This document shows, one piece after another, positions 1 through 64,000 of a stretch of 64,000 bases of DNA; positions within the stretch are counted from its first letter, which is position 1, and the number at the start of each line of letters is the position of its first letter. The stretch lies in the NCBI RefSeq assembly GCF_900156525.1, contig NZ_FTPS01000001.1, forward strand, positions 1,240,001 to 1,304,000. Reading direction: 5' to 3'. The position numbers and the translations under genes are program-made. The DNA is from Pontibaca methylaminivorans. GTDB taxonomy: Bacteria > Pseudomonadota > Alphaproteobacteria > Rhodobacterales > Rhodobacteraceae. The notes under the pieces are model-generated. The model worked only from the letters and a program-made list of their open reading frames with translations. It did not search any database and had not been told where the DNA came from.

Positions 1-56
1 GGGGGCAATGTGGCGCGGCGCAAACGGTCCTGATCGCCCCTTCCGCTTTTAGGCCC

Positions 57-851
57 TCAGCGCAGGATCGGCGGGCGCGCGGGATCGCGCCCCGGTGCGG
101 CCGGGGATTTGTCGTGACCGTCCTGCGGCGGCTCGGGCAGGTCGATCCGCAAGCCCTGCGCGGCCAGCCGCTCGACCAGCGGATCGCCACCCGCAAGGAA
201 TGCGACGTCGAGCGCCCCCGCCTTCAGCCCGGAAAAGACCAGCGCCTCGTTCAGCGCCTGCGCAAGCGCGGTCTCGGCCCCCTTCTGCGCATCAATGATG
301 GCCAGCATATGGCCGCGCCGCCCGGCCTCGTCGGTGGTGCCGACCAGATAGGCCCGCCGCGCCCGCCCCGCCATGAGCGCAAGCTTGGCATCGAGCGCAT
401 GCAGCAGCGCCTCGGGCAGGCCCGCGGGCGGCGACACGGCCGCGATCTGCGCCTCGACCCGGGCCGGCCCCTGCGCAAGGATGGTTTCCAGCCAGGTCAC
501 CGCCTCGGGACCGAGCAGGATCGACGAGGGCGCGACCTCCAGGTTGACCGCCATCCCGAGATCCCGCCCCGAGAGCATCCCGACCAGCACGCGCCCCGAC
601 ATTGCCGCATAGGGCACGGCGCGGCCGGCAAACCGCGACAATCTTTCCTCGCGGTCGAAAACCAGCACGAAACGCCCGGCCGCGAGATCGAAGATCTCGG
701 GTGACACCGAATCCCCGGCCGGTTCGGCGGCCAGCATCAGGAACAGTTCGTTGTCGCAGAGCCGCGCGAAAAAGCGCAGCCGCGCCGCATCGTCGTCGGG
801 GCTTGCCTCCATCGCCGCATGGGCGCGGTCAAGCGCGGTGGTCTCGTTCAT
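57..851 (-). CDS. SseB-like protein
   Basis: Encodes about 264 residues. The protein resembles the SseB N-terminal-domain family seen in alphaproteobacteria: a helical acidic N-terminus, a beta-rich core around residues 60-76 (RFVLVFDREERLSRFAG), and a second half containing RRAYLVGT. No catalytic motif, signal peptide or membrane segment is visible, so it is probably cytoplasmic; the molecular role of this family is not established. The ATG at 851 is preferred over an upstream in-frame start at 869 because the MNETTALDRA start fits the family better. It overlaps the end of the uracil-DNA glycosylase gene by 23 bp, so the two are likely co-transcribed, glycosylase first. The C-terminal 20 residues are Pro/Arg rich and look disordered. 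Confidence 0.65.
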   Translation of the reverse strand: MNETTALDRAHAAMEASPDDDAARLRFFARLCDNELFLMLAAEPAGDSVSPEIFDLAAGRFVLVFDREERLSRFAGRAVPYAAMSGRVLVGMLSGRDLGMAVNLEVAPSSILLGPEAVTWLETILAQGPARVEAQIAAVSPPAGLPEALLHALDAKLALMAGRARRAYLVGTTDEAGRRGHMLAIIDAQKGAETALAQALNEALVFSGLKAGALDVAFLAGGDPLVERLAAQGLRIDLPEPPQDGHDKSPAAPGRDPARPPILR

Positions 852-1446
852 CCAGAACCTCGCGGACACGGGAGCGCAGCACCGGCAGAAGGTCGGTCTC
901 GAACCAGGGGTTCTTCTTCAGCCAGGCGGTATTGCGCCATGAAGGGTGCGGCAGCGGAAAGATGCGCGGCGCGTGGTCGCGCCAGTTCGACACGGTTTCG
1001 GTCAACGACCCCCTGGCGTCAAGATGCCAGCGCTGGGCATAGCTGCCGATCGCCACGATCAGCCGCAGATCGGTGAGTTCGGCCATCACGTCGCGGTGCC
1101 ATGTCCCGGCACAGACCGGCGGCGGCGGCAGGTCCGAGCTCTTGTCGTTGTAGCCCGGAAAGCAGAAGGCCATGGGCACGATGGCCACCCGGTCGATGTC
1201 ATAGAACTCGGCATCGGTCATGCCCAGCCATTCGCGCAGCCGCACGCCCGAGCGGTCGTTGAACGGCTTGCCCGTGTCGTGCACGCGGATGCCGGGCGCC
1301 TGCCCGGCGATCAGGACGCGCGCGCCGGGGCGAAACCAGACCACCGGGCGGGGCGCGTGATGCGTGGCGGTGGCGGCAAAGCGTTCGGCACAGATGCGAC
1401 AGGCGCGGATGCGTTCGACAAGCGGCGGTTTCGGGGGCTGGAACAT
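829..1446 (-). CDS. uracil-DNA glycosylase family protein
   Basis: 205 residues. The active-site loop GQAPGIRVHDTGKPFNDRSG at about 48-67 and the C-terminal PHPSWRN motif (about 170) are the two signature regions of the uracil-DNA glycosylase superfamily, which removes uracil from DNA to start base excision repair. Four cysteines, C16 and C19 (CRIC) and C95 and C112 (spaced by 16 residues), are arranged as in the 4Fe-4S family 4/5 enzymes, so an iron-sulfur cluster is likely; this is inference from spacing. It is compact, with no extra domain. Divergent to the kpsT-like gene across about 220 bp, and overlapping the SseB-like gene downstream. Confidence 0.82.
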   Translation of the reverse strand: MFQPPKPPLVERIRACRICAERFAATATHHAPRPVVWFRPGARVLIAGQAPGIRVHDTGKPFNDRSGVRLREWLGMTDAEFYDIDRVAIVPMAFCFPGYNDKSSDLPPPPVCAGTWHRDVMAELTDLRLIVAIGSYAQRWHLDARGSLTETVSNWRDHAPRIFPLPHPSWRNTAWLKKNPWFETDLLPVLRSRVREVLDERDHRA

Positions 1447-1666
1447 GCGCCCTATCTAGGTCGCCACCGCGTCCCGCGCCAGTGTCGCACCAGTGCCGCG
1501 CCCGCATGTCGCGGGTGGAAGGCGGGCACTTTCGCCACCCGGCGGCAACGCATCCGCGCGGCTTTCCATCTGCAGCGAAACTCGGCTATGAAAACTGCGC
1601 CCCCTGCTGTTAAAGGGGCGGGCCACCAGTGCTGGCATGGTTTTACGAGTTTCCGCCCGTCGCGCG

Positions 1667-2326
1667 ATGATAGAGTTTGAAAACGTCAGCAAATCGTTCT
1701 GGACCGGAACGCGCCACAAGGTGATCCTTGACCGCGTGTCGTTCCGCGTCGAACTCGGCAATTCGCTGGGCATCCTCGCGCCGAACGGGACCGGCAAGAC
1801 CACCCTCATCAACATGATGGCCGGACTCGAAAAGCCTGACGAGGGCGAAATCCGGCGTAGCTGCAACGTGTCGTTTCCGCTCGGCTTCCGCGGCGGGGTG
1901 GTGACCCGCATCTCGGCGGTGGAAAACAGCCGCTATATCGCGCGGCTTTACGGGCTCGACCCCGATTATGTCGAAGCCTACTGCCGCTGGCTCTGCAACC
2001 TCGACGAATATTTCGATCAGCCGGTGGGCACTTATTCCTCGGGGATGCGGGCGCGGTTTTCCTTTGCGCTGATGCTTGCGCTCGATTTCGACATCTACTT
2101 GATCGACGAGGGCATGCCGGGCACCACCGACGCCGAATTCAACCGCAAGGCATCCGCCATCCTCGCGGAACGGCTGCGCACCACCACCATCGTGATCGTC
2201 TCGCACCAGGCCGAGATACTGAAGAAATACGCCCGCTCCGCCGCCGTGCTGATGGATGGGCAGTTGCACATGTTCGACACTCTGGAAGAGGCGAAACGGC
2301 TTTATGACTATGAAACCCAGGGTTAG
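1667..2326 (+). CDS. kpsT: capsular polysaccharide export ABC ATPase (KpsT/CtrD type)
   Basis: 219 residues, the usual size of KpsT/BexA/CtrD ATPases that power capsule export across the inner membrane. Walker A is APNGTGKTT (38-46), the ABC signature is YSSGMRAR, and Walker B is IYLIDEG followed by MPGTTDAEF, a form typical of polysaccharide exporters. The ATG at 1667 is chosen because MIEFENVSKSF starts the first beta strand of the fold; a 30-bp longer reading is possible. Its stop overlaps the start of the KpsE-like gene by 23 bp. No KpsM-type permease is adjacent, which is unusual because the ATPase needs one; it must be encoded elsewhere. Confidence 0.85.
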   Translation: MIEFENVSKSFWTGTRHKVILDRVSFRVELGNSLGILAPNGTGKTTLINMMAGLEKPDEGEIRRSCNVSFPLGFRGGVVTRISAVENSRYIARLYGLDPDYVEAYCRWLCNLDEYFDQPVGTYSSGMRARFSFALMLALDFDIYLIDEGMPGTTDAEFNRKASAILAERLRTTTIVIVSHQAEILKKYARSAAVLMDGQLHMFDTLEEAKRLYDYETQG

Positions 2327-3869
2327 AAAATTCCGCATCCGGCGCAGCGGCACCGGCGCGGACACGGCCACCCCGTCGGAAGCCGCCGAAAGCGCCGCCG
2401 CCGTCCTGGCCGAGATCGAGGCGCTGCGCAACGAGGGGCTGACCACCCGGCAATTGCGCATGGCGCGGCGGGTGGCCGAGCGGCACGGGATCACGGCGGC
2501 CTCGGACCTGGATGCGGTGCGGCTTCTGCGCCGTCAGGGCATCGACCCCTTCGCCCAGTCGAACATGCTGGAACTGATCGCGCCGGGGCGCGGCGGCGAT
2601 GGTCACGACGACAGGCCGTCGGGGGCCGGCCTTCCGGTCCGCAGCGGGGGCCATGATGCCGGGGCGCTCGCCCGGCGGGAGCGCGGCCCCGAACCGTCCG
2701 CCGGGGATGGCTCGCCTGCGGCCCGGATCCGCGAAATCTCGGAAATCCAGCGCGACATCGCCCGCCGGCGCCAGCGGCGCCTGCGCGCGCTCGCCGCCCG
2801 GCTCGGGGTCTTCGTCGCCCTGCCGACCTTTCTTGTCGGGCTTTATTTCCATGTTTTCGCGACCCCGATGTATGCGACGAAATCCGAATTCCTGATCCTT
2901 CAGGCGGACAATGCCGGCGGCGAAGGCATCGGCGGGCTGCTGCGCGGCACGCAATTCGCGACCAGCGCCGATTCGATCGCGGTGCAATCCTACCTGCAAT
3001 CCAAGGATGCGATGCTGCGGCTCGACCGCGATGCGGGGTTCAAGGCGCATTTTGCGCAGGAACAGGTCGATCCGGTGCAGCGGCTTGGTGCGGGCGCCTC
3101 GAACGAAGAGGCCTACCGGCTGTATTCCCGCTACGTGAAGATCGGCTTCGACCCCACCGAGGGCGTGATCCGCATGGAGGTCACCGCCGCCGACCCTGCC
3201 GCCAGCACGGATTTCTCGGAGCGGCTGATTTCCTATGCCGAGGAACGCGTGAACGCCATGAGCCAGCAGAAGCGGGGCGACCAGATGCAGGATGCGCTGG
3301 ACAGCTTCGAACAGGCACAGGCCGAGCGGCGCACCGCGCAGGAAGAACTGGTCCGGTTGCAGATGGAGGGCTCGATCCTCGACCCCGAGGGGGTGATCAC
3401 CGGGCTGCGCGCCCAGATCAACGAGGTCGAGACCATGCTGCGCGAACGCGAACTTCAGGTGGCCTCGCTGCTTGACAATCCACGTCCGAACGAGGCCCGG
3501 CTCGCCGGCGCGCAGGGCGACGTGCGCCGCCTGCGCGAGACGCTCGAACAGTTGAACGCGCGGATGGTGGACGCGAGCAAGGGCGAAAACTCCCTCGCGC
3601 AGCTCACGGTGCGGCTGCAGATGGCGCAGGCCGATCTTGCCGCCCGCGACATGGTGCTGCAATCGGCGCTGCAGCAGGTCGAACAGACCCGGATGGAAGC
3701 CAACCGGCAGGTGCGCTATCTGACCACCTCGGTGCGTCCGGTGCCAAGCGAAGATCCGACCTATCCGCGCAAGTTCGAAGGTACTATACTGGCATTTCTC
3801 ATTTTTGCCGGGATTTATCTGATGATCTCGCTGACCGCTTCCATCCTGCGCGAACAGGTGACCTCTTGA
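2304..3869 (+). CDS. kpsE: capsule export inner-membrane/periplasmic adaptor (KpsE/BexC/CtrB type)
   Basis: 521 residues if the ATG at 2304 is used (a second ATG lies at 2310). Residues 1 to about 165 are a charged Ala/Arg-rich cytoplasmic extension. A first membrane segment (FVALPTFLVGLYFHVF) follows at about 170-190, then a long periplasmic part with coiled-coil character (EQAQAERRTAQEELVRLQME region) and a C-terminal membrane segment (ILAFLIFAGIYLMISLTA). This two-helix hairpin plan is that of KpsE-type polysaccharide co-polymerase/export proteins, which link the ABC transporter to the outer-membrane channel. It overlaps the ATPase upstream and shares its TGA with the TTG start of kdsA, indicating one operon. 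The N-terminal extension is longer than in enterobacterial KpsE. Confidence 0.82.
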   Translation: MTMKPRVRKFRIRRSGTGADTATPSEAAESAAAVLAEIEALRNEGLTTRQLRMARRVAERHGITAASDLDAVRLLRRQGIDPFAQSNMLELIAPGRGGDGHDDRPSGAGLPVRSGGHDAGALARRERGPEPSAGDGSPAARIREISEIQRDIARRRQRRLRALAARLGVFVALPTFLVGLYFHVFATPMYATKSEFLILQADNAGGEGIGGLLRGTQFATSADSIAVQSYLQSKDAMLRLDRDAGFKAHFAQEQVDPVQRLGAGASNEEAYRLYSRYVKIGFDPTEGVIRMEVTAADPAASTDFSERLISYAEERVNAMSQQKRGDQMQDALDSFEQAQAERRTAQEELVRLQMEGSILDPEGVITGLRAQINEVETMLRERELQVASLLDNPRPNEARLAGAQGDVRRLRETLEQLNARMVDASKGENSLAQLTVRLQMAQADLAARDMVLQSALQQVEQTRMEANRQVRYLTTSVRPVPSEDPTYPRKFEGTILAFLIFAGIYLMISLTASILREQVTS

Positions 3870-4699
3870 TTCAAGTCGAACTCGACGGGCTGCGCATCGG
3901 CAACGACCAGCCCCTGACCATCATCGCCGGCCCCTGCCAGCTGGAAAGCGCCGCCCATGCCCGGATGATCGCCGAACGGCTCCGGGATGCCTGCGCGGCG
4001 GCCGGGGCGCAGTTCATCTTCAAGGCCAGTTTCGACAAGGCGAACCGCACCTCGCTCAGCGGCCGGCGCGGTCCGGGGATGGAGGCGGGGCTCGAGATGC
4101 TGGCCGAGGTGAAGCGCGCCGTCGGCGTGCCGGTGCTGACCGATGTGCATGACATCGCCCAATGCGCGCCCGTGGCGGCGGTCTGCGACGTGCTGCAGAT
4201 CCCGGCGCTGCTCTGCCGTCAGACCGACCTGATCCTTGCCGCCGCCGAAACCGGCGCCGCGATCAACGTCAAGAAGGGCCAGTTCCTCGCGCCCTGGGAC
4301 ATGGCGAATGTGGTCGCCAAGATCGAAAGCGCCGGCAACCGCCGCATCCTGCTGACCGAACGCGGCACGACGTTCGGCTATAACGCCCTTGTCGCCGACA
4401 TGCGCGCCCTGCCGCAGATGGCGCAGACCGGCTATCCGGTGGTGATGGACGCCACCCATTCGGTGCAGCAGCCGGCGGCGCTTGGCGGATCGACCGGCGG
4501 GCAGCGGGAATTCGCCCCGGTCATGGCCCGCGCCGCCGTGGCGGTGGGCGTGGCGGCGGTGTTCATGGAAACGCATGAGGATCCCGACAATGCGCCCTCG
4601 GACGGGCCGAACATGATTCATCTCGACCGGATGCCGGGGCTGATCCGCACCCTGATGAAATTCGACCAGCTCGCCAAGGCCGAGCCGATCCCGTTCTGA
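3866..4699 (+). CDS. kdsA: 3-deoxy-8-phosphooctulonate synthase
   Basis: 277 residues. KdsA condenses phosphoenolpyruvate with arabinose 5-phosphate to give Kdo 8-phosphate, the precursor of Kdo in lipid A core and in capsule linkers. The diagnostic motifs are present: AGPCQLES near the N-terminus, FKASFDKANRTS, INVKKGQFLAPWDM, ERGTTFGYN and the C-terminal HEDPDNAPSDGPNM. The start is a TTG overlapping the kpsE stop (TTGA), so translation is probably coupled. Its position directly behind capsule export genes suggests dedicated Kdo supply for a poly-Kdo-linked capsule; whether this is the only kdsA copy cannot be told from the window. Confidence 0.95.
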   Translation: MIQVELDGLRIGNDQPLTIIAGPCQLESAAHARMIAERLRDACAAAGAQFIFKASFDKANRTSLSGRRGPGMEAGLEMLAEVKRAVGVPVLTDVHDIAQCAPVAAVCDVLQIPALLCRQTDLILAAAETGAAINVKKGQFLAPWDMANVVAKIESAGNRRILLTERGTTFGYNALVADMRALPQMAQTGYPVVMDATHSVQQPAALGGSTGGQREFAPVMARAAVAVGVAAVFMETHEDPDNAPSDGPNMIHLDRMPGLIRTLMKFDQLAKAEPIPF

Positions 4700-4717
4700 A
4701 TCCCGTCAGGTCACTCC

Positions 4718-6214
4718 ATGCAGAAACCCGCCGCCACCGTCATGCCCAACACCTGGAGCTTTCTGCGCGATCCGATGATCGCGCCGACCGGGTTCCGCGA
4801 ATATGATGCGCGCTGGAAATACCCCGATGAAATCAACCTGCCCGGCGTGACGGCGCTCGGGCTCGGGCTCGGTACGCAGATGCACCGCCGGGGCATCCGC
4901 CCGGAAATCGCCGTCGGAAACGATTATCGCGACTATTCGCTGGCGATCAAGCAGGCGCTGGTTCTCGGGCTGGTGCAGGCCGGGGTGCAGGTGCGCGACA
5001 TCGGCCCGGCGCTGAGCCCCATGGCCTATTTCGCGCAGTTCCACCTTGATGTGCCGGCGGTCGCCATGGTCACGGCAAGCCACAACCCGAACGGCTGGAC
5101 CGGGGTCAAGATGGGGTTCGACCGTCCCCTGACCCACGGCCCCGAGGACATGGCGGAATTGCGCGGCATCGTGCTGGGCGGCGAGGGACAGCCGCGCGAT
5201 GGCGGCGGCTGGAACTTCACCGACGGCCTGCGCGAGGCCTATCTTGACGATCTGGCCGGCGACTTCCGCATGAGCCGGCGGCTGCGCGTGGTCTGCGCCA
5301 CCGGCAACGGCACGGCGGGCGCCTTTGCCCCAGAGCTGCTGGAGCGGATCGGCGTCGAGGTCGTGCCAAGCCATAACCGCCCCGATTACACGTTCCCCCA
5401 TTACAACCCGAACCCCGAGGCGCTCGAAATGCTGCGCGACATGGCGCAATCGGTGCACGATTCAGGCGCGGATTTCGCGCTCGGCTTCGACGGTGACGGC
5501 GACCGCTGCGGCGTGGTCGATGACGAGGGCGAGGAAATCTTTGCCGACAAGATGGGCGTGATCCTTGCCCGCGACCTGATCCGGCTGCACCCGAATGCGA
5601 CCTTCGTCGCCGATGTGAAATCGACCGGGCTTTTCGCCAGCGACCCCGAACTTCAGGCCCATGGCGCCCAAACTGATTACTGGAAAACCGGCCATTCCCA
5701 CATGAAACGGCGGGTCAGGGAGATCGGCGCGCTGGCGGGGTTCGAGAAATCGGGGCATTACTTCTTTGCCGAGCCGCTGGGGCGCGGCTATGACTGCGGG
5801 CTGCGCGTCGCGGTCGAGATCTGCAAGCTGATGGACCGCAACCCCGGCAAATCCATGTCCGATCTGCGCCGTGCGCTGCCGCGCACCTGGTCCACCCCCA
5901 CCATGTCGCCATATTGCCCGGACACCGAGAAATACGCGGTGCTCGGGCGGCTGGTGGACCGGCTGACCGCGCTGGCCGACAGCGGCGGCACGCTGGCCGG
6001 GCGCCGGATCGACCAGGTCATCACCGTGAACGGGGCGCGGGTCATGCTCGAGAACGGCGGCTGGGGGCTGGTGCGCGCATCATCCAACACGCCCAATCTG
6101 GTGGTGGTCTGCGAAAGCCCCGAAAGCGAGCACGAGATGCGCGCGATCTTTGCCGATCTCGACGCGATCATCCGCACCGAACCATTGGTCGGGGATTACG
6201 ACCAGACCATCTGA
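4718..6214 (+). CDS. phosphomannomutase/phosphoglucomutase
   Basis: 498 residues, alpha-D-phosphohexomutase family. The phosphoserine loop TASHNPNGWTG has the catalytic Ser at 121, the metal loop is FDGDGDRCG, the sugar-binding loop is the GFEKSGHYFF region, and the C-terminal phosphate loop is RASSNTPNLVV. The enzyme interconverts hexose 6- and 1-phosphates (mannose and/or glucose) and so feeds nucleotide-sugar synthesis. It follows kdsA by 18 bp with the same orientation, consistent with a capsule or exopolysaccharide precursor role. Sugar specificity cannot be assigned by eye, so no gene symbol is given. Confidence 0.9.
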   Translation: MQKPAATVMPNTWSFLRDPMIAPTGFREYDARWKYPDEINLPGVTALGLGLGTQMHRRGIRPEIAVGNDYRDYSLAIKQALVLGLVQAGVQVRDIGPALSPMAYFAQFHLDVPAVAMVTASHNPNGWTGVKMGFDRPLTHGPEDMAELRGIVLGGEGQPRDGGGWNFTDGLREAYLDDLAGDFRMSRRLRVVCATGNGTAGAFAPELLERIGVEVVPSHNRPDYTFPHYNPNPEALEMLRDMAQSVHDSGADFALGFDGDGDRCGVVDDEGEEIFADKMGVILARDLIRLHPNATFVADVKSTGLFASDPELQAHGAQTDYWKTGHSHMKRRVREIGALAGFEKSGHYFFAEPLGRGYDCGLRVAVEICKLMDRNPGKSMSDLRRALPRTWSTPTMSPYCPDTEKYAVLGRLVDRLTALADSGGTLAGRRIDQVITVNGARVMLENGGWGLVRASSNTPNLVVVCESPESEHEMRAIFADLDAIIRTEPLVGDYDQTI

Positions 6215-6235
6215 GCACGGCCGGGCCGCCCAATT

Positions 6236-8203
6236 CTACCGGTCGCCGAACAGCTTGAGCAGCCCCTTCCTCGCCTCGTCCTCGAGCCGGTCTTTCAAGG
6301 CATCGACCGGGTCGCGGTTGTCATCCGGCTGCATCCGCAACTCCTTTTCCAGCTTTTCGCGCAGCTTGTCCTTTGCCCTGGTTTCAAGCTCCTCGCGGCT
6401 CATCCCGGTGCCCTGCTCGATCACCGCCTTCACATCGGGGCGGATCTTCGGATCGTCCCAGGACCCCTTGAACCGGATCGGGATGCGCAGCCCCTCGCCC
6501 GCGTTGGCCCGCAGCGCGATCGGGGTGATGACATAATCAAGGTCGCGCGCGCCGATCCCGATGCGCCCTTCGCCCTCGGTGCGGTAATTCGGCAGGTTCA
6601 GTTCCAGATCGTCGTTGAACAGATCCCCGTCGCGGATGGTGAAGCTTGCGTTCAGCGAATCGAACACGGTGGTTCCGCTGCCCGGATCGCCGCCGCGGGT
6701 CAGCCGGTCGAGGTCGAACCCCGAAATCACCCCCTCGGCCATGGCGATGCTGCCTGATCCCGAAAGCGAATTCATGAGCGCGGCCTCGCTGCTGCCGCTC
6801 GCCAGAACCTCGATCCGCGCCTCGCCGCGCCCGGAAAGCCGCTTGACCCCGGCCAGATCCCGAAGCGCCTTCTGCATGTCGATCCGCGAGGCGGCGACAT
6901 CGGCGCGCAGGGAAAATCCGCTGCGATTGTTGGCAACAAGCTGCCCCGTCACGATCCCGTCGAACACCTGCGCCTCGGCGATATCCAGCACCGCGCGCGC
7001 GTTCTCGAGCGCAAGCCGCCCCCGCAGCCGCCCGATATCGGTCGTGTCGGTGCGAACCCCCTCGGTACTGAAGTCGAGATCGGCATCCACAAGCGAAAGC
7101 GCCCCCGCGTCGATCCTGTCCTGCGACCAGCCCCCGGACTTGTCCTTCTGCCCGGTATCGGCGCCCTCATCGCCGCCAGTGCCCAGCCCGCGCAGGTCAA
7201 GCACTCCGGTCGCAATCTGACCCTTGATGCGCGGTCGCGCGCCCAGCACCACGTCAAGCGACCCGGAAAGTGAGGTGCCGCCCAGATCGGCCACGATCTG
7301 TTTCAGCCCGATCCGCCCCTCGGGGTGATAGCTGACATCGGCAGCGATCCGGGCGCTGTCCCCGAGCATCCGGGGCAGTTCGCCCCCCTCTCCGGCAAGC
7401 GCGGCGAGCAGGCGCGCGGTATCCCTGGCGTCGATGCTCAGATGCCCCGCCGCCGCACCCGACATCCGGGCCCGCCCGTCGAAACCGATCGTGCCGTCGG
7501 CAGTCTCGGCCTGCAGCGCGAGCGGCGTTTCCTCGCCGGTCAGAAAACGGTCGAGCCGCTCGATCTGTGCCTTCAGCGAAACCATGGTGCCATGCGGATA
7601 GAGCACCGCCCGAATCTGCGCCGGGCCGCTCTGGTCCGGCCAGTCGAGCGCCAGATCCGTGCCGTCGAGAACGACCCGCTCCCCGTCCGCCGGCGCCCAG
7701 GTGATGCGCGCATCGGCAAGGTTCAGCTTTTCCAGCACCGGAAACGCGACCGCCCCGCCGCCCCCGGATGCGGAAGGCGTCGTTTCAGCCGCGCCCGCGG
7801 ATCGCTCCGCGCCGAATTCCCAGTTGCCGCGCCCGTCCTCGCGCGTCGCGAGGTTGAGCACCGGCCGCGCGGCCGTGATCTCGGTGATGCGAACCACACC
7901 GCGCAGCAGGTCGGGAGCCGACAGGCCAAGCGTCAGCGCATCGGCGCTCAGCATCGGCTCGGCCCCGGCCCAGTCGGCATTGGCAAAACGCACCGGCCCC
8001 GTGGTGACGCCGAGAACCGGCCAGTAGGTGAAGGAGACATCGCCCGCGATCGACAGTTCGCGCCCGGTGCGCGCGCGGATCTGATCGACCGCGATCCGCG
8101 CCACCTTCTCGCCCGGCAGAACGAACGGCAAGGCAACAAGCCCCGCCCCGAGCAGAAGCACCGCCACCAGCAGCGCCCCGATCAGCCGAACCAGTAACCG
8201 CAT
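6236..8203 (-). CDS. AsmA family protein
   Basis: 655 residues. A single N-terminal membrane anchor (LIGALLVAVLLLGAGLVALP, about 7-26) is followed by a large repetitive beta-rich periplasmic region and the C-terminal AsmA_2-type segment (NLPNYRTEGEGRIGIGARDL, then SWDDPKIRPDV). AsmA-like proteins form long hydrophobic grooves thought to move phospholipids between inner and outer membranes or affect outer-membrane assembly. It is convergent with the phosphomannomutase gene (21 bp gap) and sits just downstream, on the same strand, of the amide-sensor operon. The Glu/Lys/Arg-rich last 60 residues are probably cytosol-like or disordered. The start at 8203 precedes a good hydrophobic anchor. Confidence 0.85.
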   Translation of the reverse strand: MRLLVRLIGALLVAVLLLGAGLVALPFVLPGEKVARIAVDQIRARTGRELSIAGDVSFTYWPVLGVTTGPVRFANADWAGAEPMLSADALTLGLSAPDLLRGVVRITEITAARPVLNLATREDGRGNWEFGAERSAGAAETTPSASGGGGAVAFPVLEKLNLADARITWAPADGERVVLDGTDLALDWPDQSGPAQIRAVLYPHGTMVSLKAQIERLDRFLTGEETPLALQAETADGTIGFDGRARMSGAAAGHLSIDARDTARLLAALAGEGGELPRMLGDSARIAADVSYHPEGRIGLKQIVADLGGTSLSGSLDVVLGARPRIKGQIATGVLDLRGLGTGGDEGADTGQKDKSGGWSQDRIDAGALSLVDADLDFSTEGVRTDTTDIGRLRGRLALENARAVLDIAEAQVFDGIVTGQLVANNRSGFSLRADVAASRIDMQKALRDLAGVKRLSGRGEARIEVLASGSSEAALMNSLSGSGSIAMAEGVISGFDLDRLTRGGDPGSGTTVFDSLNASFTIRDGDLFNDDLELNLPNYRTEGEGRIGIGARDLDYVITPIALRANAGEGLRIPIRFKGSWDDPKIRPDVKAVIEQGTGMSREELETRAKDKLREKLEKELRMQPDDNRDPVDALKDRLEDEARKGLLKLFGDR

Positions 8204-8357
8204 TCATGCTCTCCCGGCGAAACCGGCGCCAAGGTACCCCCGCCGGCGCGATGTGCAATGCTCTATCACAGGGAGTCTTGCTCTTGGTATCAGGAACGGC
8301 CTCTCAGGCGCGGCGATCAGTCGCCGATGGCGGGTCCATTCCGAGTTCGTGCAATGC

Positions 8358-8383
8358 CAGGCGCGTTTCCGGCCCGGCGCCTG
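8358..8383 (-). terminator. hairpin directly after sensor-operon stop codon
   Basis: CAGGCGC (8358-8364) pairs perfectly with GCGCCTG (8377-8383) around a 12-nt loop, beginning at the base next to the stop codon of the binding-protein gene. There is no T-run on the minus strand, so it is at best a weak or factor-assisted terminator or an mRNA-end stabiliser. The remaining 8204-8357 holds no gene I can support; the AsmA promoter should lie there. Confidence 0.4.
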
Positions 8384-9598
8384 CTAGTTCCGCGCGAACC
8401 ATGGCGGCAGTTCGAAAGACGAATCCCGATACAAGTCCGGAGCGACCAGCGCCGCAGGGTCTTCAGGGCCTCGCAACTGATAGAACAGATGCGGCAGGCC
8501 GAGCGACGCATCTAGCGTCGCGTCCGGATAGGGTACTGCTGCCTGCCATTGCGGATGATAGCGAATTGTCCCCGAGACGCTGCGATAAGGTATGTCACAC
8601 AGAAGGTGTGCGATCTTGCGATTCTGTTCCGTACCGCCCGGCCCGGCCGTACCTCCGGCGACTGCTGCGGCGATAGCATAATGTTGTACGGCGTTATAGG
8701 TCTGACAACCGACCTCGGGGGTCGACGCTGCTCCGAACCGTGCTTTGTACCGACGGAAAAATGCCCAGCCGATGTCGTCCCGCGGCAAACCGATGACGGT
8801 TCCGACGATCACACCGCGGCCCTTTTCGCCGACCATCTCGGAAAAGCTGCGGTGCAATGCACCATACTGCAGATAAAGCAGAACGGGCAGCGGATCCTCA
8901 GAGAATTGCAGGTGGAATCGCGCAAGATCGCCCGCATGGAAATGCGTCAGGGCGAGCACCGAAGGGTCGGTCGAGCGGATTTCCTCCAGCAATGGTCTCC
9001 AGTCGGTTGGCAGGCGGCGAAGGATCCGAGGCGGGAAAACGGGACGCCAGCCGAATTGATGTGCTGCCTGATGCATCGCATTGGCGATGACGATGCTGTA
9101 AGGCTTGGGCCCTGAAACGATCGCGATGCGGTCGCTTGGCGGCTGCCACTGACCGCTGTCGCGTAGCCAGGACAGGAACTTGATGAAGCCCTGTCCGTAC
9201 CAGTATTCCGCGGGATCGGCCATGAAGCAGCCAAAGTAACGTGCGGGATCGCTCATTACCGTGTCATGGTGCTGGAGCAGCGTGTTGCAGTGAATATAGA
9301 TGATACCGGCATCGGCGATCGGTTCGTATTCCGAATTCTGCGGGCCGATGTTGTAGCCGGCAAAGATCGCATGCACGCCTTGCGAGATCAGGTAGCGGGT
9401 GGCACGGATCGTCTCGTGCGCGGTCTGGAGTCCCGTGTCCAGGAATATCGGTTCGAGCCGCTGCCCGAGGATACCGCCGCGTTCGTTGATCTCCTCGCAG
9501 GCGAGCAGGACACCATTGCGGAACTCGCGCCCGTCCGAGGCCGCAGAGCCGGTTAGCGGCACGATCGCGCCGATAGGTATCGGCCGTTCGTCCATCAT
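8384..9598 (-). CDS. periplasmic-binding-protein-fold amide sensor, no signal peptide (AmiC-like)
   Basis: 404 residues of the type 1 (Leu/Ile/Val, urea/short-chain amide) binding-protein fold. The protein begins MMDERPIPIGAIVPLTGSAA, that is, at the first beta strand, with no signal peptide or membrane segment, so it should stay in the cytoplasm. Its closest relative in the window is the exported binding protein at 12222-13550: shared elements include EEINERGGILGQ versus EQINAAGGILGR, DPARY versus DPVKY, and LLYLQYG versus LVYLQYG. Its start overlaps the kinase stop by 4 bp (ATGA), so it is the last gene of a three-gene operon with the kinase and response regulator. By analogy with Pseudomonas AmiC, an intracellular amide sensor of this fold, I infer that it reports imported amide to the kinase. 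The ligand is not proven. Confidence 0.75.
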   Translation of the reverse strand: MMDERPIPIGAIVPLTGSAASDGREFRNGVLLACEEINERGGILGQRLEPIFLDTGLQTAHETIRATRYLISQGVHAIFAGYNIGPQNSEYEPIADAGIIYIHCNTLLQHHDTVMSDPARYFGCFMADPAEYWYGQGFIKFLSWLRDSGQWQPPSDRIAIVSGPKPYSIVIANAMHQAAHQFGWRPVFPPRILRRLPTDWRPLLEEIRSTDPSVLALTHFHAGDLARFHLQFSEDPLPVLLYLQYGALHRSFSEMVGEKGRGVIVGTVIGLPRDDIGWAFFRRYKARFGAASTPEVGCQTYNAVQHYAIAAAVAGGTAGPGGTEQNRKIAHLLCDIPYRSVSGTIRYHPQWQAAVPYPDATLDASLGLPHLFYQLRGPEDPAALVAPDLYRDSSFELPPWFARN

Positions 9599-11118
9599 GA
9601 CAATTCCGGCACCAGTTCCGGCTCAAACAGGATGTTGTGCATGATCACGCGCAGGCTTGGTGGACTGACGGGCTTGATTAGCACCGGAAACCCCTGTGCG
9701 CGGATCGAGGCGATCAGCTCCGGTCCGGTATCGGCGGTGATCACGATCGCGGGACAGGGCAGTTCCAGCGTGTCGTTGATCTGGTGCACGATGTCGGTGC
9801 CGCGTACCCCGCTGCGCAGGCGGAAATCGGTGATGATGATGTCCGGCGGCTGGGGAAGGGCAGCGAGCGCAGCCGGAACATCGTCGAACCGTTCGAGGAT
9901 CTGCACCTCGATCCCCCAACGTTGCAGCAGCGCGATCACCGCGTCGCGCAACATGCGATCATCCTCCAGCACGAGACAGCGCAACCCTGCGAATTCACCT
10001 CCGAGGCGCTCGTTGATCTCGACCTCGCCCATTGACGAATGCCAGACATCGCCGAGCGGGACTTCTATCGCGAAGGTCGATCCCCTGCCTGGCGCCGACC
10101 GCAACGAGACCCGGTGGCCCAGCACTTCGGCCAGCCGGCGCGAGATGTTCAACCCGAGGCCAAGACTGTGGCGCGCCGGTTGTTGTTCTGCAACACGGAA
10201 GAATTCCTCAAACACCTTTTCCTGATGCTCCGGTTCGATGCCGATGCCGGTGTCATGCACCTCGATCCGCAGGCTCCGGCCATGTCGGCGGCAGCCGATC
10301 AGAACACGGCCAAACTCGGTGTAACGGATGGCATTACCGACAAAGTTCGAAAGGATCCGTTCCAGCAGGGCGCGGTCGGTCCGGATGGCGGCCCGTGACT
10401 GCGCGATACGCAGGTCGAGCCCCTTGTCTCGCGCCGCCTGTCCAAACTGGATGCGCAATCGTTCGAACACGGTCGAAAGCTGGAAGGTCTGGACGCGGGG
10501 CTCGACCTTGCCGGCGTCGAGTTGACCGATGTTCAGGAGGGCGCCGAGCAAATCCTCTATGATCGAGACGGAAACATCCATCGCGTGCAGCGTCTCCTGA
10601 CGCTCTTGCTCGGTTTCGGCCTCCATACAGGAATAGATCAGGATCTTCAGCGAGGCGAGCGGCTGGCGCAGATCGTGATTGGCCGCCCGCAGGAATCGCG
10701 ATTTGCTCTGGTCGGCATGGGTGGCCTTGTCGCGGGCGCGCTCCAGGCCGCGCTGCGCGCGCCAGGCCTCGGTGATGTCCGAAAACAGGCTGACCCGTCC
10801 CCCGCCCGGCATGGGCCAGCTCTCGGCCTGAAGCACCTGCCCATCAGTGAAGACGAGCGCGCATCCTTCCAGATCAAGCAGGCCGCTTTGCGGCAGTTGC
10901 ACCAGCAGACCGGACGTTGCGAGTGCGGAAATGAAATCCACCTGCGTGAGCGGCTGCGCAACGTGTTCCGTCACTCTGCCAAATCGGCACTGAAATGCCG
11001 GATTGCCATGAAGAAGACGGGCCTGCGCATCCCAGACCGCCACCGCACAGCCGATCGCGTCCAGAGTCGCACGATCATCCGCTCCGCCGCCCTTATGTTG
11101 CGGCGTGCACGACGTCAT
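9595..11118 (-). CDS. soluble hybrid histidine kinase (PAS-HisKA-HATPase-REC)
   Basis: 507 residues, no membrane helix. The order is: a PAS-like sensor (about 15-115, AVAVWDAQARLLHGNPAFQ), a HisKA domain with catalytic His148 (FLRAANHDLRQPLASL), an ATPase domain with N box NFVGNAIRYTEFG, G1 box DTGIGI and G2 SLGLGLN, then a C-terminal receiver with phospho-acceptor Asp431 (IIITDFRL) and Lys482 (LIKP). A hybrid kinase of this type autophosphorylates and passes phosphate through its own receiver or directly to a partner regulator, here most simply the LuxR-type regulator encoded just upstream, whose stop overlaps this start by 4 bp. Being soluble, it must sense an internal cue; the signal-less binding protein encoded next is the obvious partner. 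No HPt domain is seen. Confidence 0.85.
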   Translation of the reverse strand: MTSCTPQHKGGGADDRATLDAIGCAVAVWDAQARLLHGNPAFQCRFGRVTEHVAQPLTQVDFISALATSGLLVQLPQSGLLDLEGCALVFTDGQVLQAESWPMPGGGRVSLFSDITEAWRAQRGLERARDKATHADQSKSRFLRAANHDLRQPLASLKILIYSCMEAETEQERQETLHAMDVSVSIIEDLLGALLNIGQLDAGKVEPRVQTFQLSTVFERLRIQFGQAARDKGLDLRIAQSRAAIRTDRALLERILSNFVGNAIRYTEFGRVLIGCRRHGRSLRIEVHDTGIGIEPEHQEKVFEEFFRVAEQQPARHSLGLGLNISRRLAEVLGHRVSLRSAPGRGSTFAIEVPLGDVWHSSMGEVEINERLGGEFAGLRCLVLEDDRMLRDAVIALLQRWGIEVQILERFDDVPAALAALPQPPDIIITDFRLRSGVRGTDIVHQINDTLELPCPAIVITADTGPELIASIRAQGFPVLIKPVSPPSLRVIMHNILFEPELVPELS

Positions 11119-11849
11119 TTGACTGCGAGCGCCTGTTGCAGCTGTGTGGAATTTTCGACCGCCAGCCGGATCACTGCCTCGCGCGTAGGCGTGGCCAGTT
11201 TCTTCATCGCGTTGCCCAGATGCACACGGACCGTCTGCCGGCTGATATCGAGCATATCGGCGATGTCTTGCAACGCCTCGCCCCGGCCGAGCGCCGCCAG
11301 AACTTCTGTTTCTCGGCGGGTCAGGAGCCTCAGATCCGCCTGGGGTTCGACCCGAGCCGGCTGCCGGGTATCGGGGCGCTCCGCCTCGGGAGTTACATGC
11401 GCACGGGCGAGAATGTCGCGTGGAAAGCTGACCTCCCCCGCGATCACCCGGCTGAGTGCCTGCTTGATCTGGGCTGCGCCCGCCGATTTGGGGATATAAC
11501 CCACCACCCCGTGCCGGATCGCCTCCAGCACGTGCTCCGGATCCTCGTAGACCGAAATCACCACCACCGGGATCGCCGGAAAACGGCTGCGGAGTTCTTG
11601 CAATCCGGGAAAGGCCGCTGCCCCCGGCATCATCAGGTCGATCACCACAAGCCCGATCGTCGGATTGCGCTCCAGCACTGCCAGCGCCTCATCGAAACTC
11701 GATGCTTCCTCGATCTCGTTCCAGTTACGCAGGGTTCGCGCAACATGTTTGAGCGACTCTCGCACGACCCAGTGATCATCGGCGATTAAGATCGAAACCG
11801 GCGTTCCGATTCCGGAGGTTTCCACCTCCATGGACAGGGCAGAGCTCAT
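11115..11849 (-). CDS. LuxR/NarL-type response regulator
   Basis: 244 residues. N-terminal receiver: acidic pair D24-D25 (ILIADDHW), phospho-acceptor D71 (VVIDLMMPG), conserved Lys in GYIPKSAGA. C-terminal LuxR-type helix-turn-helix beginning LLTRRETEVLAALGRG with recognition segment DISRQTVRVHLGNAMKKL. First gene of the minus-strand operon with the hybrid kinase and the binding-protein sensor, and divergent from the amide transport and hydrolase operon across a 372-bp AT-rich gap. I infer that it activates the divergent operon when its ligand is present. A candidate inverted repeat lies within the divergent region. Several starts are possible near the N-terminus (MSSALSMEVE). Confidence 0.88.
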   Translation of the reverse strand: MSSALSMEVETSGIGTPVSILIADDHWVVRESLKHVARTLRNWNEIEEASSFDEALAVLERNPTIGLVVIDLMMPGAAAFPGLQELRSRFPAIPVVVISVYEDPEHVLEAIRHGVVGYIPKSAGAAQIKQALSRVIAGEVSFPRDILARAHVTPEAERPDTRQPARVEPQADLRLLTRRETEVLAALGRGEALQDIADMLDISRQTVRVHLGNAMKKLATPTREAVIRLAVENSTQLQQALAVK

Positions 11850-12101
11850 GATCCCTCGAACAGTTCATTCGCTCCCGGCCAAGTCGCCGGAGCATCCTCT
11901 GCCAACTTATCTAGTCTGACCGGCCAGAGATGACAACGTCTACATCCATGCCAGCCTCTGCCTGCATGGATGTCGTAGCCGTCTCTACGGCTTAAGATAT
12001 TATCTCTTCCCCGCTTCTTCTCCAAATCTCTCGCCCCTCACTACATCTAGACGCTCCTAAAGCATGCTAGACGATAACTTATAATTACTTTTATTTTATC
12101 G

Positions 12102-12131
12102 TTGACAGATATTACTTAGGTCGATCATAAA
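12102..12131 (+). promoter_or_regulatory. candidate promoter of the amide operon
   Basis: A perfect TTGACA at 12102-12107 is followed after 18 bp by CATAAA (12126-12131), giving a sigma70-like promoter facing the binding-protein gene with a leader of roughly 80 nt. Transcription start has not been mapped; the strong -35 with a poor -10 would fit an activator-dependent promoter. Confidence 0.5.
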
Positions 12132-12136
12132 TATCT
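12107..12136. promoter_or_regulatory. candidate operator dyad
   Basis: AGATATT (12107-12113) and AATATCT (12130-12136) form a perfect 7-bp inverted repeat with a 16-bp spacer; extending outward by two bases keeps 8 of 9 matches. The half sites overlap the -35 and lie just after the -10 of the candidate promoter. Arms about 23 bp apart centre to centre fall on one face of the helix. A binding site for the neighbouring LuxR-type regulator or a repressor is inferred, not shown. Confidence 0.4.
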
Positions 12137-12221
12137 ATACAAAAGAATAATATATTGGCCGATTCGCTATCGTTACATCTAGACTTTGCCTGCGAATGCG
12201 GCTCCAACATGGGAAACGATC

Positions 12222-13550
12222 ATGATCAAGGACAAGGCTCCTGGCCTGCGCCGGCCGCGACGCTATACCCGGCGCACCACCCTCCAGATCGGTGTCGCCG
12301 GAGCAGCGATGACGCTTGCCGCACCGGCGATTTCGCAAGGGCGCGCCGACAAGATCCTCATCGGTGTGCCGTCCTCGCTCTCGACGCCCTACGGCGTGGC
12401 GGATGACAGCGATCACCTTAACGGCACCACCTTTGCAGTCGAGCAGATCAACGCTGCAGGCGGAATTCTGGGCCGCGAGATTGAACTGTTCGTGCCGGAT
12501 GTCGACAAGCTGTCACCCGAAAGCGCACGCCAGGCAATCGCCGCCTGTATCGACAAGAAGGTGATGGCGATTTCCAATTCGTTCCTGTTTGCACCGATCC
12601 CGGCGCTGGACGAATCCGCAAAGTACAAATGCCCTTATGTGAACGGCAATGCGCAGCGGCTGCCGACAGAAGCCTATCGCGCCGATCCGGTGAAATACAG
12701 CCATGTGCTGCAAACCTGCCCGGCCGAAGTCAACTATGGCTGGACCTATCCTCTGTGGCTGAAAAGGATGGAAGAATCTGGCGCCTGGAAGCCCAAGAAC
12801 CGCAAGGTCCACGTTGTGGCGGAGCAGGTTGGCTACTGCCAGACCATCTTGCGCGCGCTGCGCGAGGCGATGCCAAGATACGATTTCGAACTCACCGAGG
12901 TGACCGATATCCAGTATCCGGTGAATGATTGGACACCGGTGATCCAGCGGCTGAAAGATGTCGATGCCGGCGCAATCATGATCGACCACTGGGTGGCAGC
13001 CGAATATGCGGCTTTCTGCAAGCAGTTCCGCGCCAACCCGGTGCCCGATTCACTGGTCTATCTGCAATACGGACCATCGCAACCGGAATTCCTGGAACTG
13101 GGCGGCCGCGCGACGGAAGGGTTCTGCTGGTCGACGACGGTCGGCCTTTATGGTGATGCACGCGGACAGGAATACCGGAAAGCCTATCTGGATCGCTTCC
13201 CCGAATTCGAGGGCAATATGGGGCTCGTCTATACCGGTAACGGTTACGACATCGTCCAGTATCTGAAGCTCGCCTGGGAGGCGACAGGCGCACCGGAGGA
13301 TTTCGCCGCCAATGTGGACTGGATTCGCAACAATCCCTATCGCGGCGTTTGCGGCATGATGAACATGCGGAACGATCTGCAGGAGGCATTGCATTATCCT
13401 GACAACGGCTTCGGCAATCAGGCGACCGAACTCGAGCAGGGCATGGCACAGCTCTTCGTGCAGGTGCAGGATGGCGGCCACAAGATCATCTGGCCAAACG
13501 AGATCGCCGAATCCACCCTGAAACCCGCACCGTGGTGGAGCCGAGCATGA
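12222..13550 (+). CDS. amide ABC transporter substrate-binding protein, Tat-type signal
   Basis: 442 residues from the ATG at 12222. The N-terminus carries a twin-arginine pattern (YTRRTTLQIGVAG) and then a hydrophobic stretch ending near PAISQG, so export by Tat is likely. The mature part is a type 1 binding protein of the urea/short-chain amide group: EQINAAGGILGREIELF, the VNYGWTYPLW segment, LVYLQYG, and GLVYTGNGYD. It should capture the amide in the periplasm for the permeases encoded downstream. Its stop overlaps the ATPase start (ATGA). It is a family relative of the cytoplasmic sensor at 8384-9598, which implies that both recognise the same class of ligand. Binding to dimethylformamide is inferred from the downstream hydrolase. 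Confidence 0.82.
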   Translation: MIKDKAPGLRRPRRYTRRTTLQIGVAGAAMTLAAPAISQGRADKILIGVPSSLSTPYGVADDSDHLNGTTFAVEQINAAGGILGREIELFVPDVDKLSPESARQAIAACIDKKVMAISNSFLFAPIPALDESAKYKCPYVNGNAQRLPTEAYRADPVKYSHVLQTCPAEVNYGWTYPLWLKRMEESGAWKPKNRKVHVVAEQVGYCQTILRALREAMPRYDFELTEVTDIQYPVNDWTPVIQRLKDVDAGAIMIDHWVAAEYAAFCKQFRANPVPDSLVYLQYGPSQPEFLELGGRATEGFCWSTTVGLYGDARGQEYRKAYLDRFPEFEGNMGLVYTGNGYDIVQYLKLAWEATGAPEDFAANVDWIRNNPYRGVCGMMNMRNDLQEALHYPDNGFGNQATELEQGMAQLFVQVQDGGHKIIWPNEIAESTLKPAPWWSRA

Positions 13551-14275
13551 CCGGAGCGAAAGCTGCTCCGATCTTCTGCGCCGAGAATCTCTCGCTCGAC
13601 CTGGGGGGACGGGAGGTTCTGCGCAGGATCGGGTTCAAACTCGGAGCGGGCGAGGTACTTGGTATTATCGGGCCCAATGGGGCAGGCAAGACCAGCCTGC
13701 TCGAAATCCTCTCGGGCCGCTATCAGCCAAAGACTGGCAAAGTGGTCTACAAGGGTCGCGACATTACCAGGTTGCCGCTGTTCGAGCGTGCGCGGATGGG
13801 CCTCGGGCGGACATATCAAACCCCGATCGTCTGTGAAGACCTGACCGTGGGCGAGACATTCAAGGCCGCACGCCAGGCCTATAAACCCTATCTGACGCGG
13901 TTCGATGCGGAGTATGGCGCGAATCTCGTGCAATTCCGCACGCCGCAGGACCGGCCGAACAGTCAGCTCAAGACCTTTGAGCGGCGCAAGCTGTTGCTGG
14001 CCAACCTGCTGATGCGACGGCCCGAGGTGCTGCTGATGGACGAGCCCGCAGCTGGATTGATCAATGCCGAGATCGACGAGATCGACCAGATTCTGCGGAT
14101 GTTATCGAAGGAAATGAACATGGCGGTGCTGATCGTCGAGCACCGGATGGAGTTGCTCGACTCCATCGCGGACAGGGTGATCGTGATGGATGCGGGTGAG
14201 ATCATCGCAGAGGGCAAACTCGCCGATATCATCGACAGCCCGGCGGTTCGCGCCGCCTATTTCGAGGCGCATTAG
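13547..14275 (+). CDS. LivG-type ABC ATPase with degenerate signature motif
   Basis: 242 residues. Walker A is GPNGAGKTS, Walker B is VLLMDEPAAGL and the switch His is in IVEHRME, as expected for a LivG-like ATPase of branched-chain amino acid or urea/amide importers. Where other family members carry an LSxGxxR-like signature, this protein reads QLKTFERRK, so the ABC signature appears lost. Because each nucleotide site needs the signature of the partner subunit, one of the two composite sites with the LivF-type partner may be catalytically weak. The ATG at 13547 overlaps the upstream stop; a GTG at 13532 is an alternative. Confidence 0.85.
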   Translation: MTGAKAAPIFCAENLSLDLGGREVLRRIGFKLGAGEVLGIIGPNGAGKTSLLEILSGRYQPKTGKVVYKGRDITRLPLFERARMGLGRTYQTPIVCEDLTVGETFKAARQAYKPYLTRFDAEYGANLVQFRTPQDRPNSQLKTFERRKLLLANLLMRRPEVLLMDEPAAGLINAEIDEIDQILRMLSKEMNMAVLIVEHRMELLDSIADRVIVMDAGEIIAEGKLADIIDSPAVRAAYFEAH

Positions 14276-14288
14276 GCGCCTGAGGAAC

Positions 14289-14996
14289 ATGGAAATGACA
14301 GATGTTTTGCGAATAGACGGCCTGTCGGCCGGCTACGGGCCGCTGCGCGTGATTCATGACCTCGACCTGGTGATCAAGCCTGGTGAGAGACTCGGCATTG
14401 TCGGACTGAACGGTCATGGCAAGACCACGCTGATCTATGCGATCGCGGGACTGACGGGCTGGCAGCGCGGCTCGATCCTGCTCAACGGCACCCAGATCGG
14501 CCGCATACGCAGCCAGGGGCCCGGGCGTTACACCCACCAGATCGTGCGCAGGGGCCTGGCGCTGATGCCGCAGGGGGATGAGATATTCACCGGCCTGACG
14601 GTCGAAGAGCATCTCGATTCCGGTGCGTTTACTCATGACGCCTGGCGCGACCGCAGGGTCCGCAAGGAACGTGTGCTCGACCTGTTCGAGCCACTGCGCA
14701 AGCTGATGAAAACCCCTGTCGGCCGGTTGTCGGGCGGCGAGCGGCGGATGGTTTCGCTCGGGCGCGGGCTGATGACGGATGCGAAGCTTTACCTTGTCGA
14801 TGAGCCTTCGCTCGGCCTCGCACCGAAGATCGGACAGAGCGTGATGGAAGCGCTCTTCGCGCTCGATCTCAAGGACAGCGCCATGTTCATCGCAGAGCAG
14901 AACGTTGCCCTGCTGGAAGGACGGGTTGACCGCGTCATCGGCATGCATGCGGGAAAACTCAAGGGCGAGGCTTCGGCCGGACTTAGCTTTAACTGA
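14289..14996 (+). CDS. LivF-type ABC ATPase
   Basis: 235 residues. Walker A is GLNGHGKTT, the canonical signature is RLSGGERRM, Walker B is LYLVDEPSLGLAPK, and the switch His region is replaced by AEQNVALL, as in LivF proteins. It pairs with the LivG-type ATPase to energise import through the two permeases. The start at 14289 is preceded by GAGGAAC, giving a reasonable ribosome-binding site; a second ATG lies at 14295. The gene follows the LivG-type stop by 13 bp. Unlike its partner it has an intact signature, which makes the pair asymmetric. Confidence 0.88.
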   Translation: MEMTDVLRIDGLSAGYGPLRVIHDLDLVIKPGERLGIVGLNGHGKTTLIYAIAGLTGWQRGSILLNGTQIGRIRSQGPGRYTHQIVRRGLALMPQGDEIFTGLTVEEHLDSGAFTHDAWRDRRVRKERVLDLFEPLRKLMKTPVGRLSGGERRMVSLGRGLMTDAKLYLVDEPSLGLAPKIGQSVMEALFALDLKDSAMFIAEQNVALLEGRVDRVIGMHAGKLKGEASAGLSFN

Positions 14997-15006
14997 AGGG
15001 ACGGAC

Positions 15007-15888
15007 ATGGAACTGAGCTTCATCCTGACCAACGCAATCGTAGTGGCCTCGATCTACGGTTTGATAGCCGTCGCGGTCTCGATCACCTGGTCGAGCCTGG
15101 GGTTGATCAATCTCGGCTATGGCTTCGTCTTTTCCTTCGCCGGCTATTGTGCATGGCTGACGGCGCAGAACGTCTCGGATTGGTCGCCCGTCGTTGCGGC
15201 AGCGGGAATCCTCGGCGGCGCTCTTGGGGGGATCCTGATCTGCCTCCTGGTCTTCATCCCGCTGCACGACAAGCCGAATTTCACCACGCGCGGGATGATC
15301 GGCACCTTGGCGATCTCGCTTATCGGTTCGCAGGCACTGCTAATGCAGTTCGGCCCGCGGGCGAAATCCCTGCCCGAGATCTTCGGTTTCTGGCAGGTCG
15401 ATATCGGTGGCGTCATTCTGACGTCGGACAAGATCGGCATCGTGATCTGCTCGATCCTGATGCTGGGCTTCGTCGTGATGTGGATGCGCGGATCACGGCG
15501 CGGACTGGAGATCCGGGCGATGATGATGAACCCGCACGCGGCCTCGATCGTCGGCATCGGCATCCGCTCGACCGGGATCTATGTCATGGCGATGACGGGA
15601 GCGATGGCGGGGCTTGCCGCGGTGCTCCTGTCGCAGACCTATTACATTGCCCCCTTCAGTGGACTGACGCCACTGATCAAGGGCGTTTCGATCGCGCTGT
15701 GCGGCGGCCTTGGCTCGGTGCAGGGCGCGGTGATCGCCGCCGTCCTCCTGGGCCTGACCGAGGCCACGACCTCGCGCTATCTCGGCGGACAATATGTCCT
15801 CATTACCCAGTTCCTCGTCATCATCCTGATCCTGATCATCCGGCCGCGCGGCATCTCGGGACTGCTGGACAAGGCTCGTGAACAATGA
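15007..15888 (+). CDS. LivH-type amide ABC transporter permease
   Basis: 293 residues with about eight hydrophobic segments from ILTNAIVVASIYGLIAVAVS to the C-terminal YVLITQFLVIILILIIRP. The cytoplasmic loop with RGLEIRAMMMNPHAAS and the GLGSVQGAVIAAVLLGL region are typical of LivH-type inner-membrane permeases. The ATG at 15007 has an AAGGGA ribosome-binding site seven bases upstream. The last four bases overlap the start of the second permease (ATGA). It should form the membrane heterodimer with the LivM-type protein. Confidence 0.88.
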   Translation: MELSFILTNAIVVASIYGLIAVAVSITWSSLGLINLGYGFVFSFAGYCAWLTAQNVSDWSPVVAAAGILGGALGGILICLLVFIPLHDKPNFTTRGMIGTLAISLIGSQALLMQFGPRAKSLPEIFGFWQVDIGGVILTSDKIGIVICSILMLGFVVMWMRGSRRGLEIRAMMMNPHAASIVGIGIRSTGIYVMAMTGAMAGLAAVLLSQTYYIAPFSGLTPLIKGVSIALCGGLGSVQGAVIAAVLLGLTEATTSRYLGGQYVLITQFLVIILILIIRPRGISGLLDKAREQ

Positions 15889-17534
15889 CCAGACCATCCC
15901 TTACCCAGATCAACTGGCACAACCCGCTTACCCCTTGGGGCGCGAAGACCACCGATATCCCCACCATTGCAGCTCCCGACTGCAGCGAGGTTTGGGATGC
16001 CAATACCGAATACAAGGCAAAGACCTACAAGGTCGGCCGGCTCAAGCACTACATCATCTGGCCAAACCACGGCCAGAAAATCTGGGACCGGCTGCGCTGG
16101 TGGCCGACGCGGCGCAACCTGCTGCACGTCAGGGGCATCTATAACCGCAAGACACTTGCAGCCGAAAAGAAGATCCTCGACCGGCGACCAGTCTACTGGG
16201 CACTGTGCCTGCTGCTGATTGCCCTGGGGCCGTTCCTGTTCCCCGGCGCCATGTACAACACGCTGCTGTCGGCGGGCACGATCTTCTGCATTTTCGCTGC
16301 CGTCAACGTCTGCTGGACGCTGATCCTCGGCACTGCCAGCATCTTCAGCCTCGCGACCTATGCCGTGGTGGGCGTCTCGGCTTTCGTCACCACCTACGCT
16401 TCGATCCAGATCGGCCTCCCCTGGTTCACCCTGCCGATTCTCGGCGGGTTCCTGGGTCTCGCCATGGGTGGGCTGATCGCAATTCCAGCACTTCGGCTTG
16501 ACGGATTCTACTATGCGCTGCTGACGCTTGGCCTGAATGAACTGTGCCGGGTGTTCTTCACCACGTCGAAACAATTCGGCTCGGCGTCGGGGGGACTTTA
16601 CGGAGCGGACTCGTTCCTGCCCGCCTCGTGGTCGCCAGCGGCACAATCACTGCTATCCTATTACAGCGCCTTCGGCTTGCTGATCGCGGCCCTGTTCCTG
16701 TTCCGCTTCATCAATGGCAAGCGGCTCGGGCGGATCCTGCGGATGGCGCCTGAAAAGCGCGAGGCATTCGCCGCTACCTGCGGAGTCGACTACCGCACGG
16801 CACGGATCACGATCTTCGTCGTCACCTCGGCAGCGCTCGGCTTCATCGGCGGCTTCTATGCCACGCTCTATGGCGGCACGGCCTTCTCGATCTTCAGCTT
16901 CGAGACCGTGCTCCTCGGTCTTGCGATGGTAACGATCGGCGGTATCGGCAAGGCGGAGGGCGCAATCCTCGGCACACTGGTCGTGACCTTCCTGGATCGG
17001 GTGCTGATCAGCTGGGGACCGACGCGGATGTTCCTGATCGGCATCATCATGCTGGCTGTCGTATTGTTCCTCAACACCGGCTACTTCGGAATCAAGAAGC
17101 AGTTCAATGCCTGGCGTGACAAGAAACGCGGCGAATGGCGCTCCATGCGCACGGAAAAGGGCGGTGAGGCCCTGCCCGAAGAAGCGACCGAGCAGGACGA
17201 CAAGGACGTGCTCTACTTCCTGCGCTTCGACAAGATGCAGCGCGATTACCTGAAGACGCTGATTTGCCCCGAAATCATCGAGGAACACCGCCGTCAGCCC
17301 CTGGGGCAGCACAGCGCGGCGCTGGAACGACTGCTGATGTATTTCCGCCGTGCACCGATGGACGACAAATACGCGCTTCACCGCAATAGCGCGACGGGCA
17401 AGTTCAAGATCATCGCCTTCTCCGGCGAACGTGGGGTTTCGCCCCGGGTCGTCGAGGATCGCGAATACGACAGCATCGGCGACGGCTACCACGCCATCTT
17501 CATGCGCCGCGTGCATGACCTGCTGGAGAGCTGA
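15885..17534 (+). CDS. LivM-type permease fused to a dimethylformamidase small-subunit-like domain
   Basis: 549 residues, far longer than usual LivM permeases (about 300-420). Residues 1-98 are a soluble N-terminal extension (rich in Trp, Lys, Arg). About 99-395 hold the permease core, starting PVYWALCLLLIALGPFLF and ending MLAVVLFLNTGYFGIKKQ. Residues 439-549 are homologous to the separate small subunit encoded next: EEHRRQP versus AEHRRNP, ERLLMYF versus GRLLFYF, DDKYALHR versus EKQYALRR, and GYHAIFMRRVHDLLE versus GFHGIFLRKIKDLME. I counted about 26 identities over 60 positions plus 8 of 15 at the end. One open frame covers all parts, with no sign of a frameshift. The tail faces the cytoplasm if the topology is as in LivM, so it could dock the hydrolase at the pore. 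The fusion is seen; the docking is inference. Confidence 0.85.
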   Translation: MTRPSLTQINWHNPLTPWGAKTTDIPTIAAPDCSEVWDANTEYKAKTYKVGRLKHYIIWPNHGQKIWDRLRWWPTRRNLLHVRGIYNRKTLAAEKKILDRRPVYWALCLLLIALGPFLFPGAMYNTLLSAGTIFCIFAAVNVCWTLILGTASIFSLATYAVVGVSAFVTTYASIQIGLPWFTLPILGGFLGLAMGGLIAIPALRLDGFYYALLTLGLNELCRVFFTTSKQFGSASGGLYGADSFLPASWSPAAQSLLSYYSAFGLLIAALFLFRFINGKRLGRILRMAPEKREAFAATCGVDYRTARITIFVVTSAALGFIGGFYATLYGGTAFSIFSFETVLLGLAMVTIGGIGKAEGAILGTLVVTFLDRVLISWGPTRMFLIGIIMLAVVLFLNTGYFGIKKQFNAWRDKKRGEWRSMRTEKGGEALPEEATEQDDKDVLYFLRFDKMQRDYLKTLICPEIIEEHRRQPLGQHSAALERLLMYFRRAPMDDKYALHRNSATGKFKIIAFSGERGVSPRVVEDREYDSIGDGYHAIFMRRVHDLLES

Positions 17535-17535
17535 T

Positions 17536-17904
17536 ATGGACGACATGCCAATCATCCCCCGCGATGCCGGGGCCGACGTACGGGCCTATTTCGACGCCAG
17601 GACGCGGCAATACCTGAAGCATGTGATCAACGATGAGGTCATCGCGGAACACCGTCGCAATCCGCATGCGCAACACCGCAGCGAACCGCTTGGTCGACTG
17701 CTGTTCTATTTCAAGAACCTTCCGATCGAGAAACAGTACGCACTGCGCCGCACGACCAGCAGCACCTTTCGCATCACCACGATTCCGCGGCCGGGCCATG
17801 CCCCCGTCGAGGTCGACCCCACCGACTTCCCCGACCAGCTTGCCGGCTTCCATGGAATATTTTTACGTAAAATCAAAGACTTGATGGAAAATAACGATGG
17901 CTGA
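17536..17904 (+). CDS. dmfA1: N,N-dimethylformamidase small subunit
   Basis: 122 residues, close to the size of known dimethylformamidase small subunits (about 130). Helical protein with EVIAEHRRNP, LGRLLFYFKN, KQYALRR and the C-terminal FHGIFLRKIKDLME. In the characterised enzyme the small subunit has no catalytic residues and packs on the large one. The ATG follows the permease stop after one base, and the end overlaps the large-subunit start by 8 bp, a layout that fits equimolar production. A paralogous domain forms the tail of the permease immediately upstream, so one is probably a duplicate of the other. Confidence 0.82.
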   Translation: MDDMPIIPRDAGADVRAYFDARTRQYLKHVINDEVIAEHRRNPHAQHRSEPLGRLLFYFKNLPIEKQYALRRTTSSTFRITTIPRPGHAPVEVDPTDFPDQLAGFHGIFLRKIKDLMENNDG

Positions 17905-20221
17905 ACAGAAGATCTTCGGATATGCTGACCGGTTCTCGGTCAAGGAAGGCGAGCAGATCAGGTTCTATGTGAACTGCGATGGCTCGGACATCGCCGAGGC
18001 TCAGCTGGTGCGCCTCATCCACGGAGACGACAACCGCGACGATGGTCCCGGCTATATCGAGGAAGAAATTGCCCATCCGGCGAACGGTTCCTGGCAGGTG
18101 AAGAAACAGTTCACGCAGCTTGGCAATTTCCTCAAGGTGGACGATCCCGAGAACCGGCTCAAGGTCGACGGTTCGCTGTCGATGATGGCCTTCATCTGGC
18201 CGTCGATGCCGCAAAATGGCGTGCGCCAGACGATCATGGGCCGCTGGGACACCTGCACCAATGAAGGTTTCGCCTTGGGCATCAACCCGGAAGGTTATTT
18301 GCAGTTCTGGGTCGGTGACGGCAAGGAGGTCGATTATGTCACCGCGGAAATGCCACTGTTGAAACATGTCTGGTATGCGGTGGGCGTGAGCTTCGACGCA
18401 GGAACTGGCACCACAACACTTTACCAGGAAAGTGTACTGAACCGCTATAATTCGCTAATCGGTCCGGCGGTGCCCTATGATTATGCCAGCCATGTTCGAA
18501 CGAGGCTGCGTTTTCGCCAGTATAACCGACCCGACATCCCCTTCCTGATCGGCGGCGCACGTGACAATCATGTCCTGCGCGGCGATTTCGTCTCGGATCT
18601 TTACGCGGGCAAGATCGACCGGCCGTTCATCACCGATGCGGTCCTGCCGCGCGAGGCGATGGACCGGGTGCGCAAGGGCGAAGCGCCCGAACCAGGCGGA
18701 CTGCTGGCCTATTGGGACACGGCGGCCGGCTATACCGAGAACGGCATCGGCCATGACGTGGCTGAAACCGGACCATGGAAGCTGCATACCCGCGGCGTGA
18801 ACCATCCGATCCGCGGCATGACGGGCTGGAACTGGAACGGCAAGAACGACTGTTTCCGTCTTGCACCTGACGAATTCGGCGGGATCGAGTTCCACCCCGA
18901 CGCAATCACCGATTGCGCTTGGGATGAGACCCGGACGATCGAGATCCCGCATGGATTGAAGAGCGGCGCCTATGCGATCCGGCTGCGTGTCGGTCCGGGC
19001 CGGGGCATTGCCGAGGAATACATCGTCTTTATCGTGCGCCCCGCGCAACCAAAGGCCAGGCTTGCCTTTCTCGTGCCGCTGGCAAGCTATCTCGCCTATG
19101 GTAACGAGACGCTCAGCTTCGACGCCCAGATCGTGCAACCGATGACGGGCCAGCCACCGATCATCTCGGATGTCGAGATCGAGACCTATGAGCATCGCGA
19201 ATACGGATTGTCGACCTACAACCATTTCGAGGACGGTGCCGGGGTCTGCTTCAGTTCGTTAAAGCGGCCGCTCATCAACATGCGGCCGAAGTTCCGCAAT
19301 TCGTGGATGGGCGTGCCCTGGCAGTTTCCGGCGGATCTGTCGATCGTCGCCTGGCTTGAGCATTTCAATTACGACTGCGACTTCATTTCGGACCTCGACG
19401 TCCATCGCGAGGGAGTCGAAGCACTGGCACCTTACAAATGCGTGCTGACCGGCACTCATCCGGAATACGTCTCGGAAAGGATGCTCGATGCCCAGGAGGA
19501 TTTCGTCGCGCAGGGCGGGCGGCTGATCTATACCGGCGGCAACGGCTATTACTGGTGCGTGAATTTCGACCCCGAGGAAGATGCCGTGATGGAGGTGCGC
19601 AAGCTCGATAGCGGAATGCGGGCCTGGGCGGCAAAACCGGGCGAGCATTATCTGCAAACCACCGGCGAAAAGAGCGGCCTTTGGCGCAACCGGGGTCGCG
19701 CGCCGCAAAAGCTGCTGGGCGTCGGAATGATCGCCGAAGGGTTCGAGACCTGCGAAGCCTATCGCCGAATGCCTGACTCCTGGCATCGCACCGTGTCCTG
19801 GATCACCGAGGGCATTGACGGCGAACTGATCGGCGACGAGGGGCTGGCCTATGGCGCCGCCGCGGGGGTGGAGGTCGATCGCTATGACCTGTCCCTAGGC
19901 ACGCCCCCACATACCAAGATCATCGCGTCATCGGGCGGGCATACCGACAACTATGTGCTTGCGACCGAAGAGATCCTCTATGCTTATGCCGGGATGGTCG
20001 GGACGCTGGATTATCGTATCCGGGCGGATATGATCTTCTACACCAGTTGGAATCACGGCGCAGTGTTCAGTACAGGCTCGATCGCCTTCGGACAGGCGCT
20101 TCCCGCGAAGGGGTTCGAGGGAACAGCCTCGAAACTGTTGCGCAATGTGGTGGATGCCTTCATCAAGGATGGCCCCCTACCCGGTCAGAAATGGTCGCTT
20201 GAAGAAAAGCAGTGGCGCTGA
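17897..20221 (+). CDS. dmfA2: N,N-dimethylformamidase large (catalytic) subunit
   Basis: 774 residues, matching the roughly 760-residue catalytic subunit of dimethylformamidase, which hydrolyses dimethylformamide to formate and dimethylamine. Plan by eye: an N-terminal beta domain (1-90), a LamG/concanavalin-like domain (about 90-270, with FALGINPEGYLQFWVGDGKE), a linker, and a large C-terminal amidotransferase-like alpha/beta domain from about 385. The studied Paracoccus enzyme binds one iron through two Tyr and a Glu. Plausible counterparts here are Tyr398 or Tyr401, Tyr441 (LSTYNHFEDG) and Glu523 (THPEYVSE), but this needs an alignment. No signal peptide, so it is cytoplasmic. Last gene of the operon. 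It could act on other N-substituted formamides or amides. Confidence 0.85.
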   Translation: MAEQKIFGYADRFSVKEGEQIRFYVNCDGSDIAEAQLVRLIHGDDNRDDGPGYIEEEIAHPANGSWQVKKQFTQLGNFLKVDDPENRLKVDGSLSMMAFIWPSMPQNGVRQTIMGRWDTCTNEGFALGINPEGYLQFWVGDGKEVDYVTAEMPLLKHVWYAVGVSFDAGTGTTTLYQESVLNRYNSLIGPAVPYDYASHVRTRLRFRQYNRPDIPFLIGGARDNHVLRGDFVSDLYAGKIDRPFITDAVLPREAMDRVRKGEAPEPGGLLAYWDTAAGYTENGIGHDVAETGPWKLHTRGVNHPIRGMTGWNWNGKNDCFRLAPDEFGGIEFHPDAITDCAWDETRTIEIPHGLKSGAYAIRLRVGPGRGIAEEYIVFIVRPAQPKARLAFLVPLASYLAYGNETLSFDAQIVQPMTGQPPIISDVEIETYEHREYGLSTYNHFEDGAGVCFSSLKRPLINMRPKFRNSWMGVPWQFPADLSIVAWLEHFNYDCDFISDLDVHREGVEALAPYKCVLTGTHPEYVSERMLDAQEDFVAQGGRLIYTGGNGYYWCVNFDPEEDAVMEVRKLDSGMRAWAAKPGEHYLQTTGEKSGLWRNRGRAPQKLLGVGMIAEGFETCEAYRRMPDSWHRTVSWITEGIDGELIGDEGLAYGAAAGVEVDRYDLSLGTPPHTKIIASSGGHTDNYVLATEEILYAYAGMVGTLDYRIRADMIFYTSWNHGAVFSTGSIAFGQALPAKGFEGTASKLLRNVVDAFIKDGPLPGQKWSLEEKQWR

Positions 20222-20265
20222 ATCCGGGTGACAAAGCCAGCCTCGTGACCGGTGGAATATGGACC

Positions 20266-20291
20266 GAGAGGGGCCACCCTCAGCCCCTCTC
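20266..20291 (+). terminator. hairpin after the dimethylformamidase operon
   Basis: GAGAGGGGC (20266-20274) and GCCCCTCTC (20283-20291) form a perfect 9-bp GC-rich stem with an 8-nt loop, 45 bp after the dmfA2-like stop. No T-run follows, so it may be an imperfect intrinsic terminator or an mRNA 3' protector. It marks the apparent right end of the accessory block. Confidence 0.5.
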
Positions 20292-20465
20292 ATGTGGGTG
20301 GAAGGCGCGGCCCTGCGCACGTGGCCCCGGACCACCGATCCGCGGCGTCGGTCGCGATATGCTGGCATCCATCCAGATGTAGCCGCGCAGGGCGAAAACG
20401 CACCCATCATGTTCCGACGGAGTGCGGAGCAAGACTTCATAACGTTCTACAAATGCGCAAAACGC

Positions 20466-20493
20466 TTGCGGGTGCCATGGCGGGGTTTATATG
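20466..20493 (+). promoter_or_regulatory. candidate rimO promoter
   Basis: TTGCGG (20466-20471), 16 bp, then TATATG (20488-20493). If used, transcription would begin within a few bases of the favoured rimO ATG at 20501, giving a nearly leaderless message. The form resembles the candidate rimP and dnaK promoters in this window. Confidence 0.4.
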
Positions 20494-20500
20494 CAGCGCC

Positions 20501-21871
20501 ATGAGCATGAACCCCGCCGCCGAGCGCCCGGACCTTGCGCCGAGGCCGAAATCCCTCCGCACCGGGCGCCCGGGCCAGCCGAGGATCGGCATGGTCTCGC
20601 TCGGCTGCCCCAAGGCGCTGGTGGACAGCGAACGCATCCTGACCCGGCTGCGGGCCGAGGGCTACGGCATCTCGTCAGACTACGGCGGCGCCGACGCGGT
20701 GATCGTGAACACCTGCGGTTTTCTCGACAGCGCCAAGGCCGAATCGCTCGACGCGATCGGCGAGGCGCTGGCCGAGAACGGGCGCGTGATCGTGACCGGC
20801 TGCCTGGGCGCGGAGCCGGATTACATCCGCGCGCATCACCCGCGCATCCTCGCCGTGACGGGGCCGCATCAATACGAACAGGTGCTGGACGCGGTTCACG
20901 CCGTGGTGCCGCCGGACCCCGACCCCTTCATCGACCTTCTGCCGGCGGCCGGAGTCAGGCTCACGCCGCGCCATTACAGCTATCTGAAGATTTCCGAAGG
21001 CTGCAATCACAAGTGCCGCTTCTGCATCATTCCCGCAATGCGCGGCCCGCTTGCGAGCCGCCCGGAACGCGCCGTGCTGCGCGAGGCCGAAAAGCTGGTC
21101 GAAAGCGGCGTGCGCGAATTGCTGGTGATCTCGCAGGATACCTCGGCCTATGGCACCGACCGCAAGGATCGCGACGAGAAATTCCCCATTCTTGCGCTGG
21201 CCCGCGATCTTAGCACAATGGGGGCATGGGTGCGGCTTCATTATGTCTATCCCTACCCGTTCGTGCGCGATCTCGTGCCGCTGATGGCAGATCCAGACAA
21301 CGGGCTGCTTCCTTATCTCGACATTCCGTTCCAGCACGCGCATCCCGACACGTTGCGGCGCATGGCGCGGCCGGCGGCGGCGGCACGCACGCTCGATGAA
21401 ATCGCCGCTTGGCGCGCGATCTGCCCCGAGATCACCCTGCGCAGCACCTTCATCGTCGGCTATCCGGGCGAAACCGAAGAAGAGTTCCAGACCCTGCTCG
21501 ACTGGCTTTCCGAGGCGCAGCTCGACCGCGTGGGTTGTTTCCGCTATGAAAACGTCGCCGGCGCGCGCTCGAACGCGCTGCCCGGGCAGGTGCCGGAAGA
21601 GGTCAAGCAGGAGCGCTGGGAACGGTTCATGACCCGCGCCCGGGCGATCTCCGAAGCGCGGCTTGCCGCGCGGGTCGGGCGCAGCCTCGAGGTGATCGTC
21701 GATGCGGTGGACAGCGAGGGAGCGACCTGCCGCACCATGGCCGATGCCCCGGAGATCGACGGCAATCTGTTCATCGACGAGGGCTTCGAGCACCTTGTCC
21801 CCGGCGACATCGTCCGGGTGACGGTGGACGAAGCCGGCGATTACGATCTCTGGGGCCGGTTGACCGCCTGA
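20501..21871 (+). CDS. rimO: ribosomal protein S12 methylthiotransferase
   Basis: 456 residues from the ATG at 20501 ([15 protein letters not shown]). RimO adds a methylthio group to the conserved aspartate of ribosomal protein S12. N-terminal MTTase domain with [17 protein letters not shown] and [10 protein letters not shown]; radical SAM domain with the 4Fe-4S motif [23 protein letters not shown]; and a C-terminal TRAM domain. No strong ribosome-binding site precedes the start and a promoter-like element lies directly upstream, so it may be translated from a short leader. In-frame ATG codons at 20477 and 20453 are less likely. Composition returns here to the GC-rich background after the amide block. 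Confidence 0.93.
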
Positions 21872-22236
21872 CAGATCGCCCCGAGGGCCGTGTGGAATGC
21901 GCCTGAAAAACAGGCAGTTCCGACCGGGCTCTGGCGGAAAATGCCCCATGCATATGCAGGACAGCCCGGCAAAGGCGGATACCCGCCTATGCCCTCCGGT
22001 TGTGCTTACGTGACCGGAGCACCGTCTCACGTTGTGACTGGACTCGGCGATGTTGCACTGGGTAACATGAAGCAATGGCGGAGGGTGGTAAGAAGTTCCC
22101 CTTTGTTTGTTTCCTCCGTCAGATCACGTCGATTTACTTCCCTCCACAGGTAGATCACCGGCCGCATGAGCTTTTTGCTTATGCGGCTGGCCTGTGGCAT
22201 CCCACCATGGCAACGGCTGGGCTGCCCGGGGCGGGC
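21872..22236. other. 365-bp convergent intergenic region with hairpins
   Basis: Lies between rimO and the convergent M48 peptidase gene. It contains CTCCGGT (21994-22000)/ACCGGAG (22013-22019) and a stronger hairpin, GCCGCATGAGC (22161-22171) with GCTTATGCGGC (22177-22187), 11 pairs including one G-U and a five-T loop. Neither is followed by a T-run on either strand. The short open frames here have no recognisable protein features. A small RNA or factor-dependent terminators are possible but unproven. Confidence 0.5.
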
Positions 22237-22959
22237 TCAGCGTCTGAGGTCGGCCACGGTGCGGCGCACGATGTCCACCCTCGCGCTGTTGGGCGGATGG
22301 GTGCCGAGGAACCGGTCGCCCGGATCGCTGATGCGGCTGAAATATTCGGCGCCGACCAGCGGATCATAACCGGCGCGCCAGGTGATGATGGTGCCGAGCC
22401 GGTCGGCCTCCAGCTCGAAATCCTTGGAATAGCTCCGCGCGCCGATACCGGCGCCCAGCCGTGCCGCCGTCTCGACCGCCTGCGAACCGCCTCCGGTCAG
22501 GCTCGCGAGCCCGCCGAAAATCTCGGCCCCGAGCGAGGCATTCACCTGCTGGCGGTCAAGGTGGTGCGAAATATGATGCGCCGCCTCGTGCCCCATGACG
22601 AAGGCAAGCTCGTCCTCGTTCGCCACATCCCCGACCATGGCGACGGTAAAGGTCAGCACCGGGCGGCCATCGGTGGCGCGGCTCTGATAGGCGTTCGGGG
22701 GCTGGCGCGGATCGGGATCGACCCGGATGACGAAGTTGCAGTTCAGATCGGGCGACCGGCGCCGGCATTCCTGTTCGGCCACGGGGCGCACGCGCTCGAC
22801 CACGGTCGAAAAGTTCCGTGCCGCCTGTTCGGGCGTCGGAAGCCGGGGCTGCGCGGCACTTCCCGGCGCCGGCACGGGCGGCGCGGTCGCCATGTCGATA
22901 TCGCAGCCCGCGAGAGCGAGAACCGCGACCATGGCCGCGAGCACTCCTGTCAAGCGCAT
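22237..22959 (-). CDS. M48 family metallopeptidase lipoprotein
   Basis: 240 residues. N-terminal lipobox (AVLALAGCD, Cys19) predicts a lipid-anchored periplasmic protein. The zinc motif HEAAH occurs in FVMGHEAAHHISHHLDR, with the downstream ELEADRLG providing the third zinc ligand, as in M48 peptidases related to LoiP/YggG. Such enzymes act in outer-membrane and periplasmic protein quality control. The gene is a single unit convergent with rimO. Its small size is normal for the Rhodobacterales version. Confidence 0.9.
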   Translation of the reverse strand: MRLTGVLAAMVAVLALAGCDIDMATAPPVPAPGSAAQPRLPTPEQAARNFSTVVERVRPVAEQECRRRSPDLNCNFVIRVDPDPRQPPNAYQSRATDGRPVLTFTVAMVGDVANEDELAFVMGHEAAHHISHHLDRQQVNASLGAEIFGGLASLTGGGSQAVETAARLGAGIGARSYSKDFELEADRLGTIITWRAGYDPLVGAEYFSRISDPGDRFLGTHPPNSARVDIVRRTVADLRR

Positions 22960-23100
22960 GATGAATCCCTATCGTGGACCCGGACGCCAGCGCGTCCGTC
23001 GCGGGACATTAGCACAGCCGCCGCGCCGCGCCAGCCGGCAATGCGCGGGGTCCGCCGGCGCGCAGGATCACGCTTGCAACATGCCCCGGGCGGGCGCAGC

Positions 23101-23376
23101 ATGACTCCCATGTTCAGCATCGAGCACGAATTCGAGGCGACGGTGATCACGCTGGTGGACGAAGGCCCGCCGCCGCTGCAGGAGGACGTGGTGATCGACG
23201 CATTCGCCGACCGCGTCACGCTGCGCCAGTTCGACCCCGAGCGCCGGGCCATGGTAACGGTCACGATCTCGCCGGCGCAGTTGCGGGATCTGGCCGCGGC
23301 GATCGACCTGCCCGAGGGCGTCTATCATCTGGAGGCGCCCGCCGCGAAGGGGCCGTCGGGAAAACCGCCTGGCTAG
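23101..23376 (+). CDS. conserved hypothetical small protein
   Basis: 91 residues starting MTPMFSIEHEFEATVITLVD (a second ATG lies at 23110). A beta-rich acidic cytoplasmic protein ending QLRDLAAAIDLPEGVYHLE. I recognise this as a type of small unannotated protein common beside housekeeping genes in Rhodobacteraceae, but no function is known to me. Divergent from the M48 gene (141 bp) and convergent with the DUF167 gene (4 bp). Codon use matches its neighbours. Confidence 0.6.
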   Translation: MTPMFSIEHEFEATVITLVDEGPPPLQEDVVIDAFADRVTLRQFDPERRAMVTVTISPAQLRDLAAAIDLPEGVYHLEAPAAKGPSGKPPG

Positions 23377-23380
23377 GCAT

Positions 23381-23656
23381 TCATCCCGAGTATGAAATCA
23401 CCTTGTCGCGTCCCCGGTGCCCGCGCCGGATTTCAAGGCAGGAGGGGGCAACCCCCATGGCCTGCGCCAGCAGGCGCAGCACCGCCGCATTCGCCGCCCC
23501 GTCCGCCGGCGGAACCGTCACCGCTATGCGCACAAGGCCGCCCTCGCGCGTGACCGCGGCCTGCCGCGCGCCCGGTGTCACGCGAACGGCGATCTCGGCG
23601 CCCGGCCGCGCCAGATCGGAAAGGTCGGGAACATCCCGCAGTTTTGCCCGTGCCAT
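23381..23656 (-). CDS. DUF167 family protein (YggU-like)
   Basis: 91 residues from MARAKLRDVPDL. The VTPGARQAAVTREGG and VPPADGAANAAVLRLLA segments are diagnostic of DUF167/YggU, a small alpha/beta fold of unknown function often associated with YggT and membrane protein genes. A longer frame reaches 23812, but its extra 52 residues do not belong to the family and would overlap the divergent nitroreductase start, so the ATG at 23656 is used. Confidence 0.85.
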   Translation of the reverse strand: MARAKLRDVPDLSDLARPGAEIAVRVTPGARQAAVTREGGLVRIAVTVPPADGAANAAVLRLLAQAMGVAPSCLEIRRGHRGRDKVISYSG

Positions 23657-23805
23657 GGCCCGACCCTGCCAGAGCGTGCCGCGCGCCGCCAGCCCTGTCG
23701 CAGCGCCCGCATTTCCGGCGGCAACGACGTCGCACAAGGCCCGCGCCTTGATTCCCGGCGCTCTGGGGCCGAAATAGCGCCGGACAGCAACGAGAGGTTC
23801 GCACG

Positions 23806-24420
23806 ATGACATCCAGTGATCCCGGCAACGGCCCGGCCCGCACCACCGCCCTCAATCCGGAGGCGTTGGAGTTCCTCCTGACCCGGCGGTCGCGTCCGGT
23901 GCGAAGCCTGTCGCTGCCGGTGCCGGACCGCGCCGCGCTCGAAATGATCCTGACCGCCGCCGTGCGCAGCCCCGATCACGGCATGCTGGTTCCCTGGCGT
24001 TTCATCGTGCTGCAGGGCGGCGCCCTTCCCCGGCTTGCCCGTGCGGTGCAGGACCGCGGCGAATCGCTCGGGCTCGACCCGGGCCGGATCGACAAGGGCC
24101 GGCGCCAGTTCGACGAGGGCAATCTTGCGGTGGCGGTGATCGAGGTCCAGCGCGACTCGGAAAAGATTCCCCCGGTCGAACAGACCCGCTCCGCCTCGGC
24201 GGTGTGTCTGTCACTGCTGAACGCGGCGCTTGCGGCGGGCTGGGGCGCGAACTGGCTGACCGGCTGGGCGGCCCATGACGCCGATTTCGGGCGCGACGCG
24301 CTCGGCCTTGCGCCGAACGAAAGCATCGCCGGCTTCATCCATATCGGCACCGCGGGAAGCGTGCCGCCCGAGCGTTCCCGACCCGATATTTCCGAAATCA
24401 CCCGCTGGGTCGATGAATGA
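23806..24420 (+). CDS. nitroreductase family protein (YdjA-like)
   Basis: 204 residues. FMN-dependent nitroreductase fold: LLTRRSRPVRSL near the N-terminus, SPDHGMLVPWRF (YdjA/TdsD-like 'SP.HG..QPWRF' segment) and AGWGANWLTGWAAHD in the second half. Such enzymes reduce nitro groups, quinones or related electrophiles with NAD(P)H as a homodimer; the natural substrate is unknown. It overlaps the EI24 gene by 4 bp (ATGA), so both are probably co-expressed. Confidence 0.88.
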   Translation: MTSSDPGNGPARTTALNPEALEFLLTRRSRPVRSLSLPVPDRAALEMILTAAVRSPDHGMLVPWRFIVLQGGALPRLARAVQDRGESLGLDPGRIDKGRRQFDEGNLAVAVIEVQRDSEKIPPVEQTRSASAVCLSLLNAALAAGWGANWLTGWAAHDADFGRDALGLAPNESIAGFIHIGTAGSVPPERSRPDISEITRWVDE

Positions 24421-25142
24421 TCGCCCGCGCCTTTCTGCGGGCGCTCGCGCAGCTTGGCGACCGCCGGTTCCGCCGGGTGTTCTGGCTTGGCATCGGGATC
24501 ACGCTCGCCGCCCTGTTCGCGGCGCAGGTCGCGGTGCTCTGGCTCGTGCGCTGGCTGGTCGGGAGTGATGCCAGCCTGCCGCTGATCGGACCTCTGCCAT
24601 GGCTTGGCGATGCGCTCGGCTGGTCATCGCTTGCGCTCATGATCGTGCTTTCGGTGTTTCTCATGGTGCCGGTCGCCTCGGCGGTGATTTCGTTCCTGCT
24701 GGACGACATCGCGCAGGCGGTTGAGGACCGCCATTACCCGGCGCTGCCCCCGGCCCCCGGCGTGCCGATCACCGAGGAAATCCGCGACGCGCTCGGCTTT
24801 TTCGGAGTGCTCGTGGCGGCGAACCTGCTTGCGCTCGTCGTGGCCGGTGCGCTGTTCCTGGTGTTTCCGCCGGCCTGGGCGGCGGTGTTCTGGGGCGTGA
24901 ACGGCTATCTGCTGGGGCGTGAATATTTCACGCTCGTCGCCATGCGCCGCATCGGGCGCGCCGAGGCCCGGCGCCTGCGGGCCGAACATGCCGCCCTGAT
25001 CTGGCTCGCCGGGCTGCTCATGGCGATACCGCTGACGATACCGGTGATAAACCTCGTGGTGCCGATTCTCGGCGCGGCGGTGTTCACCCATATCTTCCAC
25101 GGCCTGCAGGGCACGCGCCCGGGCCCGGGCCCGGATCAGTGA
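24417..25142 (+). CDS. EI24 domain membrane protein (CysZ-like)
   Basis: 241 residues with about five or six hydrophobic segments, for example LGIGITLAALFAAQVAVLWLV, ALMIVLSVFLMVPVASAVIS and LLALVVAGALFLVFPPAWAA. The middle motif GVNGYLLGREYFTLVAMRR is typical of the EI24/CysZ family, whose characterised members are sulfate channels or permeases. The assignment to sulfate is not certain for this clade. Translationally coupled to the nitroreductase and convergent with the DUF1467 gene, with a 7-bp overlap. Confidence 0.85.
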   Translation: MIARAFLRALAQLGDRRFRRVFWLGIGITLAALFAAQVAVLWLVRWLVGSDASLPLIGPLPWLGDALGWSSLALMIVLSVFLMVPVASAVISFLLDDIAQAVEDRHYPALPPAPGVPITEEIRDALGFFGVLVAANLLALVVAGALFLVFPPAWAAVFWGVNGYLLGREYFTLVAMRRIGRAEARRLRAEHAALIWLAGLLMAIPLTIPVINLVVPILGAAVFTHIFHGLQGTRPGPGPDQ

Positions 25143-25420
25143 AAACCGCCGGTCGGCCCCATGCGGTGGAAGATGTCGAAATCGCTGATCGCAAAGACGT
25201 CGAGCAGGATCACCGCGACGACGATTCCCCATATCACCAGCGCGACGGCGGTGGTGATCAGCGCCTTTTTCTTCAGATGGTGCACCTCGGGGGCGCTGGA
25301 ATGGGTGCCTTCCTCGACCTTTCCGCTTTCGCCCTGCGTCTGCAGCCGAAGCGGGAGGAGGATGAAAAAGACCAGGGACCAGATCATGACCAGCATGACC
25401 ACGGCGGCTGCAAGGCTCAT
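25136..25420 (-). CDS. DUF1467 family membrane protein
   Basis: 94 residues with two membrane segments, AAVVMLVMIWSLVFFILLPL and ITTAVALVIWGIVVAVILLD, separated by a charged loop (EGTHSSAPEVHHLKKKA). This matches DUF1467, a small two-helix protein typical of alphaproteobacteria. Function is unknown. It lies 9 bp after the methylmalonyl-CoA epimerase gene on the same strand, a frequent pairing in Rhodobacterales. Confidence 0.85.
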   Translation of the reverse strand: MSLAAAVVMLVMIWSLVFFILLPLRLQTQGESGKVEEGTHSSAPEVHHLKKKALITTAVALVIWGIVVAVILLDVFAISDFDIFHRMGPTGGFH

Positions 25421-25429
25421 GACATTGCC

Positions 25430-25834
25430 TCAGGCTTGTTCCAGTTCGATCAGGCAGCCGTTGAAATCCTTCGGATGAAGGAACAGCACCGGCTTTCCAT
25501 GGGCGCCGATCTTCGGCTCGCCGCTGCCGAGCACACGCGCCCCGGCGGCCTTGAGCTGGTCGCGCGCGGCGAGGATGTCCTCGACCTCGTAACAGACATG
25601 GTGCATCCCGCCCGACGGGTTCTTTTCCAGGAATCCGGCAATCGGGCTGTTTTCACCCAGAGGATGCAGAAGCTCGATCTTGGTATTCGGCAGTTCGATG
25701 AAAACCGCCGTCACGCCATGATCGGGCTCTTCCTGCGGCGCACCGACATTTGCGCCCAGCGCATCCCGATAGCGGGCGCAGGCGGCGTCGAGGTCGGGCA
25801 CGGCGATGGCGACGTGGTTCAGGCGACCGATCAT
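25430..25834 (-). CDS. mce: methylmalonyl-CoA epimerase
   Basis: 134 residues from MIGRLNHVAIAV, with GAAAGGAG upstream as a ribosome-binding site. A glyoxalase/VOC-fold enzyme with metal ligands in LNHVAIAVPDL, MHHVCYEV and the C-terminal CLIELEQA. It interconverts the R and S forms of methylmalonyl-CoA in propionate, odd-chain fatty acid and ethylmalonyl-CoA pathway metabolism. Length is normal. Likely in an operon with the DUF1467 gene downstream. Confidence 0.92.
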   Translation of the reverse strand: MIGRLNHVAIAVPDLDAACARYRDALGANVGAPQEEPDHGVTAVFIELPNTKIELLHPLGENSPIAGFLEKNPSGGMHHVCYEVEDILAARDQLKAAGARVLGSGEPKIGAHGKPVLFLHPKDFNGCLIELEQA

Positions 25835-25968
25835 CTGTTTCTCCTTTCGGACATGCAAGGGCCGGTTATGCGAGCCGGGCCCGCAAAGGGCAAGGGGCCG
25901 CGGCGGCGTTTACCCGGTATTAGCACGCTCTTTCTACGCTTTCTTCATCTGCTCACGAAGGAAACGTC

Positions 25969-26697
25969 ATGGATGATTCGAATGCCTGTGCCGTCAACCT
26001 GACCGCCGCCCCCGGCCAGCTGCCGCTGCTGGGGCTGACCGTTCTCGTGGTCGAGGACAGCCGTTTTGCCAGCGACGCCATGCGGATGCTCTGCCTGCGC
26101 AGCGGCGCCAGAATCCGCCGTGCGGACCGCCTTGCGGCGGCGCGGCGCCACCTCAAGACCTATCGCCCCTCGGTTCTGGTGGTCGATCTCGGCCTGCCGG
26201 ACGGCTCGGGGCTCGACCTGATCGCCGAGGCGGCGGCGGCCGTGCCGCGCATCCGGGTGATTCTCGGCACATCCGGCGATCCCGCCGCCGAGGCCGCCGT
26301 CATGGCCGCCGGCGCGGACGGGTTCCTGCCGAAACCCGTCACCTCCCTGCACCGCTTCCAGGAGGCGATCCTTGCCCATGCCGCGCCCGGGCGGGTGGCG
26401 GCCGCCGCACCGGACCGGACGCATATCGACAATCCGGTGGAGCCCGATCCGCTCGCCTATCTCGACGACATGCTGCAGGCGGCCGAGATCCTGTGCGAGA
26501 GCACCGACGAGGTGATGCTTGACTACGTGGCGCAGTTCCTTGCCGGCGTGGCGCGCATTGCCGATGACGCGGCGCTGGCCGAGGCGGCGAGTGAACTCGC
26601 CCGCATCCGCGCAAGCGGCGGGCCGGCGGCCTCGGGAACGGCGCGGGTCGCCGGGCTGGTGCAGGAGCGCCTGCGCGACCGCGGATCGATGCTGTGA
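25969..26697 (+). CDS. response regulator with receiver domain and uncharacterised C-terminal region
   Basis: 242 residues. Receiver domain at about 22-140: acidic residues in VVEDSRFA, phospho-acceptor Asp in VVDLGLPDGSG and the Lys in FLPKPV. The remaining 100 residues are Ala-rich and helical (AAEILCESTDEVMLDYVAQFL) and contain no recognised DNA-binding or enzymatic motif; a phosphate-transfer-like or dimerisation role is possible. No kinase gene is adjacent. GAAGGAAAC before the ATG supports the start. Confidence 0.8.
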   Translation: MDDSNACAVNLTAAPGQLPLLGLTVLVVEDSRFASDAMRMLCLRSGARIRRADRLAAARRHLKTYRPSVLVVDLGLPDGSGLDLIAEAAAAVPRIRVILGTSGDPAAEAAVMAAGADGFLPKPVTSLHRFQEAILAHAAPGRVAAAAPDRTHIDNPVEPDPLAYLDDMLQAAEILCESTDEVMLDYVAQFLAGVARIADDAALAEAASELARIRASGGPAASGTARVAGLVQERLRDRGSML

Positions 26698-26699
26698 TC

Positions 26700-26879
26700 A
26701 TGGCCGAGATGTTCCTTCTGGCCGGGCTCAGCCTTGCGATCGTGCTGCGCCTGCAGGCCGGCCGGGCCCGGCGCGACGCCGGCCTGCCGCCGGCAATCAG
26801 GCAGGCGCAGGCGCCGGGGCAGGCGAGTGCGGGCAAACGGCCCGCTGTCGGGGCCGGGCGCGGATCGGAAGATAGCTGA
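26700..26879 (+). CDS. possible small membrane protein
   Basis: 59 residues: MAEMFLLAGLSLAIVLRLQA, a hydrophobic start, then a basic Arg/Pro/Gly-rich tail. The ATG follows the response-regulator stop by two bases, so it would be translationally coupled. Codon bias suits the genome, but the tail looks low-complexity and I recognise no family, so this may be a chance frame. Confidence 0.35.
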   Translation: MAEMFLLAGLSLAIVLRLQAGRARRDAGLPPAIRQAQAPGQASAGKRPAVGAGRGSEDS

Positions 26880-26890
26880 CCGCACGCCAG

Positions 26891-27631
26891 TCAGGACAGG
26901 GCGGGATCGCGCGCCGCAAGCAGGGGCGCCGTCAGCCCGGAAAGGGCCTCGCGCTGGCGTCCGCGATCGAAATTCGCGGGGTCGAGCCAGTGCCGGTGCG
27001 CGGCGGCAAGCGCCGGCCATTCGCTGTCGATCACCGAGAACCACGCGGTGTCGCGATTGCGGCCCTTGACCACCATGGCCTGCCGGAACACGCCCTCATG
27101 ACTGAACCCGAGCCGCTGCGCCGCCCGGCGCGAGGCGATGTTCAGCGCATCGCATTTCCATTCGCAGCGCCGGTAGCCCGCGGCGAACGCCTCTCGCATC
27201 ATCATGGAAAGCGCCTCGGTCGCGGCGGGCGTGCGCTGCAGCGGCGGCGCAAAGCAGAGATGCCCGATCTCGATCGAGCCGGCCTCGGGCTTGATCCGCA
27301 GATAGCTCGCGATTCCCGCGATCGCGCCCCCGCCGCCACCGTCTTCGTCGCCCCCAACGATGCGCAGGGCAAAGAACAGCGGATCATCGCGACTGCTCAT
27401 GGCTTCGGTCCAGCCGCGATAATCCTCTTCGGTCGCGAACGGGCCATAGCCCATGTAGGTCCAGAGGTTGTCATGCCCGCGCCAGGCGCGGAACAGCGCC
27501 CCGGCATGCGCCCCGGCCGAGAGGGGCTCGAGCCGCACATGGGCGCCCTCCAGCACCCCGTGCGCCGGGCGCGGCGGCGGGCGCCAGTCGGGCAGCCTTG
27601 CGGCCGGATCATATGCGCGAGCCCCGATCAT
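26891..27631 (-). CDS. GNAT family N-acetyltransferase
   Basis: 246 residues from MIGARAYDPAARL. RimJ/RimL-like acetyltransferase pattern: HVRLEPLSAGAHAGALF, a central GIASYLRIKPEAGSIEIGH strand pair, EALSMMMREAFAAGYRRCEW and NIASRRAAQRLGFSHEGVFR, which is the acetyl-CoA and helix-4 region of this subgroup. It acetylates an amino group of an unknown protein or small molecule. The frame extends 24 codons further upstream, but the shorter start aligns with the family. It follows the PRC-barrel gene, separated from it by a terminator. Confidence 0.85.
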   Translation of the reverse strand: MIGARAYDPAARLPDWRPPPRPAHGVLEGAHVRLEPLSAGAHAGALFRAWRGHDNLWTYMGYGPFATEEDYRGWTEAMSSRDDPLFFALRIVGGDEDGGGGGAIAGIASYLRIKPEAGSIEIGHLCFAPPLQRTPAATEALSMMMREAFAAGYRRCEWKCDALNIASRRAAQRLGFSHEGVFRQAMVVKGRNRDTAWFSVIDSEWPALAAAHRHWLDPANFDRGRQREALSGLTAPLLAARDPALS

Positions 27632-27720
27632 GGAACAGTCTAGGCACGCGATCTCCCCGCTGCCAACCGGAAATCCGCCCCCTTGTGCGGGAATCGCAAC
27701 CATTCCGCCACGGATGCCAA

Positions 27721-27751
27721 ACGAAAAAGGGGCCGCCGATGCGGCCCCTTT
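27721..27751 (-). terminator. rho-independent terminator of the PRC-barrel gene
   Basis: AAAGGGGCCG (27726-27735) and CGGCCCCTTT (27742-27751) form a perfect 10-bp stem with a 6-nt loop; on the minus strand five Ts follow the G+C core. It stops transcription from the PRC-barrel gene before the acetyltransferase gene. Confidence 0.8.
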
Positions 27752-27789
27752 CCGGGCAACAGGACAGCGACCTGCCGGCCGACCGCCTC

Positions 27790-28623
27790 TTATTCCTGGT
27801 ATTCGGGCAGTTCCTCGAGCTGATCCCTGGTCATGTCCACATAAAGGCGCGGCGTGTTGTCGTTCTGGTCCTCGACGCTCGTCATCAGGCGGATCTGGTC
27901 AATGTCGAGCGCCACCGGCTTGGCACCGATGCCGAGGAATCCGCCGACATCCACGACCACCGTCTTGATGCCGCCCTCCTCGTCCAGAACGAGATCCTTC
28001 ACATCGCCTATCTTGTCCTCGTCGGGGCCATAGACCGGCGCGCCCTCGATGTCGCTGGCCTCGTAATCAGCGATGTCAGCCTCCTGGAGCCCCTCTTCGG
28101 TCCGGCCGTTCTCGCTGAAGACCTGATCCCAGTCGACCTTCCTGCTTTCGGACAGCGGTGCCGGATCGGCGCGATAGACGACGAAGAAATCGTCCTCGCT
28201 GTCGCTGTCGCGCACAAGGCTCAGATCCTCCATGGCCACGCGAACGTCATGATCGCCAAGGTCGAAAAACCCGCCGACGTCGATCACGACTCCGTCGACG
28301 TGCCCTTCCGCGGTGATCAGAAGGTCGTCGATATCGCCCAGTTCCTGCCAGTCGTCCGGCGCCTCGGTCAGATCGTCCCGGGCGCTGAGCGTGGCGGCGT
28401 CCTCGTCGGAAAACCCGCCTTCACGGGCATAGACCTTGTGACCGATCAGCTTGCTGCCGCGAACGCCCGCGAGGCCCAGCGCCTGATCCGGGTCGTTCAT
28501 GCCGGCCTCGGCCTCGCTCGCGGATTCGGCGGTCGCCGGGCTGGTGGTGTCGACCTCGCTCTGGGCCAGGACGGGGCCCGTCAGCAAGGCAATCATCGCG
28601 GTCGTGGTCAGAAATGTCTTCAC
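27790..28623 (-). CDS. secreted PRC-barrel domain protein
   Basis: 277 residues from a GTG at 28623, preceded by GAGGAGAAA. A signal peptide (KTFLTTTAMIALLTGPVLAQ) predicts periplasmic location. Two PRC-barrel-like units follow: one around SKLIGHKVYAREG to DGVVIDVGGFFDLGD, the other around ASDIEGAPVYGPDEDKIGDV to KTVVVDVGGFLGIGA. The protein is very acidic. PRC-barrel proteins of this kind are common in stress-response neighbourhoods of alphaproteobacteria; the function is unknown. It sits at the edge of the general stress response block, but no clear EcfG promoter was found before it. Confidence 0.85.
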   Translation of the reverse strand: MKTFLTTTAMIALLTGPVLAQSEVDTTSPATAESASEAEAGMNDPDQALGLAGVRGSKLIGHKVYAREGGFSDEDAATLSARDDLTEAPDDWQELGDIDDLLITAEGHVDGVVIDVGGFFDLGDHDVRVAMEDLSLVRDSDSEDDFFVVYRADPAPLSESRKVDWDQVFSENGRTEEGLQEADIADYEASDIEGAPVYGPDEDKIGDVKDLVLDEEGGIKTVVVDVGGFLGIGAKPVALDIDQIRLMTSVEDQNDNTPRLYVDMTRDQLEELPEYQE

Positions 28624-28795
28624 GGCTTTCTCCTCATGTTCCTCCGCATGCCCGGTGCGGGCTGCTGCAGTCTGGACAACTCGCATGGCGGGAACAGGTT
28701 TCACCGGTTCTGCAAAAACGTGGCGTCACGCGAGGCCCGGATGCGCGGCCCCTGGGGCCGCCGCTTGCTGCGCCCGACATGCGGAGACGGCTGGC

Positions 28796-28820
28796 GGAAC
28801 CCTCGGGCCGGCGGGTGGTT
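28796..28820 (+). promoter_or_regulatory. EcfG-type promoter of small PLDc_N-like gene
   Basis: GGAAC at 28796-28800 and GTT at 28818-28820 are separated by 17 bp, the consensus spacing of alphaproteobacterial EcfG promoters, 29 bp before the start of the small membrane protein gene. The base before GTT is G, not the preferred C. Confidence 0.55.
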
Positions 28821-28848
28821 GAGACAGAAGGTGAAGAGGAGAAATGCA

Positions 28849-29049
28849 ATGGTGAACACAGGCGGATACGCAGGAATAACCGGGCTCGTCATTCTGGCGC
28901 TCGACATCTGGGCAATCGTTTCGATCATCGGCTCGAGCGCATCGACGGGGGCCAAGGTGCTCTGGACGTTGCTGGTGATCGTCCTGCCGCTGGTCGGCTT
29001 CATAATATGGCTGCTGGCCGGGCCGCGTTCCTCGGGGCGCGCGGGCTAG
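28849..29049 (+). CDS. small PLDc_N-type membrane protein
   Basis: 66 residues with two membrane segments, AGITGLVILALDIWAIVSII and KVLWTLLVIVLPLVGFIIWL, ending in GPRSSGRAG. This is the PLDc_N (phospholipase D N-terminal-like) short protein pattern, widespread in stress-related loci; there is no phospholipase domain. GAAGAGGAG lies before the ATG. An EcfG-type promoter precedes it and a strong terminator follows, so it forms a single-gene stress-regulated unit by inference. Confidence 0.8.
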   Translation: MVNTGGYAGITGLVILALDIWAIVSIIGSSASTGAKVLWTLLVIVLPLVGFIIWLLAGPRSSGRAG

Positions 29050-29075
29050 GCACAGAGGATTGATCTGACTGCGAA

Positions 29076-29112
29076 AATCCGGTTGTCAACCGACAACCGG
29101 ATTATCTTTTTT
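29076..29112 (+). terminator. strong rho-independent terminator
   Basis: AATCCGGTTGTC (29076-29087) pairs perfectly with GACAACCGGATT (29092-29103) around a 4-nt loop, followed by ATCTTTTTT. It ends the PLDc_N-type gene and may also serve the convergent membrane protein gene. Confidence 0.9.
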
Positions 29113-29133
29113 CGCAGCGATGTCCGAACCGCA

Positions 29134-29499
29134 TCAGCGCCGGCGCTCACGCCGCTTGGCCGCGGAGCCGGCCTCCATCCCGTAAAGAAACGCCTGCGCG
29201 AGCGGCGGCATACCGGACGGGGGCGCATAGGACGGCGGCCTGTCGTGTTCCGGCACATGGGGCGTGTGATGACGCGATCCCATCGCGCTTGCCGCCGCGA
29301 TCAGAATCGCCCCGAGCGCGAGATAGGCAAAGCCGATCAGCAGGGCCGCCGCCAGCGTGCTTGCCGCCTCGGCCATGGCGATCCATGCGGCCGCGGTCAG
29401 AAAGGCAAGACCGACCAGAAAGGCAATCGCCGCCACGGCCCCGAGGGCCGAGCGGCGTGCCGCCTGCGCCACCTTTCGTTCGACGGAGCGGAACAACAT
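29134..29499 (-). CDS. holin-X/YqjE-like membrane protein
   Basis: 121 residues. Two long hydrophobic segments (LGAVAAIAFLVGLAFLTAAA and AALLIGFAYLALGAILIAAA) between basic ends match the phage_holin_3_6/YqjE group of small membrane proteins. These are not phage genes in this setting; they usually accompany DUF883/YqjD-type proteins, as here. It overlaps the end of the DUF883-like gene by one base. Role unknown, probably envelope stress. Confidence 0.7.
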   Translation of the reverse strand: MLFRSVERKVAQAARRSALGAVAAIAFLVGLAFLTAAAWIAMAEAASTLAAALLIGFAYLALGAILIAAASAMGSRHHTPHVPEHDRPPSYAPPSGMPPLAQAFLYGMEAGSAAKRRERRR

Positions 29500-29825
29500 C
29501 AGCGACGCGACGTCATCAGGCCGACCAGGAACCCGAGCCCCGCAGCGATGCCCAGCGCCATTGCCGGCTGCTGGGCAACGAAGTCGCTGGCCTGATGCTC
29601 GAGCTGATGGGCGCGGGCGCGGGCCGCCTCCATCCCGCTATGGGCAAGCTGCTCGGCACGGTCGAGGTTCTCGCGCGCCGCGTCGCTCAGCCGGGCACCG
29701 CTGGCACGGCCAAGCTCTCCCATGGTCTTGGTGAGCTTGTTCATGTCGGAGCGCAGCTCTTCCAACTGCTTGGCGAGTTCTTCCGAACTCGGGCTGTCGG
29801 AGGTCGAGGTTTCGCTACGGGCCAT
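29499..29825 (-). CDS. DUF883 (YqjD/ElaB-type) protein
   Basis: 108 residues. A coiled helical N-terminal half (SEELAKQLEELRSDMNKLTK) leads to a C-terminal membrane anchor (AMALGIAAGLGFLVGLMTSR), the pattern of YqjD/ElaB proteins, which are membrane-bound and stress-induced and, in E. coli, associate with ribosomes. First gene of a two-gene unit with the holin-X-like protein. A possible EcfG-type promoter lies about 50 bp upstream. Confidence 0.82.
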   Translation of the reverse strand: MARSETSTSDSPSSEELAKQLEELRSDMNKLTKTMGELGRASGARLSDAARENLDRAEQLAHSGMEAARARAHQLEHQASDFVAQQPAMALGIAAGLGFLVGLMTSRR

Positions 29826-29875
29826 CTCTCTGCATCCTTTGCTGCTGTGAACGGAAATCAGGTCATGTCATGTGC

Positions 29876-29901
29876 AACACGCAAGCCGCCCTTCGGGTTC
29901 C
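29876..29901 (-). promoter_or_regulatory. possible EcfG-type promoter of the DUF883 gene
   Basis: On the minus strand GGAAC (29901-29897) and GTT (29878-29876) are separated by 18 bp, one base longer than the other EcfG-like sites in this window. Weak candidate. Confidence 0.35.
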
Positions 29902-29945
29902 CTCTGCCTTGCCCGCCGGGCGGTTTTGCCGTGCCCTGCCCCGGC

Positions 29946-30761
29946 TCAGGTCTTGAGCGTCTCGGTCGAGGAAAAGAACATCGCCTGGCTTACCGCCGAG
30001 CGCACCTGGTCCTCGCTGTAGGGTTTGGAGATCAGGAAGGCCGGTTCCGGCCGCTCCCCCGTCAGGAGCCGCTCGGGAAAGGCGGTGATGAAGATGACGG
30101 GCACGTCGCCCAGGGTCTTCAGCAGTTCCTGCACCGCCTCGATGCCCGAGGAATTGTCCGCAAGCTGAATATCCGCAAGGATCAGGTCGGGCCGCTCGGC
30201 GCTGCCCAGCTTGACCGCGCTGGTGTGGGTGCGGGCGATCCCGACCACCTCGTGCCCCATGTCGGCAACGAGCGCTTCGAGGTCCATGGCGATGATCGCC
30301 TCGTCCTCGATGATCATGATGCGGCCGGACACCGCATCGCTCATTTCCTTGCGGGCGCGATCGACCAGGTATTCGGCCTCTTCGGGGCTGATCTGCATGA
30401 TCCGCGCGGTATCGTCGTGGCTGAAATCCTCGATCGTGTGAAGCAGCAGCGCCTCGCGGGTGTTCCTTGTCAGCCGCGCCAGATGCGCCTGCGCCCGCAG
30501 TTCGATCGGGTTTTCGCCCGTCTCGCCGCTCGGGGCGCCGGTGGTTACCCAGATTCCGTGGAAAATCCTGAACAGCGAGACCTTCACGGCGGCTTCGCTT
30601 CCGAACACGGTCGGATCCTCGAGAATCGCCTCGAGCGTCGCGGCGGCATAGGCATCGCCCGATTCCTGACTTCCGGTCAGGGCCCGGCCATACCGGCGCA
30701 GATAGGGCAGATGTCGCCCCAATTCTGTCGCAAGATCGCCACCCCGTGCATCATTCTTCAT
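29946..30761 (-). CDS. phyR: general stress response anti-anti-sigma response regulator
   Basis: 271 residues. The N-terminal half (about 10-135) is a sigma-factor-like domain (LPYLRRYGRALTGSQESGDA; FSHDDTARIMQISPEEAEYL), and the C-terminal half is a receiver with phospho-acceptor Asp in LILADIQLADNSSG and Lys in FLISKPYSEDQ. This is PhyR: when phosphorylated, its sigma-like domain binds NepR and frees EcfG. Divergent from nepR-ecfG, with a shared palindromic promoter between them. The cognate kinase is probably the HisKA_2 kinase encoded after ecfG. Confidence 0.95.
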   Translation of the reverse strand: MKNDARGGDLATELGRHLPYLRRYGRALTGSQESGDAYAAATLEAILEDPTVFGSEAAVKVSLFRIFHGIWVTTGAPSGETGENPIELRAQAHLARLTRNTREALLLHTIEDFSHDDTARIMQISPEEAEYLVDRARKEMSDAVSGRIMIIEDEAIIAMDLEALVADMGHEVVGIARTHTSAVKLGSAERPDLILADIQLADNSSGIEAVQELLKTLGDVPVIFITAFPERLLTGERPEPAFLISKPYSEDQVRSAVSQAMFFSSTETLKT

Positions 30762-30786
30762 TCCATTGCCTCATTTTCAACACCAG

Positions 30787-30820
30787 GGGAACTCAACGTG
30801 CCCTGTATCGTTGAGTTCCC
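30787..30820. promoter_or_regulatory. palindromic bidirectional EcfG promoter
   Basis: GGGAACTCAACG (30787-30798) and CGTTGAGTTCCC (30809-30820) form a perfect 12-bp inverted repeat with a 10-bp spacer. On the plus strand GGAAC (30788-30792), 17 bp, GTT (30810-30812) reads toward nepR-ecfG. On the minus strand GGAAC (30819-30815), 17 bp, GTT (30797-30795) reads toward phyR. The -35 of each promoter is interlocked with the -10 of the other, so one palindrome serves both directions. Autoregulation by EcfG is inferred from the consensus. Confidence 0.85.
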
Positions 30821-30899
30821 GTGGATTTCGTGGCCTTCACGTGAATATACAGCCACTGGCAAGGTGGCGGCAACCGTGGCGGCAATCAAGGCGGAAGAG

Positions 30900-31076
30900 A
30901 TGGCAACCAGAAAAAAGAGCAGCAACAAGATGCAGATCGATGAAAATCTGAGACGAGCCTATCAGGATGTGCTCGACGACGAGATTCCCGAACGCTTCAG
31001 GGAGCTCCTGGCACAGTTGCGGGCACAGGACCATGACCGCCGGGCAGATCGGGACGGGGATGGCGACCGCAAATGA
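30900..31076 (+). CDS. nepR: anti-sigma factor NepR
   Basis: 58 residues from the ATG at 30900. The core helix motif NLRRAYQDVLDDEIPERFRE is the NepR signature: an amphipathic helical protein that holds EcfG inactive and is titrated by phosphorylated PhyR. GGAAGAG directly before the ATG gives a tight ribosome-binding site; a second ATG lies at 30930. The stop overlaps the ecfG start by 4 bp, coupling anti-sigma and sigma synthesis. Confidence 0.9.
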   Translation: MATRKKSSNKMQIDENLRRAYQDVLDDEIPERFRELLAQLRAQDHDRRADRDGDGDRK

Positions 31077-31633
31077 GCAGTCCCAGTCCGAAGGATGAAC
31101 TCGTCGAGCATATTCCCGCCCTGCGAGCCTTTGCCATCAGCCTCAGCCACAACCGTGCCACCGCCGACGACATGGTGCAGGACACCCTGGTGAAGGCGTG
31201 GACCAACATCGACGACAAGTTCCGCCCCGGCACCAACCTGCGGGCGTGGCTTTTCACCATCCTGCGCAACACCTACTATTCGAACCGCCGCAAGATGAAG
31301 CGCGAGGTGGCGGATGTGGACGGCGTGTTCACCGAACGTCTTGCCGTGAAGCCGTCGCATGATGGAAACCTGCAGATGTCGGATTTCCGCGCGGCCTTTG
31401 CCCAGCTTCCCGACGAGCAGCGCGAAGCGCTGGTTCTGGTCGGGGCGCTCGGATTTTCCTATGAGGAAGCCGCCGGCATGTGTGAGGTCGCGGTCGGAAC
31501 CGTCAAGAGCCGGGCCAACCGGGGCCGGGCGCGTCTGGTGCAGCTTCTTGACCTGAACGAAGACGAATCCATGGAGCTGACCGATGAGGCGACCATGGCG
31601 GTGATCACGTCAAATGGCCCGTCGTCTCTATGA
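31073..31633 (+). CDS. ecfG: ECF sigma factor EcfG (general stress response)
   Basis: 186 residues. Region 2 is FAISLSHNRATADDMVQDTL and AWLFTILRNTYYSNRRKM; region 4 is LPDEQREALVLVGALGFSYE and VAVGTVKSRANRGRARLVQL, as in EcfG (ECF15 group). It directs transcription from GGAAC-N16/17-CGTT promoters, several of which occur nearby. Coupled to nepR upstream by 4 bp and overlapping the kinase gene downstream by 20 bp, so the three genes form one transcript. Confidence 0.95.
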   Translation: MSSPSPKDELVEHIPALRAFAISLSHNRATADDMVQDTLVKAWTNIDDKFRPGTNLRAWLFTILRNTYYSNRRKMKREVADVDGVFTERLAVKPSHDGNLQMSDFRAAFAQLPDEQREALVLVGALGFSYEEAAGMCEVAVGTVKSRANRGRARLVQLLDLNEDESMELTDEATMAVITSNGPSSL

Positions 31634-33356
31634 TCCGGGCCCGGTGAAGCGGGCGTTGCGCTCGCTCGGGGCGCGGGTGGTTCTTCTGCTGACCGTCGCG
31701 CTCCTGCCGATCGGCGCGATTGCGCTTTACCAGACCCACGAGGTGCGCCAGCAGGCCGAGTTGCGCGTGGCGCTGGCGCTGCAGGCACTGACCGAAAGCG
31801 CCGTGCGCAACGAACGCACCATGCTGCAGAACGCCGACGGGGTGATGGCCCATGCCGGCGCGGCCATGGCGCTGATGGCCGATGACCCGGTCACCTGCAC
31901 CCAGTTGATGCAGCGTTTTCTGTCCGGCAATCCGGAATTCGTCTTTTTCGCCTTCAGCCGGACCGGGGAGCGGTCCGACTGCATGTCGTCGGCCGATCCC
32001 GACATGCGCGGAATCGCCCAGATCGAATCCTCCTTCTGGGACAAGCCCGAACGCAATGTGACCGCGGATTTCCGTGGCCGCGGCGGAGAACCGCTCATCA
32101 TCATGACCTATCCGGTCACGCGCAGCGACCGCATGATCGGTGCGCTGCGCCTCGCGATCACGCTGAGCGCCCTGCAGGCGCCCAGCAATTCGCTCGAAGA
32201 GGACGGCGAAGGGCCGGTGGAACTGATCACCTTCAACCGCGAGGGCACGGTGCTCACCTCGACCACCGGGCTTGCCGATGTTGCGGAAAAGCTCCCCCGG
32301 GACGACCGGCTTGCGGATTTCGTCGGGCAGAACGCATTTTCCTTTACCGGCGACAACAACAAGGGCGAACGCCGCGCCTTTGCGCTGGTGCCGATCCTGC
32401 CCGGCACGCTTTATGCGCTCGGCGCCTATGGGGGGTCGACGGCATCGCTCGGGCCGGTGGGAATGCCGGTGCCGGCCTGGGTGTTCCCGATCCTGATGTG
32501 GGTCGTGTCGCTGATCGTGGCCTATACGGCGATCGAACATCTGGTGATCCGCCACATCCGGCGGCTGCAGCGCGAGATGCTCGAATTCACCAAGAACCGG
32601 CGCCCGCCGGAACCGTCGCACGCCCCCGACAAGCCACAGGAACTGCGCGACATCGACGCGGCCTTCCTGACCATGACCGAAACCCTGCTGCATGACGAGG
32701 CAGAGATGGAAAACGCCATGCACGAGAAAATCGTGCTGCTGCGCGAGGTCCATCACCGCGTCAAAAACAACCTGCAGCTGATTTCCTCGATCATGAACAT
32801 GAAGATGCGCAAGACCTCCGACCCGGAGACGATCCGCATCCTGAAGCGGCTGCAGAAGCGGGTGCTCGGGCTGGCGCGGGTTCATCAGGGGCTGTACGAG
32901 GCGCAGAATTTCAACTCTCTCGACATCACCGACCTCGCGAACGCGATCCTCGAAGAGATGGAGCAGATGACCGCCGACAGCCGCAAGCCGGTGCAGATCA
33001 TCCGCGAGATCAACCCGGTCGCGCTGTTCCCCGATCAGGCGGTGCCGCTGTCGCTGCTGCTGTCCGAGGCGACCACCAACGCGATCAAGTTCGCCGATGC
33101 CCCCGAGGGCGATACCCCCTGGATCAAGGTCGAAATCTATGCCGACGAACCCGATCACGCCTGCCTTGTGATCAGCAACTCGATCGACATGACCACTCCC
33201 GAGACCGCCGGCAACCGCGGGCTCGGGCGGCAACTGATCACCGCCTTCAATTCCCAGCTCGAGGGCGAACTGAACATCACCCGCGAAAACGGCGTCTACA
33301 AGGTGGCGGTCCGCTTCAAGGTCGCGAGTGTCGTGCCGGCACCGCGGGATTACTGA
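31614..33356 (+). CDS. membrane sensor histidine kinase, HisKA_2/HWE type (PhyK-like)
   Basis: 580 residues. A membrane helix at about 20-40 (VVLLLTVALLPIGAIALYQ), a periplasmic sensor region to about 280, a second helix (VFPILMWVVSLIVAYTA), then a cytoplasmic linker, a HisKA_2 dimerisation domain with catalytic His in EVHHRVKNNLQLISSIMNM, and an ATPase domain with LLSEATTNAIKFAD and GNRGLGRQL. Kinases of this family phosphorylate PhyR. The gene overlaps the end of ecfG, an arrangement that strongly suggests it is the stress-sensing kinase for this PhyR, though other kinases may contribute. The sensed signal is unknown. Confidence 0.9.
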   Translation: MARRLYDPGPVKRALRSLGARVVLLLTVALLPIGAIALYQTHEVRQQAELRVALALQALTESAVRNERTMLQNADGVMAHAGAAMALMADDPVTCTQLMQRFLSGNPEFVFFAFSRTGERSDCMSSADPDMRGIAQIESSFWDKPERNVTADFRGRGGEPLIIMTYPVTRSDRMIGALRLAITLSALQAPSNSLEEDGEGPVELITFNREGTVLTSTTGLADVAEKLPRDDRLADFVGQNAFSFTGDNNKGERRAFALVPILPGTLYALGAYGGSTASLGPVGMPVPAWVFPILMWVVSLIVAYTAIEHLVIRHIRRLQREMLEFTKNRRPPEPSHAPDKPQELRDIDAAFLTMTETLLHDEAEMENAMHEKIVLLREVHHRVKNNLQLISSIMNMKMRKTSDPETIRILKRLQKRVLGLARVHQGLYEAQNFNSLDITDLANAILEEMEQMTADSRKPVQIIREINPVALFPDQAVPLSLLLSEATTNAIKFADAPEGDTPWIKVEIYADEPDHACLVISNSIDMTTPETAGNRGLGRQLITAFNSQLEGELNITRENGVYKVAVRFKVASVVPAPRDY

Positions 33357-33399
33357 GCGCCGGTCCACGCGCCCCTGTCCTGCATCCTGTCCTGCACCC

Positions 33400-33424
33400 G
33401 GAACCTGTCGGGCCTTCGGGCGTT
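33400..33424 (+). promoter_or_regulatory. EcfG-type promoter of csbD-like gene
   Basis: GGAAC (33400-33404), 17 bp, GTT (33422-33424), with C before GTT, matches the EcfG consensus. It lies about 50 bp before the CsbD-like start and after the kinase gene stop, so the CsbD gene has its own stress promoter. Confidence 0.7.
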
Positions 33425-33472
33425 CATCTCTCACCACATGTCGTGAGTGACACGCAAAAAAGGAGCACCGCC

Positions 33473-33667
33473 ATGAACTGGGACGAAGTCAAGGGAAAGT
33501 GGAAGCAGATGAAGGGCGACGTAAAGGTCAAGTGGGGCGAACTCACCGATGACGACCTGGATCAGATCGACGGTCACCGCGAAAAGCTGATCGGCAAGAT
33601 CCAGGAGCGTTACGGCAAGGCCCGCGACGCCGCCGAGCGCGAAGTGGACGAATGGTCCACCCACTGA
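33473..33667 (+). CDS. CsbD family stress protein
   Basis: 64 residues: MNWDEVKGKWKQMKGDVKVK, then LTDDDLDQIDGHREKLIGKI. This is the CsbD/YjbJ pattern, a small hydrophilic, very abundant stress protein of unknown mechanism. AAGGAG at good distance from the ATG. An EcfG-type promoter precedes it and a hairpin terminator follows, so it is a likely member of the local stress regulon. Confidence 0.9.
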   Translation: MNWDEVKGKWKQMKGDVKVKWGELTDDDLDQIDGHREKLIGKIQERYGKARDAAEREVDEWSTH

Positions 33668-33741
33668 CAGGCACCCGAAGGGGCTGAGCGCCCCGGGTCG
33701 AGGCGATCCGTAAGGAATGAATGCCGAAACTGTCCAGAGAG

Positions 33742-33781
33742 GGCCCCCGTCGCACCAGCGCGGCGGGGGCCTTGTCCGTTT
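33742..33781 (+). terminator. terminator-like hairpin after the CsbD gene
   Basis: GGCCCCCG (33742-33749) pairs with CGGGGGCC (33764-33771), followed by TTGTCCGTTT. Stem of 8 bp with a 14-nt loop that can partly pair. Likely intrinsic terminator. Confidence 0.6.
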
Positions 33782-33913
33782 CCAGTTCGCGAAGCGGACA
33801 GGGACAAGGGCCACCCGCGAAGGCCGGGCCCTGCGTATCCCGACAGCGGCGCCATGTGCCGGGGCAAAAGCCGCGCGCCTCGTTGCGGCGGAACCGGGGC
33901 GCCTGCCCCGGGC

Positions 33914-34939
33914 TCAGCGCCGTTTCAGCGTGTCGCCATAGGTGACCACCGGTTCGAGCGTCACGTGATTCTCGACCTCCTGCGGCGGGTCGGCCAGCCT
34001 TGCGGCAATGATGCGCGCCGCCGTCTGGCCGATTTCGCGGCGGCAGGAATCCATGGTCGCAAGCCGGCGCGGCAGCCCCTCCAGCAGATCGAGCCCGTTG
34101 AAACCCGCAAGCCCGATCTGCCCCGGCACATCAATGCCCTGTTCAAGCAGGTAAAGCAGCCCGCCCGCACCGATCATGTCGTTTGAATAATAGAGGAAAT
34201 CCAGTTCGGGCGAGCGTTCGAGCATGAGCTGCGTCATCTCGCGCCCCTTGGCCAGCGCCGAGCCGCCGGAATAGAATTCGCGGTCCTCGATCTCGACCCC
34301 TTCGCGGGCCAGCGCCTGGGTGAACCCCTCGAACCGCTTGCGCGCGCGGTGATCGAGCGCCAGTTGCGTGCCCATGAATCCGACATGGCGATAGCCGAAA
34401 CGCAGGATCGCTTCGGCCATCTTGCGCCCGGCGCGGCGCTGCGAAATGCCCACCATGGCGTCGATCGGCTTGCCGTCGGAATCCATAATCTCGACCACCG
34501 GGATCCCGGCCGCGGTCAGCATGTTGCGGCTTGCGTCGGAATGTTCGACCCCGGCGATGATGACGCCCGACGGCCGCCACGAGAGCATCTCGTAAAGAAC
34601 CCGCTCTTCCCGTTCGGGCTGGTAGCCGGTGACGCCGACCACCGGCTGCAGGTCGGTTTCGTCAAGCACGTCGTTGATGCCGCTCAGCACCTCCGGGAAC
34701 ACCAGATTCGACAGCGACGGGATGATGACCGCGATCAGGTTCACCCGGCTCGACGCCAGCGCCCCGGCGATGCGGTTCGGCACATAGCCAAGCTCGCTCG
34801 CCGCCTCGAGCACCTTGGCCCGGGTGGCTTCCGAAACATCACCGCGCTGGCGCAGCACCCGGCTCACCGTCATCTCGGACACCCCCGAAGCTTCGGAGAC
34901 ATCCCGCAACGTGAGCGGACGTTTATCCTTTTTCGACAC
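33914..34939 (-). CDS. LacI family transcriptional regulator
   Basis: 341 residues from a GTG at 34939, chosen because GGGGGGAG lies eight bases upstream; a TTG 18 bp earlier is possible. N-terminal LacI helix-turn-helix (LTLRDVSEASGVSEMTVSRV) and hinge (GYVPNRIAGALASSRVNLIA), then a sugar-binding-protein-like effector domain (PSLSNLVFPEVLSGIND; FYSGGSALAKGREM). The subgroup resembles GntR-type gluconate regulators, but the effector cannot be read from sequence. No sugar operon is next to it in the window, so its targets lie elsewhere. Confidence 0.9.
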   Translation of the reverse strand: MSKKDKRPLTLRDVSEASGVSEMTVSRVLRQRGDVSEATRAKVLEAASELGYVPNRIAGALASSRVNLIAVIIPSLSNLVFPEVLSGINDVLDETDLQPVVGVTGYQPEREERVLYEMLSWRPSGVIIAGVEHSDASRNMLTAAGIPVVEIMDSDGKPIDAMVGISQRRAGRKMAEAILRFGYRHVGFMGTQLALDHRARKRFEGFTQALAREGVEIEDREFYSGGSALAKGREMTQLMLERSPELDFLYYSNDMIGAGGLLYLLEQGIDVPGQIGLAGFNGLDLLEGLPRRLATMDSCRREIGQTAARIIAARLADPPQEVENHVTLEPVVTYGDTLKRR

Positions 34940-35018
34940 TGGCAGCACTCCCCCCAAGACCGAGCCGGCACGACGTTACCGCGAACCGGGCGGGCTGATC
35001 AACTCTGTGCGGAAAACG

Positions 35019-35047
35019 GTGACAAGCCGGCCAATCCCTTCTATGAG
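35019..35047 (+). promoter_or_regulatory. candidate tRNA promoter
   Basis: GTGACA (35019-35024), 17 bp, TATGAG (35042-35047); transcription would begin a few bases before the tRNA-Arg at 35059. Spacing and -35 are good; the -10 is partial. Confidence 0.4.
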
Positions 35048-35058
35048 ACGGTCGGCGC

Positions 35059-35135
35059 GGCCCCGTGGCTCAACAGGATAGAGCAGCCCCCTCCTAAGGG
35101 GCAGGTTGCAGGTTCGAGTCCTGCCGGGGTCGCCA
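35059..35135 (+). tRNA. tRNA-Arg (anticodon CCT)
   Basis: 77 nt with encoded CCA. The acceptor stem GGCCCCG pairs with CGGGGTC (one G-U), the D arm holds GGCTCAACAGGATAGAGC, the anticodon arm GCCCC-CTCCTAA-GGGGC presents CCT, and the T arm is GCAGGTTCGAGTCCTGC. It reads AGG, a rare codon in this GC-rich genome. No intrinsic terminator is obvious just after it. Confidence 0.95.
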
Positions 35136-35549
35136 GTCATCCCAGCAATCAGTGGATGGTGGATCGCGGAGCGGAGGCGCAGCGCCGCATGTCGATGTCC
35201 CGTTCTCTTCCCGACCAGAGGAGACGCGGGCCGGTTCCCTCAATTCCGGGACGTGCAGCGTCGGTCGGCAGGGACATGTTGCGCAAGGCGAACCGCCCTT
35301 CCGGGTGCGGCGGTGATCGCCGGGAACAGCGCCGGTATCCGGCGTTCAAAGTGCGCGCCACCACCTGTCCGCAGGACACGCAAAACGATTCGCAAATCGG
35401 GAAGTGTTGCGGATTTGCCCGGTTCCTCGGCGGAAAAAGGACAATGATCACAAAAATTTGCAATCTTAACGGGCAGGCGCCTAGAAATTTGTTACAAGTT
35501 ACGCATGTGCGGCGCCAAAATTCGGCTCGCGCAGATTCTGGAGGGAAAA
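35136..35549. other. 414-bp region between tRNA-Arg and small exported protein
   Basis: No gene is supported here. Near the right end TTGCAA (35458-35463), 18 bp, TAGAAA (35482-35487) is a candidate promoter for the next gene. GGAAC (35323-35327), 16 bp, GTT (35344-35346) resembles an EcfG promoter but is one base shorter than the others. AT content rises toward 35450-35510. This gap could also hold an unrecognised small RNA. Confidence 0.45.
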
Positions 35550-35732
35550 ATGAAGAAACTTGTTCTTGCTGCTGCTCTTGCCGGTGCCGCGTCCACTGCC
35601 GTCGCCGGAAATATCGAAGAACCCGTGGTTGAAGCGCCGGTGATCGTCGAGGACACCCAGAGCTCTTCGAGCGGCATCATCCTGCCCCTGGTTCTTCTGG
35701 TTCTGGTTGCAGCGGCCGTCGCGGCCAACTGA
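35550..35732 (+). CDS. small exported membrane protein of unknown function
   Basis: 60 residues. Signal peptide KKLVLAAALAGAASTAVAG, a short acidic middle (NIEEPVVEAPVIVED), a Ser-rich spacer and a C-terminal membrane segment (GIILPLVLLVLVAAAVAAN). GGAGGG precedes the ATG. I have seen similar small proteins next to hemH in Rhodobacteraceae but know of no function. The high content of hydrophobic residues and strong Shine-Dalgarno suggest it is abundantly made. Confidence 0.7.
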   Translation: MKKLVLAAALAGAASTAVAGNIEEPVVEAPVIVEDTQSSSSGIILPLVLLVLVAAAVAAN

Positions 35733-35822
35733 GCCACAACGCCGGTTTCGCCGCCGGAGGGGGCTGGCATCTTCTGCTGCCTTTTGCCCGCCCCGCCCCG
35801 CGGCCGGACACGGCGCCGAGAA

Positions 35823-35857
35823 ACGGTATCGGGCGCATGATCGCCGTCCGATACCGT
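35823..35857. terminator. shared convergent terminator hairpin
   Basis: ACGGTATCGG (35823-35832) pairs perfectly with CCGATACCGT (35848-35857); the 15-nt loop can add a GCG/CGC pairing. It lies between the small exported protein gene and the convergent hemH. T-runs are short on both sides. Confidence 0.5.
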
Positions 35858-35885
35858 GCCTTTGGTCGCAGCCGCGACCGTGGCC

Positions 35886-36941
35886 CTATTCGACCCAGCC
35901 GCCGAGGTTTTCCCGGATCACCGAGGCGATCGCCGTGATATGCGCGTCGTCGTCGTTGAGGCAGGGAATGAAGGTGAACTGCTCGCCACCCGCGTTTTCA
36001 AAGCTTTCGCGGATCTCGTCGTTGATCTCTTCGAGCGTCTCGACGCAATCGGCGGCAAAGGCCGGCGCGCAGATTGCAAGCCGCTTTTTCCCGGCCTGCG
36101 CGAGCCGCGCGACCTCTTCGACCGTGTAGGGTTTCACCCACTCCTCCTTGCCGAACTGCGACTGGAAGGTGGTCACCAGTTCGCTCTCCGGCCAGCCGAG
36201 CCGTTCGCGCAGCAGGCGGGTGGTTTTCACGCAGTGGCAGTAATAGGGGTCACCCTCGTGCAGGTAACGTTCGGGCAGGCCATGGTATGAACAGACCAGC
36301 ACGTCCGGGCGCTCCGCAACCTGCGCATAGGCGCGCTCGATCGACTGGGCAAGCGCCTCGATATAGTCGGGATGAACGAAATAATGGCTGATGGTACGCG
36401 CGGCGGGCTGCCAGCGCTCCTGCATCAGCGCGCGGAAGAAATGGTCGTTCGCCGTGCCGGTGGTCGCGCCCGCATATTGCGGATAAAGCGGCACGAAGAG
36501 GATCCGCCGGCAGCCGGCCTCGACCATCGCCCGCACCTTCGAGCGGGTCGAGGGGTTGCCGTAGCGCATGCAGAAATCGACCATGACCTGATCGCCGTAT
36601 TCCTCGGCCATGGCCTTTGACAGCTTGGCGACCTGCTGTTTGGTGATGGTCAGCAGGGGGCTTTCGTTCTCGGCCTCGTTCCAGATCGACTTGTAGGCCT
36701 TGCCGCTGGAAAACGGGCGCTTGGTCAGGATCACGAGTTGCAGCAGCGGCTGCCATTTCCATGCCGGATAGTCGATCACCCGCTTGTCGGAAAGGAATTC
36801 GCTCAGATACCGGCGCAGCGGCCAGTAATCATAGGAATCGGGCGTGCCGAGATTGCCGATCAGGATTCCGGTCTTTTCGACCGCAATCCGGGGGTGATCC
36901 GCCGGAGCGTGCTCCGGGCGACTGGTGGCCATGTCTTTCAT
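35886..36941 (-). CDS. hemH: ferrochelatase
   Basis: 351 residues from MKDMATSRPEH (ATG at 36941). HemH inserts ferrous iron into protoporphyrin IX in the last step of protoheme synthesis. Motifs: GILIGNLGTPDS, VPLYPQYAGATTGT, the catalytic His in CSYHGLPERYL, and the downstream Glu in APAFAADCVETLEEI. CHCVKTTRLL provides cysteines of the kind seen in some alphaproteobacterial versions. A single gene convergent with the small exported protein and just downstream of the methyltransferase on the same strand. Confidence 0.96.
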   Translation of the reverse strand: MKDMATSRPEHAPADHPRIAVEKTGILIGNLGTPDSYDYWPLRRYLSEFLSDKRVIDYPAWKWQPLLQLVILTKRPFSSGKAYKSIWNEAENESPLLTITKQQVAKLSKAMAEEYGDQVMVDFCMRYGNPSTRSKVRAMVEAGCRRILFVPLYPQYAGATTGTANDHFFRALMQERWQPAARTISHYFVHPDYIEALAQSIERAYAQVAERPDVLVCSYHGLPERYLHEGDPYYCHCVKTTRLLRERLGWPESELVTTFQSQFGKEEWVKPYTVEEVARLAQAGKKRLAICAPAFAADCVETLEEINDEIRESFENAGGEQFTFIPCLNDDDAHITAIASVIRENLGGWVE

Positions 36942-37005
36942 AACCGGATCCTCAACATCTGTTGGCGCCCTCGGAGCAAGGCAGATAAAGGGTTTTGCTG
37001 CCGGG

Positions 37006-37836
37006 TCAATCCGGCAGCGGGGTCTCCTGCGTCTGCAGCGCATCGGCCAGCCGCACCCGGGCGGAACCGGGGCGCAACGGCTTGGGCTGGTTTTCGGCCG
37101 GCGCCCAGCCGGTCAGGCAGATGAATTCGAACCGCGCCGGAATGCGCCCGTCGGCCCGGCCGTGTTCCGCATGGTAAAGCTCGGCCGCGCGGGCAAAGAT
37201 CGCGCGCCGGGTCGGATGACGCAGCCGCTGCGCGAGCGCATTCGTCTCGCCCATGGCGCGCAGGTCGTGCATGAGGTGGGCGAGGTCGCGATAATCGGCC
37301 GTGACATCGAAGCTGTCCGCGACCGGCAGCGCCAGGCCCGCCCGCTGGAGCAGGCCGCCCAGATCGCGGATTTCGGCCATCGGCGAAACGCGGGGCGACA
37401 GCCCCCCGGTCACCTCCGACTCGGCCCGGGCAAGCACCGCGCGCAATTCGGAAAGCGTCCCGCCCCCGAGCGCGACAGCAAGCAACAGCCCGTCCTCGCG
37501 CAGGGCGCGGCGGCACTGGATCAGCTGCCCGACCGGATCGTTCGCCCAGTGCAGCCCCATGGCATGAACCACAAGGTCATGGGAGTCCGGCGCAAGGTCG
37601 AGCACATCGGAATCGGGGATGCAGGTCGCATTGGCAAGATCCGCCGCAAGTTCCCGGCGCCAGACATCGGGAAACGGCGTCACAAGGGCCGGTTTCGTAA
37701 ACTCCCTGTTAACGGCTGCGAGGCGATCCTGAACGTCCTGCATGGCCAGACGGTGCAGGAACAGTTCGTTCGGATCGGCCCGCCGGCGGCGCGCGGCAAG
37801 CGCGGCCCTGTCGAACATGGGGAGAGGAGTGTTCAT
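37006..37836 (-). CDS. SAM-dependent methyltransferase, NDUFAF5/BioC-like
   Basis: 276 residues. Begins MFDRAALAARRRRAD after a short leader, a start shared by alphaproteobacterial relatives of NDUFAF5. The class I methyltransferase core is reduced at motif I but keeps LDLAPDSHDLVVHAMGLHW and CRRALREDGLLLAVALGG. The mitochondrial homologue hydroxylates a complex I arginine, so a role in respiratory complex assembly is possible; a BioC-like role is less likely because no biotin genes are near. Its start codon is only two bases from the divergent comF-like start. Confidence 0.82.
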   Translation of the reverse strand: MNTPLPMFDRAALAARRRRADPNELFLHRLAMQDVQDRLAAVNREFTKPALVTPFPDVWRRELAADLANATCIPDSDVLDLAPDSHDLVVHAMGLHWANDPVGQLIQCRRALREDGLLLAVALGGGTLSELRAVLARAESEVTGGLSPRVSPMAEIRDLGGLLQRAGLALPVADSFDVTADYRDLAHLMHDLRAMGETNALAQRLRHPTRRAIFARAAELYHAEHGRADGRIPARFEFICLTGWAPAENQPKPLRPGSARVRLADALQTQETPLPD

Positions 37837-37838
37837 GC

Positions 37839-38582
37839 GTGCAAACTAGGCGCTTCCGGGACAGAGTTCAAACCGCCGTCGGGCTTTTGTATCCGCCGCG
37901 CTGTCTTGGCTGCGGCACGCTGGTGGCAAGCGATTTCGGGCTTTGCGGCCCCTGCTGGCGCGACACGCCGTTCATCGCCGGCACGGTCTGCGATTCCTGC
38001 GGCGTGCCGCTTCCGGGGGCGGCGGACGGGGACCGGCTCGAATGCGACGACTGCATGGCGCAGCCGCGCCCCTGGTCGAAGGGCCGGTCCGCCCTGCTTT
38101 ACGAGGGGCGCGCGCGGCGCATGGTGCTTGCACTCAAGCATGGCGACCGCGGCGAACTCGCCCGGCCGGCTGCGCTCTGGATGGCGAATGCCGCGCGCCC
38201 GCTGCTGCGCGAGGGGATGCTGATCGCGCCGGTTCCGTTGCACTGGCTGCGCCTTGCGGCGCGGCGCTACAATCAGGCGGCGCTGCTTGCGCAGCATCTG
38301 GCGGGGCGCACGGGGCTTGCGCAGTGCCCCGACCTGCTGCGCCGGATACGGCGCACGCAGCCGCTCGGACACAGGACGGCACAGGAACGGTTCGCCGATC
38401 TGGCCGGGTCCATCGCGGTCCACCCCGGTCGGGCGCACCATCTGGCCGGGCGCGATGTGCTGCTGGTCGATGACGTGATGACATCGGGGGCAACGCTCGC
38501 CGCCTGCGCCGCTGCCTGCCGCGAAGCGGGTGCCGGCGAAATCTTCGTGATTACGCTGGCACGCGTGGCAAAGGCGGCCTAG
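37839..38582 (+). CDS. ComF family phosphoribosyltransferase-like protein
   Basis: 247 residues from a GTG at 37839, with GGAGAGGAG about ten bases upstream (inside the start region of the divergent gene). N-terminal double zinc ribbon with paired cysteines CLGC, CGPC, CDSC and CDDC; C-terminal phosphoribosyltransferase fold with VLLVDDVMTSGATL. ComF relatives support natural transformation or DNA uptake in several bacteria; a metabolic function is also possible. It is followed after 68 bp by a glutaredoxin and a nitrilase on the same strand. Confidence 0.88.
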   Translation: MQTRRFRDRVQTAVGLLYPPRCLGCGTLVASDFGLCGPCWRDTPFIAGTVCDSCGVPLPGAADGDRLECDDCMAQPRPWSKGRSALLYEGRARRMVLALKHGDRGELARPAALWMANAARPLLREGMLIAPVPLHWLRLAARRYNQAALLAQHLAGRTGLAQCPDLLRRIRRTQPLGHRTAQERFADLAGSIAVHPGRAHHLAGRDVLLVDDVMTSGATLAACAAACREAGAGEIFVITLARVAKAA

Positions 38583-38650
38583 ATCTGCACCGGCGCGGGC
38601 ACCCATGCCATGAAACGTGCAGGAAACAGGCGCAAGACAGGGATCATTGC

Positions 38651-38908
38651 ATGAAACAGGTCGAAATCTATACCTCGCCGCTCTGCGGTTACTGCCATGC
38701 GGCCAAGGGGCTGCTGAAACGCAAGGGCGTCAGGTTTACCGAGATCGACGTGCTGAGCGATCCCGATCGCAAGCCCGAGATGATAAAGCGCGCCGGCGGG
38801 CGGCGGACCGTGCCGCAGATCTTCATCGGGGAGACCCATGTCGGCGGGTGCGATGAGTTGCACGCGCTCGAACGCGCCGGAAAGCTCGACCCGCTGCTGG
38901 CCGAATGA
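38651..38908 (+). CDS. grxC: glutaredoxin 3
   Basis: 85 residues. Redox motif CGYC at 12-15 (YTSPLCGYCHAAK), cis-Pro region RRTVPQIFIG and C-terminal HVGGCDELHALE are those of GrxC, a glutathione-dependent disulfide reductase in the cytoplasm. Normal length. The stop overlaps the nitrilase start by 4 bp (ATGA). Confidence 0.95.
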   Translation: MKQVEIYTSPLCGYCHAAKGLLKRKGVRFTEIDVLSDPDRKPEMIKRAGGRRTVPQIFIGETHVGGCDELHALERAGKLDPLLAE

Positions 38909-39741
38909 ACCTGCGTGCCGCTCTCGTTCAGCTGAATTCGGGCGACGACCCGGACCGGAACCTCGCCGTTACGGCGGAACTGGTCGAACGCGCCGCCAAC
39001 AGCGGCGCCGGGCTGGTGCTGACGCCCGAGATCACCAATTGCGTGTCGAGCGACCGCACGCATCAGCGCGCCGTGCTGCACCCTGAGGACGACGACCCGA
39101 CGCTTGCGGCGCTGCGCGAGCAGGCGGCGCGGCTGCGGATCTGGCTGCTGATCGGGTCGCTTGCACTCAAGTCCGGCGACGCGGACGGGCGGCTTGCGAA
39201 TCGGTCCTTCCTGATCGACCCCGACGGCGCGGTGGTGGCGCGGTATGACAAGATCCACATGTTCGACGTCACCGTGAGCAGCAACGAATCTTATCACGAA
39301 TCCGACGCGTTCCGCCCCGGAAATCGCGCCGTGGTGGCGCAGACGGCCTTCGGGAAGGTCGGGCTCAGCATCTGCTATGACCTGCGCTTTCCCGGTCTTT
39401 ACCAGGCGTTGGCGCGTGGTGGTGCGCAGATCCTGACGGTGCCGGCCGCCTTCACCGCCGTCACCGGGGCCGCGCATTGGGTGCCGCTGCTGCGGGCGCG
39501 CGCGATCGAGACCGGCTGTTACGTGCTGGCCCCGGCCCAGACCGGACGCCATGGCCTGCACGACGGGCGCGAGCGGCGCACCTTTGGCCACAGCCTTGCC
39601 GTGTCGCCCTGGGGCGAGGTGCTGGCGGACGGGGGCGAGGCCGTCGGCACGTTTCCGTTCGAGATCGACCTTGACGAGGTCGCGGCGGCGCGCCGGCGCA
39701 TCCCCGCGCTGATCCATGCCCGCGATTTCGAGGGCCCGTGA
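38905..39741 (+). CDS. carbon-nitrogen hydrolase (Nit-type amidase)
   Basis: 278 residues. Nitrilase-superfamily triad visible: Glu in LTPEITNCVS, Lys in YDKIHMFDV, Cys in LSICYDLRFPGLYQ. Nit1/Nit2-like enzymes of this length hydrolyse deaminated glutathione or omega-amides, which fits its coupling to a glutathione-dependent glutaredoxin. Other amides are possible. Starts within the grxC stop. Confidence 0.9.
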   Translation: MNLRAALVQLNSGDDPDRNLAVTAELVERAANSGAGLVLTPEITNCVSSDRTHQRAVLHPEDDDPTLAALREQAARLRIWLLIGSLALKSGDADGRLANRSFLIDPDGAVVARYDKIHMFDVTVSSNESYHESDAFRPGNRAVVAQTAFGKVGLSICYDLRFPGLYQALARGGAQILTVPAAFTAVTGAAHWVPLLRARAIETGCYVLAPAQTGRHGLHDGRERRTFGHSLAVSPWGEVLADGGEAVGTFPFEIDLDEVAAARRRIPALIHARDFEGP

Positions 39742-39801
39742 TTCAGAAGTTCGCGGACTTTCGCGGCCGGCCCATGGCGAACGGTGGCAACCCGGCCCGG
39801 A

Positions 39802-40548
39802 TCACTCCGGGCGGGTGCTGGCGGTGACGTAGTTCACGCCAAGATCGCGCGCCGAGATGCGCCAGTCGCGCAGCAGCGGGTTGAACACGAAACCCTTGCG
39901 ATCGACCGGCACCAGCCCGGCACCGCGCAACAGGTCGAAAAGCTCGTCCGGGGTGATGAATTTCGCCCAGTCATGGGTGCCGACCGGCAGCCACCGCATG
40001 ATGCGCTCGGCCCCGATGATGGCAAGCGCATAGCTGCGCGCGGTGCGGTTGATGGTCGAGCAGAGATGCAGCCCGCCCGGTTTCAGAAGATCATGACAGG
40101 CGCGCAGGAAACCGGCCGGATCCGAAACATGTTCGATCACCTCCATGTTCACCACCACGTCGAAACGCTCGCCCAGATCCGCCAGCGCCTCGGCCGTGCT
40201 GTGGCGGTAGTCGATCATCAGGCCGGACTGTTCGGCATGGACGGCGGCGACGGGGATGTTTTCCGCGGCGGCATCCGCCCCCACGACCCCGGCCCCGAGC
40301 CGCGCCATGGGTTCGGACAAAAGCCCGCCGCCGCAGCCGATATCGAGGATCCGCAGGCCCTCAAGGGGATCGGGCGCGGCAAGGTCGCGGTCGAACTGGG
40401 CGGCGATCTGGGCGGTCACGTAATCAAGGCGGCAGGGATTCATCATGTGCAGCGGCTTGAACTTGCCATGCGGATCCCACCATTCCGCCGCCATGGCAGC
40501 GAACTTGGCGACCTCCTGAGGGTCGATGGTTCCGGGTTGCGCTTGCAT
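39802..40548 (-). CDS. ubiG: ubiquinone biosynthesis O-methyltransferase
   Basis: 248 residues from [16 protein letters not shown] (ATG at 40548, GGGAGAGCGGA upstream). UbiG methylates two hydroxyl groups on the ubiquinone ring. Family hallmarks: [19 protein letters not shown], motif I in [28 protein letters not shown] and [13 protein letters not shown]. Normal length. Divergent to the proline iminopeptidase gene with about 50 bp between. Confidence 0.95.
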
Positions 40549-40597
40549 TCCGCTCTCCCTGTGATTTTCTGGTCGCTGGTTTATATTGGACTCCATC

Positions 40598-41584
40598 ATG
40601 GACAGATATATTGATCACACGCAAAGGCGCGAGGCCGATCCGCTGCATCCGCCGGTAGAACCCTTCGACCAGCGGATGCTGGATGTCGGCGATGGTCATC
40701 TGATCTATGTCGAGCAGTCCGGCAACCCCGACGGGCGGCCGGTGGTGGTGCTGCACGGCGGGCCCGGCGGCGGGTGCAGCCCCGGAATGCGGCGTTATTT
40801 CGATGCCGAGGCCTATCGCATCATCCTGTTCGACCAGCGCGGCTGCGGGCGGTCGCGGCCTCATGCCTCGGTCGATTACAACACCACCTGGCACCTCGTG
40901 GCCGATATCGAGCGGATCCGCGAGGCGCTCGATATCCCGGCCTGGTGCGTCTTTGGCGGAAGCTGGGGTGCGACACTTGCGCTCATCTATGCCCAGGCCC
41001 ACCCCGAACGGGTCGCGCACCTGATCCTGCGGGGCGTGTTCCTCATGACCCGGGCCGAGCTCGACTGGTTCTATGGCGGCGGCGCGGGGCGATTCTGGCC
41101 CGATACCTGGCAGCGTTTCATCGACCCGATCCCGGAAGAAGAACGCTCCGACCTGATCCGGGCCTATAACAAGCGCCTGTTCTCGGGCGACCACGACGAG
41201 GAAATCCGCCATGCGCGCGCCTGGTCGGCATGGGAAAACGCGCTGGCCTCGATCACCTCGAACGGCAATTCCGGGCCCTGCCCCGGCAGTTACGCCCGTG
41301 CCTTTGCCCGGCTGGAAAATCACTATTTCATCAATCAGGGCTTTCTGGATTTCGACGGGCAGATCCTTGCGCGGATGGATCGCATCGCCCATGTTCCCGG
41401 CGTGATCGTTCAGGGCCGCTATGACATGATCTGCCCCCCCGAATCGGCGTGGAAACTGGCGCAGCGCTGGCCCGCCGCCGAACTGAGACTGGTGCGCGAC
41501 GCGGGCCATGCCCTGTCGGAGCCCGCCATCACCGCCGAACTGGCACGGGCGATGGACCGGATCGCCCGCGAAACCCCGCCATGA
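40598..41584 (+). CDS. pip: proline iminopeptidase
   Basis: 328 residues from the ATG at 40598. Alpha/beta hydrolase: oxyanion region LHGGPGGG, nucleophile Ser in [10 protein letters not shown], Asp in GRYDMICP, His in AGHALSEP. It removes N-terminal proline from peptides in the cytoplasm. Its TGA overlaps the ATG of the small binding-protein-like gene downstream, so the two are coupled. An upstream TTG at 40586 is a possible alternative start. Confidence 0.94.
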
Positions 41585-42411
41585 CCCGGCTCGACCGCCG
41601 CCTTCTGTTCACCTCGGGCGCCGCCGCCGCCCTGCTGGCCGCGGCCGGGCTTGCCCCCGAGCGCGCCCCGCGCAGCGGCGGGCGGCTGCGGATCGCGGTG
41701 CCGCGCGACGATTCGCTTGCCGCGGTGGAAAGCGGCGCGATCTTCGAGCGGCTGACCGAGGTCGCCCCCGACGGCAGCCTGCGCCCCGAGCTTGCGACCG
41801 CCTGGAAAGGAAGCGAGGACGCGCGGCGCTGGCAATTCACCCTGCGCGACGGCGTGCATTTCCACGACGGCCGCCCGCTGACCGCTGCGGATGCGGTCGA
41901 ATCGCTCAGGTCGCGGCCGCTGCCGGAACAGGTGCTGAGGCTCGAGGCCACCGGCAGCAACCGGATTCTGGTGGAACTTGCCGCGGGCAACCCCGACCTT
42001 CCCTACTGGCTGGCCGACCCCGGCCTTGTCGTCACGCCGGAGGGCGGGGATGGCAGCGCCGGAATCGGCACCGGCCCCTATCGCCTGCGGGGCCGGCGCG
42101 CCGGGCGGCAGTTTCTGGGCGCGCGGGTGCCGCATCATTACAAGGACGGGGAAGCCGCCTGGGCGGAATCGGTCGAGGTGATCGCGATCCCCGATGCCGG
42201 CGTGCGGGCCGAGGCATTGCGCGACGGCTATGTCGATATCGCCGCCCTGCCCCGGCCCGAGGGGCTGCGCGGACGCGGCGGCTTTGTCTATCATCCGGGC
42301 GAGGACCGCATCGCGCTGGCCGCGCGTGCGGGAGTCGGCATGCCTCGCGTGGTCGGGTCGCGCAGCGCGCTGGACGATGGCCGCATCGCCCTGCGCTGGT
42401 GGCTTGCATGA
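41581..42411 (+). CDS. short SBP_bac_5-type (peptide-binding) protein
   Basis: 276 residues. A Tat-like or Sec signal (RLDRRLLFTSGAAAALLAAA) leads to the N-terminal half of a family 5 oligopeptide-binding protein: RLRIAVPRDDSL, LATAWKGSEDARRWQFTLRD, GVHFHDGRPLTAADAVESL. Full-length members have about 500 residues; the C-terminal lobe domain is absent and the frame closes cleanly with RIALRWWLA. No permease or ATPase genes adjoin. It is either a shrunken stand-alone protein or a decayed gene; the clean coupling to pip argues for a functional short form. Confidence 0.7.
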   Translation: MTRLDRRLLFTSGAAAALLAAAGLAPERAPRSGGRLRIAVPRDDSLAAVESGAIFERLTEVAPDGSLRPELATAWKGSEDARRWQFTLRDGVHFHDGRPLTAADAVESLRSRPLPEQVLRLEATGSNRILVELAAGNPDLPYWLADPGLVVTPEGGDGSAGIGTGPYRLRGRRAGRQFLGARVPHHYKDGEAAWAESVEVIAIPDAGVRAEALRDGYVDIAALPRPEGLRGRGGFVYHPGEDRIALAARAGVGMPRVVGSRSALDDGRIALRWWLA

Positions 42412-42425
42412 GCGGCGAAACAGGC

Positions 42426-42454
42426 TTGCGCAATGGCGGGCGCTTGCCTATATG
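42426..42454 (+). promoter_or_regulatory. candidate promoter of the rimP-nusA-infB operon
   Basis: TTGCGC (42426-42431), 17 bp, TATATG (42449-42454). The predicted start near 42461 would place the following terminator hairpin inside the leader of the rimP message. Confidence 0.45.
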
Positions 42455-42509
42455 GGGCGTTGACAGCGGCGCGTCGGGCTCCTGCCGGACGCTCCACCGG
42501 AGAATGACA

Positions 42510-42532
42510 ACGGGCCGCGGGCCCGTTTTTTT
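42510..42532 (+). terminator. terminator or attenuator before rimP
   Basis: ACGGGCC (42510-42516) and GGCCCGT (42520-42526) form a 7-bp stem with a 3-nt loop followed by seven Ts. It either ends the pip operon or acts as an attenuator in the leader of the nusA operon, 48 bp before rimP. Confidence 0.85.
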
Positions 42533-42579
42533 GTGCCCATTCTTGATGCGCCGGACAGATGCAAGCAGCAGGTGGGAAG

Positions 42580-43158
42580 ATGACGAACGACCTGATTGCC
42601 AAAGCCGCGATCGACCGCAAACTGGCCGAGATCATCACCTCGGTGATCGAGGGCATGGGATTCGAGCTCGTGCGGGTGCGGCTCATGGCCGGCAAGGCCA
42701 CGACCCTGCAGATCATGGCCGACCGCCCCGAGGGCGGCATCGACGTCGATGAATGCGGCGAGATCTCGAACGCGGTGAGCGCGGTGCTGGATGTCGAGGA
42801 TCCGATACTCGATGCCTATACGCTCGAGGTGTCGAGCCCCGGCATCGACCGGCCGCTGACCCGGCTCAAGGATTTCGAGGAATTCGAGGGCTACGAGGCA
42901 AAGCTCGAGACCGAGGAACCGATCGACGGGCGCCGCCGCTTCAAGGGCGTGCTGGCCGGGGTCGAGGGCGACGAGGTGCTGATCAACGTTACCGAGGGCA
43001 CCATCGGGCTCCGCTTCGACTGGCTGTCCGAGGCGAAGCTGGTGCTGACCGAGGACCTGATCCGGGAAATGCTGCGCCAGCGCAAGGCGGCGGAGACGCT
43101 GGACGAAGAAAGATACGACACGATCGAGGTTGACCGATCCCACGAGGAGAACCACTGA
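42580..43158 (+). CDS. rimP: ribosome maturation factor RimP
   Basis: 192 residues from [10 protein letters not shown], with AGGTGGGA before the ATG; an in-frame ATG lies 21 bp upstream. RimP helps mature the 30S subunit. Motifs: [30 protein letters not shown] and [18 protein letters not shown]. First gene of the conserved rimP-nusA-ylxR-infB transcription and translation operon; its stop overlaps the nusA start by one base. Confidence 0.94.
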
Positions 43159-44816
43159 TGGCCATCACATCCGCAAACCAGCTCGAGCTGCTGCAGACAG
43201 CCGAAGCCGTGGCCCGCGAAAAGATGATCGAACCGGGCCTCGTCATCGAGGCGATGGAGGAAAGCCTCGCCCGTGCGGCCAAGTCGCGTTACGGGGCCGA
43301 CATGGACATCCGCGTCGCGATCGACCGCCGGACCGGTCGCGCCAGCTTTACCCGTGTGCGCACCGTGGTCGAGGATGGCGAGGTCGAGAACTACCAGGCC
43401 GAGATGACCGTGGAACAGGCGGGACAGTATCTTGACGCGCCCAAGGTGGGCGACACCTTCGTCGAGGAAATCCCGCCGGTCGAACTCGGCCGCATCGCCG
43501 CGCAGTCGGCCAAGCAGGTGATCCTCCAGAAGGTCCGCGAGGCCGAACGCGACCGCCAGTACGAGGAATTCAAGGACCGCGCCGGCACCATCATCAACGG
43601 CCTCGTGAAACGCGAGGAATACGGCAACATCATCGTCGATGTGGGCGCGGGCGAGGCGGTGCTGCGCCGCAACGACAAGATCGGCCGCGAAAGCTATCGC
43701 CCGAACGACCGCATCCGCGCCTATGTCAAGGATGTGCGCCGCGAGGCGCGCGGCCCGCAGATCTTCCTGTCGCGCACCGCCCCCGAATTCATGGCCGAAC
43801 TGTTCAAGATGGAGGTGCCGGAGATTTACGACGGCATCATCGAAATCAAGGCCGTGGCCCGCGACCCCGGCTCGCGCGCGAAGATCGCCGTCATTTCCTA
43901 TGATCACAGCATCGACCCGGTGGGCGCCTGCGTCGGCATGCGCGGCTCGCGCGTGCAGGCGGTGGTGAACGAGCTTCAGGGCGAAAAGATCGACATCATT
44001 CCCTGGAACGAGGACATGCCGACCTTCCTCGTCAACGCGCTGCAGCCGGCCGAGGTGTCGAAGGTGGTGCTGGACGAAGAGGCCGAGCGCATCGAGATCG
44101 TCGTGCCCGAAGACCAGCTTTCGCTGGCGATCGGCCGTCGGGGGCAGAACGTGCGCCTTGCCAGCCAGCTGACCGGCATGGATATCGACATCATGACCGA
44201 AGCCGAGGAATCCGAGCGCCGCCAGCAGGAGTTCGAAACCCGCACGCAACTGTTCATGGATTCGCTCGACCTGGACGAATTCCTGGCCCAGCTTCTGGTG
44301 TCCGAAGGCTTCACCAGCCTTGAGGAGGTCGCCTATGTGGAGCGCGACGAACTGCTGGTCATCGAAGGCGTGGACGAGGAAACCGCCGACGAATTGCAGG
44401 CCCGCGCCCGCGATGTGCTCGAGGCGCAGAACCGGGCGGCGCTGGAAAATGCCCGTGCGCTCGGCGTCGAGGACAGCCTGGTCGCCTTCGACGCGCTCAC
44501 CCCGCAGATGATCGAGGCGTTGGCCAAGGACGGAATCAAGACGCTCGACGACTTCGCCACCTGCGCCGACTGGGAGCTTGCCGGCGGCTACACCACCGTT
44601 GACGGACAGCGGGTCAAGGATGACGGGCTGCTCGAACCCTTCGATGTCTCGCTCGAAGAGGCGCAGAACATGGTCATGACCGCCCGCGTCCTGCTGGGCT
44701 GGGTCGACCCGGAAGATCTGGCCGGGGCGCAAGACGAGGATGACGAGGGCGACGGCGAAAGCGACGAGGCGGACGAAAGCGGCGAAGTCGCGGCGGCCGG
44801 AACGGGTGAAAGCTGA
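43158..44816 (+). CDS. nusA: transcription termination/antitermination factor NusA
   Basis: 552 residues. NusA N-terminal RNA polymerase-binding domain, S1 domain ([20 protein letters not shown]), KH domains ([38 protein letters not shown]) and C-terminal helix-hairpin-helix repeats ([16 protein letters not shown]; acidic repeats near [17 protein letters not shown]). The last 40 residues are an acidic tail. Length is typical for alphaproteobacteria. NusA modulates pausing, termination and antitermination. Confidence 0.97.
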
Positions 44817-44839
44817 TCGAGGACACCGAAGGAACAGTG

Positions 44840-45463
44840 ATGACCCGTGGGCGCGCCCAGAGAATCAGGCCGGAGAGCCCCGAGCGCAAATGCATTGCAT
44901 CCGGCGAAGTGCACCCTAAATATGGGTTGATCCGCTTCGTTGCCGGACCGGAGGGGCAGGTCGTTCCCGATATTCTGGATCGTCTGCCCGGTCGCGGGGT
45001 CTATGTCGCGGCCGACCGGCAGGCACTTGAACGGGCGATTGATCGCAAGCTTTTTGCGCGCGGCCTGAAGCAGCCGGTCACGATTGCGCCGGACCTTGCC
45101 GCCGAGGTCGAACGCCAGCTGGCGCGGCGGGTTGTCGATCTGATCAGCCTTGCCCGCAAGTCCGGCCATGCGGTCGCCGGCTATGAAAAGGTCAAGGACT
45201 GGCTTTCAAAGGAAGAGGCGCGGGTTCTCATACAGGCAAGCGATGGCTCGCCCCGGGGGAAGTCCCGCCTCAGCACGCCGCATTTCGGCGATTACATCGG
45301 CTGGTTGAGTGCCGATGAGCTCGGGATGGCTTTCGGGCGGCAAACCGTGATACATGCTGCGCTCGCCTCTGGCGGACTCGGGCGCCGTGTTGTAGAGGAA
45401 GCGCAACGGCTGCGAGGCCTGCGCGCTAGGACCAGAGGCGGCGATGACCGCCTGGAAGGATAA
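44840..45463 (+). CDS. YlxR (DUF448)/L7Ae-like RNA-binding protein
   Basis: 207 residues from the ATG at 44840. The N-terminal YlxR domain ([34 protein letters not shown]) is joined to a C-terminal L7Ae-like domain ([40 protein letters not shown]). The fused form is normal in alphaproteobacteria. YlxR proteins have been linked to RNA binding and RNase P. Lies between nusA and infB as expected. Confidence 0.9.
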
Positions 45464-45471
45464 AGAGCTTA

Positions 45472-47937
45472 ATGAGCGATTCTGACGGCAAGAAGACACT
45501 GGGCGTTCGTGGTGGCTCCCGTTCCGGGAACGTGAAGCAAAGCTTCAGTCATGGGCGCACCAAGAATGTCGTTGTGGAGACCAAGCGCCGGCGGGTGGTC
45601 GTTCCCAAGAGCGGCGCGGGCAAGGGGGCGGATCTTCCATCCGCCGCCAAGAACGTGTCGCGTCGCCTTGCCGGAGTCTCCGATTCCGAGATGGAGCGCC
45701 GGCTGAAGGCATTGCAGGCCGCCAAGGCCCGCGAGGCCGACGAAGCTGCGGCCCGCGAAGCCGAAGAGGCAGCCCGCGCCGAGGAACGCGAACGCCGCCG
45801 CGCCGAAGCGGAGGAGCGCGAACGCGAAGAGCGCGAGCGCGACGCGGCGCTGAAGGCCCGCGCCGAGGAAGAGGCCCGCCAGAAGCGCGAGGCCGAAGCA
45901 GCCGTCGCGCAGCGCGAAACCGCAGAGCCGGCCGAACCGCGCCGCGCGACCCCGCACCGCGGTTCTTCCCAGCCGCCGCGCCGCGAGGAAACCGAGGCGG
46001 ATTCCCGTCCGCGCAGCCGCGGCCGCGAGGACAGCCGCCGTTCGGGCAAGCTGACCGTGAATCAGGCGCTGCGCGGGGCCGAAGGCGGCCGTCAGCGATC
46101 CATGGCCGCGATGAAACGCCGGCAGGAGCGCGACCGCCAGCGCGCCTCGGGCCATCCGCAGGAACGCGAAAAGATCTCGCGCGAGGTGCAGCTCCCCGAA
46201 ACCATCGTTGTCAGCGAACTTGCCAACCGGATGGCCGAACGGGTCGCCGCCGTGGTCAAGGCGCTGATGAACAACGGGATGATGGTCACCCAGAACCAGG
46301 TGATCGACGCCGACACGGCCGAGCTCATCATCGAGGAGTTCGGCCACAAGGCGGTGCGCGTCTCGGATGCCGACGTCGAGGATGTGATTCTCCAGATCGA
46401 GGATGACGAGAAGGATCTGAAGCCGCGCCCGCCGGTCATCACCGTCATGGGCCACGTGGACCACGGCAAGACCTCGCTTCTGGATGCGATCCGCAACGCC
46501 AAGGTGGTCTCGGGCGAGGCCGGGGGCATCACCCAGCATATCGGCGCCTATCAGGTGCAGGCCGATGGCGGGCAGGTGCTGACCTTCCTCGACACGCCGG
46601 GCCACGCCGCCTTTACCTCGATGCGGTCGCGCGGGGCGCAGGTCACGGATATCGTGGTGCTGGTCGTCGCCGCGGACGATGCGGTGATGCCGCAGACGGT
46701 CGAGGCGATCAACCACGCCAAGGCCGCCGAAGTGCCGATCATCGTCGCGATCAACAAGATCGACAAGCCGAGCGCGAACCCCGACAAGGTGCGCACCGAC
46801 CTGCTCCAGCACGGGATCGTGGTCGAGGGCATGTCGGGCGACGTGCAGGACGTGGAGGTATCCGCGCTCAAGGGCACGGGGCTTGACGAACTGCTCGAGG
46901 CGATCCTGCTGCAGGCCGAGATCCTTGAACTCAAGGCCAATCCCGACCGTCCCGCGCAGGGCGCTGTCATCGAGGCACAGCTCGACGTGGGCCGTGGCCC
47001 GGTGGCGACCGTCCTCGTGCAGAACGGCACGCTGCGGCAGGGCGACATCTTTGTCGCCGGGGAACAGTGGGGCCGCGTGCGCGCCATGGAAAACGACAAG
47101 GGCAAGCGTCTCAAGGACGCCGGGCCCTCGGTTCCGGTCGAGATCCTCGGCCTTCATGGCACGCCCGAGGCGGGCGATGTGCTGAACGTGGTCGAAACCG
47201 AGGCGCAGGCCCGCGAGATCGCCGAATACCGCCAGCAGCTTGCCAAGGACAAGCGCGCCGCCGCCGGCGCCGCCACCACGCTGGAACAGCTCATGGCCAA
47301 TGCCAAGGCGGACCAGAGCGTCAAGGAACTGCCGATTCTGATCAAGGCCGATGTGCAGGGCAGCGCCGAGGCGATCGTGCAGGCCATGGAGAAGATCGGC
47401 AACGAAGACGTCCGCGTGCGCGTCCTGCATTACGGCGTGGGCGCGATCACCGACACCGACGTCGGCCTGGCCGAGGCCAGTGGTGCCGCCATCGTCGGGT
47501 TCAACGTGCGGGCCAATGCGAGCGCCCGTGCCAGCGCCAACCAGAAGGGCGTCGAGATCCGCTATTATTCGATCATCTACGATCTGGTCGATGATGTGAA
47601 AGCGGCGGCGAGCGGCCTTCTGGGCAGCGAGATCCGCGAACATTTCATCGGCTATGCCCAGATCAAGGAAGTGTTCAAGGTCTCGGGGGTCGGCAAGGTC
47701 GCGGGTTGTCTGGTGACCGAAGGCGTCGCCCGCCGCAGCGCCGGCGTTCGCCTGCTGCGCGACGACGTGGTGATCCACGAAGGCACGCTGAAGACGCTGA
47801 AGCGCTACAAGGACGAGGTGCCCGAGGTGCAGTCCGGCCAGGAATGCGGCATGGCCTTCGAAAACTACGACGACATCCGCGAAGGCGATGTGATCGAAAT
47901 CTTCGAGCGTCAGGAGGTCGAGCGCACGCTTGAATAA
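45472..47937 (+). CDS. infB: translation initiation factor IF-2
   Basis: 821 residues. N-terminal region of about 250 residues is charged and disordered (long Glu/Arg/Ala coiled stretch), followed by the IF-2 N-terminal domain and the GTPase domain (G1 [10 protein letters not shown]3 DTPGHAAF, G4 NKIDKP), then domains II to IV ending in [20 protein letters not shown]. It delivers initiator tRNA to the 30S subunit. Last gene of the operon; an intrinsic terminator follows. Confidence 0.97.
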
Positions 47938-47980
47938 CCCTGCCGGCCCGGCGCACGACGGGCGTCGTTTCCTATATGAT

Positions 47981-48014
47981 CGGCGCGGCCATCAGGGATG
48001 GCTGCGCCGTTTTC
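47981..48014 (+). terminator. rho-independent terminator of the infB operon
   Basis: CGGCGCGGCCATC (47981-47993) pairs with GATGGCTGCGCCG (47997-48009; one G-U) around AGG, followed by TTTTC. It separates infB from the convergent mutT gene. Confidence 0.85.
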
Positions 48015-48030
48015 ATGTCGGAGAAACCGT

Positions 48031-48456
48031 TCAGGGCAGCCAGTCGCGCAGGATCGGGATCAGCGGCAGATCGGCCGGCGGCATCGGATAGTCGCGCAGC
48101 TGATTCGCCCGCACCCATTTCAGCGCCTGCCCTTCGCGCGGCCGCGGAATGCCGTTCCATTTCCGGCAGGCGAACAGCGGCATCAGCAGGTGGAAATCCT
48201 CGTAGGCGTGGCTGGCGAATGTCAGCGGCGCAAGGCAGGAGGCCCAGGTGTCGATGCCGAGTTCCTCCTGAAGTTCGCGGATCAGGGCCGCTTCGGGGGT
48301 TTCGCCCGCGTGGATCTTGCCGCCGGGAAACTCCCAGAGCCCGGCCATCGGCTTCCCCTCGGGCCGCCGGGCGAGCAGGATCCGCCCTTCCACGTCGATC
48401 AGCGCCACCGCCGCGACCAGCACCATCCGCGTGGCGTCAGGAGCGGTAATCGGCAT
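48031..48456 (-). CDS. mutT: 8-oxo-dGTP diphosphatase MutT
   Basis: 141 residues if MPITAPDATRMVL is the start (an ATG six codons earlier is possible). Nudix box GKIHAGETPEAALIRELQEE with the catalytic Glu residues; LLARRPEGKPMAGLWEFPGG precedes it. MutT removes oxidised guanine nucleotides from the pool. The start lies inside the end of argJ, so the two are coupled; the pairing with argJ and secA is common in this clade. Confidence 0.9.
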   Translation of the reverse strand: MPITAPDATRMVLVAAVALIDVEGRILLARRPEGKPMAGLWEFPGGKIHAGETPEAALIRELQEELGIDTWASCLAPLTFASHAYEDFHLLMPLFACRKWNGIPRPREGQALKWVRANQLRDYPMPPADLPLIPILRDWLP

Positions 48457-49672
48457 TGATGTCGATGTATCCATGGGTCAGGTCGCAGGTCCAGATTACC
48501 GCCTGCCCGTCGCCGATGCCGAGATCGACACTTATGACAAGCTCTTGATTCTTCATGTATTCGGCGGCCGTTTCTTCGCGATAACCGGGACTGACCCAGC
48601 CGTTTTCCGCCACCGGGATGTCGCCGAAACGGATGCCGAGGCGGTCGCGGTCGGCCGCGGCGCCGGATTTGCCGACGGCCATGACGATGCGGCCCCAGTT
48701 CGGATCCTCGCCGGCGATGGCGGTCTTTACCAGCGGCGAATTGGCGATCGAGCGTCCGTGCACCCTCGCCTCGGCATCGCTCTGCGCCCCGCTCACGCGG
48801 ATTTCGACGAATTTGCTGGCGCCCTCGCCGTCGCGCACCACCTGATGCGCGAGGTCGAGCATGACCGCATGCAGCGCCTCGGCGAAGGATTCGCTTTCGC
48901 CCGCGTCCACCCCCGCAGCGCCGGTCGCGCAGAGCATCAGACTGTCCGAGGTCGAGGTGTCGCTATCGACGGTGATGCAGTTGAAGGTGCGCTCGTTCAA
49001 TTCCGACAGCAGCGCCTGGAGCCGCTTTTGTTCGACGCGCGCGTCGGTGAAGATATAGACCAGCATGGTCGCCATATCGGGCGCGATCATGCCCGACCCC
49101 TTCGCGATCCCGGCAATCGACACTGTCCGCCCGTCGATTTCGACGGTGCACGACGCGCCCTTGGCGAAGGTGTCGGTGGTCATGATCGCCCGCGCCGCCG
49201 GCTCGATCGCCCCTTCGTCCAGCGATGCGGCCAGATCGTCGATCACGGCAATGATGCGGTCGTGCGGCAGCCGCTCGCCGATCACGCCGGTCGAGGCGGT
49301 AAAGATCCGCTCGACCGGCAGTCCGGTCGCGAGCGCAGTCGCGGCGCAGATCGCCTGCACCGATTGCTCCCCGCGCGCCCCGGTAAAGGCGTTGGAATTG
49401 CCCGAATTGACCAGAATCGCGGCCCCCGCCGCGTCCGCCCCGCCCGTATGGCGGAGCTTTTCCTGACAGTCGAGCACCGGCGCCGAACGGGTCGCCGAGC
49501 GGGTAAAGACGCCGGCGACCGTGCTCCCCGGGGCGAGCAGGGCCAGCATCACGTCGTCGCGCCCCGCATAGCGCACCCCCGCCGCCGTGCTGGCAAAGCG
49601 CACGCCGGAGATGACGGGAAGCTCGGGGAAACGCGCCGGCGCGAGCGGCGAACGCGGCAGGGTGCCAGCCAT
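48437..49672 (-). CDS. argJ: bifunctional ornithine acetyltransferase/N-acetylglutamate synthase
   Basis: 411 residues. The self-cleavage site is KGSGMIAPDMATML, where the Thr becomes the nucleophile of the beta chain; AAILVNSGNSNAFTGARG forms the oxyanion region. ArgJ recycles the acetyl group from N-acetylornithine to glutamate in arginine synthesis. Two bases separate it from the parvulin gene upstream, which makes a three-gene run parvulin-argJ-mutT. Confidence 0.96.
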   Translation of the reverse strand: MAGTLPRSPLAPARFPELPVISGVRFASTAAGVRYAGRDDVMLALLAPGSTVAGVFTRSATRSAPVLDCQEKLRHTGGADAAGAAILVNSGNSNAFTGARGEQSVQAICAATALATGLPVERIFTASTGVIGERLPHDRIIAVIDDLAASLDEGAIEPAARAIMTTDTFAKGASCTVEIDGRTVSIAGIAKGSGMIAPDMATMLVYIFTDARVEQKRLQALLSELNERTFNCITVDSDTSTSDSLMLCATGAAGVDAGESESFAEALHAVMLDLAHQVVRDGEGASKFVEIRVSGAQSDAEARVHGRSIANSPLVKTAIAGEDPNWGRIVMAVGKSGAAADRDRLGIRFGDIPVAENGWVSPGYREETAAEYMKNQELVISVDLGIGDGQAVIWTCDLTHGYIDINADYRS

Positions 49673-49674
49673 GA

Positions 49675-50526
49675 TCAGTCTCCGAGCAACTCGGACTTGT
49701 TCAGCACGTCCGGGTCGAACCCTTCGATCTCCGGCCGCTCCACCTCGGCTCCGGCGGTCAGTTCCTCGATCCTGGCCTCGACCGCGGCCCGGCGCAACTG
49801 GTCCGCGATCTCGTCGCGCACGGCATCGAGCGGCGGCGCATCGGCCTCGCGCTTGTCGTTCAGCTTGATGATGTGCCAGCCGAACTGGCTCTGCACCGGA
49901 TCCGAGACGTCGCCGGGTTCGAGCGATTCGACCCCGTTCTGGAACTCGGGCACCATTTCGCCGTCGCGGAACCAGCCGAGATCGCCACCGTTGGCGCTCG
50001 ATACGTCGCTCGATTCCGCCTCGGCCAGCTTGGCGAAATCGGCGCCTTCATCAAGTTGTTCCTTGAGCGCCTGCGCCTCGTCTTCGGTATCGACAAGGAT
50101 ATGCGCGGCATTGTATTCCTGCCCGCCCTTCCCGTCGGCAAACCGCTTGTCATAGACGGCCTGAATTTCTTCGTCCGTCGCGGCGTCCTTCATCACCGAT
50201 TCCAGCATGTCCGCCGCCAGCAGTTCGCGCCGCTCGTTCTCGAGCGTGAGTTCCACCGCGCGCGGCACATCGCCGGTGCGGGCCTGAACCAGCGCGCTTT
50301 GCTGGATCAACTGCTCGCGCAGTGCATCGAACAACTGATCGGCCGGGATCTGGCGATATTGCGGCGGCAGCGATCCATAAGCGACGATCATGTGGCCAAG
50401 CGTGATCTCTTCGCCGTTCACCCGGGCCACGACCGTATCGGCATCCGGCTCGCTCGCCGCGACCGGAGCAACGGCAAATGCCACCATGGCCGTCAGGGCC
50501 GTCAGGAAACCGGGAGTTCTGGGCAT
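49675..50526 (-). CDS. periplasmic parvulin-type peptidyl-prolyl isomerase
   Basis: 283 residues. Signal peptide ([19 protein letters not shown]), an N-terminal chaperone helix region, and a rotamase domain ([49 protein letters not shown]). Similar to PpiC/PrsA-type folding factors acting on exported proteins. It is divergent from secA, which fits a shared role in secretion. The C-terminal tail is acidic. Confidence 0.92.
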
Positions 50527-50582
50527 TCATCCATCCTGTTGAAAAGATTTACTCTGCTGAAAGATCGCGACCGTGCGCAACG

Positions 50583-50611
50583 TTGACACTTATTCCACCG
50601 GCCCTTACATC
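50583..50611 (+). promoter_or_regulatory. candidate secA promoter
   Basis: TTGACA (50583-50588), 17 bp, TACATC (50606-50611). The -35 is perfect, the -10 poor. The leader to the ATG at 50742 would be about 125 nt, with a small GCGGG/CCCGC hairpin inside it. Confidence 0.4.
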
Positions 50612-50741
50612 GCCTTGTGGCCCGCAACACGGCATTATCGCGCCCCTCGTTTCTACGGGTTGTTACCGGGGCGGGCAAGCCCGCGATGTTCAATGCGGGT
50701 GCGGGAAACGCGCCGGAACAGAACAATCCGTTGGAGTAAGC

Positions 50742-53468
50742 ATGCTGGGTATCGGAACTCTTGCCAAAAAGGTGTTCGGCACACCGAACGACCGCAAGAT
50801 CAAGGCGGTCCGCCCGCTGGTCGCGCAGATCAATGCGCTCGAGCCCGAGTTCGAGAAGCTCGACGACGACGGACTGAAGGCCAAGACCGAGGATCTGCGC
50901 CGGCGCGCGCTCGACGGCGAGGATCTGGACAAGCTGCTTCCCGAAGCCTTCGCCAACGTGCGCGAGGCCGCGCGCCGCGCGCTGGGGCTGCGGGCCTTTG
51001 ACGTGCAGCTGATGGGCGGGGCCTATCTGCATCAGGGAAACATCGCCGAGATGCGCACCGGCGAGGGCAAGACGCTGGTGGCGACCTTCCCGGCCTATCT
51101 CAACGCGCTGACCGGCAAGGGCGTGCATGTGGTGACGGTGAACGAATACCTCGCCCGCCGCGACGCCGAATGGATGGGCAAGGTCTTTGCCATGCTCGGC
51201 ATGACCACCGGGGTCAACGCCTCGGACCTGACCAGCGCGCAGAAGCAGGAAGCCTATGGCGCCGACATCACCTATGGCACGAACAACGAATTCGGGTTCG
51301 ATTACCTGCGCGACAACCTGAAATCGGACCTCGCGGATATTTTCCAGAAGCATCATAACTTTGTCATCGTCGACGAGGTGGACAGCATCCTGATCGACGA
51401 GGCGCGCACGCCGCTGATCATCTCGGGCCCGTCGGAGGACCGCTCGGACCTTTATCTCGCGATCAATGCCGCCATCCCGCTGCTGACCGACGAGCATTAC
51501 GAAAAGGACGAAAAGACCCGGGTCGTTTCCCTGACCGAAGAGGGCAACGAATTCCTCGAGACGGAACTGCACCGGCAGGGCCTCCTTCCCGAGGATCAGT
51601 CGATGTACGACCCCGAAAGCACCACGATCGTGCACCACGTGAACCAGGCGCTGCGGGCGCACAAGATGTTCCAGCGCGACAAGGATTACATCGTGCGCGG
51701 CGACGATGTGGTGCTGATCGACGAATTCACCGGCCGCATGATGTCGGGGCGGCGGCTTTCGGACGGGCTGCATCAGGCGATCGAAGCCAAGGAAGGCGTG
51801 CCGATCCAGCCCGAGAACGTGACGCTCGCCAGCATCACCTTCCAGAACTACTTCCGCCTTTACGACAAACTGGCCGGCATGACCGGGACCGCCGCGACCG
51901 AGGCCGAGGAATTCCAGGAAATCTATGGCCTTGGCGTGATCACGGTGCCGACCAACAAGCCGGTTGCGCGGATCGACGACGACGACAAGGTCTATCGCAC
52001 CACGACCGAGAAATATGAGGCGATCATCCGCGAGATCGAGGAGGCCCATGCCCGCCAGCAGCCGGTTCTGGTCGGCACCACCTCGATCGAGAAATCCGAG
52101 GAACTGAGCAAGCTGCTGAAAAAGGCCGGGATCGCCCATAGCGTGCTGAACGCGCGCCAGCACGACAAGGAGGCCGAGATCGTCGCCGATGCGGGCCGTC
52201 TTGGCGCTGTCACCATCGCCACCAACATGGCCGGACGCGGCACCGACATCCAGCTTGGCGGCAATGTGGACATGCGCGTGATGCAGGCGCTCGCCGACGA
52301 TCCCGAAGCCGACCCGGCTGCGGTGCGCAAGGCGCTCGAGGCCGAACACGGCGCCGAAAAGGAAAAGGTGCTGGCGGCCGGCGGGCTTTACGTGATCGCC
52401 TCGGAACGTCACGAAAGCCGGCGCATCGACAACCAGCTTCGCGGGCGGTCCGGCCGGCAGGGCGACCCCGGGCGCACCGCTTTCTATCTGAGCCTCGAGG
52501 ATGATCTCATGCGCATCTTCGGCTCCGAGCGGCTCGACAAGGTGCTGCAGAAACTCGGCATGAAGGAAGGCGAGGCGATCATTCACCCCTGGGTGAACAA
52601 GTCGCTGGAACGCGCGCAGGCCAAGGTCGAGGGGCGCAATTTCGACATGCGCAAGCAGGTGCTGAAATACGACGACGTGATGAACGATCAGCGCAAGGTG
52701 ATCTTTGAACAGCGCCGCGAGATCATGGCCGCGCAGGATCTGTCAGAGATCGCCCGCGACATGCGCCATCAGGTCATCGACGATCTGGTGACCGCCCACA
52801 TGCCGCCCAAGACCTATGCCGACCAGTGGGACACCGAAGGGCTGCAGGCGCAGGCGACCGAATTGCTTGGCGTCGACGTGCCGATTGTCGAATGGGCCGC
52901 CGAAGAGGGGGTCGACGACGAGGACATCCGCGAACGGCTGTCCCGGGCCGTCGACGAGAAAATGGCCCAGAAGGCCGCCGCCTTCGGCCCCGAGAACATG
53001 CGCAACATCGAAAAGCAGGTTCTGCTTCAGACCATCGACAGCAAATGGCGCGAACATCTGCTGACCATGGAACATCTGCGCTCGGTCATCGGATTCCGCG
53101 GCTATGCCCAGCGCGATCCGCTGAATGAATACAAGTCCGAGGCGTTCCAGCTGTTCGGCTCGCTTCTGGACGACCTGCGCGAAGAGGTCACGCGGCAACT
53201 GGCCCGGATCCGCCCGCTGTCCGACGAGGAACAGCGCGAGATGCTGACCCGGCTGGCCGCCCAGCAGGCCGATCTGAACCGGCAGGCCGCCGCCGCGCGC
53301 GCCCAGCAGGAGAACGTGGGCGAGGCACAGCCGGGCGCCGCGGATGACGCCGCCATGAACGGCTTTGACGCGGACGACCCGGCCACATGGGGCAACCCGG
53401 GGCGCAATGACCGCTGCCCCTGCGGCAGCGGCCGGAAATTCAAGCACTGCCACGGGCGCCTGAACTGA
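50742..53468 (+). CDS. secA: preprotein translocase ATPase SecA
   Basis: 908 residues from [13 protein letters not shown], with TTGGAGTAAGC upstream. Walker A is [16 protein letters not shown]-like box [16 protein letters not shown], second motor domain [11 protein letters not shown] and [10 protein letters not shown], and a C-terminal zinc site [14 protein letters not shown] that binds SecB. SecA drives export through SecYEG. Length is typical of alphaproteobacteria. The frame is open further upstream, but only this start matches the family. Confidence 0.98.
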
Positions 53469-53641
53469 TCCGCAAGGGGTGAGGCACCGGCGGAAGCTGC
53501 GTGCATTCCGGCCTTCCGCTGAACGACGCGGATGGATGGCCCGACCGTCGCCAGGCCGCATAAGGCGAAATGCACGAGGTCGGGCGCATGTTCCTGATCG
53601 CGACCGGCCCTGCCCCCTTCCCCGCGATGCGCCCGGGCGGT

Positions 53642-54406
53642 TTACAGATAGCCCTCCGCGCGGAAGCTCAACTCGCGGGATTTCCCGATGATGAGGTGGT
53701 CGTGCAGGGTGATGCCCAGCACCTCGCAGGCGGCGCGGATCCGCTCGGTCATGTCGATGTCAGCCGTCGAGGGGCTTGGATCGCCGGAGGGATGGTTGTG
53801 AACGAGGATGAGCGCCGAGGCGTTGAGTTCCAGCGCGCGCTTGGCGATTTCGCGCGGATAGACGGGAACATGGTCGACCGTGCCGCTTGCCTGTTCCTCA
53901 TCGGCAATAAGCCGGTTCCTGCGGTCGAGAAACAGCACCCGCACCTGTTCGGTTTCGCGATGCGCCATGGCGGTGTGGCAGTAATCGAGGATCGCATCCC
54001 AGCTTGAAATAACGGGGCGCTGCATGATCCGCGCCCGCGCCATGCGCTGCGCCGCCGCCTCCAGAATCTTGAAGTCGGTCACCACCGCATCGCCGATGCC
54101 GCCGACCTCCCGCAGACGTTCCGGCGGGGCGGTGATGACGCGGTTGAAATCACCGAACACATCCAGCAGGGCCCGCGCGAGCGGCTTGACGTCGCGCCGC
54201 GGAATCGAACGGAACAGCACAAGTTCAAGAAGTTCGTAATCCGGCATGGCCGCTGCCCCGCCGTCGCGGAACCGCTCGCGCAGGCGCTGGCGGTGGTCGG
54301 CGATATAGGAGGGCAGGCGCCCGCCGGCCGGCGCCGCAACGGGTGCCGCATCATGGGCAAAGAGCGAGGGCGCGGCATCGGAAAAGGCGGATCGGCGGCT
54401 CATCAT
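53642..54406 (-). CDS. radC: RadC family JAB-domain protein
   Basis: 254 residues from MMSRRSAFSD (ATG 54406 or 54403). N-terminal helix-hairpin-helix region (LREVGGIGDAVVTDFKIL) and a C-terminal JAMM metalloprotease-like motif (HNHPSGDPSPSTAD). RadC proteins were once linked to DNA repair; the role is not settled. Convergent with secA across about 170 bp that holds only a weak GCGGAAG/CTTCCGC hairpin. Confidence 0.9.
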   Translation of the reverse strand: MMSRRSAFSDAAPSLFAHDAAPVAAPAGGRLPSYIADHRQRLRERFRDGGAAAMPDYELLELVLFRSIPRRDVKPLARALLDVFGDFNRVITAPPERLREVGGIGDAVVTDFKILEAAAQRMARARIMQRPVISSWDAILDYCHTAMAHRETEQVRVLFLDRRNRLIADEEQASGTVDHVPVYPREIAKRALELNASALILVHNHPSGDPSPSTADIDMTERIRAACEVLGITLHDHLIIGKSRELSFRAEGYL

Positions 54407-54481
54407 GCGCGCAGCGTCGCACACCACACCTGAACGAAGGGTTAACCTCCGCCGCCACGCCATCGCGCTGCCGCACCCGGG

Positions 54482-55618
54482 TCAGCCCTTCATGCTGTCC
54501 CAGAAGGATTTGACCGACGAAAAGAAGCTTTTGGATTCGGGGTTGTTGTTTTCGCCCATGGCATCGAATTCGCGCAGCAGTTCCTTCTGCCGTGCGGTCA
54601 GGTTCACCGGGGTCTCGACCGCGAGTTCGATGAACATGTCGCCGACACCGTTCCCCCGCAGGGGCGGCATTCCCTTGCCGCGCAGCCGCATCTGCCGGCC
54701 CGACTGGCTGCCGGCCGGGATTTGCATCCGTCCGCGCCCGCCGTCGATGGTCGGCACCTCGATCGTGCCCCCGAGGGCGGCGGTGGTCATGCTGACCGGC
54801 ACGCGGCAGTAAAGGTTGATCCCGTCGCGCTCGAACAGTTCGTGGCGCGCGATCTCGACAAAAATGTAAAGGTCACCGGGCGGCCCGCCGCGCATCCCGG
54901 CCTCCCCCTCGCCCGAAAGACGAATCCGGGTGCCGGTCTCGACACCGGGCGGAATGTTGACGTTGAGCGCGCGGTCGCGTTCGACCCTGCCCTGCCCGCC
55001 ACAGGTGTTGCAGGGGTTCTTGATGATCTGCCCCATGCCCGAACAGGTCGGACAGGTGCGCTCGATGGTAAAAAAGCCCTGCTGCGCCCGGACCTTGCCC
55101 ATGCCGGAACAGGTCGGGCAGGTGGCGGGTTCGCCGCCGCCCTCGGCGCCGGTGCCGTTGCAGGCCGAACAGGCCACCGCCGTCGGCACATTGATGGTCT
55201 TCTGGATGCCCGAGAACGCCTCTTCCATGGTGACGCGCAGGTTGAAGCGCAGGTCGGCGCCGCGGGTTGCCCGCCGCCGCCCGCCCCTCTGGCCCATGAA
55301 ATCGCCGAACAGATCGTCGAACACATCGGAAAAGGCCGACGAGAAATCGCCGCCGCCGAAACCGGGCCCGCCGCCCCGGCCGCCCATGCCCCCTTCAAAG
55401 GCAGCATGGCCGAAACGGTCGTAGGCGGCCTTCTTTTCGGCGTCCTTCAGAACTTCGTAAGCTTCGTTGACTTCCTTGAACTGCGCCTCGGCATCGGGAT
55501 TGTCACTGTTGTGATCCGGGTGCAGAGCTTTTGCCTTGCTGCGATAGGCACGCTTGATCTCGGCCGCCTCGGCCCCGCGCGATACGCCCAGAACCTCGTA
55601 AAAATCGCGTTTTGACAT
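54482..55618 (-). CDS. dnaJ: chaperone DnaJ
   Basis: 378 residues. J domain with HPD (ALHPDHNSD), a Gly/Phe-rich linker ([18 protein letters not shown]), four zinc-binding CxxCxGxG repeats ([16 protein letters not shown] twice, CNTCGGQG) and the C-terminal substrate domain. It stimulates DnaK ATPase and delivers substrates. Downstream of dnaK by 75 bp, with a hairpin in the gap. Confidence 0.98.
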
Positions 55619-55649
55619 GGTTTGTCCCTCTCGCCGGAACGAAGAAGGC

Positions 55650-55668
55650 CGGCCCCGTCGCGGGGCCG
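55650..55668 (-). terminator. hairpin between dnaK and dnaJ
   Basis: CGGCCCCG (55650-55657) pairs with CGGGGCCG (55661-55668) around three bases. Only a broken T-run follows on the minus strand, so partial termination or message stabilisation is more likely than a full stop; this would give more DnaK than DnaJ. Confidence 0.5.
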
Positions 55669-55693
55669 ACCGTTGTCAGATCAGGTGGCGCGC

Positions 55694-57598
55694 TCAGTTG
55701 CGCTTGTCATCGTCCAGATCCTCGAACTCCGCATCGACGATGTCGTCGTCGCCGGGGCCCTGGGCATCCGGCTCGTCTGCCTGCGCCTCTTCCTGGCTGG
55801 CCTTGTAGATCGCCTCGCCCAGCTTCATCGCGGCTTCGGTCACGTTCTGGATCCCGGCCCGGATCTTGTCGGCCTTGTCGGTCTCCATTTCCTCCTTGAG
55901 CGCGGCCACGGCGAGTTCGATCGCCTCGACGGTGCTCGGATCGACCTTGTCGGAATGCTCCTCCAGCGATTTCTCGGTCGAGTGGATCAGGCTCTCGGCC
56001 TGGTTGCGCACATCGACCAGCTCGCGGCGGGCCTTGTCGGCTTCGGCGTTGTCCTCGGCCTCCTTGACCATGCGCTCGATGTCCTCGTCGGAAAGCCCGC
56101 CCGACGCCTGGATGGTGATCTTCTGCTCCTTGCCGGTGCCCTTGTCGGTCGCGGCGACCGAGACGATGCCGTTGGCGTCGATATCGAATGTCACCTCGAT
56201 CTGCGGCATGCCGCGCGGCGCGGGCGGGATGTTTTCAAGGTTGAACTGGCCAAGCAGCTTGTTGTCGGCGGCCATCTCGCGCTCGCCCTGGAACACCCGG
56301 ATCGTCACCGCGTTCTGGTTGTCCTCGGCGGTCGAGAAGATCTGCGACTTCTTGGTCGGGATGGTGGTATTGCGGTCGATCAGGCGAGTGAACACACCGC
56401 CCAGCGTCTCGATCCCCAGGGACAGCGGCGTCACGTCAAGCAGCACCACGTCCTTCACGTCACCCTGCAGCACGCCGGCCTGGATCGCGGCGCCCATGGC
56501 CACGACCTCGTCGGGGTTCACGCCCTTGTGCGGCTCCTTGCCGAAGAATTTCTTCACCTCGTCCACGACCTTGGGCATCCGCGTCATGCCGCCGACGAGA
56601 ACCACCTCGTCCACGTCGCTGGCCGAAAGCCCGGCATCCTTGAGCGCAGCCTTGCAGGGGGCGAGCGAATTCGCGATCAGGTCGCTCACGAGGCTTTCAA
56701 GCTTGGCCCGCGTCAGCTTCATGACCATGTGCAGGGGCGAGCCGTCCTTGCCCATGGAGATGAACGGCTGGTTGATCTCGGTCTGGTTCGTGCTCGACAG
56801 CTCGATCTTGGCCTTCTCGGCGGCTTCCTTGAGCCGCTGCAGCGCCATCTTGTCCTTGGTCAGATCGACGCCGTTCTCTTTCCTGAACTCGTCCGCCAGG
56901 TAATTGACGATCCGCATGTCGAAGTCTTCGCCGCCAAGGAACGTGTCCCCGTTGGTCGATTTCACCTCGAACAGCCCGTCGTCGATTTCCAGGATGGTGA
57001 TGTCGAAGGTGCCGCCGCCCAGGTCATAGACCGCGATGGTGTGGCTTTCGGTCTTGTCCAGCCCATAGGCCAGCGCCGCGGCGGTGGGTTCGTTGATGAT
57101 GCGCAGAACCTCGAGCCCGGCGATCTTGCCGGCGTCCTTGGTGGCCTGCCGCTGCGCGTCGTTGAAATAGGCGGGAACGGTGATGACGGCCTGCGTCACC
57201 TCTTCGCCAAGATAGCTCTCGGCGGTCTCCTTCATCTTGCCGACGATGAAGGCGGAAATCTGGGAGGGCGAATATTTTTCCCCGCGCGCGGAAATCCAGG
57301 CATCGCCATTGCCGCCGTCCACGATGTCGAAGGGTACGAGCTTCTTGTCCTTTTCGACCGCCGGGTCGCCGATGCGCCGTCCGATCAGGCGCTTGACGCC
57401 GAAGATGGTGTTTTCCGGGTTGGTGACTGCCTGCCGTTTCGCAGACTGGCCGACCAGGCGCTCATCCTCGGCGAAGGCGACGATCGAGGGGGTGGTGCGC
57501 GCGCCCTCGGAGTTCTCGATCACCCGCGGCTGGCTGCCATCCATGATGGCCACACAGGAGTTGGTGGTGCCGAGGTCGATACCGATAACTTTAGCCAT
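55694..57598 (-). CDS. dnaK: chaperone DnaK (Hsp70)
   Basis: 634 residues from [15 protein letters not shown]. Actin-like ATPase with [27 protein letters not shown] and [13 protein letters not shown]; the linker [13 protein letters not shown]; substrate domain, and the acidic tail ending [11 protein letters not shown]. Upstream in-frame start at 57616 is ignored because the family begins MAKVIGID. A sigma70-like promoter is visible about 110 bp before the start. Confidence 0.98.
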
Positions 57599-57711
57599 TC
57601 CTTTTGATCCCTTCACTTTTCAAGGCGATAACCCGAAGCCCGAGCCCGTTTTGGCGCCGGGGCCCCGCTGACATTGCCGATCCGGTGCCATGACCCTCCG
57701 GCATCCCGGCG

Positions 57712-57740
57712 TATATAAGAAGCACATTCTCCTGCTGCAA
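57712..57740 (-). promoter_or_regulatory. candidate dnaK promoter
   Basis: On the minus strand TTGCAG (57740-57735), 17 bp, TATATA (57717-57712). Leader of about 110 nt to the dnaK ATG. It looks like a vegetative promoter; no clear heat-shock sigma motif was found in the 273-bp divergent gap (57599-57871). Confidence 0.5.
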
Positions 57741-57871
57741 CCGTTCTTGCCGGCACTCTCTGCGCAAGTGCCGCCCGCCCGCCGAAAGCGCCGCGCGCGG
57801 TTCTGCCGGGCCGGGCGCAGGCCCGCGCGCACCCGGCGCCCGACGGCTTCCCAAGGGAATCGCTCTCGGTT

Positions 57872-58942
57872 ATGGCTCACCCCATGAGCACGCTCGCCGC
57901 CCTCTATGAAACCGCCCTGACCGAAGGGCGCCTGACGCGCGACCCGGCGCAGCTGGCCGTCCTGCCCGAATTCGAGCGCCTGCGCGCCGCACTCGCGCAG
58001 CCCCGCAAACGCGGCCTGTTCCGCAGGCGCGCCGCGCCGCCCAGGGGGCTCTATCTCTGGGGCGGGGTCGGACGCGGTAAATCCATGCTCATGGATCTCT
58101 TCGTCGGATCGCTCGACACCATCCCGGCGCGGCGGATCCATTTCCATGCCTTCATGCAGGATATCCACGCGGCCCTCGAATCCGCCCGGCAAAGCGGGAC
58201 ACCGGATGCGCTCGTCCCGGTCGCGAACCGGATCGCCGCTGAAACCCGTCTGCTCGCGCTCGACGAAATCCAGATCACCGACATCACCGATGCCATGATC
58301 GTCGGCCGCCTGTTCCAGGCCCTGTTCGACGCCGGCACCGTGATCGTCACCACCTCGAACCGCCCGCCCGACGACCTTTACAAGGACGGGCTCAACCGGC
58401 ACCTGTTCCTGCCCTTCATCGACCTGCTGAAGGAGCGGATGGAAATCCGCGAACTGGCCAGCCCGACCGATCACCGCCTCGGCCGCACCGCCGGGGCGCA
58501 AAGCTACTTCACCCCCGCCGATGCAAGGGCGCGCGCCGCGATCGACACGCTCTGGCAGGATCTCACGGGCGGCGGCAGCGCCCCCCGGCGGATCGCGGTG
58601 CAGGGGCGCGACATCGTGCTGCCCGAATTCCGCGACGGCATCGCCCGCGCGAGCTTCTACGATCTCTGCGCCAAACCGCTCGGTCCCGCCGACTACCTCG
58701 CCATCGCCGAATCGGTCGACCTGCTCATCCTCGAGGACATCCCCTGCCTGTCGCGCTCGAACTTCAACGAGGCCCGGCGTTTCGTCACCCTGATCGACGC
58801 GCTTTACGAGGGGCGCCGGCGCCTCGTCGCCTCGGCCGAGGATGAACCCGAATCGCTCTACCGCGAAGGCGAAGGCGCCTTCGAATTCCAGCGCACCGTC
58901 TCGCGGCTGCGCGAAATGCAGGCCGACGACTGGCCCGGTTGA
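57872..58942 (+). CDS. zapE: cell division protein ZapE (AFG1-like ATPase)
   Basis: 356 residues if MAHPMSTLAA is used; the ATG at 57884 is an equal alternative. Walker A GGVGRGKSM, Walker B LLALDEIQITD, sensor TTSNRPPDDLYKDGLNR, and the conserved end PCLSRSNFNEARRFVTLIDA. AFG1/ZapE ATPases take part in FtsZ ring function or membrane-protein turnover. Divergent from dnaK. Confidence 0.93.
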   Translation: MAHPMSTLAALYETALTEGRLTRDPAQLAVLPEFERLRAALAQPRKRGLFRRRAAPPRGLYLWGGVGRGKSMLMDLFVGSLDTIPARRIHFHAFMQDIHAALESARQSGTPDALVPVANRIAAETRLLALDEIQITDITDAMIVGRLFQALFDAGTVIVTTSNRPPDDLYKDGLNRHLFLPFIDLLKERMEIRELASPTDHRLGRTAGAQSYFTPADARARAAIDTLWQDLTGGGSAPRRIAVQGRDIVLPEFRDGIARASFYDLCAKPLGPADYLAIAESVDLLILEDIPCLSRSNFNEARRFVTLIDALYEGRRRLVASAEDEPESLYREGEGAFEFQRTVSRLREMQADDWPG

Positions 58943-58985
58943 CTTCCTGCCCCGGGCCATCTTCTGGCCGGAAATATCCCGGGGT

Positions 58986-59002
58986 CCGGGGCAGCGCCCC
59001 GG
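58986..59002. terminator. terminator-like hairpin between zapE and folC
   Basis: CCGGGGC (58986-58992) pairs with GCCCCGG (58996-59002) around AGC in the 87-bp convergent gap. No T-run on either side, so function is uncertain. Confidence 0.35.
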
Positions 59003-59029
59003 CCCGACCCGGGCAACCATGACTGCCGC

Positions 59030-60313
59030 TCAGATATTCTCGCGCAGCACCGAACCGGCCAGGTAAAGCGAGCCGCAGATCAGGATCCGCGCCGCGGGGT
59101 CGCGCCCGTGCAGCAGCCTGAGCGCCGCGCGCACATCCGGCGCGACCTCGGCGTCAAGCCCTTCCGCACGGGCGATCCCCGCCACCTGCCCGGCCGGCAG
59201 GCTGTTCGGCTCGCCCGGGATCGGCACCGCCACGAGCCCCGCCGCATGAGACACGAAGGGGCGCAGGAAACCGCCGCTGTCCTTGGTGTTCAGCATGCCG
59301 CAGACCAGCCAGGTCGGGCGCGGCGGCAGTTCCGTGAGCAGGGCGCCGATCGCCTCGCCCGCGGCCGGGTTGTGCCCCCCGTCCAGCCAGAGCTCGTTTC
59401 CCGGCACCATGTCGACCAGCGCGCCGCCGGTCAGATGCTGCATCCGCGCCGGCCATTCGGCCCGCGTCACTGCCGCCTGGACCGCATCCTCCCCGAGGCC
59501 GAGCACCTCGAGCGCCGCGACTGCCATGCCCGCGTTGCCGATCTGATGCGGCCCGCGCAGATTGGGGATCGGCAGCATACGGCTGCCCCGGGGGCCGCGA
59601 TAGACCACATGGTCGCCCTCGCGCGCCACGTGCCAGTCGCGCCCCTGGACCAGAAGCGGCGCGCCGATCTCGGCCGCGCGCGCCTCCATCACGGCAAGCG
59701 CCTCGGGCACCTGGGCGCCGATGACGCAGGGAACGCCCGGCTTCATGATGCCGGCCTTTTCTCCCGCGATCGCGGGCAGCGTGTCGCCAAGGAACTGTTC
59801 GTGATCCATGGACACGGGCGCGATGATGGTCAGGCGCGGCGCGGGGATCACGTTGGTCGCGTCGAGCCGCCCGCCCAGCCCGACCTCGAGCAGCGTGTAA
59901 TCGGCCGGCACCCGCGAAAATGCGAGCATCGCGGCGCAGGTCGTGATCTCGAAAAAGGTGATCGGCACGTCGCCGTTCGCGACATAGCATTCCTCCAGCA
60001 CCGCCATGAGATCGGGCTCGGAAATCAGCTTGCCGGCCAGACGCACGCGTTCATGGAACCGCGCCAGGTGGGGCGAGGTATAGACATGCGGAAGAAGCCC
60101 CGCCCCCTCGAGTCCGGCGCGGATCATCGCGAGGGTCGAGCCCTTGCCGTTGGTGCCGGCGACATGGATCACCGGCGGCAGCCGGTCCTGCGGATTGCCG
60201 AGCTCCCCGAGCAGCCGCCACATGCGATCCAGCGTCAGGTCGATGATCTTGGGATGCAGCGTCATCATCCGCTCAAGAATGAGATCGGAGCTTGCATCAA
60301 CGGGTGCGTTCAT
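59030..60313 (-). CDS. folC: dihydrofolate synthase/folylpolyglutamate synthase
   Basis: 427 residues from MNAPVDASSD. P-loop HVAGTNGKGSTLAMI, the SPHLARFHERVRL motif, EVGLGGRLDATNV and LDGGHNPAAGEAI are all FolC hallmarks. It adds glutamate to dihydropteroate and to folates. Its start overlaps the accD stop by 4 bp (ATGA), the common accD-folC pair. The frame runs upstream into accD, but that part is not coding. Confidence 0.96.
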   Translation of the reverse strand: MNAPVDASSDLILERMMTLHPKIIDLTLDRMWRLLGELGNPQDRLPPVIHVAGTNGKGSTLAMIRAGLEGAGLLPHVYTSPHLARFHERVRLAGKLISEPDLMAVLEECYVANGDVPITFFEITTCAAMLAFSRVPADYTLLEVGLGGRLDATNVIPAPRLTIIAPVSMDHEQFLGDTLPAIAGEKAGIMKPGVPCVIGAQVPEALAVMEARAAEIGAPLLVQGRDWHVAREGDHVVYRGPRGSRMLPIPNLRGPHQIGNAGMAVAALEVLGLGEDAVQAAVTRAEWPARMQHLTGGALVDMVPGNELWLDGGHNPAAGEAIGALLTELPPRPTWLVCGMLNTKDSGGFLRPFVSHAAGLVAVPIPGEPNSLPAGQVAGIARAEGLDAEVAPDVRAALRLLHGRDPAARILICGSLYLAGSVLRENI

Positions 60314-61290
60314 GTCGCCTTGCCTTTCCGGGCCGCGGCCGGAGCCGGGGCAGAAACGGTGGAGTCCGGCCCGGCATCCGCAGCGGCGGTCTCTGCCTCG
60401 CCGTCGCCGGGCGCGGGCAGATCGCCGCGCACCGGGGGCGGCAGCCTCATGAGGATGCGGGTGATCGTGATCAGTTCCTCGCGCAGGTCGTTGCGATTCG
60501 TCACCCGGTCGAGCATCCCGTGATCCAGAAGATATTCCGCCCGCTGGAATCCGTCGGGCAGGGTCTCGCGGATGGTCTGCTCGATCACGCGCGGGCCGGC
60601 AAAGCAGATCAACGCGTTCGGCTCGGCGATCTGCACATCCCCGAGCATGGCGTAGGATGCGGTCACGCCGCCGGTGGTCGGGTGGGTCAGCACGACGATA
60701 TAGGGCAGGCCCGCTTCCTTCAGCATCTGCACCGCGACGGTGGTGCGGGGCATCTGCATGAGCGACAGGATCCCCTCCTGCATGCGCGCCCCGCCGGCGG
60801 CCGAAAACAGCACCAGCGGCGATTTCTGCTTCACCGCCGCCTCGGCCGCGGCAATGATCGCATTGCCCACATACATGCCCATGGATCCGCCCATGAAGCT
60901 GAAATCCTGTGCGGCGGCGATGATCGGCGTGCGCCCGATCTCGCCACTGGCGACCAGCATCGCCTCTTTCTCGCCGGTGGTCTTCTGGGCGTTGCGCAGC
61001 CGCTCGGGATATTTCTTCTGGTCGCGGAACTGGAGCGGATCGGCCACCGGCAGCGGCACCCTGATCTCGGTGAACACACCCCCGTCGAACAGCGCCTCGA
61101 ACCGCTTGCGCGGGCTTATCTGCATGTGGTGCCCGCAGTTGGTGCAGACGTTCAGATTGTCGCTCAACTCGCGGTGAAACAGCATCGTGCCGCAGGAATC
61201 GCATTTCTGCCACAGGTTCTCGGGCGTATCGCGGCGACGGGAAAAGATCGAGTTGATGCGCGGGCGGACGTAATTGGAGATCCAGTTCAT
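60310..61290 (-). CDS. accD: acetyl-CoA carboxylase carboxyltransferase beta subunit
   Basis: 326 residues from MNWISNYVRPRIN. N-terminal zinc ribbon with CDSCG and CTNCG, then the carboxyltransferase core (FMGGSMGMYVGNAIIAAAE; FSAAGGARMQEGILSLMQM; YAMLGDVQIAEPNALICFAG). The last 40 residues form an Ala/Pro-rich tail beyond the usual end. It makes malonyl-CoA with AccA. Coupled to folC. Confidence 0.97.
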   Translation of the reverse strand: MNWISNYVRPRINSIFSRRRDTPENLWQKCDSCGTMLFHRELSDNLNVCTNCGHHMQISPRKRFEALFDGGVFTEIRVPLPVADPLQFRDQKKYPERLRNAQKTTGEKEAMLVASGEIGRTPIIAAAQDFSFMGGSMGMYVGNAIIAAAEAAVKQKSPLVLFSAAGGARMQEGILSLMQMPRTTVAVQMLKEAGLPYIVVLTHPTTGGVTASYAMLGDVQIAEPNALICFAGPRVIEQTIRETLPDGFQRAEYLLDHGMLDRVTNRNDLREELITITRILMRLPPPVRGDLPAPGDGEAETAAADAGPDSTVSAPAPAAARKGKAT

Positions 61291-61350
61291 CTTCGGGCCC
61301 CTGTGCGGCAAAAGACGGCTCCAGTTACTCCCGCAGCGGCGGGAATGCAA

Positions 61351-62244
61351 TCAGCGACGGATCGCAACCCGCGCCGCCAGCCAGGTCAGGACCACCACCG
61401 CGAAGTCGCCCACCAGCCCCTGGCGCAGAAATTCCGCGTCGGCCATGCCGTAGGGCACCACGTAAAGCGCAAGCCCGTTCATGCTGTCGGGCAGCGACAC
61501 CAGCAGCAGCGCGGTGGCATTGTTGACGAAATGAACCGCGATCGCCGGGCCGAGCGTGCCCGCCCGCGCCGTGAGATCCGCCATCAGGAGTCCGAAGATC
61601 CCGGCCCAGAGCACGATCGGCCAGGCATTTCCCCCGGCCACCGCGGGCTGGTAATGGCCCAGCGCAAACAGCACCGTGGGCACCGCCATCCAGATCAGCG
61701 GGCTGGCGAAACGTGCCGCCAGCATCTGCTGCATGTAGCCGCGGAACAGGATTTCCTCGGCACTGGCCTGCACCAGCACCACCAGAAGCGAAAACGGCAG
61801 CAGCGCGAGCCAGCGCCCAGGCGGCAGGTTCTGCGCCAGTTCCTGCGTCTGATAGGGCGGCAGCACCGCGATTGCCGCGCCAAGCAGAAGCATCGCCATG
61901 ATGACCGCCCGGAACTGCCGCAGCGCCGGCGGCAGCGGGCCCAGGATACCCGGCAGCCGATACCCGTGAACAAGGCGCAGCGCGATCCAGACCCCAATGG
62001 TCACGAAGCCGAAGCTTCCCAGCATCACCAGAAGCGGGAGCGGCGCGTTTCCCGGCCCTCCGATCAGGGCCGCGCTCCAGAAGGGCTCGTCCAGGGCCAG
62101 CAGCAGCGTCAGAAGGCCCCGGTTCAGCGCGAAGGTGACCGCCCCGATCAGCCCGAGCCCGAGCAGGAACCGCCATATCTGCGCGCGGGGCCGCAGCGGG
62201 GCGGTCAGCCGGTCATGCGCGCCATAGGGCCTGCTGCGGGCCAT
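61351..62244 (-). CDS. CPBP family intramembrane glutamic endopeptidase
   Basis: 297 residues with about eight membrane segments. CAAX-protease/bacteriocin-processing motifs: EEILFRGYMQQML (Glu-Glu-x3-Arg), FALGHYQPA, and a third His/Asn element in IAVHFVNNATALLLV. The substrate is unknown; relatives modify peptides or protect against them. Upstream of accD by 60 bp on the same strand. Confidence 0.9.
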   Translation of the reverse strand: MARSRPYGAHDRLTAPLRPRAQIWRFLLGLGLIGAVTFALNRGLLTLLLALDEPFWSAALIGGPGNAPLPLLVMLGSFGFVTIGVWIALRLVHGYRLPGILGPLPPALRQFRAVIMAMLLLGAAIAVLPPYQTQELAQNLPPGRWLALLPFSLLVVLVQASAEEILFRGYMQQMLAARFASPLIWMAVPTVLFALGHYQPAVAGGNAWPIVLWAGIFGLLMADLTARAGTLGPAIAVHFVNNATALLLVSLPDSMNGLALYVVPYGMADAEFLRQGLVGDFAVVVLTWLAARVAIRR

Positions 62245-62435
62245 CGGTCATTCCTTTCCCGTGCTCCTCGCGCCGGTCCTGTGACAATAGGGCACCGGGC
62301 GCGTTTCATCGACCTGCGTTAACTGGGGGGCGGATGCCCGGCCGTCAATCCTGAGGGCCGATGCCTGCTCATTCGCGCCTTGTGCGGCGCGGGGGGGAGG
62401 GCTATTGCAGGGCCAGTTGACGACAAGGGGGAGCG

Positions 62436-64000
62436 ATGATGCTCAAGCGGGATTTCGACAAAAGCAAACTGCCCAGCCGCCACGTGACCGAGGGGCCGGA
62501 ACATGCTCCGCACCGCTCCTATTACTACGCCATGGGCCTCAGCGAGGAAGAGATCCATCAGCCCTTTGTCGGCGTCGCCACCTGCTGGAACGAGGCCGCC
62601 CCCTGCAACATCGCCCTGAGCCGCCAGGCCCAGGCCGTCAAGATGGGGGTGAAACAGGGGTTCGGCACGCCGCGCGAATTCACCACCATCACCGTCACCG
62701 ACGGGATCGCCATGGGGCACGAGGGAATGCGTTCGAGCCTCGCAAGCCGCGATGCCATCGCCGATACGGTCGAACTGACCATGCGCGGGCACTGCTATGA
62801 CGCGCTGGTCGGGATGGCCGGCTGCGACAAGTCCCTGCCGGGGATGATGATGGCCATGGTGCGGCTCAATGTGCCCTCGGTGTTCATCTATGGCGGCTCG
62901 ATCCTGCCTGGCCGGGCGCCCGACATGCCGGGTGTGATCCCGGACGAATACATCGGCCGCGACCTGACCGTGCAGGACCTGTTCGAGGCCGTGGGCCACC
63001 AGCAGAACGGTACCCTCTCGGAAGCGGCGCTCGCCATTCTCGAGCGGGTCGCCTGCCCGAGCTCCGGGGCCTGCGGCGGCCAGTTCACCGCCAACACCAT
63101 GGCCTGCGTGTCGGAGGCGATGGGGCTTGCGCTCATGAACAGCTCGGGCGCCCCCGCCCCGTATGAGAGCCGCGACCAGTATGGCGAGGCGTCGGGGCGC
63201 GCGGTGATGACCCTGCTGGAAAAGAACATCCGTGCCCGCGACATCGTGACCCGCAAGGCGCTGGAAAACGCTGCCCGGGTCGTGGCCTGCACCGGCGGTT
63301 CGACCAATGCCGGGCTGCACCTTCCCGCCATCGCCCATGAGGCGGGAATCGACTTTTTCCTCGGCGATGTCTGCGACATCTTCCATGACACGCCCTATTT
63401 CGTCGATCTGAAACCGGGCGGACAATATGTCGCCAAGGATCTGTTCGAGGCCGGCGGCGTTCCCGTCGTCATGAAGGAACTGCGCCGCGCCGGTCTGCTG
63501 CATGAGGATTGCCTGACCGCCTCGGGGCGCAGCATCGGCGAAGAGCTCGACATGATCGAACGCGAGGCCGACGGGCGGGTGATCCATCCCGTCGACAAGC
63601 CGCTCAGCAAGACCGGCGGTGTCGTCGGGCTGAAGGGCAACCTTGCGCCCGAAGGGGCCATCGTCAAGGTGGCCGGAATGAACCCGGCCGAAACCGTGTT
63701 TACCGGCCCGGCGCGCGTGTTCGAATGCGAAGAAGACGCCTTCGAGGCGGTGAAGCAGCGCGCCTATGAACCGGGCGAGGTCATCGTGATCCGCAACGAG
63801 GGCCCGGCCGGCGGCCCCGGCATGCGCGAGATGCTGGCGACCACCGCGGCGCTGTCCGGCCAGGGCATGGGCAAAAAGGTCGCCCTGATCACCGACGGGC
63901 GCTTTTCGGGGGCCACGCGCGGGCTCTGCGTCGGCCATGTGGGGCCCGAGGCCGCGCAGGGCGGGCCGATCGCCCTGCTTCGCAACGGCGACGAGATCAC
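62436..64000 (+). CDS. ilvD: dihydroxy-acid dehydratase, 3' end outside the window
   Basis: Start at 62436 ([16 protein letters not shown] upstream); 521 codons are present before the window ends, of about 575 expected. Iron-sulfur cysteines in [23 protein letters not shown] and [15 protein letters not shown], plus [20 protein letters not shown] and [12 protein letters not shown]. It dehydrates dihydroxy acids in valine, leucine and isoleucine synthesis. The cysteine set fits the short [2Fe-2S] IlvD type better than Edd. Divergent from the CPBP gene across about 190 bp with no obvious leader peptide. Confidence 0.93.

Follow-up and report, generated by a model that had tools for sequence, protein, structure and literature searches.

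A signal-less binding protein and a soluble hybrid kinase as a probable intracellular amide-sensing system beside a dimethylformamidase operon in Pontibaca methylaminivorans

What does a homologue of exported solute-binding proteins do when it lacks an export signal and is encoded directly after a histidine kinase gene? We addressed this question for a 64,000-nucleotide stretch of the P. methylaminivorans genome (the window), in which such a pair lies next to an ABC transporter and N,N-dimethylformamidase (DMFase) genes. We propose, at a probability of about 0.68, that three genes on the minus strand make up a two-component system which senses an amide inside the cell and switches the transporter-DMFase operon.

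Gene order, anatomy and recurrence of the triad

Reading frames and Pfam matches identified three minus-strand genes between positions 8384 and 11849: a response regulator with a REC domain and a LuxR/GerE helix-turn-helix (HTH) (11115-11849), a soluble hybrid histidine kinase of PAS_7-HisKA-HATPase_c-REC architecture close to NahK/ErcS (9595-11118), and a signal-less type I solute-binding protein homologue of 404 residues, the sensor (8384-9598), which was also recognized by a fold match. The title of the first-pass annotation had left out the response regulator. The response regulator and kinase genes overlap by ATGA, as do the kinase and sensor genes, where the sensor ATG at 9598 lies over the kinase stop codon (ATGATGG).

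The first-pass annotation had read the sensor as a binding-protein homologue without a signal peptide, open to refutation by a missed upstream start. Using reading frames, hydrophobicity and twin-arginine motifs instead of SignalP, we confirmed that the export signal of an ABC-transporter substrate-binding protein is absent. The best hydrophobic decamer at the N-terminus is the first beta strand, and going upstream in frame a stop is reached after only 8 codons (AGTGAGIV), with no other start codon on the way, so that a signal cannot be added to the protein. The sensor gene has no permease or ATPase genes as operon mates and sits after the kinase gene. This anatomy supports the cytoplasmic location that had been suggested. 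Peripla_BP_6 covered the full length of the sensor, while Peripla_BP_5 matched only residues 7-82. The closest solved structure was PDB 3h5l (41% identity, Z 49) from Ruegeria (Silicibacter) pomeroyi, a protein titled as belonging to an ABC transporter and placed by our tree in another, exported branch of the sensor family. The proposed likeness to AmiC was supported in fold (VIA Z ~35); by sequence, at 16% identity and phmmer E 9e-4, the sensor does not belong with AmiC.

The coupled kinase was likewise found to lack membrane helices, as claimed, since its hydrophobicity in 19-residue Kyte-Doolittle windows peaked at 1.40 as compared to 2.57 in a permease control; no triad kinase exceeded 1.78. 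Pfam detected PAS_7, HisKA, HATPase_c and Response_reg in it and nothing else. In an alignment with 20 relatives the phospho-accepting His148 and the REC residue Asp431 were invariant, and Asp386 and Lys482 were also conserved. The Pfam match to the REC domain of the response regulator spanned the full domain length, and the phospho-accepting His and Asp residues of a two-component system are thus present in the triad proteins. With no ANTAR domain in either protein, the Pfam assignments agree with the earlier view that the output is not an antiterminator. The AF2 model of the kinase, which packed its domains poorly (pTM 0.41) and was used for domain limits alone, gave residues 12-114 a PAS fold. 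By profile score the kinase is nearest to the NahK/ErcS group, though its 342 bits against NF041832 fall under the curated cut-off of 400, as do the 324-350 bits of all eight triad kinases scored. The triad kinases of two loci, L045 and L036, carry additional N-terminal sequence.

The triad was found in ~30 loci of Alphaproteobacteria with the order response regulator-kinase-sensor kept. The spacing between the kinase stop and the sensor start ranged from -4 to ~+70 nt, and in no triad locus did a co-directional ATPase gene follow within 900 bases of the sensor. All the kinase-adjacent homologues lacked a signal, while 26/26 exported homologues had an RR-type/Tat-like signal, such that a position beside a kinase or beside an ATPase predicted absence or presence of the signal with zero exceptions. 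The constant order at ~30 loci together with this rule indicates more than chance. Sensors within the main clade were 60-85% identical. The neighboring transporter changes between lineages while the triad is constant; in methylotrophs it is of the FmdD/UrtA type (Peripla_BP_5) and the sensor is unchanged. The sensors had an excess of cysteine (4.6 vs 2.6), although the sequences are not independent and the binding protein of the neighboring transporter is also Cys-rich; the excess agrees with a cytoplasmic location. An Aminobacter DMFA1 plasmid record annotates such a protein as 'ABC transporter substrate-binding protein'.

The adjacent transporter-DMFase operon and a candidate operator

The plus-strand operon begins with the transporter binding protein, SBPt (12222-13550), a Peripla_BP_6 protein with a Tat-like signal (RRYTRRTTLQIGVAGAAM) that Pfam and the tree place in a different subfamily from the sensor. 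It is followed by LivG/UrtD-like (13532-14275) and LivF/UrtE-like (14283-14996) ABC ATPases, LivH/UrtB-like (15001-15888) and LivM/UrtC-like (15885-17534) ABC permeases, and homologues of the small (alpha) subunit of DMFase (17536-17904; 34% identity to pAMI2 DmfA1) and of its large (beta) subunit (DMFA2_C, 17897-20221; 41% identity to pAMI2 DmfA2). The large subunit retains the Fe ligands and catalytic residues (Y399/Y440/H519/E521/N547/E657), that is, the 2-Tyr-1-Glu iron site and the catalytic Asn/Glu of N,N-dimethylformamidase. The C-terminal domain of the LivM/UrtC-like permease (~17226-17531) is homologous to the DMFase small subunit, and this fused copy may dock the operon's amidase on the importer. 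DMFA2_C occurred in 16/16 triad genomes as compared to 75/372 sampled Alphaproteobacteria and 0/14 controls, and a DMFase gene lay ~4-10 kb from the sensor in 19/20 cases; the L036 triad had no DMFase on its contig.

We identified a palindrome, YRTCTAGAYR, repeated between the regulator and transporter genes. A perfect copy (CATCTAGACG) lies at 12044-12053 and an imperfect one (ATGCTAGACG) 20 bp from it at 12064-12073; a near-perfect copy (CATCTAGACT) at 12176-12185 is ~40 bp before the SBPt ATG, and an imperfect copy (TATCTAGTCT) at 11908-11917 is ~60 bp before the response regulator. The density of the palindrome was 1.86/kb between the operons vs 0.016/kb elsewhere in the same loci, and only 2 perfect palindromes occur in the 2.65 Mb genome, 1 of them at this locus. 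The other (C1:1342799) falls within the start of an ABC ATPase reading frame of an unrelated transporter and is probably due to chance. CTAG counts in the window alone were not significant (4 vs 1.85 +- 1.3 in shuffles), so that the case for the palindrome rests on the cross-locus comparison, in which the early-branching triads L036, L045 and L075 lacked it. Scans of the intergenic region for sigma-70 promoters and terminators found nothing.

Origin of the sensor

The sensor had been proposed to derive from the transporter's own binding protein by duplication and loss of the signal, and a phylogeny of the two proteins had been suggested as the check. In our tree the sensors formed one clade (support 100/99) nested among Tat-exported proteins. 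Their nearest relatives were exported binding proteins belonging to other ABC transporters linked to DMFase (L038-L042, L045); these proteins were ~50% identical and had 19 residues in common with the sensors, many of them in pocket-loop regions, that are rare in other relatives. These observations support an origin from an exported binding protein by signal loss, and they fit a loss that followed duplication. The source suggested earlier did not hold: SBPt has 25% identity to the sensor and branches far outside the sensors (stem 0.94), and a joint clade of the two was rejected (AU p=0.013). Both are Peripla_BP_6 proteins that have YLQYG, GGILG and DPxxY in common, as had been noted, yet these motifs occur family-wide (YxQYG is found in other exported homologues) and are therefore not evidence of direct duplication; moreover, the sensor is the same in methylotrophs, where the neighboring transporter is FmdD/UrtA-type. 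A recent duplication within this locus is thus highly improbable, and on the present sampling of the tree it is already refuted. Equally, the Tat-like signals of the homologues might suggest that the sensor is exported without a recognizable signal and has a periplasmic role with the transporter. We consider the likelihood of this to be negligible, since an N-terminal extension is impossible, no triad sensor carries the signal, and a kinase without a membrane segment could not receive a periplasmic signal.

Proposed signaling and comparison with known systems

In the intracellular sensing that we propose, a binding protein that was once exported would have lost its Tat signal and would now remain in the cytoplasm. 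Its ligand there would be a small N-alkyl amide that enters via the transporter or by diffusion, with N,N-dimethylformamide (DMF) or a close analogue the most likely. The loaded sensor would contact the product of the preceding gene, the soluble PAS hybrid kinase, and alter the activity of this kinase. Phosphate would then go from the kinase to the REC-LuxR regulator, either in one step or with the REC domain of the kinase acting as a sink or relay. The regulator may then bind the CRTCTAGAYG sites between the two operons, as putative operators, and switch the transporter-DMFase operon on or off. Counting against this scheme, the kinase has a PAS domain of its own that could do most of the sensing; a binding protein is not strictly required to sense DMF, as this compound can probably pass through membranes without help; and DMFase is missing from the L036 contig, as is the palindrome from L036, L045 and L075.

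If it is the PAS domain of the kinase that does the sensing (of redox, metabolite or energy state), the binding protein would be a secondary modulator or an amide buffer. The PAS_7 match, the modelled PAS fold and the extra N-terminal sequence of the L045 and L036 kinases favor this explanation, but we regard it as unlikely because the sensor is strictly kept directly after the kinase in ~30 loci and is well conserved in the main clade, while conservation in the PAS segment is far lower than in the kinase core. Alternatively, the triad may sense another compound, for instance urea, formamide or some other nitrogenous nutrient, or a product of DMFase, and its linkage to DMFase may reflect co-transfer of a nitrogen island. 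FmdD/UrtA-like transporters beside many triads and formamidase genes in 9/12 triad genomes checked are consistent with this. However, the transporter type varies while DMFase is near in 19/20 cases, the FmdD/UrtA-type proteins score 330-340 bits and hence under the urea cut-off (492.75 bits), and pocket-loop residues are common to the sensor and the exported DMFase-operon proteins; we therefore find this explanation doubtful.

Our preferred reading, sensing of an amide by the cytoplasmic binding protein, has partial parallels. The triad sensor resembles AmiC of the AmiC-AmiR system, which regulates amidase in Pseudomonas aeruginosa, in being a cytoplasmic type I binding-protein homologue linked to small amides and an amide-catabolic operon. 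AmiC holds an ANTAR antiterminator, whereas the partners of the triad sensor are a histidine kinase and a DNA-binding LuxR-type regulator; AmiC also belongs to the Peripla_BP_5 subfamily and the triad sensor to Peripla_BP_6. NasS, of nitrate assimilation in Paracoccus denitrificans, is a signal-less cytoplasmic relative of the exported ABC binding protein NrtA (PMC3795266). NasS-NasT differs from the triad in binding-protein class, in ligand, and in having an RNA-binding ANTAR output and no phosphorelay. The Pseudomonas kinases NahK and ErcS, to which the kinase core of the triad is related, are reported to have co-cistronic, separately encoded cytoplasmic partners, NosP and YiaY (PMC12997753). 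NosP-NahK and YiaY/ErcA-ErcS resemble the triad in combining a soluble hybrid kinase with a co-encoded cytoplasmic partner, which in the triad would presumably act on the kinase; their partners are a nitric-oxide-binding protein and an iron alcohol dehydrogenase, whereas that of the triad is a solute-binding protein. DmfR from Paracoccus aminophilus pAMI2 controls a DMFase operon and has a LuxR-type HTH like the triad regulator, but it is a one-component protein of 344 residues with no receiver domain by Pfam, and no kinase or binding-protein gene was found beside it. LuxQ and TorS are membrane sensor kinases with the periplasmic binding-protein partners LuxP and TorT. In BctC-BctE, a periplasmic binding protein stimulates a membrane histidine kinase (PMC9602780). 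In these three systems a membrane-bound kinase is contacted in the periplasm, while both partners of the triad would be cytoplasmic.

Neither a cytoplasmic binding protein paired with a soluble kinase nor a two-component system for DMF was found in the literature searched, a weak negative as most subscription papers lay outside the search. To our knowledge, the cytoplasmic binding-protein sensors that can be named from the literature, AmiC and NasS, each have an RNA-binding antiterminator under their control; the systems that we know to couple a binding protein to a kinase are all periplasmic. The triad would unite both designs. We judge it an even chance that a whole binding-protein family has been relocated to the cytoplasm, where it serves a soluble hybrid kinase as a separable input subunit and so creates an intracellular phosphorelay for DMF; if true, NahK/ErcS-like kinases would have, in the solute-binding protein, a third type of partner sensor besides NosP and the iron alcohol dehydrogenase. 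DmfR is so far the known regulator of DMF catabolism in methylotrophs, and the triad offers a further, testable one. Its sensor pocket and promoter are possible parts for a DMF biosensor. More broadly, the triad suggests that proteins annotated as ABC transporter substrate-binding proteins can be signaling proteins, and that an exported binding protein may be re-used as an intracellular sensor through a single loss of its signal.

Gene content of the locus and absence of an export signal

The minus-strand run at 11849-8384 encodes, in order, a 244-aa response regulator (RR; REC plus LuxR HTH), a 507-aa hybrid histidine kinase (PAS-HisKA-HATPase-REC) and a 404-aa binding-protein homologue, the sensor. 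ATGA overlaps link all three genes, including the sensor-kinase coupling described in the first-pass annotation. Next to this triad, the plus strand encodes SBPt (12222-13550), a binding protein whose export signal is Tat-like, two ABC ATPases, two permeases and two subunits resembling N,N-dimethylformamidase (DMFase). The large subunit was 41% identical to DmfA2 of the Paracoccus aminophilus plasmid pAMI2 and had conserved Y399, Y440, E521, H519, N547 and E657, which match residues described as iron ligands or catalytic in the Paracoccus enzyme (PMC7686228). A LivM/UrtC-type permease (15885-17534) ended in a domain (~17226-17531) homologous to the DMFase small subunit, with 40% identity to the separately encoded small subunit of the window (E 2e-22) and 31% to pAMI2 DmfA1. 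The same fusion occurred in Ensifer, Agrobacterium 186, Aminobacter MDW-2 and loci L013 and L016; the annotation of the Agrobacterium and MDW-2 loci shows no stand-alone small-subunit gene between permease and DMFase. The fusion suggests that the amidase docks on its importer.

Homologues were gathered from public genomes and plasmids, and signals were called from reading frames, hydropathy and motifs. The earlier proposal that the sensor lacks a signal peptide was borne out, since the upstream frame is closed by a stop 8 codons before the ATG and we found no alternative start in that gap. The signal was missing from every homologue immediately 3' of a kinase (31 loci; one genome counted twice), and a twin-arginine signal was present on 26/26 exported homologues. 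The kinase was likewise correctly described as lacking membrane helices, as none of the family's kinases had a membrane-like segment. AlphaFold2 modelled the sensor with confidence as a type I binding protein of two lobes (pLDDT 85, pTM 0.87), whose top solved-structure match was 3h5l (41% identity, Z 49), followed by AmiC and UrtA (Z ~35, 15-17% identity).

Distribution of the triad and its linkage to DMFase

The RR-kinase-sensor order was kept in Rhodobacterales, Dongia, Beijerinckia, Methylocella, Methylobacterium, Hyphomicrobium, Methylopila, Hansschlegelia, Ancylobacter, Xanthobacter, Methyloligella, Aminobacter and Roseobacter H9, and in Ensifer the sensor follows the kinase. The triad occurred about once per several hundred genomes (draws of 248 from the family, 385 from the class and 398 from the phylum). 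A DMFase large subunit was found in 16/16 triad genomes versus 75/372 sampled Alphaproteobacteria. For 19 of 20 sensors, the distance to the closest DMFase on that contig was 4.3-10 kb, the sole exception being one of the Hansschlegelia plantiphila triads, its second (L036); in three two-triad genomes (G979, G981 and G984) each triad had an adjoining DMFase. The adjoining transporter varied by lineage: the window and its close relatives had the SBPt type, those methylotroph loci that were examined had an FmdD/UrtA type, and Aminobacter DMFA1 and Roseobacter H9 had a third one, akin to the sensor. The triad of Aminobacter niigataensis DMFA1 is separated from the DMFase genes by a protein with a flotillin domain (L045:7417-9177); on the MDW-2 plasmid (L079:7579-12322), two tandem DMFase large subunits follow the permease fusion and precede a propionyl-CoA synthetase gene. 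The early-branching triad kinases at L036:6040-7983 and L045:10022-11983 carry ~130 additional N-terminal residues with no Pfam match. A similar-looking run of RR, sensor kinase and binding protein beside a tripartite tricarboxylate transporter (L048:2352-5484) is a separate system, since its kinase carries 2CSK_N and the binding protein belongs to a different class.

Origin of the sensor

The first-pass annotation held that the sensor probably derives from SBPt by duplication and signal loss, citing shared motifs (YLQYG, GGILG, DPxxY). A maximum-likelihood tree was built from 63 binding proteins, with SBPt-type proteins as the root. In it, the sensors formed a single clade (100/99) nested among exported proteins, nearest to those that serve the DMFase-linked transporters L038-L042 and L045 (support of 87/52 for the sister relationship and 99/97 for the node around it). 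SBPt sits on a long stem, and constraining it with the sensors as one clade was rejected (AU p 0.013); the motifs occur across the wider family and do not indicate SBPt ancestry. Thus duplication with signal loss fits the tree, but the sequences place the source in the binding protein of another transporter. Nineteen positions were common to sensors and DMFase-linked exported proteins and rare in other relatives, many of them in cleft-lining segments (84, 92, 93, 109, 111, 113, 124, 126, 166, 247); from the fold, we infer that the cleft positions touch the ligand.

Control region and proposed signalling route

In the main triad clade, the palindrome YRTCTAGAYR (often CRTCTAGAYG) was repeated between the regulator and transporter genes, with 25 perfect copies in 13.5 kb of this intergenic DNA versus 0.016 per kb elsewhere in the same loci and a shuffle expectation of 0.03-0.08. 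Of the four copies in the window, that at 12044 is perfect and the other three are imperfect; the whole genome had two perfect copies. The palindrome was not found in five triad-less DMFase loci or in the early-branching triads L036, L045 and L075. It is the best candidate for a putative RR binding site. At 11850-12221 in the window and in the matching regions of L013-L044, it recurs where CTAG is otherwise scarce. Further perfect copies (L019:293, L032:246, L043:267; L019:9360, L032:9305) lay at the DMFase-side far end of the transporter operon and 3' of the sensor, and possibly mark other regulon promoters.

AmiC of the AmiC-AmiR system is a signal-less cytoplasmic binding protein partnered with an ANTAR protein. 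Like it and NasS of NasS-NasT, which has the same properties and an ANTAR partner (PMC3795266), the sensor is signal-less and cytoplasmic, but its likely partner is a kinase. Binding proteins acting on kinases, as proposed for the sensor, have been described in the periplasm (PMC9602780), whereas this sensor is cytoplasmic. Our literature search, which covered few subscription papers, found no description of a cytoplasmic binding protein with a soluble kinase. The known DMF regulator, DmfR of pAMI2, is a one-component LuxR protein, in contrast to the triad with its kinase and RR.

The kinase core scored nearest to NahK/ErcS at 342 bits, below the cut-off of 400 (324-350 in all 8 triad kinases tested). 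NahK/ErcS-group kinases are soluble, and modulation by co-cistronic cytoplasmic proteins has been reported for NosP and proposed for YiaY (PMC12997753); by analogy with this precedent, the sensor likely acts in trans on the kinase. Since the triad operon has no Hpt gene, the simplest route would be direct phosphotransfer from kinase to RR, with the kinase's own REC as a modulator. DMFase linkage and shared pocket-loop residues point to the sensor's ligand, most likely DMF or N-methylformamide, which the characterised DMFase prefers (PMC7686228). Most likely, then, the ligand-loaded cytoplasmic sensor would change the autophosphorylation or phosphatase activity of the kinase, and the RR, bound at the palindromes, would switch the transporter-DMFase operon.

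Follow-up and report, generated by a model that had tools for sequence, protein, structure and literature searches.

Within the stretch of DNA analysed here (the window, 64,000 nucleotides of the alphaproteobacterium Pontibaca methylaminivorans), the LivM-type permease of an ABC importer ends in a homologue of the small subunit of dimethylformamidase (DMFase), and the same fusion recurs in related loci from several bacterial classes. We propose, with a probability of about 0.68, that the importer anchors its own iron amidase of the DMFase family through this tail and thereby feeds methylamine metabolism. As part of the same reading, most relatives would make the small subunit in a tethered and a free form from one gene by means of an internal start, and the lineage of the window would have split these two roles over two genes and lost the start.

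The fused permease and its operon

The window holds a full branched-chain-type ABC importer operon, with a PF02653 permease pair, two ATPases and a binding protein, together with genes for the two hydrolase subunits and a divergent regulator:

8384..11849, minus strand: divergent three-gene regulator, also present beside several relatives
8384-9598, minus strand: regulator gene, binding-protein homologue without evident signal peptide
9595-11118, minus strand: regulator gene, hybrid sensor kinase
11115-11849, minus strand: regulator gene, LuxR-type response regulator
12222..13550, plus strand: importer substrate-binding protein with a twin-arginine-like signal, Peripla_BP_6 (PF13458, E 2.2e-27)
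13547..14275, plus strand: ATPase 1, LivG type (PF00005, E 7.5e-24)
14289..14996, plus strand: ATPase 2, LivF type (PF00005, E 4.7e-27)
15007..15888, plus strand: first permease, LivH type, without a tail (PF02653, E 3.4e-27)
15885..17534, plus strand: fused gene, LivM-type permease with DMFase small-subunit tail, 549 aa (open frame, PF02653, homology and model)
15885..16178, plus strand: soluble N-terminal extension, residues 1-98, kept across the family and shorter in deep branches
16185..17069, plus strand: ten-helix permease domain, residues 101-395, from the AlphaFold2 model, BtuC-like in prediction
17154..17171, plus strand: junction EKGGEA, residues 424-429, degenerate here (GAA AAG GGC GGT GAG GCC)
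17187..17531, plus strand: small-subunit tail domain, residues 435-549, matching 6lvb_B in sequence and predicted fold
17536..17904, plus strand: stand-alone small subunit, 122 aa, duplicated from the tail and evolving faster than it according to the tree and dN/dS (6lvb_B, E 2.5e-9)
17897..20221, plus strand: large catalytic subunit, 774 aa (PF20254, E 3.4e-86; residue mapping)

The sequence-only reading of this stretch had described a frame of 549 codons ending in a small-subunit homologue, a description borne out by the sequence itself, by the match of the tail to the solved DMFase small subunit (6lvb_B, phmmer E 4.7e-8) and by the predicted fold. The permease part matches PF02653 over residues 134-393 (E 1.2e-17), and none of the NCBIfam models scores above its cut-off against the fused protein. 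Alignment of the tail with the stand-alone small subunit, whose gene starts one base after the fused gene (17536), yields 41 identities over 103 positions (pairwise E 8e-23, 31 SD above shuffled tails), so that the initial count of 26 over 60 was too low. An AlphaFold2 model of the fused permease, computed from 52 related rows with the plasmid rows left out of the alignment (mean pLDDT 81.5), places ten membrane helices at residues 101-395 and, separate from the permease part, a C-terminal domain at residues 440-548 composed of four main helices and two strands, the same helix and strand composition as reported for the DMFase small subunit (PMC7686228). Foldseek returns 6lvb_B as the top match of the whole model (TM-score 0.78 on the target), and VIA-align superposes residues 435-549 onto the same chain with a Z of 11.8 (2.6 A over 113 residues). 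The highest-ranked structural matches of the permease domain are ABC importers, residues 96-396 aligning with BtuC at Z 12.5, with the caveat that Z values under 13 may be general for helical bundles.

An outward orientation of the tail had been named as a case against tethering, and the prediction points the other way. The predicted loops of the fused permease hold 17 Lys and Arg residues inside versus 1 outside, which indicates that the tail probably faces the cytoplasm, the compartment in which the large subunit, having no evident signal peptide, would also lie. The large subunit has intact iron ligands (Y401, Y441, E523) and catalytic residues (H521, N549). The N-terminal extension of 98 residues (15885-16178), which had been regarded as unusual, is real; it is conserved in relatives, with the motifs VGR, WPTRR, YNxKT and EK, and shortened in the deepest of them. 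By analogy with AmiC, the divergent regulator (8384-11849) is possibly a cytoplasmic amide sensor.

Spread of the fusion and origin of the stand-alone gene

Relatives of the fused permease were collected by scanning 84,980 species genomes with patterns taken from the membrane part only, and the best 80 of 140 relatives were kept; the scan ranked hits by the whole protein, which may have left tail-less relatives under-represented. The locus set consists of these relatives, four plasmid loci, genome L002 and the window (L001, counted once), and within it every locus with a complete C-terminus has the tail. The fusion occurs in the Alpha-, Beta- and Gammaproteobacteria, including SAR11 (Pelagibacteraceae), and in Desulfobacula, with Bradyrhizobium, Hyphomicrobium, Methylocella, Limnohabitans, Roseovarius and Methylobacillus among the other hosts, and its bearers inhabit soil, freshwater and the ocean. 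Identity across classes and phyla is 47% or higher. The genome survey suggested in the sequence-only reading thus finds the same fusion in every readable related locus, and an assembly error was rejected on the strength of this recurrence, of independently sequenced plasmids and of the window's own 2.34-Mb contig. This architecture is both old and widespread. An even sample of the class contained small subunits in 33 of 385 genomes, nearly all of them free, which sets the fused form apart as a distinct branch of a larger family. One locus labelled Bacillota (L045, Oceanobacillus sp. HTM 045) has a window-type operon with 78% identity and nests among alphaproteobacteria, reflecting either contamination or recent transfer.

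Several candidates that resembled fusions were set aside. Long open frames with small-subunit matches at four loci of the class survey (L132, L133, L135, L136) proved to be GC-rich frames around a free small gene beside a large subunit. L005 resembled a fusion by the length of its frame and is likewise a free small gene, and an "inner-membrane translocator" of Halalkalicoccus is a stand-alone small subunit under a borrowed name. L134, rejected as a transporter fusion, joins small and large subunits in one open frame of 859 aa (2250-4826, genome G338), a natural small-large fusion.

Denoting the fused permease as P, a separate small subunit as S and a large subunit as L, the operons follow four orders: P-L (51 loci), P-S-L (18 loci, the window type), P-L-S-L (10 loci, the Bradyrhizobium type) and P-L-L (1 locus). 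In 52 loci, therefore, the fused gene is directly followed by a large subunit and the operon has no separate small gene. A profile search for small subunits found the tail to be the only such domain in 17 of 26 P-L genomes, several of which are incomplete, and a second, mostly weak match in the other 9. It had been suggested that the tail could replace or mimic the small subunit, and its being the only small subunit of the operon in most relatives makes the former the better fit and the latter the poorer one. Two genomes carry two systems of differing operon type (L143 and L147 in G628; L152 and L155 in G479), which allows an internal start and a separate gene to be compared within one cell.

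Each of the 11 operons in the sample that encode two large subunits has exactly one copy in which residues of the iron site or of catalysis are lost, and this has happened in three ways. The first copy has Tyr399 changed to Phe or Leu together with His519 to Arg in Bradyrhizobium (L066, L069, L070, L071, L101), Xanthobacteraceae (L076) and Methyloligella (L083), whereas it is the second copy that is altered in L067, L078 and L081 (Tyr440 to Cys) and in Aminobacter L031 (Glu521 to Ala). Such sequences suggest that the enzyme is asymmetric, with one half active and the other not.

When 119 small-subunit domains are placed in one tree, those encoded separately in window-type operons nest inside the tails (support 100/99 for a 46-row clade that includes the SAR11 tails and 98/89 for a 36-row clade). 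Given the small number of columns, the deep forks of this tree are uncertain. This nesting implies that the stand-alone gene of the window is a duplicate of the tail and not its source. The separate small genes of P-L-S-L operons form another clade among the tails, with weaker support. All parts of the operon are under purifying selection, the tail most strongly: its pairwise dN/dS (0.02-0.13) is the lowest of the operon in nearly all pairs, the permease and the large subunit lie somewhat above it, and the free copy is the highest (0.10-0.39). Going by the tree and by these rates, it is the stand-alone gene (17536-17904) that is derived, whereas the tail is the conserved copy.

These rates also bear on two readings that deny the tail a docking role. 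According to the first, the fused protein is a precursor whose tail is cleaved, or of which only the free form matters, so that the hydrolase is soluble and the fusion serves to match expression. The nearly invariant junction peptide (EKGGE-LPEEATE) is compatible with this, as are the free small subunits that both operon types have or are predicted to have. A system relying on the free form alone, however, should be able to dispense with the tail once a separate gene exists, yet 18 of 18 window-type and 10 of 10 Bradyrhizobium-type operons keep it, under tighter constraint than the free copy, and we consider this reading unlikely. According to the second, the tail serves for sensing and not for docking, and binding of the large subunit or of the product regulates the importer. 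Transport by ABC importers is often regulated by C-terminal domains of their ATPases that lie in the cytoplasm, and the strong conservation of the tail would suit such a role; the 17 genomes in which the tail is the only small subunit would nevertheless go unexplained, the published enzyme being inactive without one. A purely sensory tail is therefore also improbable in our view, and sensing could hold in addition to docking.

A putative internal start site at the junction

In P-L operons, the junction between permease and tail typically reads GAR-AAA-GGA-GGN-GAR-ATG (Glu-Lys-Gly-Gly-Glu-Met), a Shine-Dalgarno sequence followed by a start codon exactly where the small-subunit domain begins. 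A start codon falls within a four-codon window in 51 of 51 P-L genes (48 ATG and 3 GTG or TTG), where about 5 ATG would be expected by chance. The codon GGA occurs in the Gly-Gly pair of 44 of these genes, against 13.5 expected from the glycine codons elsewhere in the same genes, and AAA encodes the junction lysine in 30 of 34 cases (6.5 expected). Relatedness is not taken into account in the simulated P values; when the set is thinned to 27 genes at 80% identity, GGA is still found 22 times (6.0 expected) and AAA in 16 of 20 cases (4.7 expected). The mRNA at the P-L junction also has less structure than elsewhere in the gene (mean z +0.88, p 5e-7).

The signal is absent from operons of the window type, in which ATG occurs at the junction in 0 of 18 cases (mostly replaced by Ala), GGA once (3.2 expected) and AAA twice (3.7 expected), and the junction is more structured than average (z -1.15). 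In the window itself, which has a separate small gene, there is no start codon at the junction and the signal is degenerate. P-L-S-L operons keep the Met in 7 of 10 cases and have neither GGA (0/10) nor AAA (0/10). Seven of seven loci from outside the first sample agree with this pattern, six P-L loci having the signal and one P-S-L locus lacking it (L151 and L152, as re-finds of L076 and L078, were left out of this count). Being present without a separate small gene and lost with one, the signal indicates that most fused genes probably give rise to both a small subunit tethered to the membrane and a free one. The losses are confined to two clades, which leaves the association with two independent events and scattered later losses as its basis.

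The purine-rich junction might alternatively act as a translation pause that aids insertion of the permease before the tail is synthesised. Slowing of ribosomes by Shine-Dalgarno-like sequences inside genes is a proposed, though debated, effect. A pause would require no start codon, and yet one is found in every P-L gene, at a position that slides by one codon between clades (EMLPEE or EVMPEE), as expected if the start codon is kept rather than a residue position. The separate small gene of L056, furthermore, begins exactly at the homologous Met (MLPEDAIEIDDKD), and the signal is gone exactly where a separate small gene exists, all of which makes a pause a very poor candidate compared with an internal start. 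The notion of a neutral read-through relic, or of an assembly artefact, draws on the location of the fused genes directly upstream of the large subunit, the usual slot of a small-subunit gene, and can be dismissed given the very low dN/dS of the tail, the conservation across classes and phyla and the many independent assemblies.

Substrate, mechanism and known systems

The genes around the operon offer an indication of the substrate. The operon's neighbours in SAR11 and in Bradyrhizobium nitroreducens encode a class-II amidotransferase, a GXGXG protein, a glutamate-synthase-type FMN protein and a type III glutamine-synthetase-like protein, a set that we take to be the make-up of the N-methylglutamate pathway (MgsABC, GmaS), which assimilates methylamine. 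Such pathway-like genes surround the SAR11 loci L057, L058, L061, L063, L072 and L095 as well as L064, and the SAR11 neighbourhoods additionally include an Amt-type transporter. The genome of the window has its own MgsABC-like cluster with a glutamine-synthetase-like gene 0.4 Mb away (L131, G000:C1:1672811-1677233), with identities of 50-56% to the three Mgs-like proteins and of 34%, less certain, for the synthetase. These neighbours point to an N-methylated amide or formamide as the most likely substrate. Homology would be a poor guide here, since the acetamiprid amidase AceAB belongs to the same enzyme family and acts on another amide (PMC11573777).

In the mechanism that we favour, the tail of the LivM-type permease would be a working small subunit of a DMFase-family iron amidase, on which the large catalytic subunit assembles at the inner membrane face; the imported substrate, probably an N-methylated amide or formamide, would be released beside the enzyme, and the amine product would enter methylamine assimilation. 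LivM is present once per importer, whereas the hydrolase dimer would need two small subunits, and it follows that the operon should also supply a free one. In most relatives this would come from internal translation initiation, one gene giving two products as in MthK; in the lineage of the window, the duplicated tail would have become a gene of its own (17536-17904) as the internal start disappeared. A tethered copy together with a free one would then dock one enzyme dimer on one importer. The published DMFase is indeed an alpha2beta2 dimer, its large subunit is inactive alone and its small subunit lines the substrate entrance (PMC7686228). With no small subunit other than the tail, a cell would hence have to assemble the active enzyme on the permease or on the fragment initiated within it. 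Tail and large subunit from one locus (Hyphomicrobium L087), translated as one chain with the stop read as Ser, gave a confident read-through model (pLDDT 86.7, pTM 0.86), its large part matching 6lvb_A with a TM-score of 0.95. The sequences show the fusion and its conservation, the intact iron site, the duplicate origin of the stand-alone gene and the start signal with its loss; from them we infer that both products are made, that the enzyme docks, and the substrate and stoichiometry given above, and they suggest that uptake and hydrolysis are physically coupled.

The individual parts of this system are of known kinds. Paracoccus DmfA1A2 (6lvb, PMC7686228) shares the large-subunit fold (about 40% identity to the large subunit of the window), the iron ligands, the catalytic His and Asn, the small-subunit fold and the small-then-large gene order, but its small subunit is a free protein and not the C-terminus of an ABC permease. 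Importers of the LivHMGF and UrtBCDE types (PF02653) likewise have a binding protein, two permeases and two ATPases per operon and a ten-helix permease domain, which in the window is a prediction. We know of no described member of these types with an enzyme subunit as its tail. The MthK potassium channel is made from one gene as a full-length protein and as a free RCK domain, from Met107, which co-assemble (PMC9440719, PMC2920069). Both there and here the cytoplasmic C-terminal domain of a membrane protein is, in our case probably, also made free from an internal start; the MthK domain serves gating, whereas here it is an enzyme subunit, the dual products are predicted and the free copy of the window has its own gene. 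Internal initiation within cas8 or cas10d similarly yields Cas11 (PMC11899642), a small subunit translated within the gene of a larger one and encoded separately in other lineages, albeit in a soluble nucleic-acid complex without a transporter. AceAB (PMC11573777), finally, is a two-subunit amidase of the DMFase family described without a link to a transporter. A literature search, outside of which most subscription papers lay, returned no description of the permease and small-subunit fusion or of its internal start, and no relevant result came from a broader search for importers fused to enzymes. The combination itself, in which an ABC permease includes an obligate subunit of an enzyme and its gene would yield a second product from within, is known to us from no other system.

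The SAR11 locus seems to appear in the FArhodopsin gene cluster under the names inner membrane translocator and N,N-dimethylformamidase, with no mention of a fusion (PMC10308929). Database names such as branched-chain amino acid permease or inner-membrane translocator hide the link to the enzyme. A broader picture, which we offer tentatively and at less than even odds, is that these importers are scaffolds for their own hydrolase, with tethered and internally started small subunits holding a dimeric iron amidase at the inner mouth so that transport and hydrolysis form one unit, with two-large operons building an asymmetric dimer of a dead and an active half, and with SAR11 channelling N-methylated amides into methylamine assimilation in the ocean. 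If the proposed mechanism is true, the permease would represent a natural transporter-enzyme unit, with an obligate enzyme subunit built into an ABC importer, and a direct test case for the coupling of uptake and breakdown. A single gene would give rise to a tethered and a free form of one subunit, with their evolutionary split into two genes still visible, and N-methylated amides would constitute an unrecognised source of organic nitrogen for abundant marine and freshwater bacteria.
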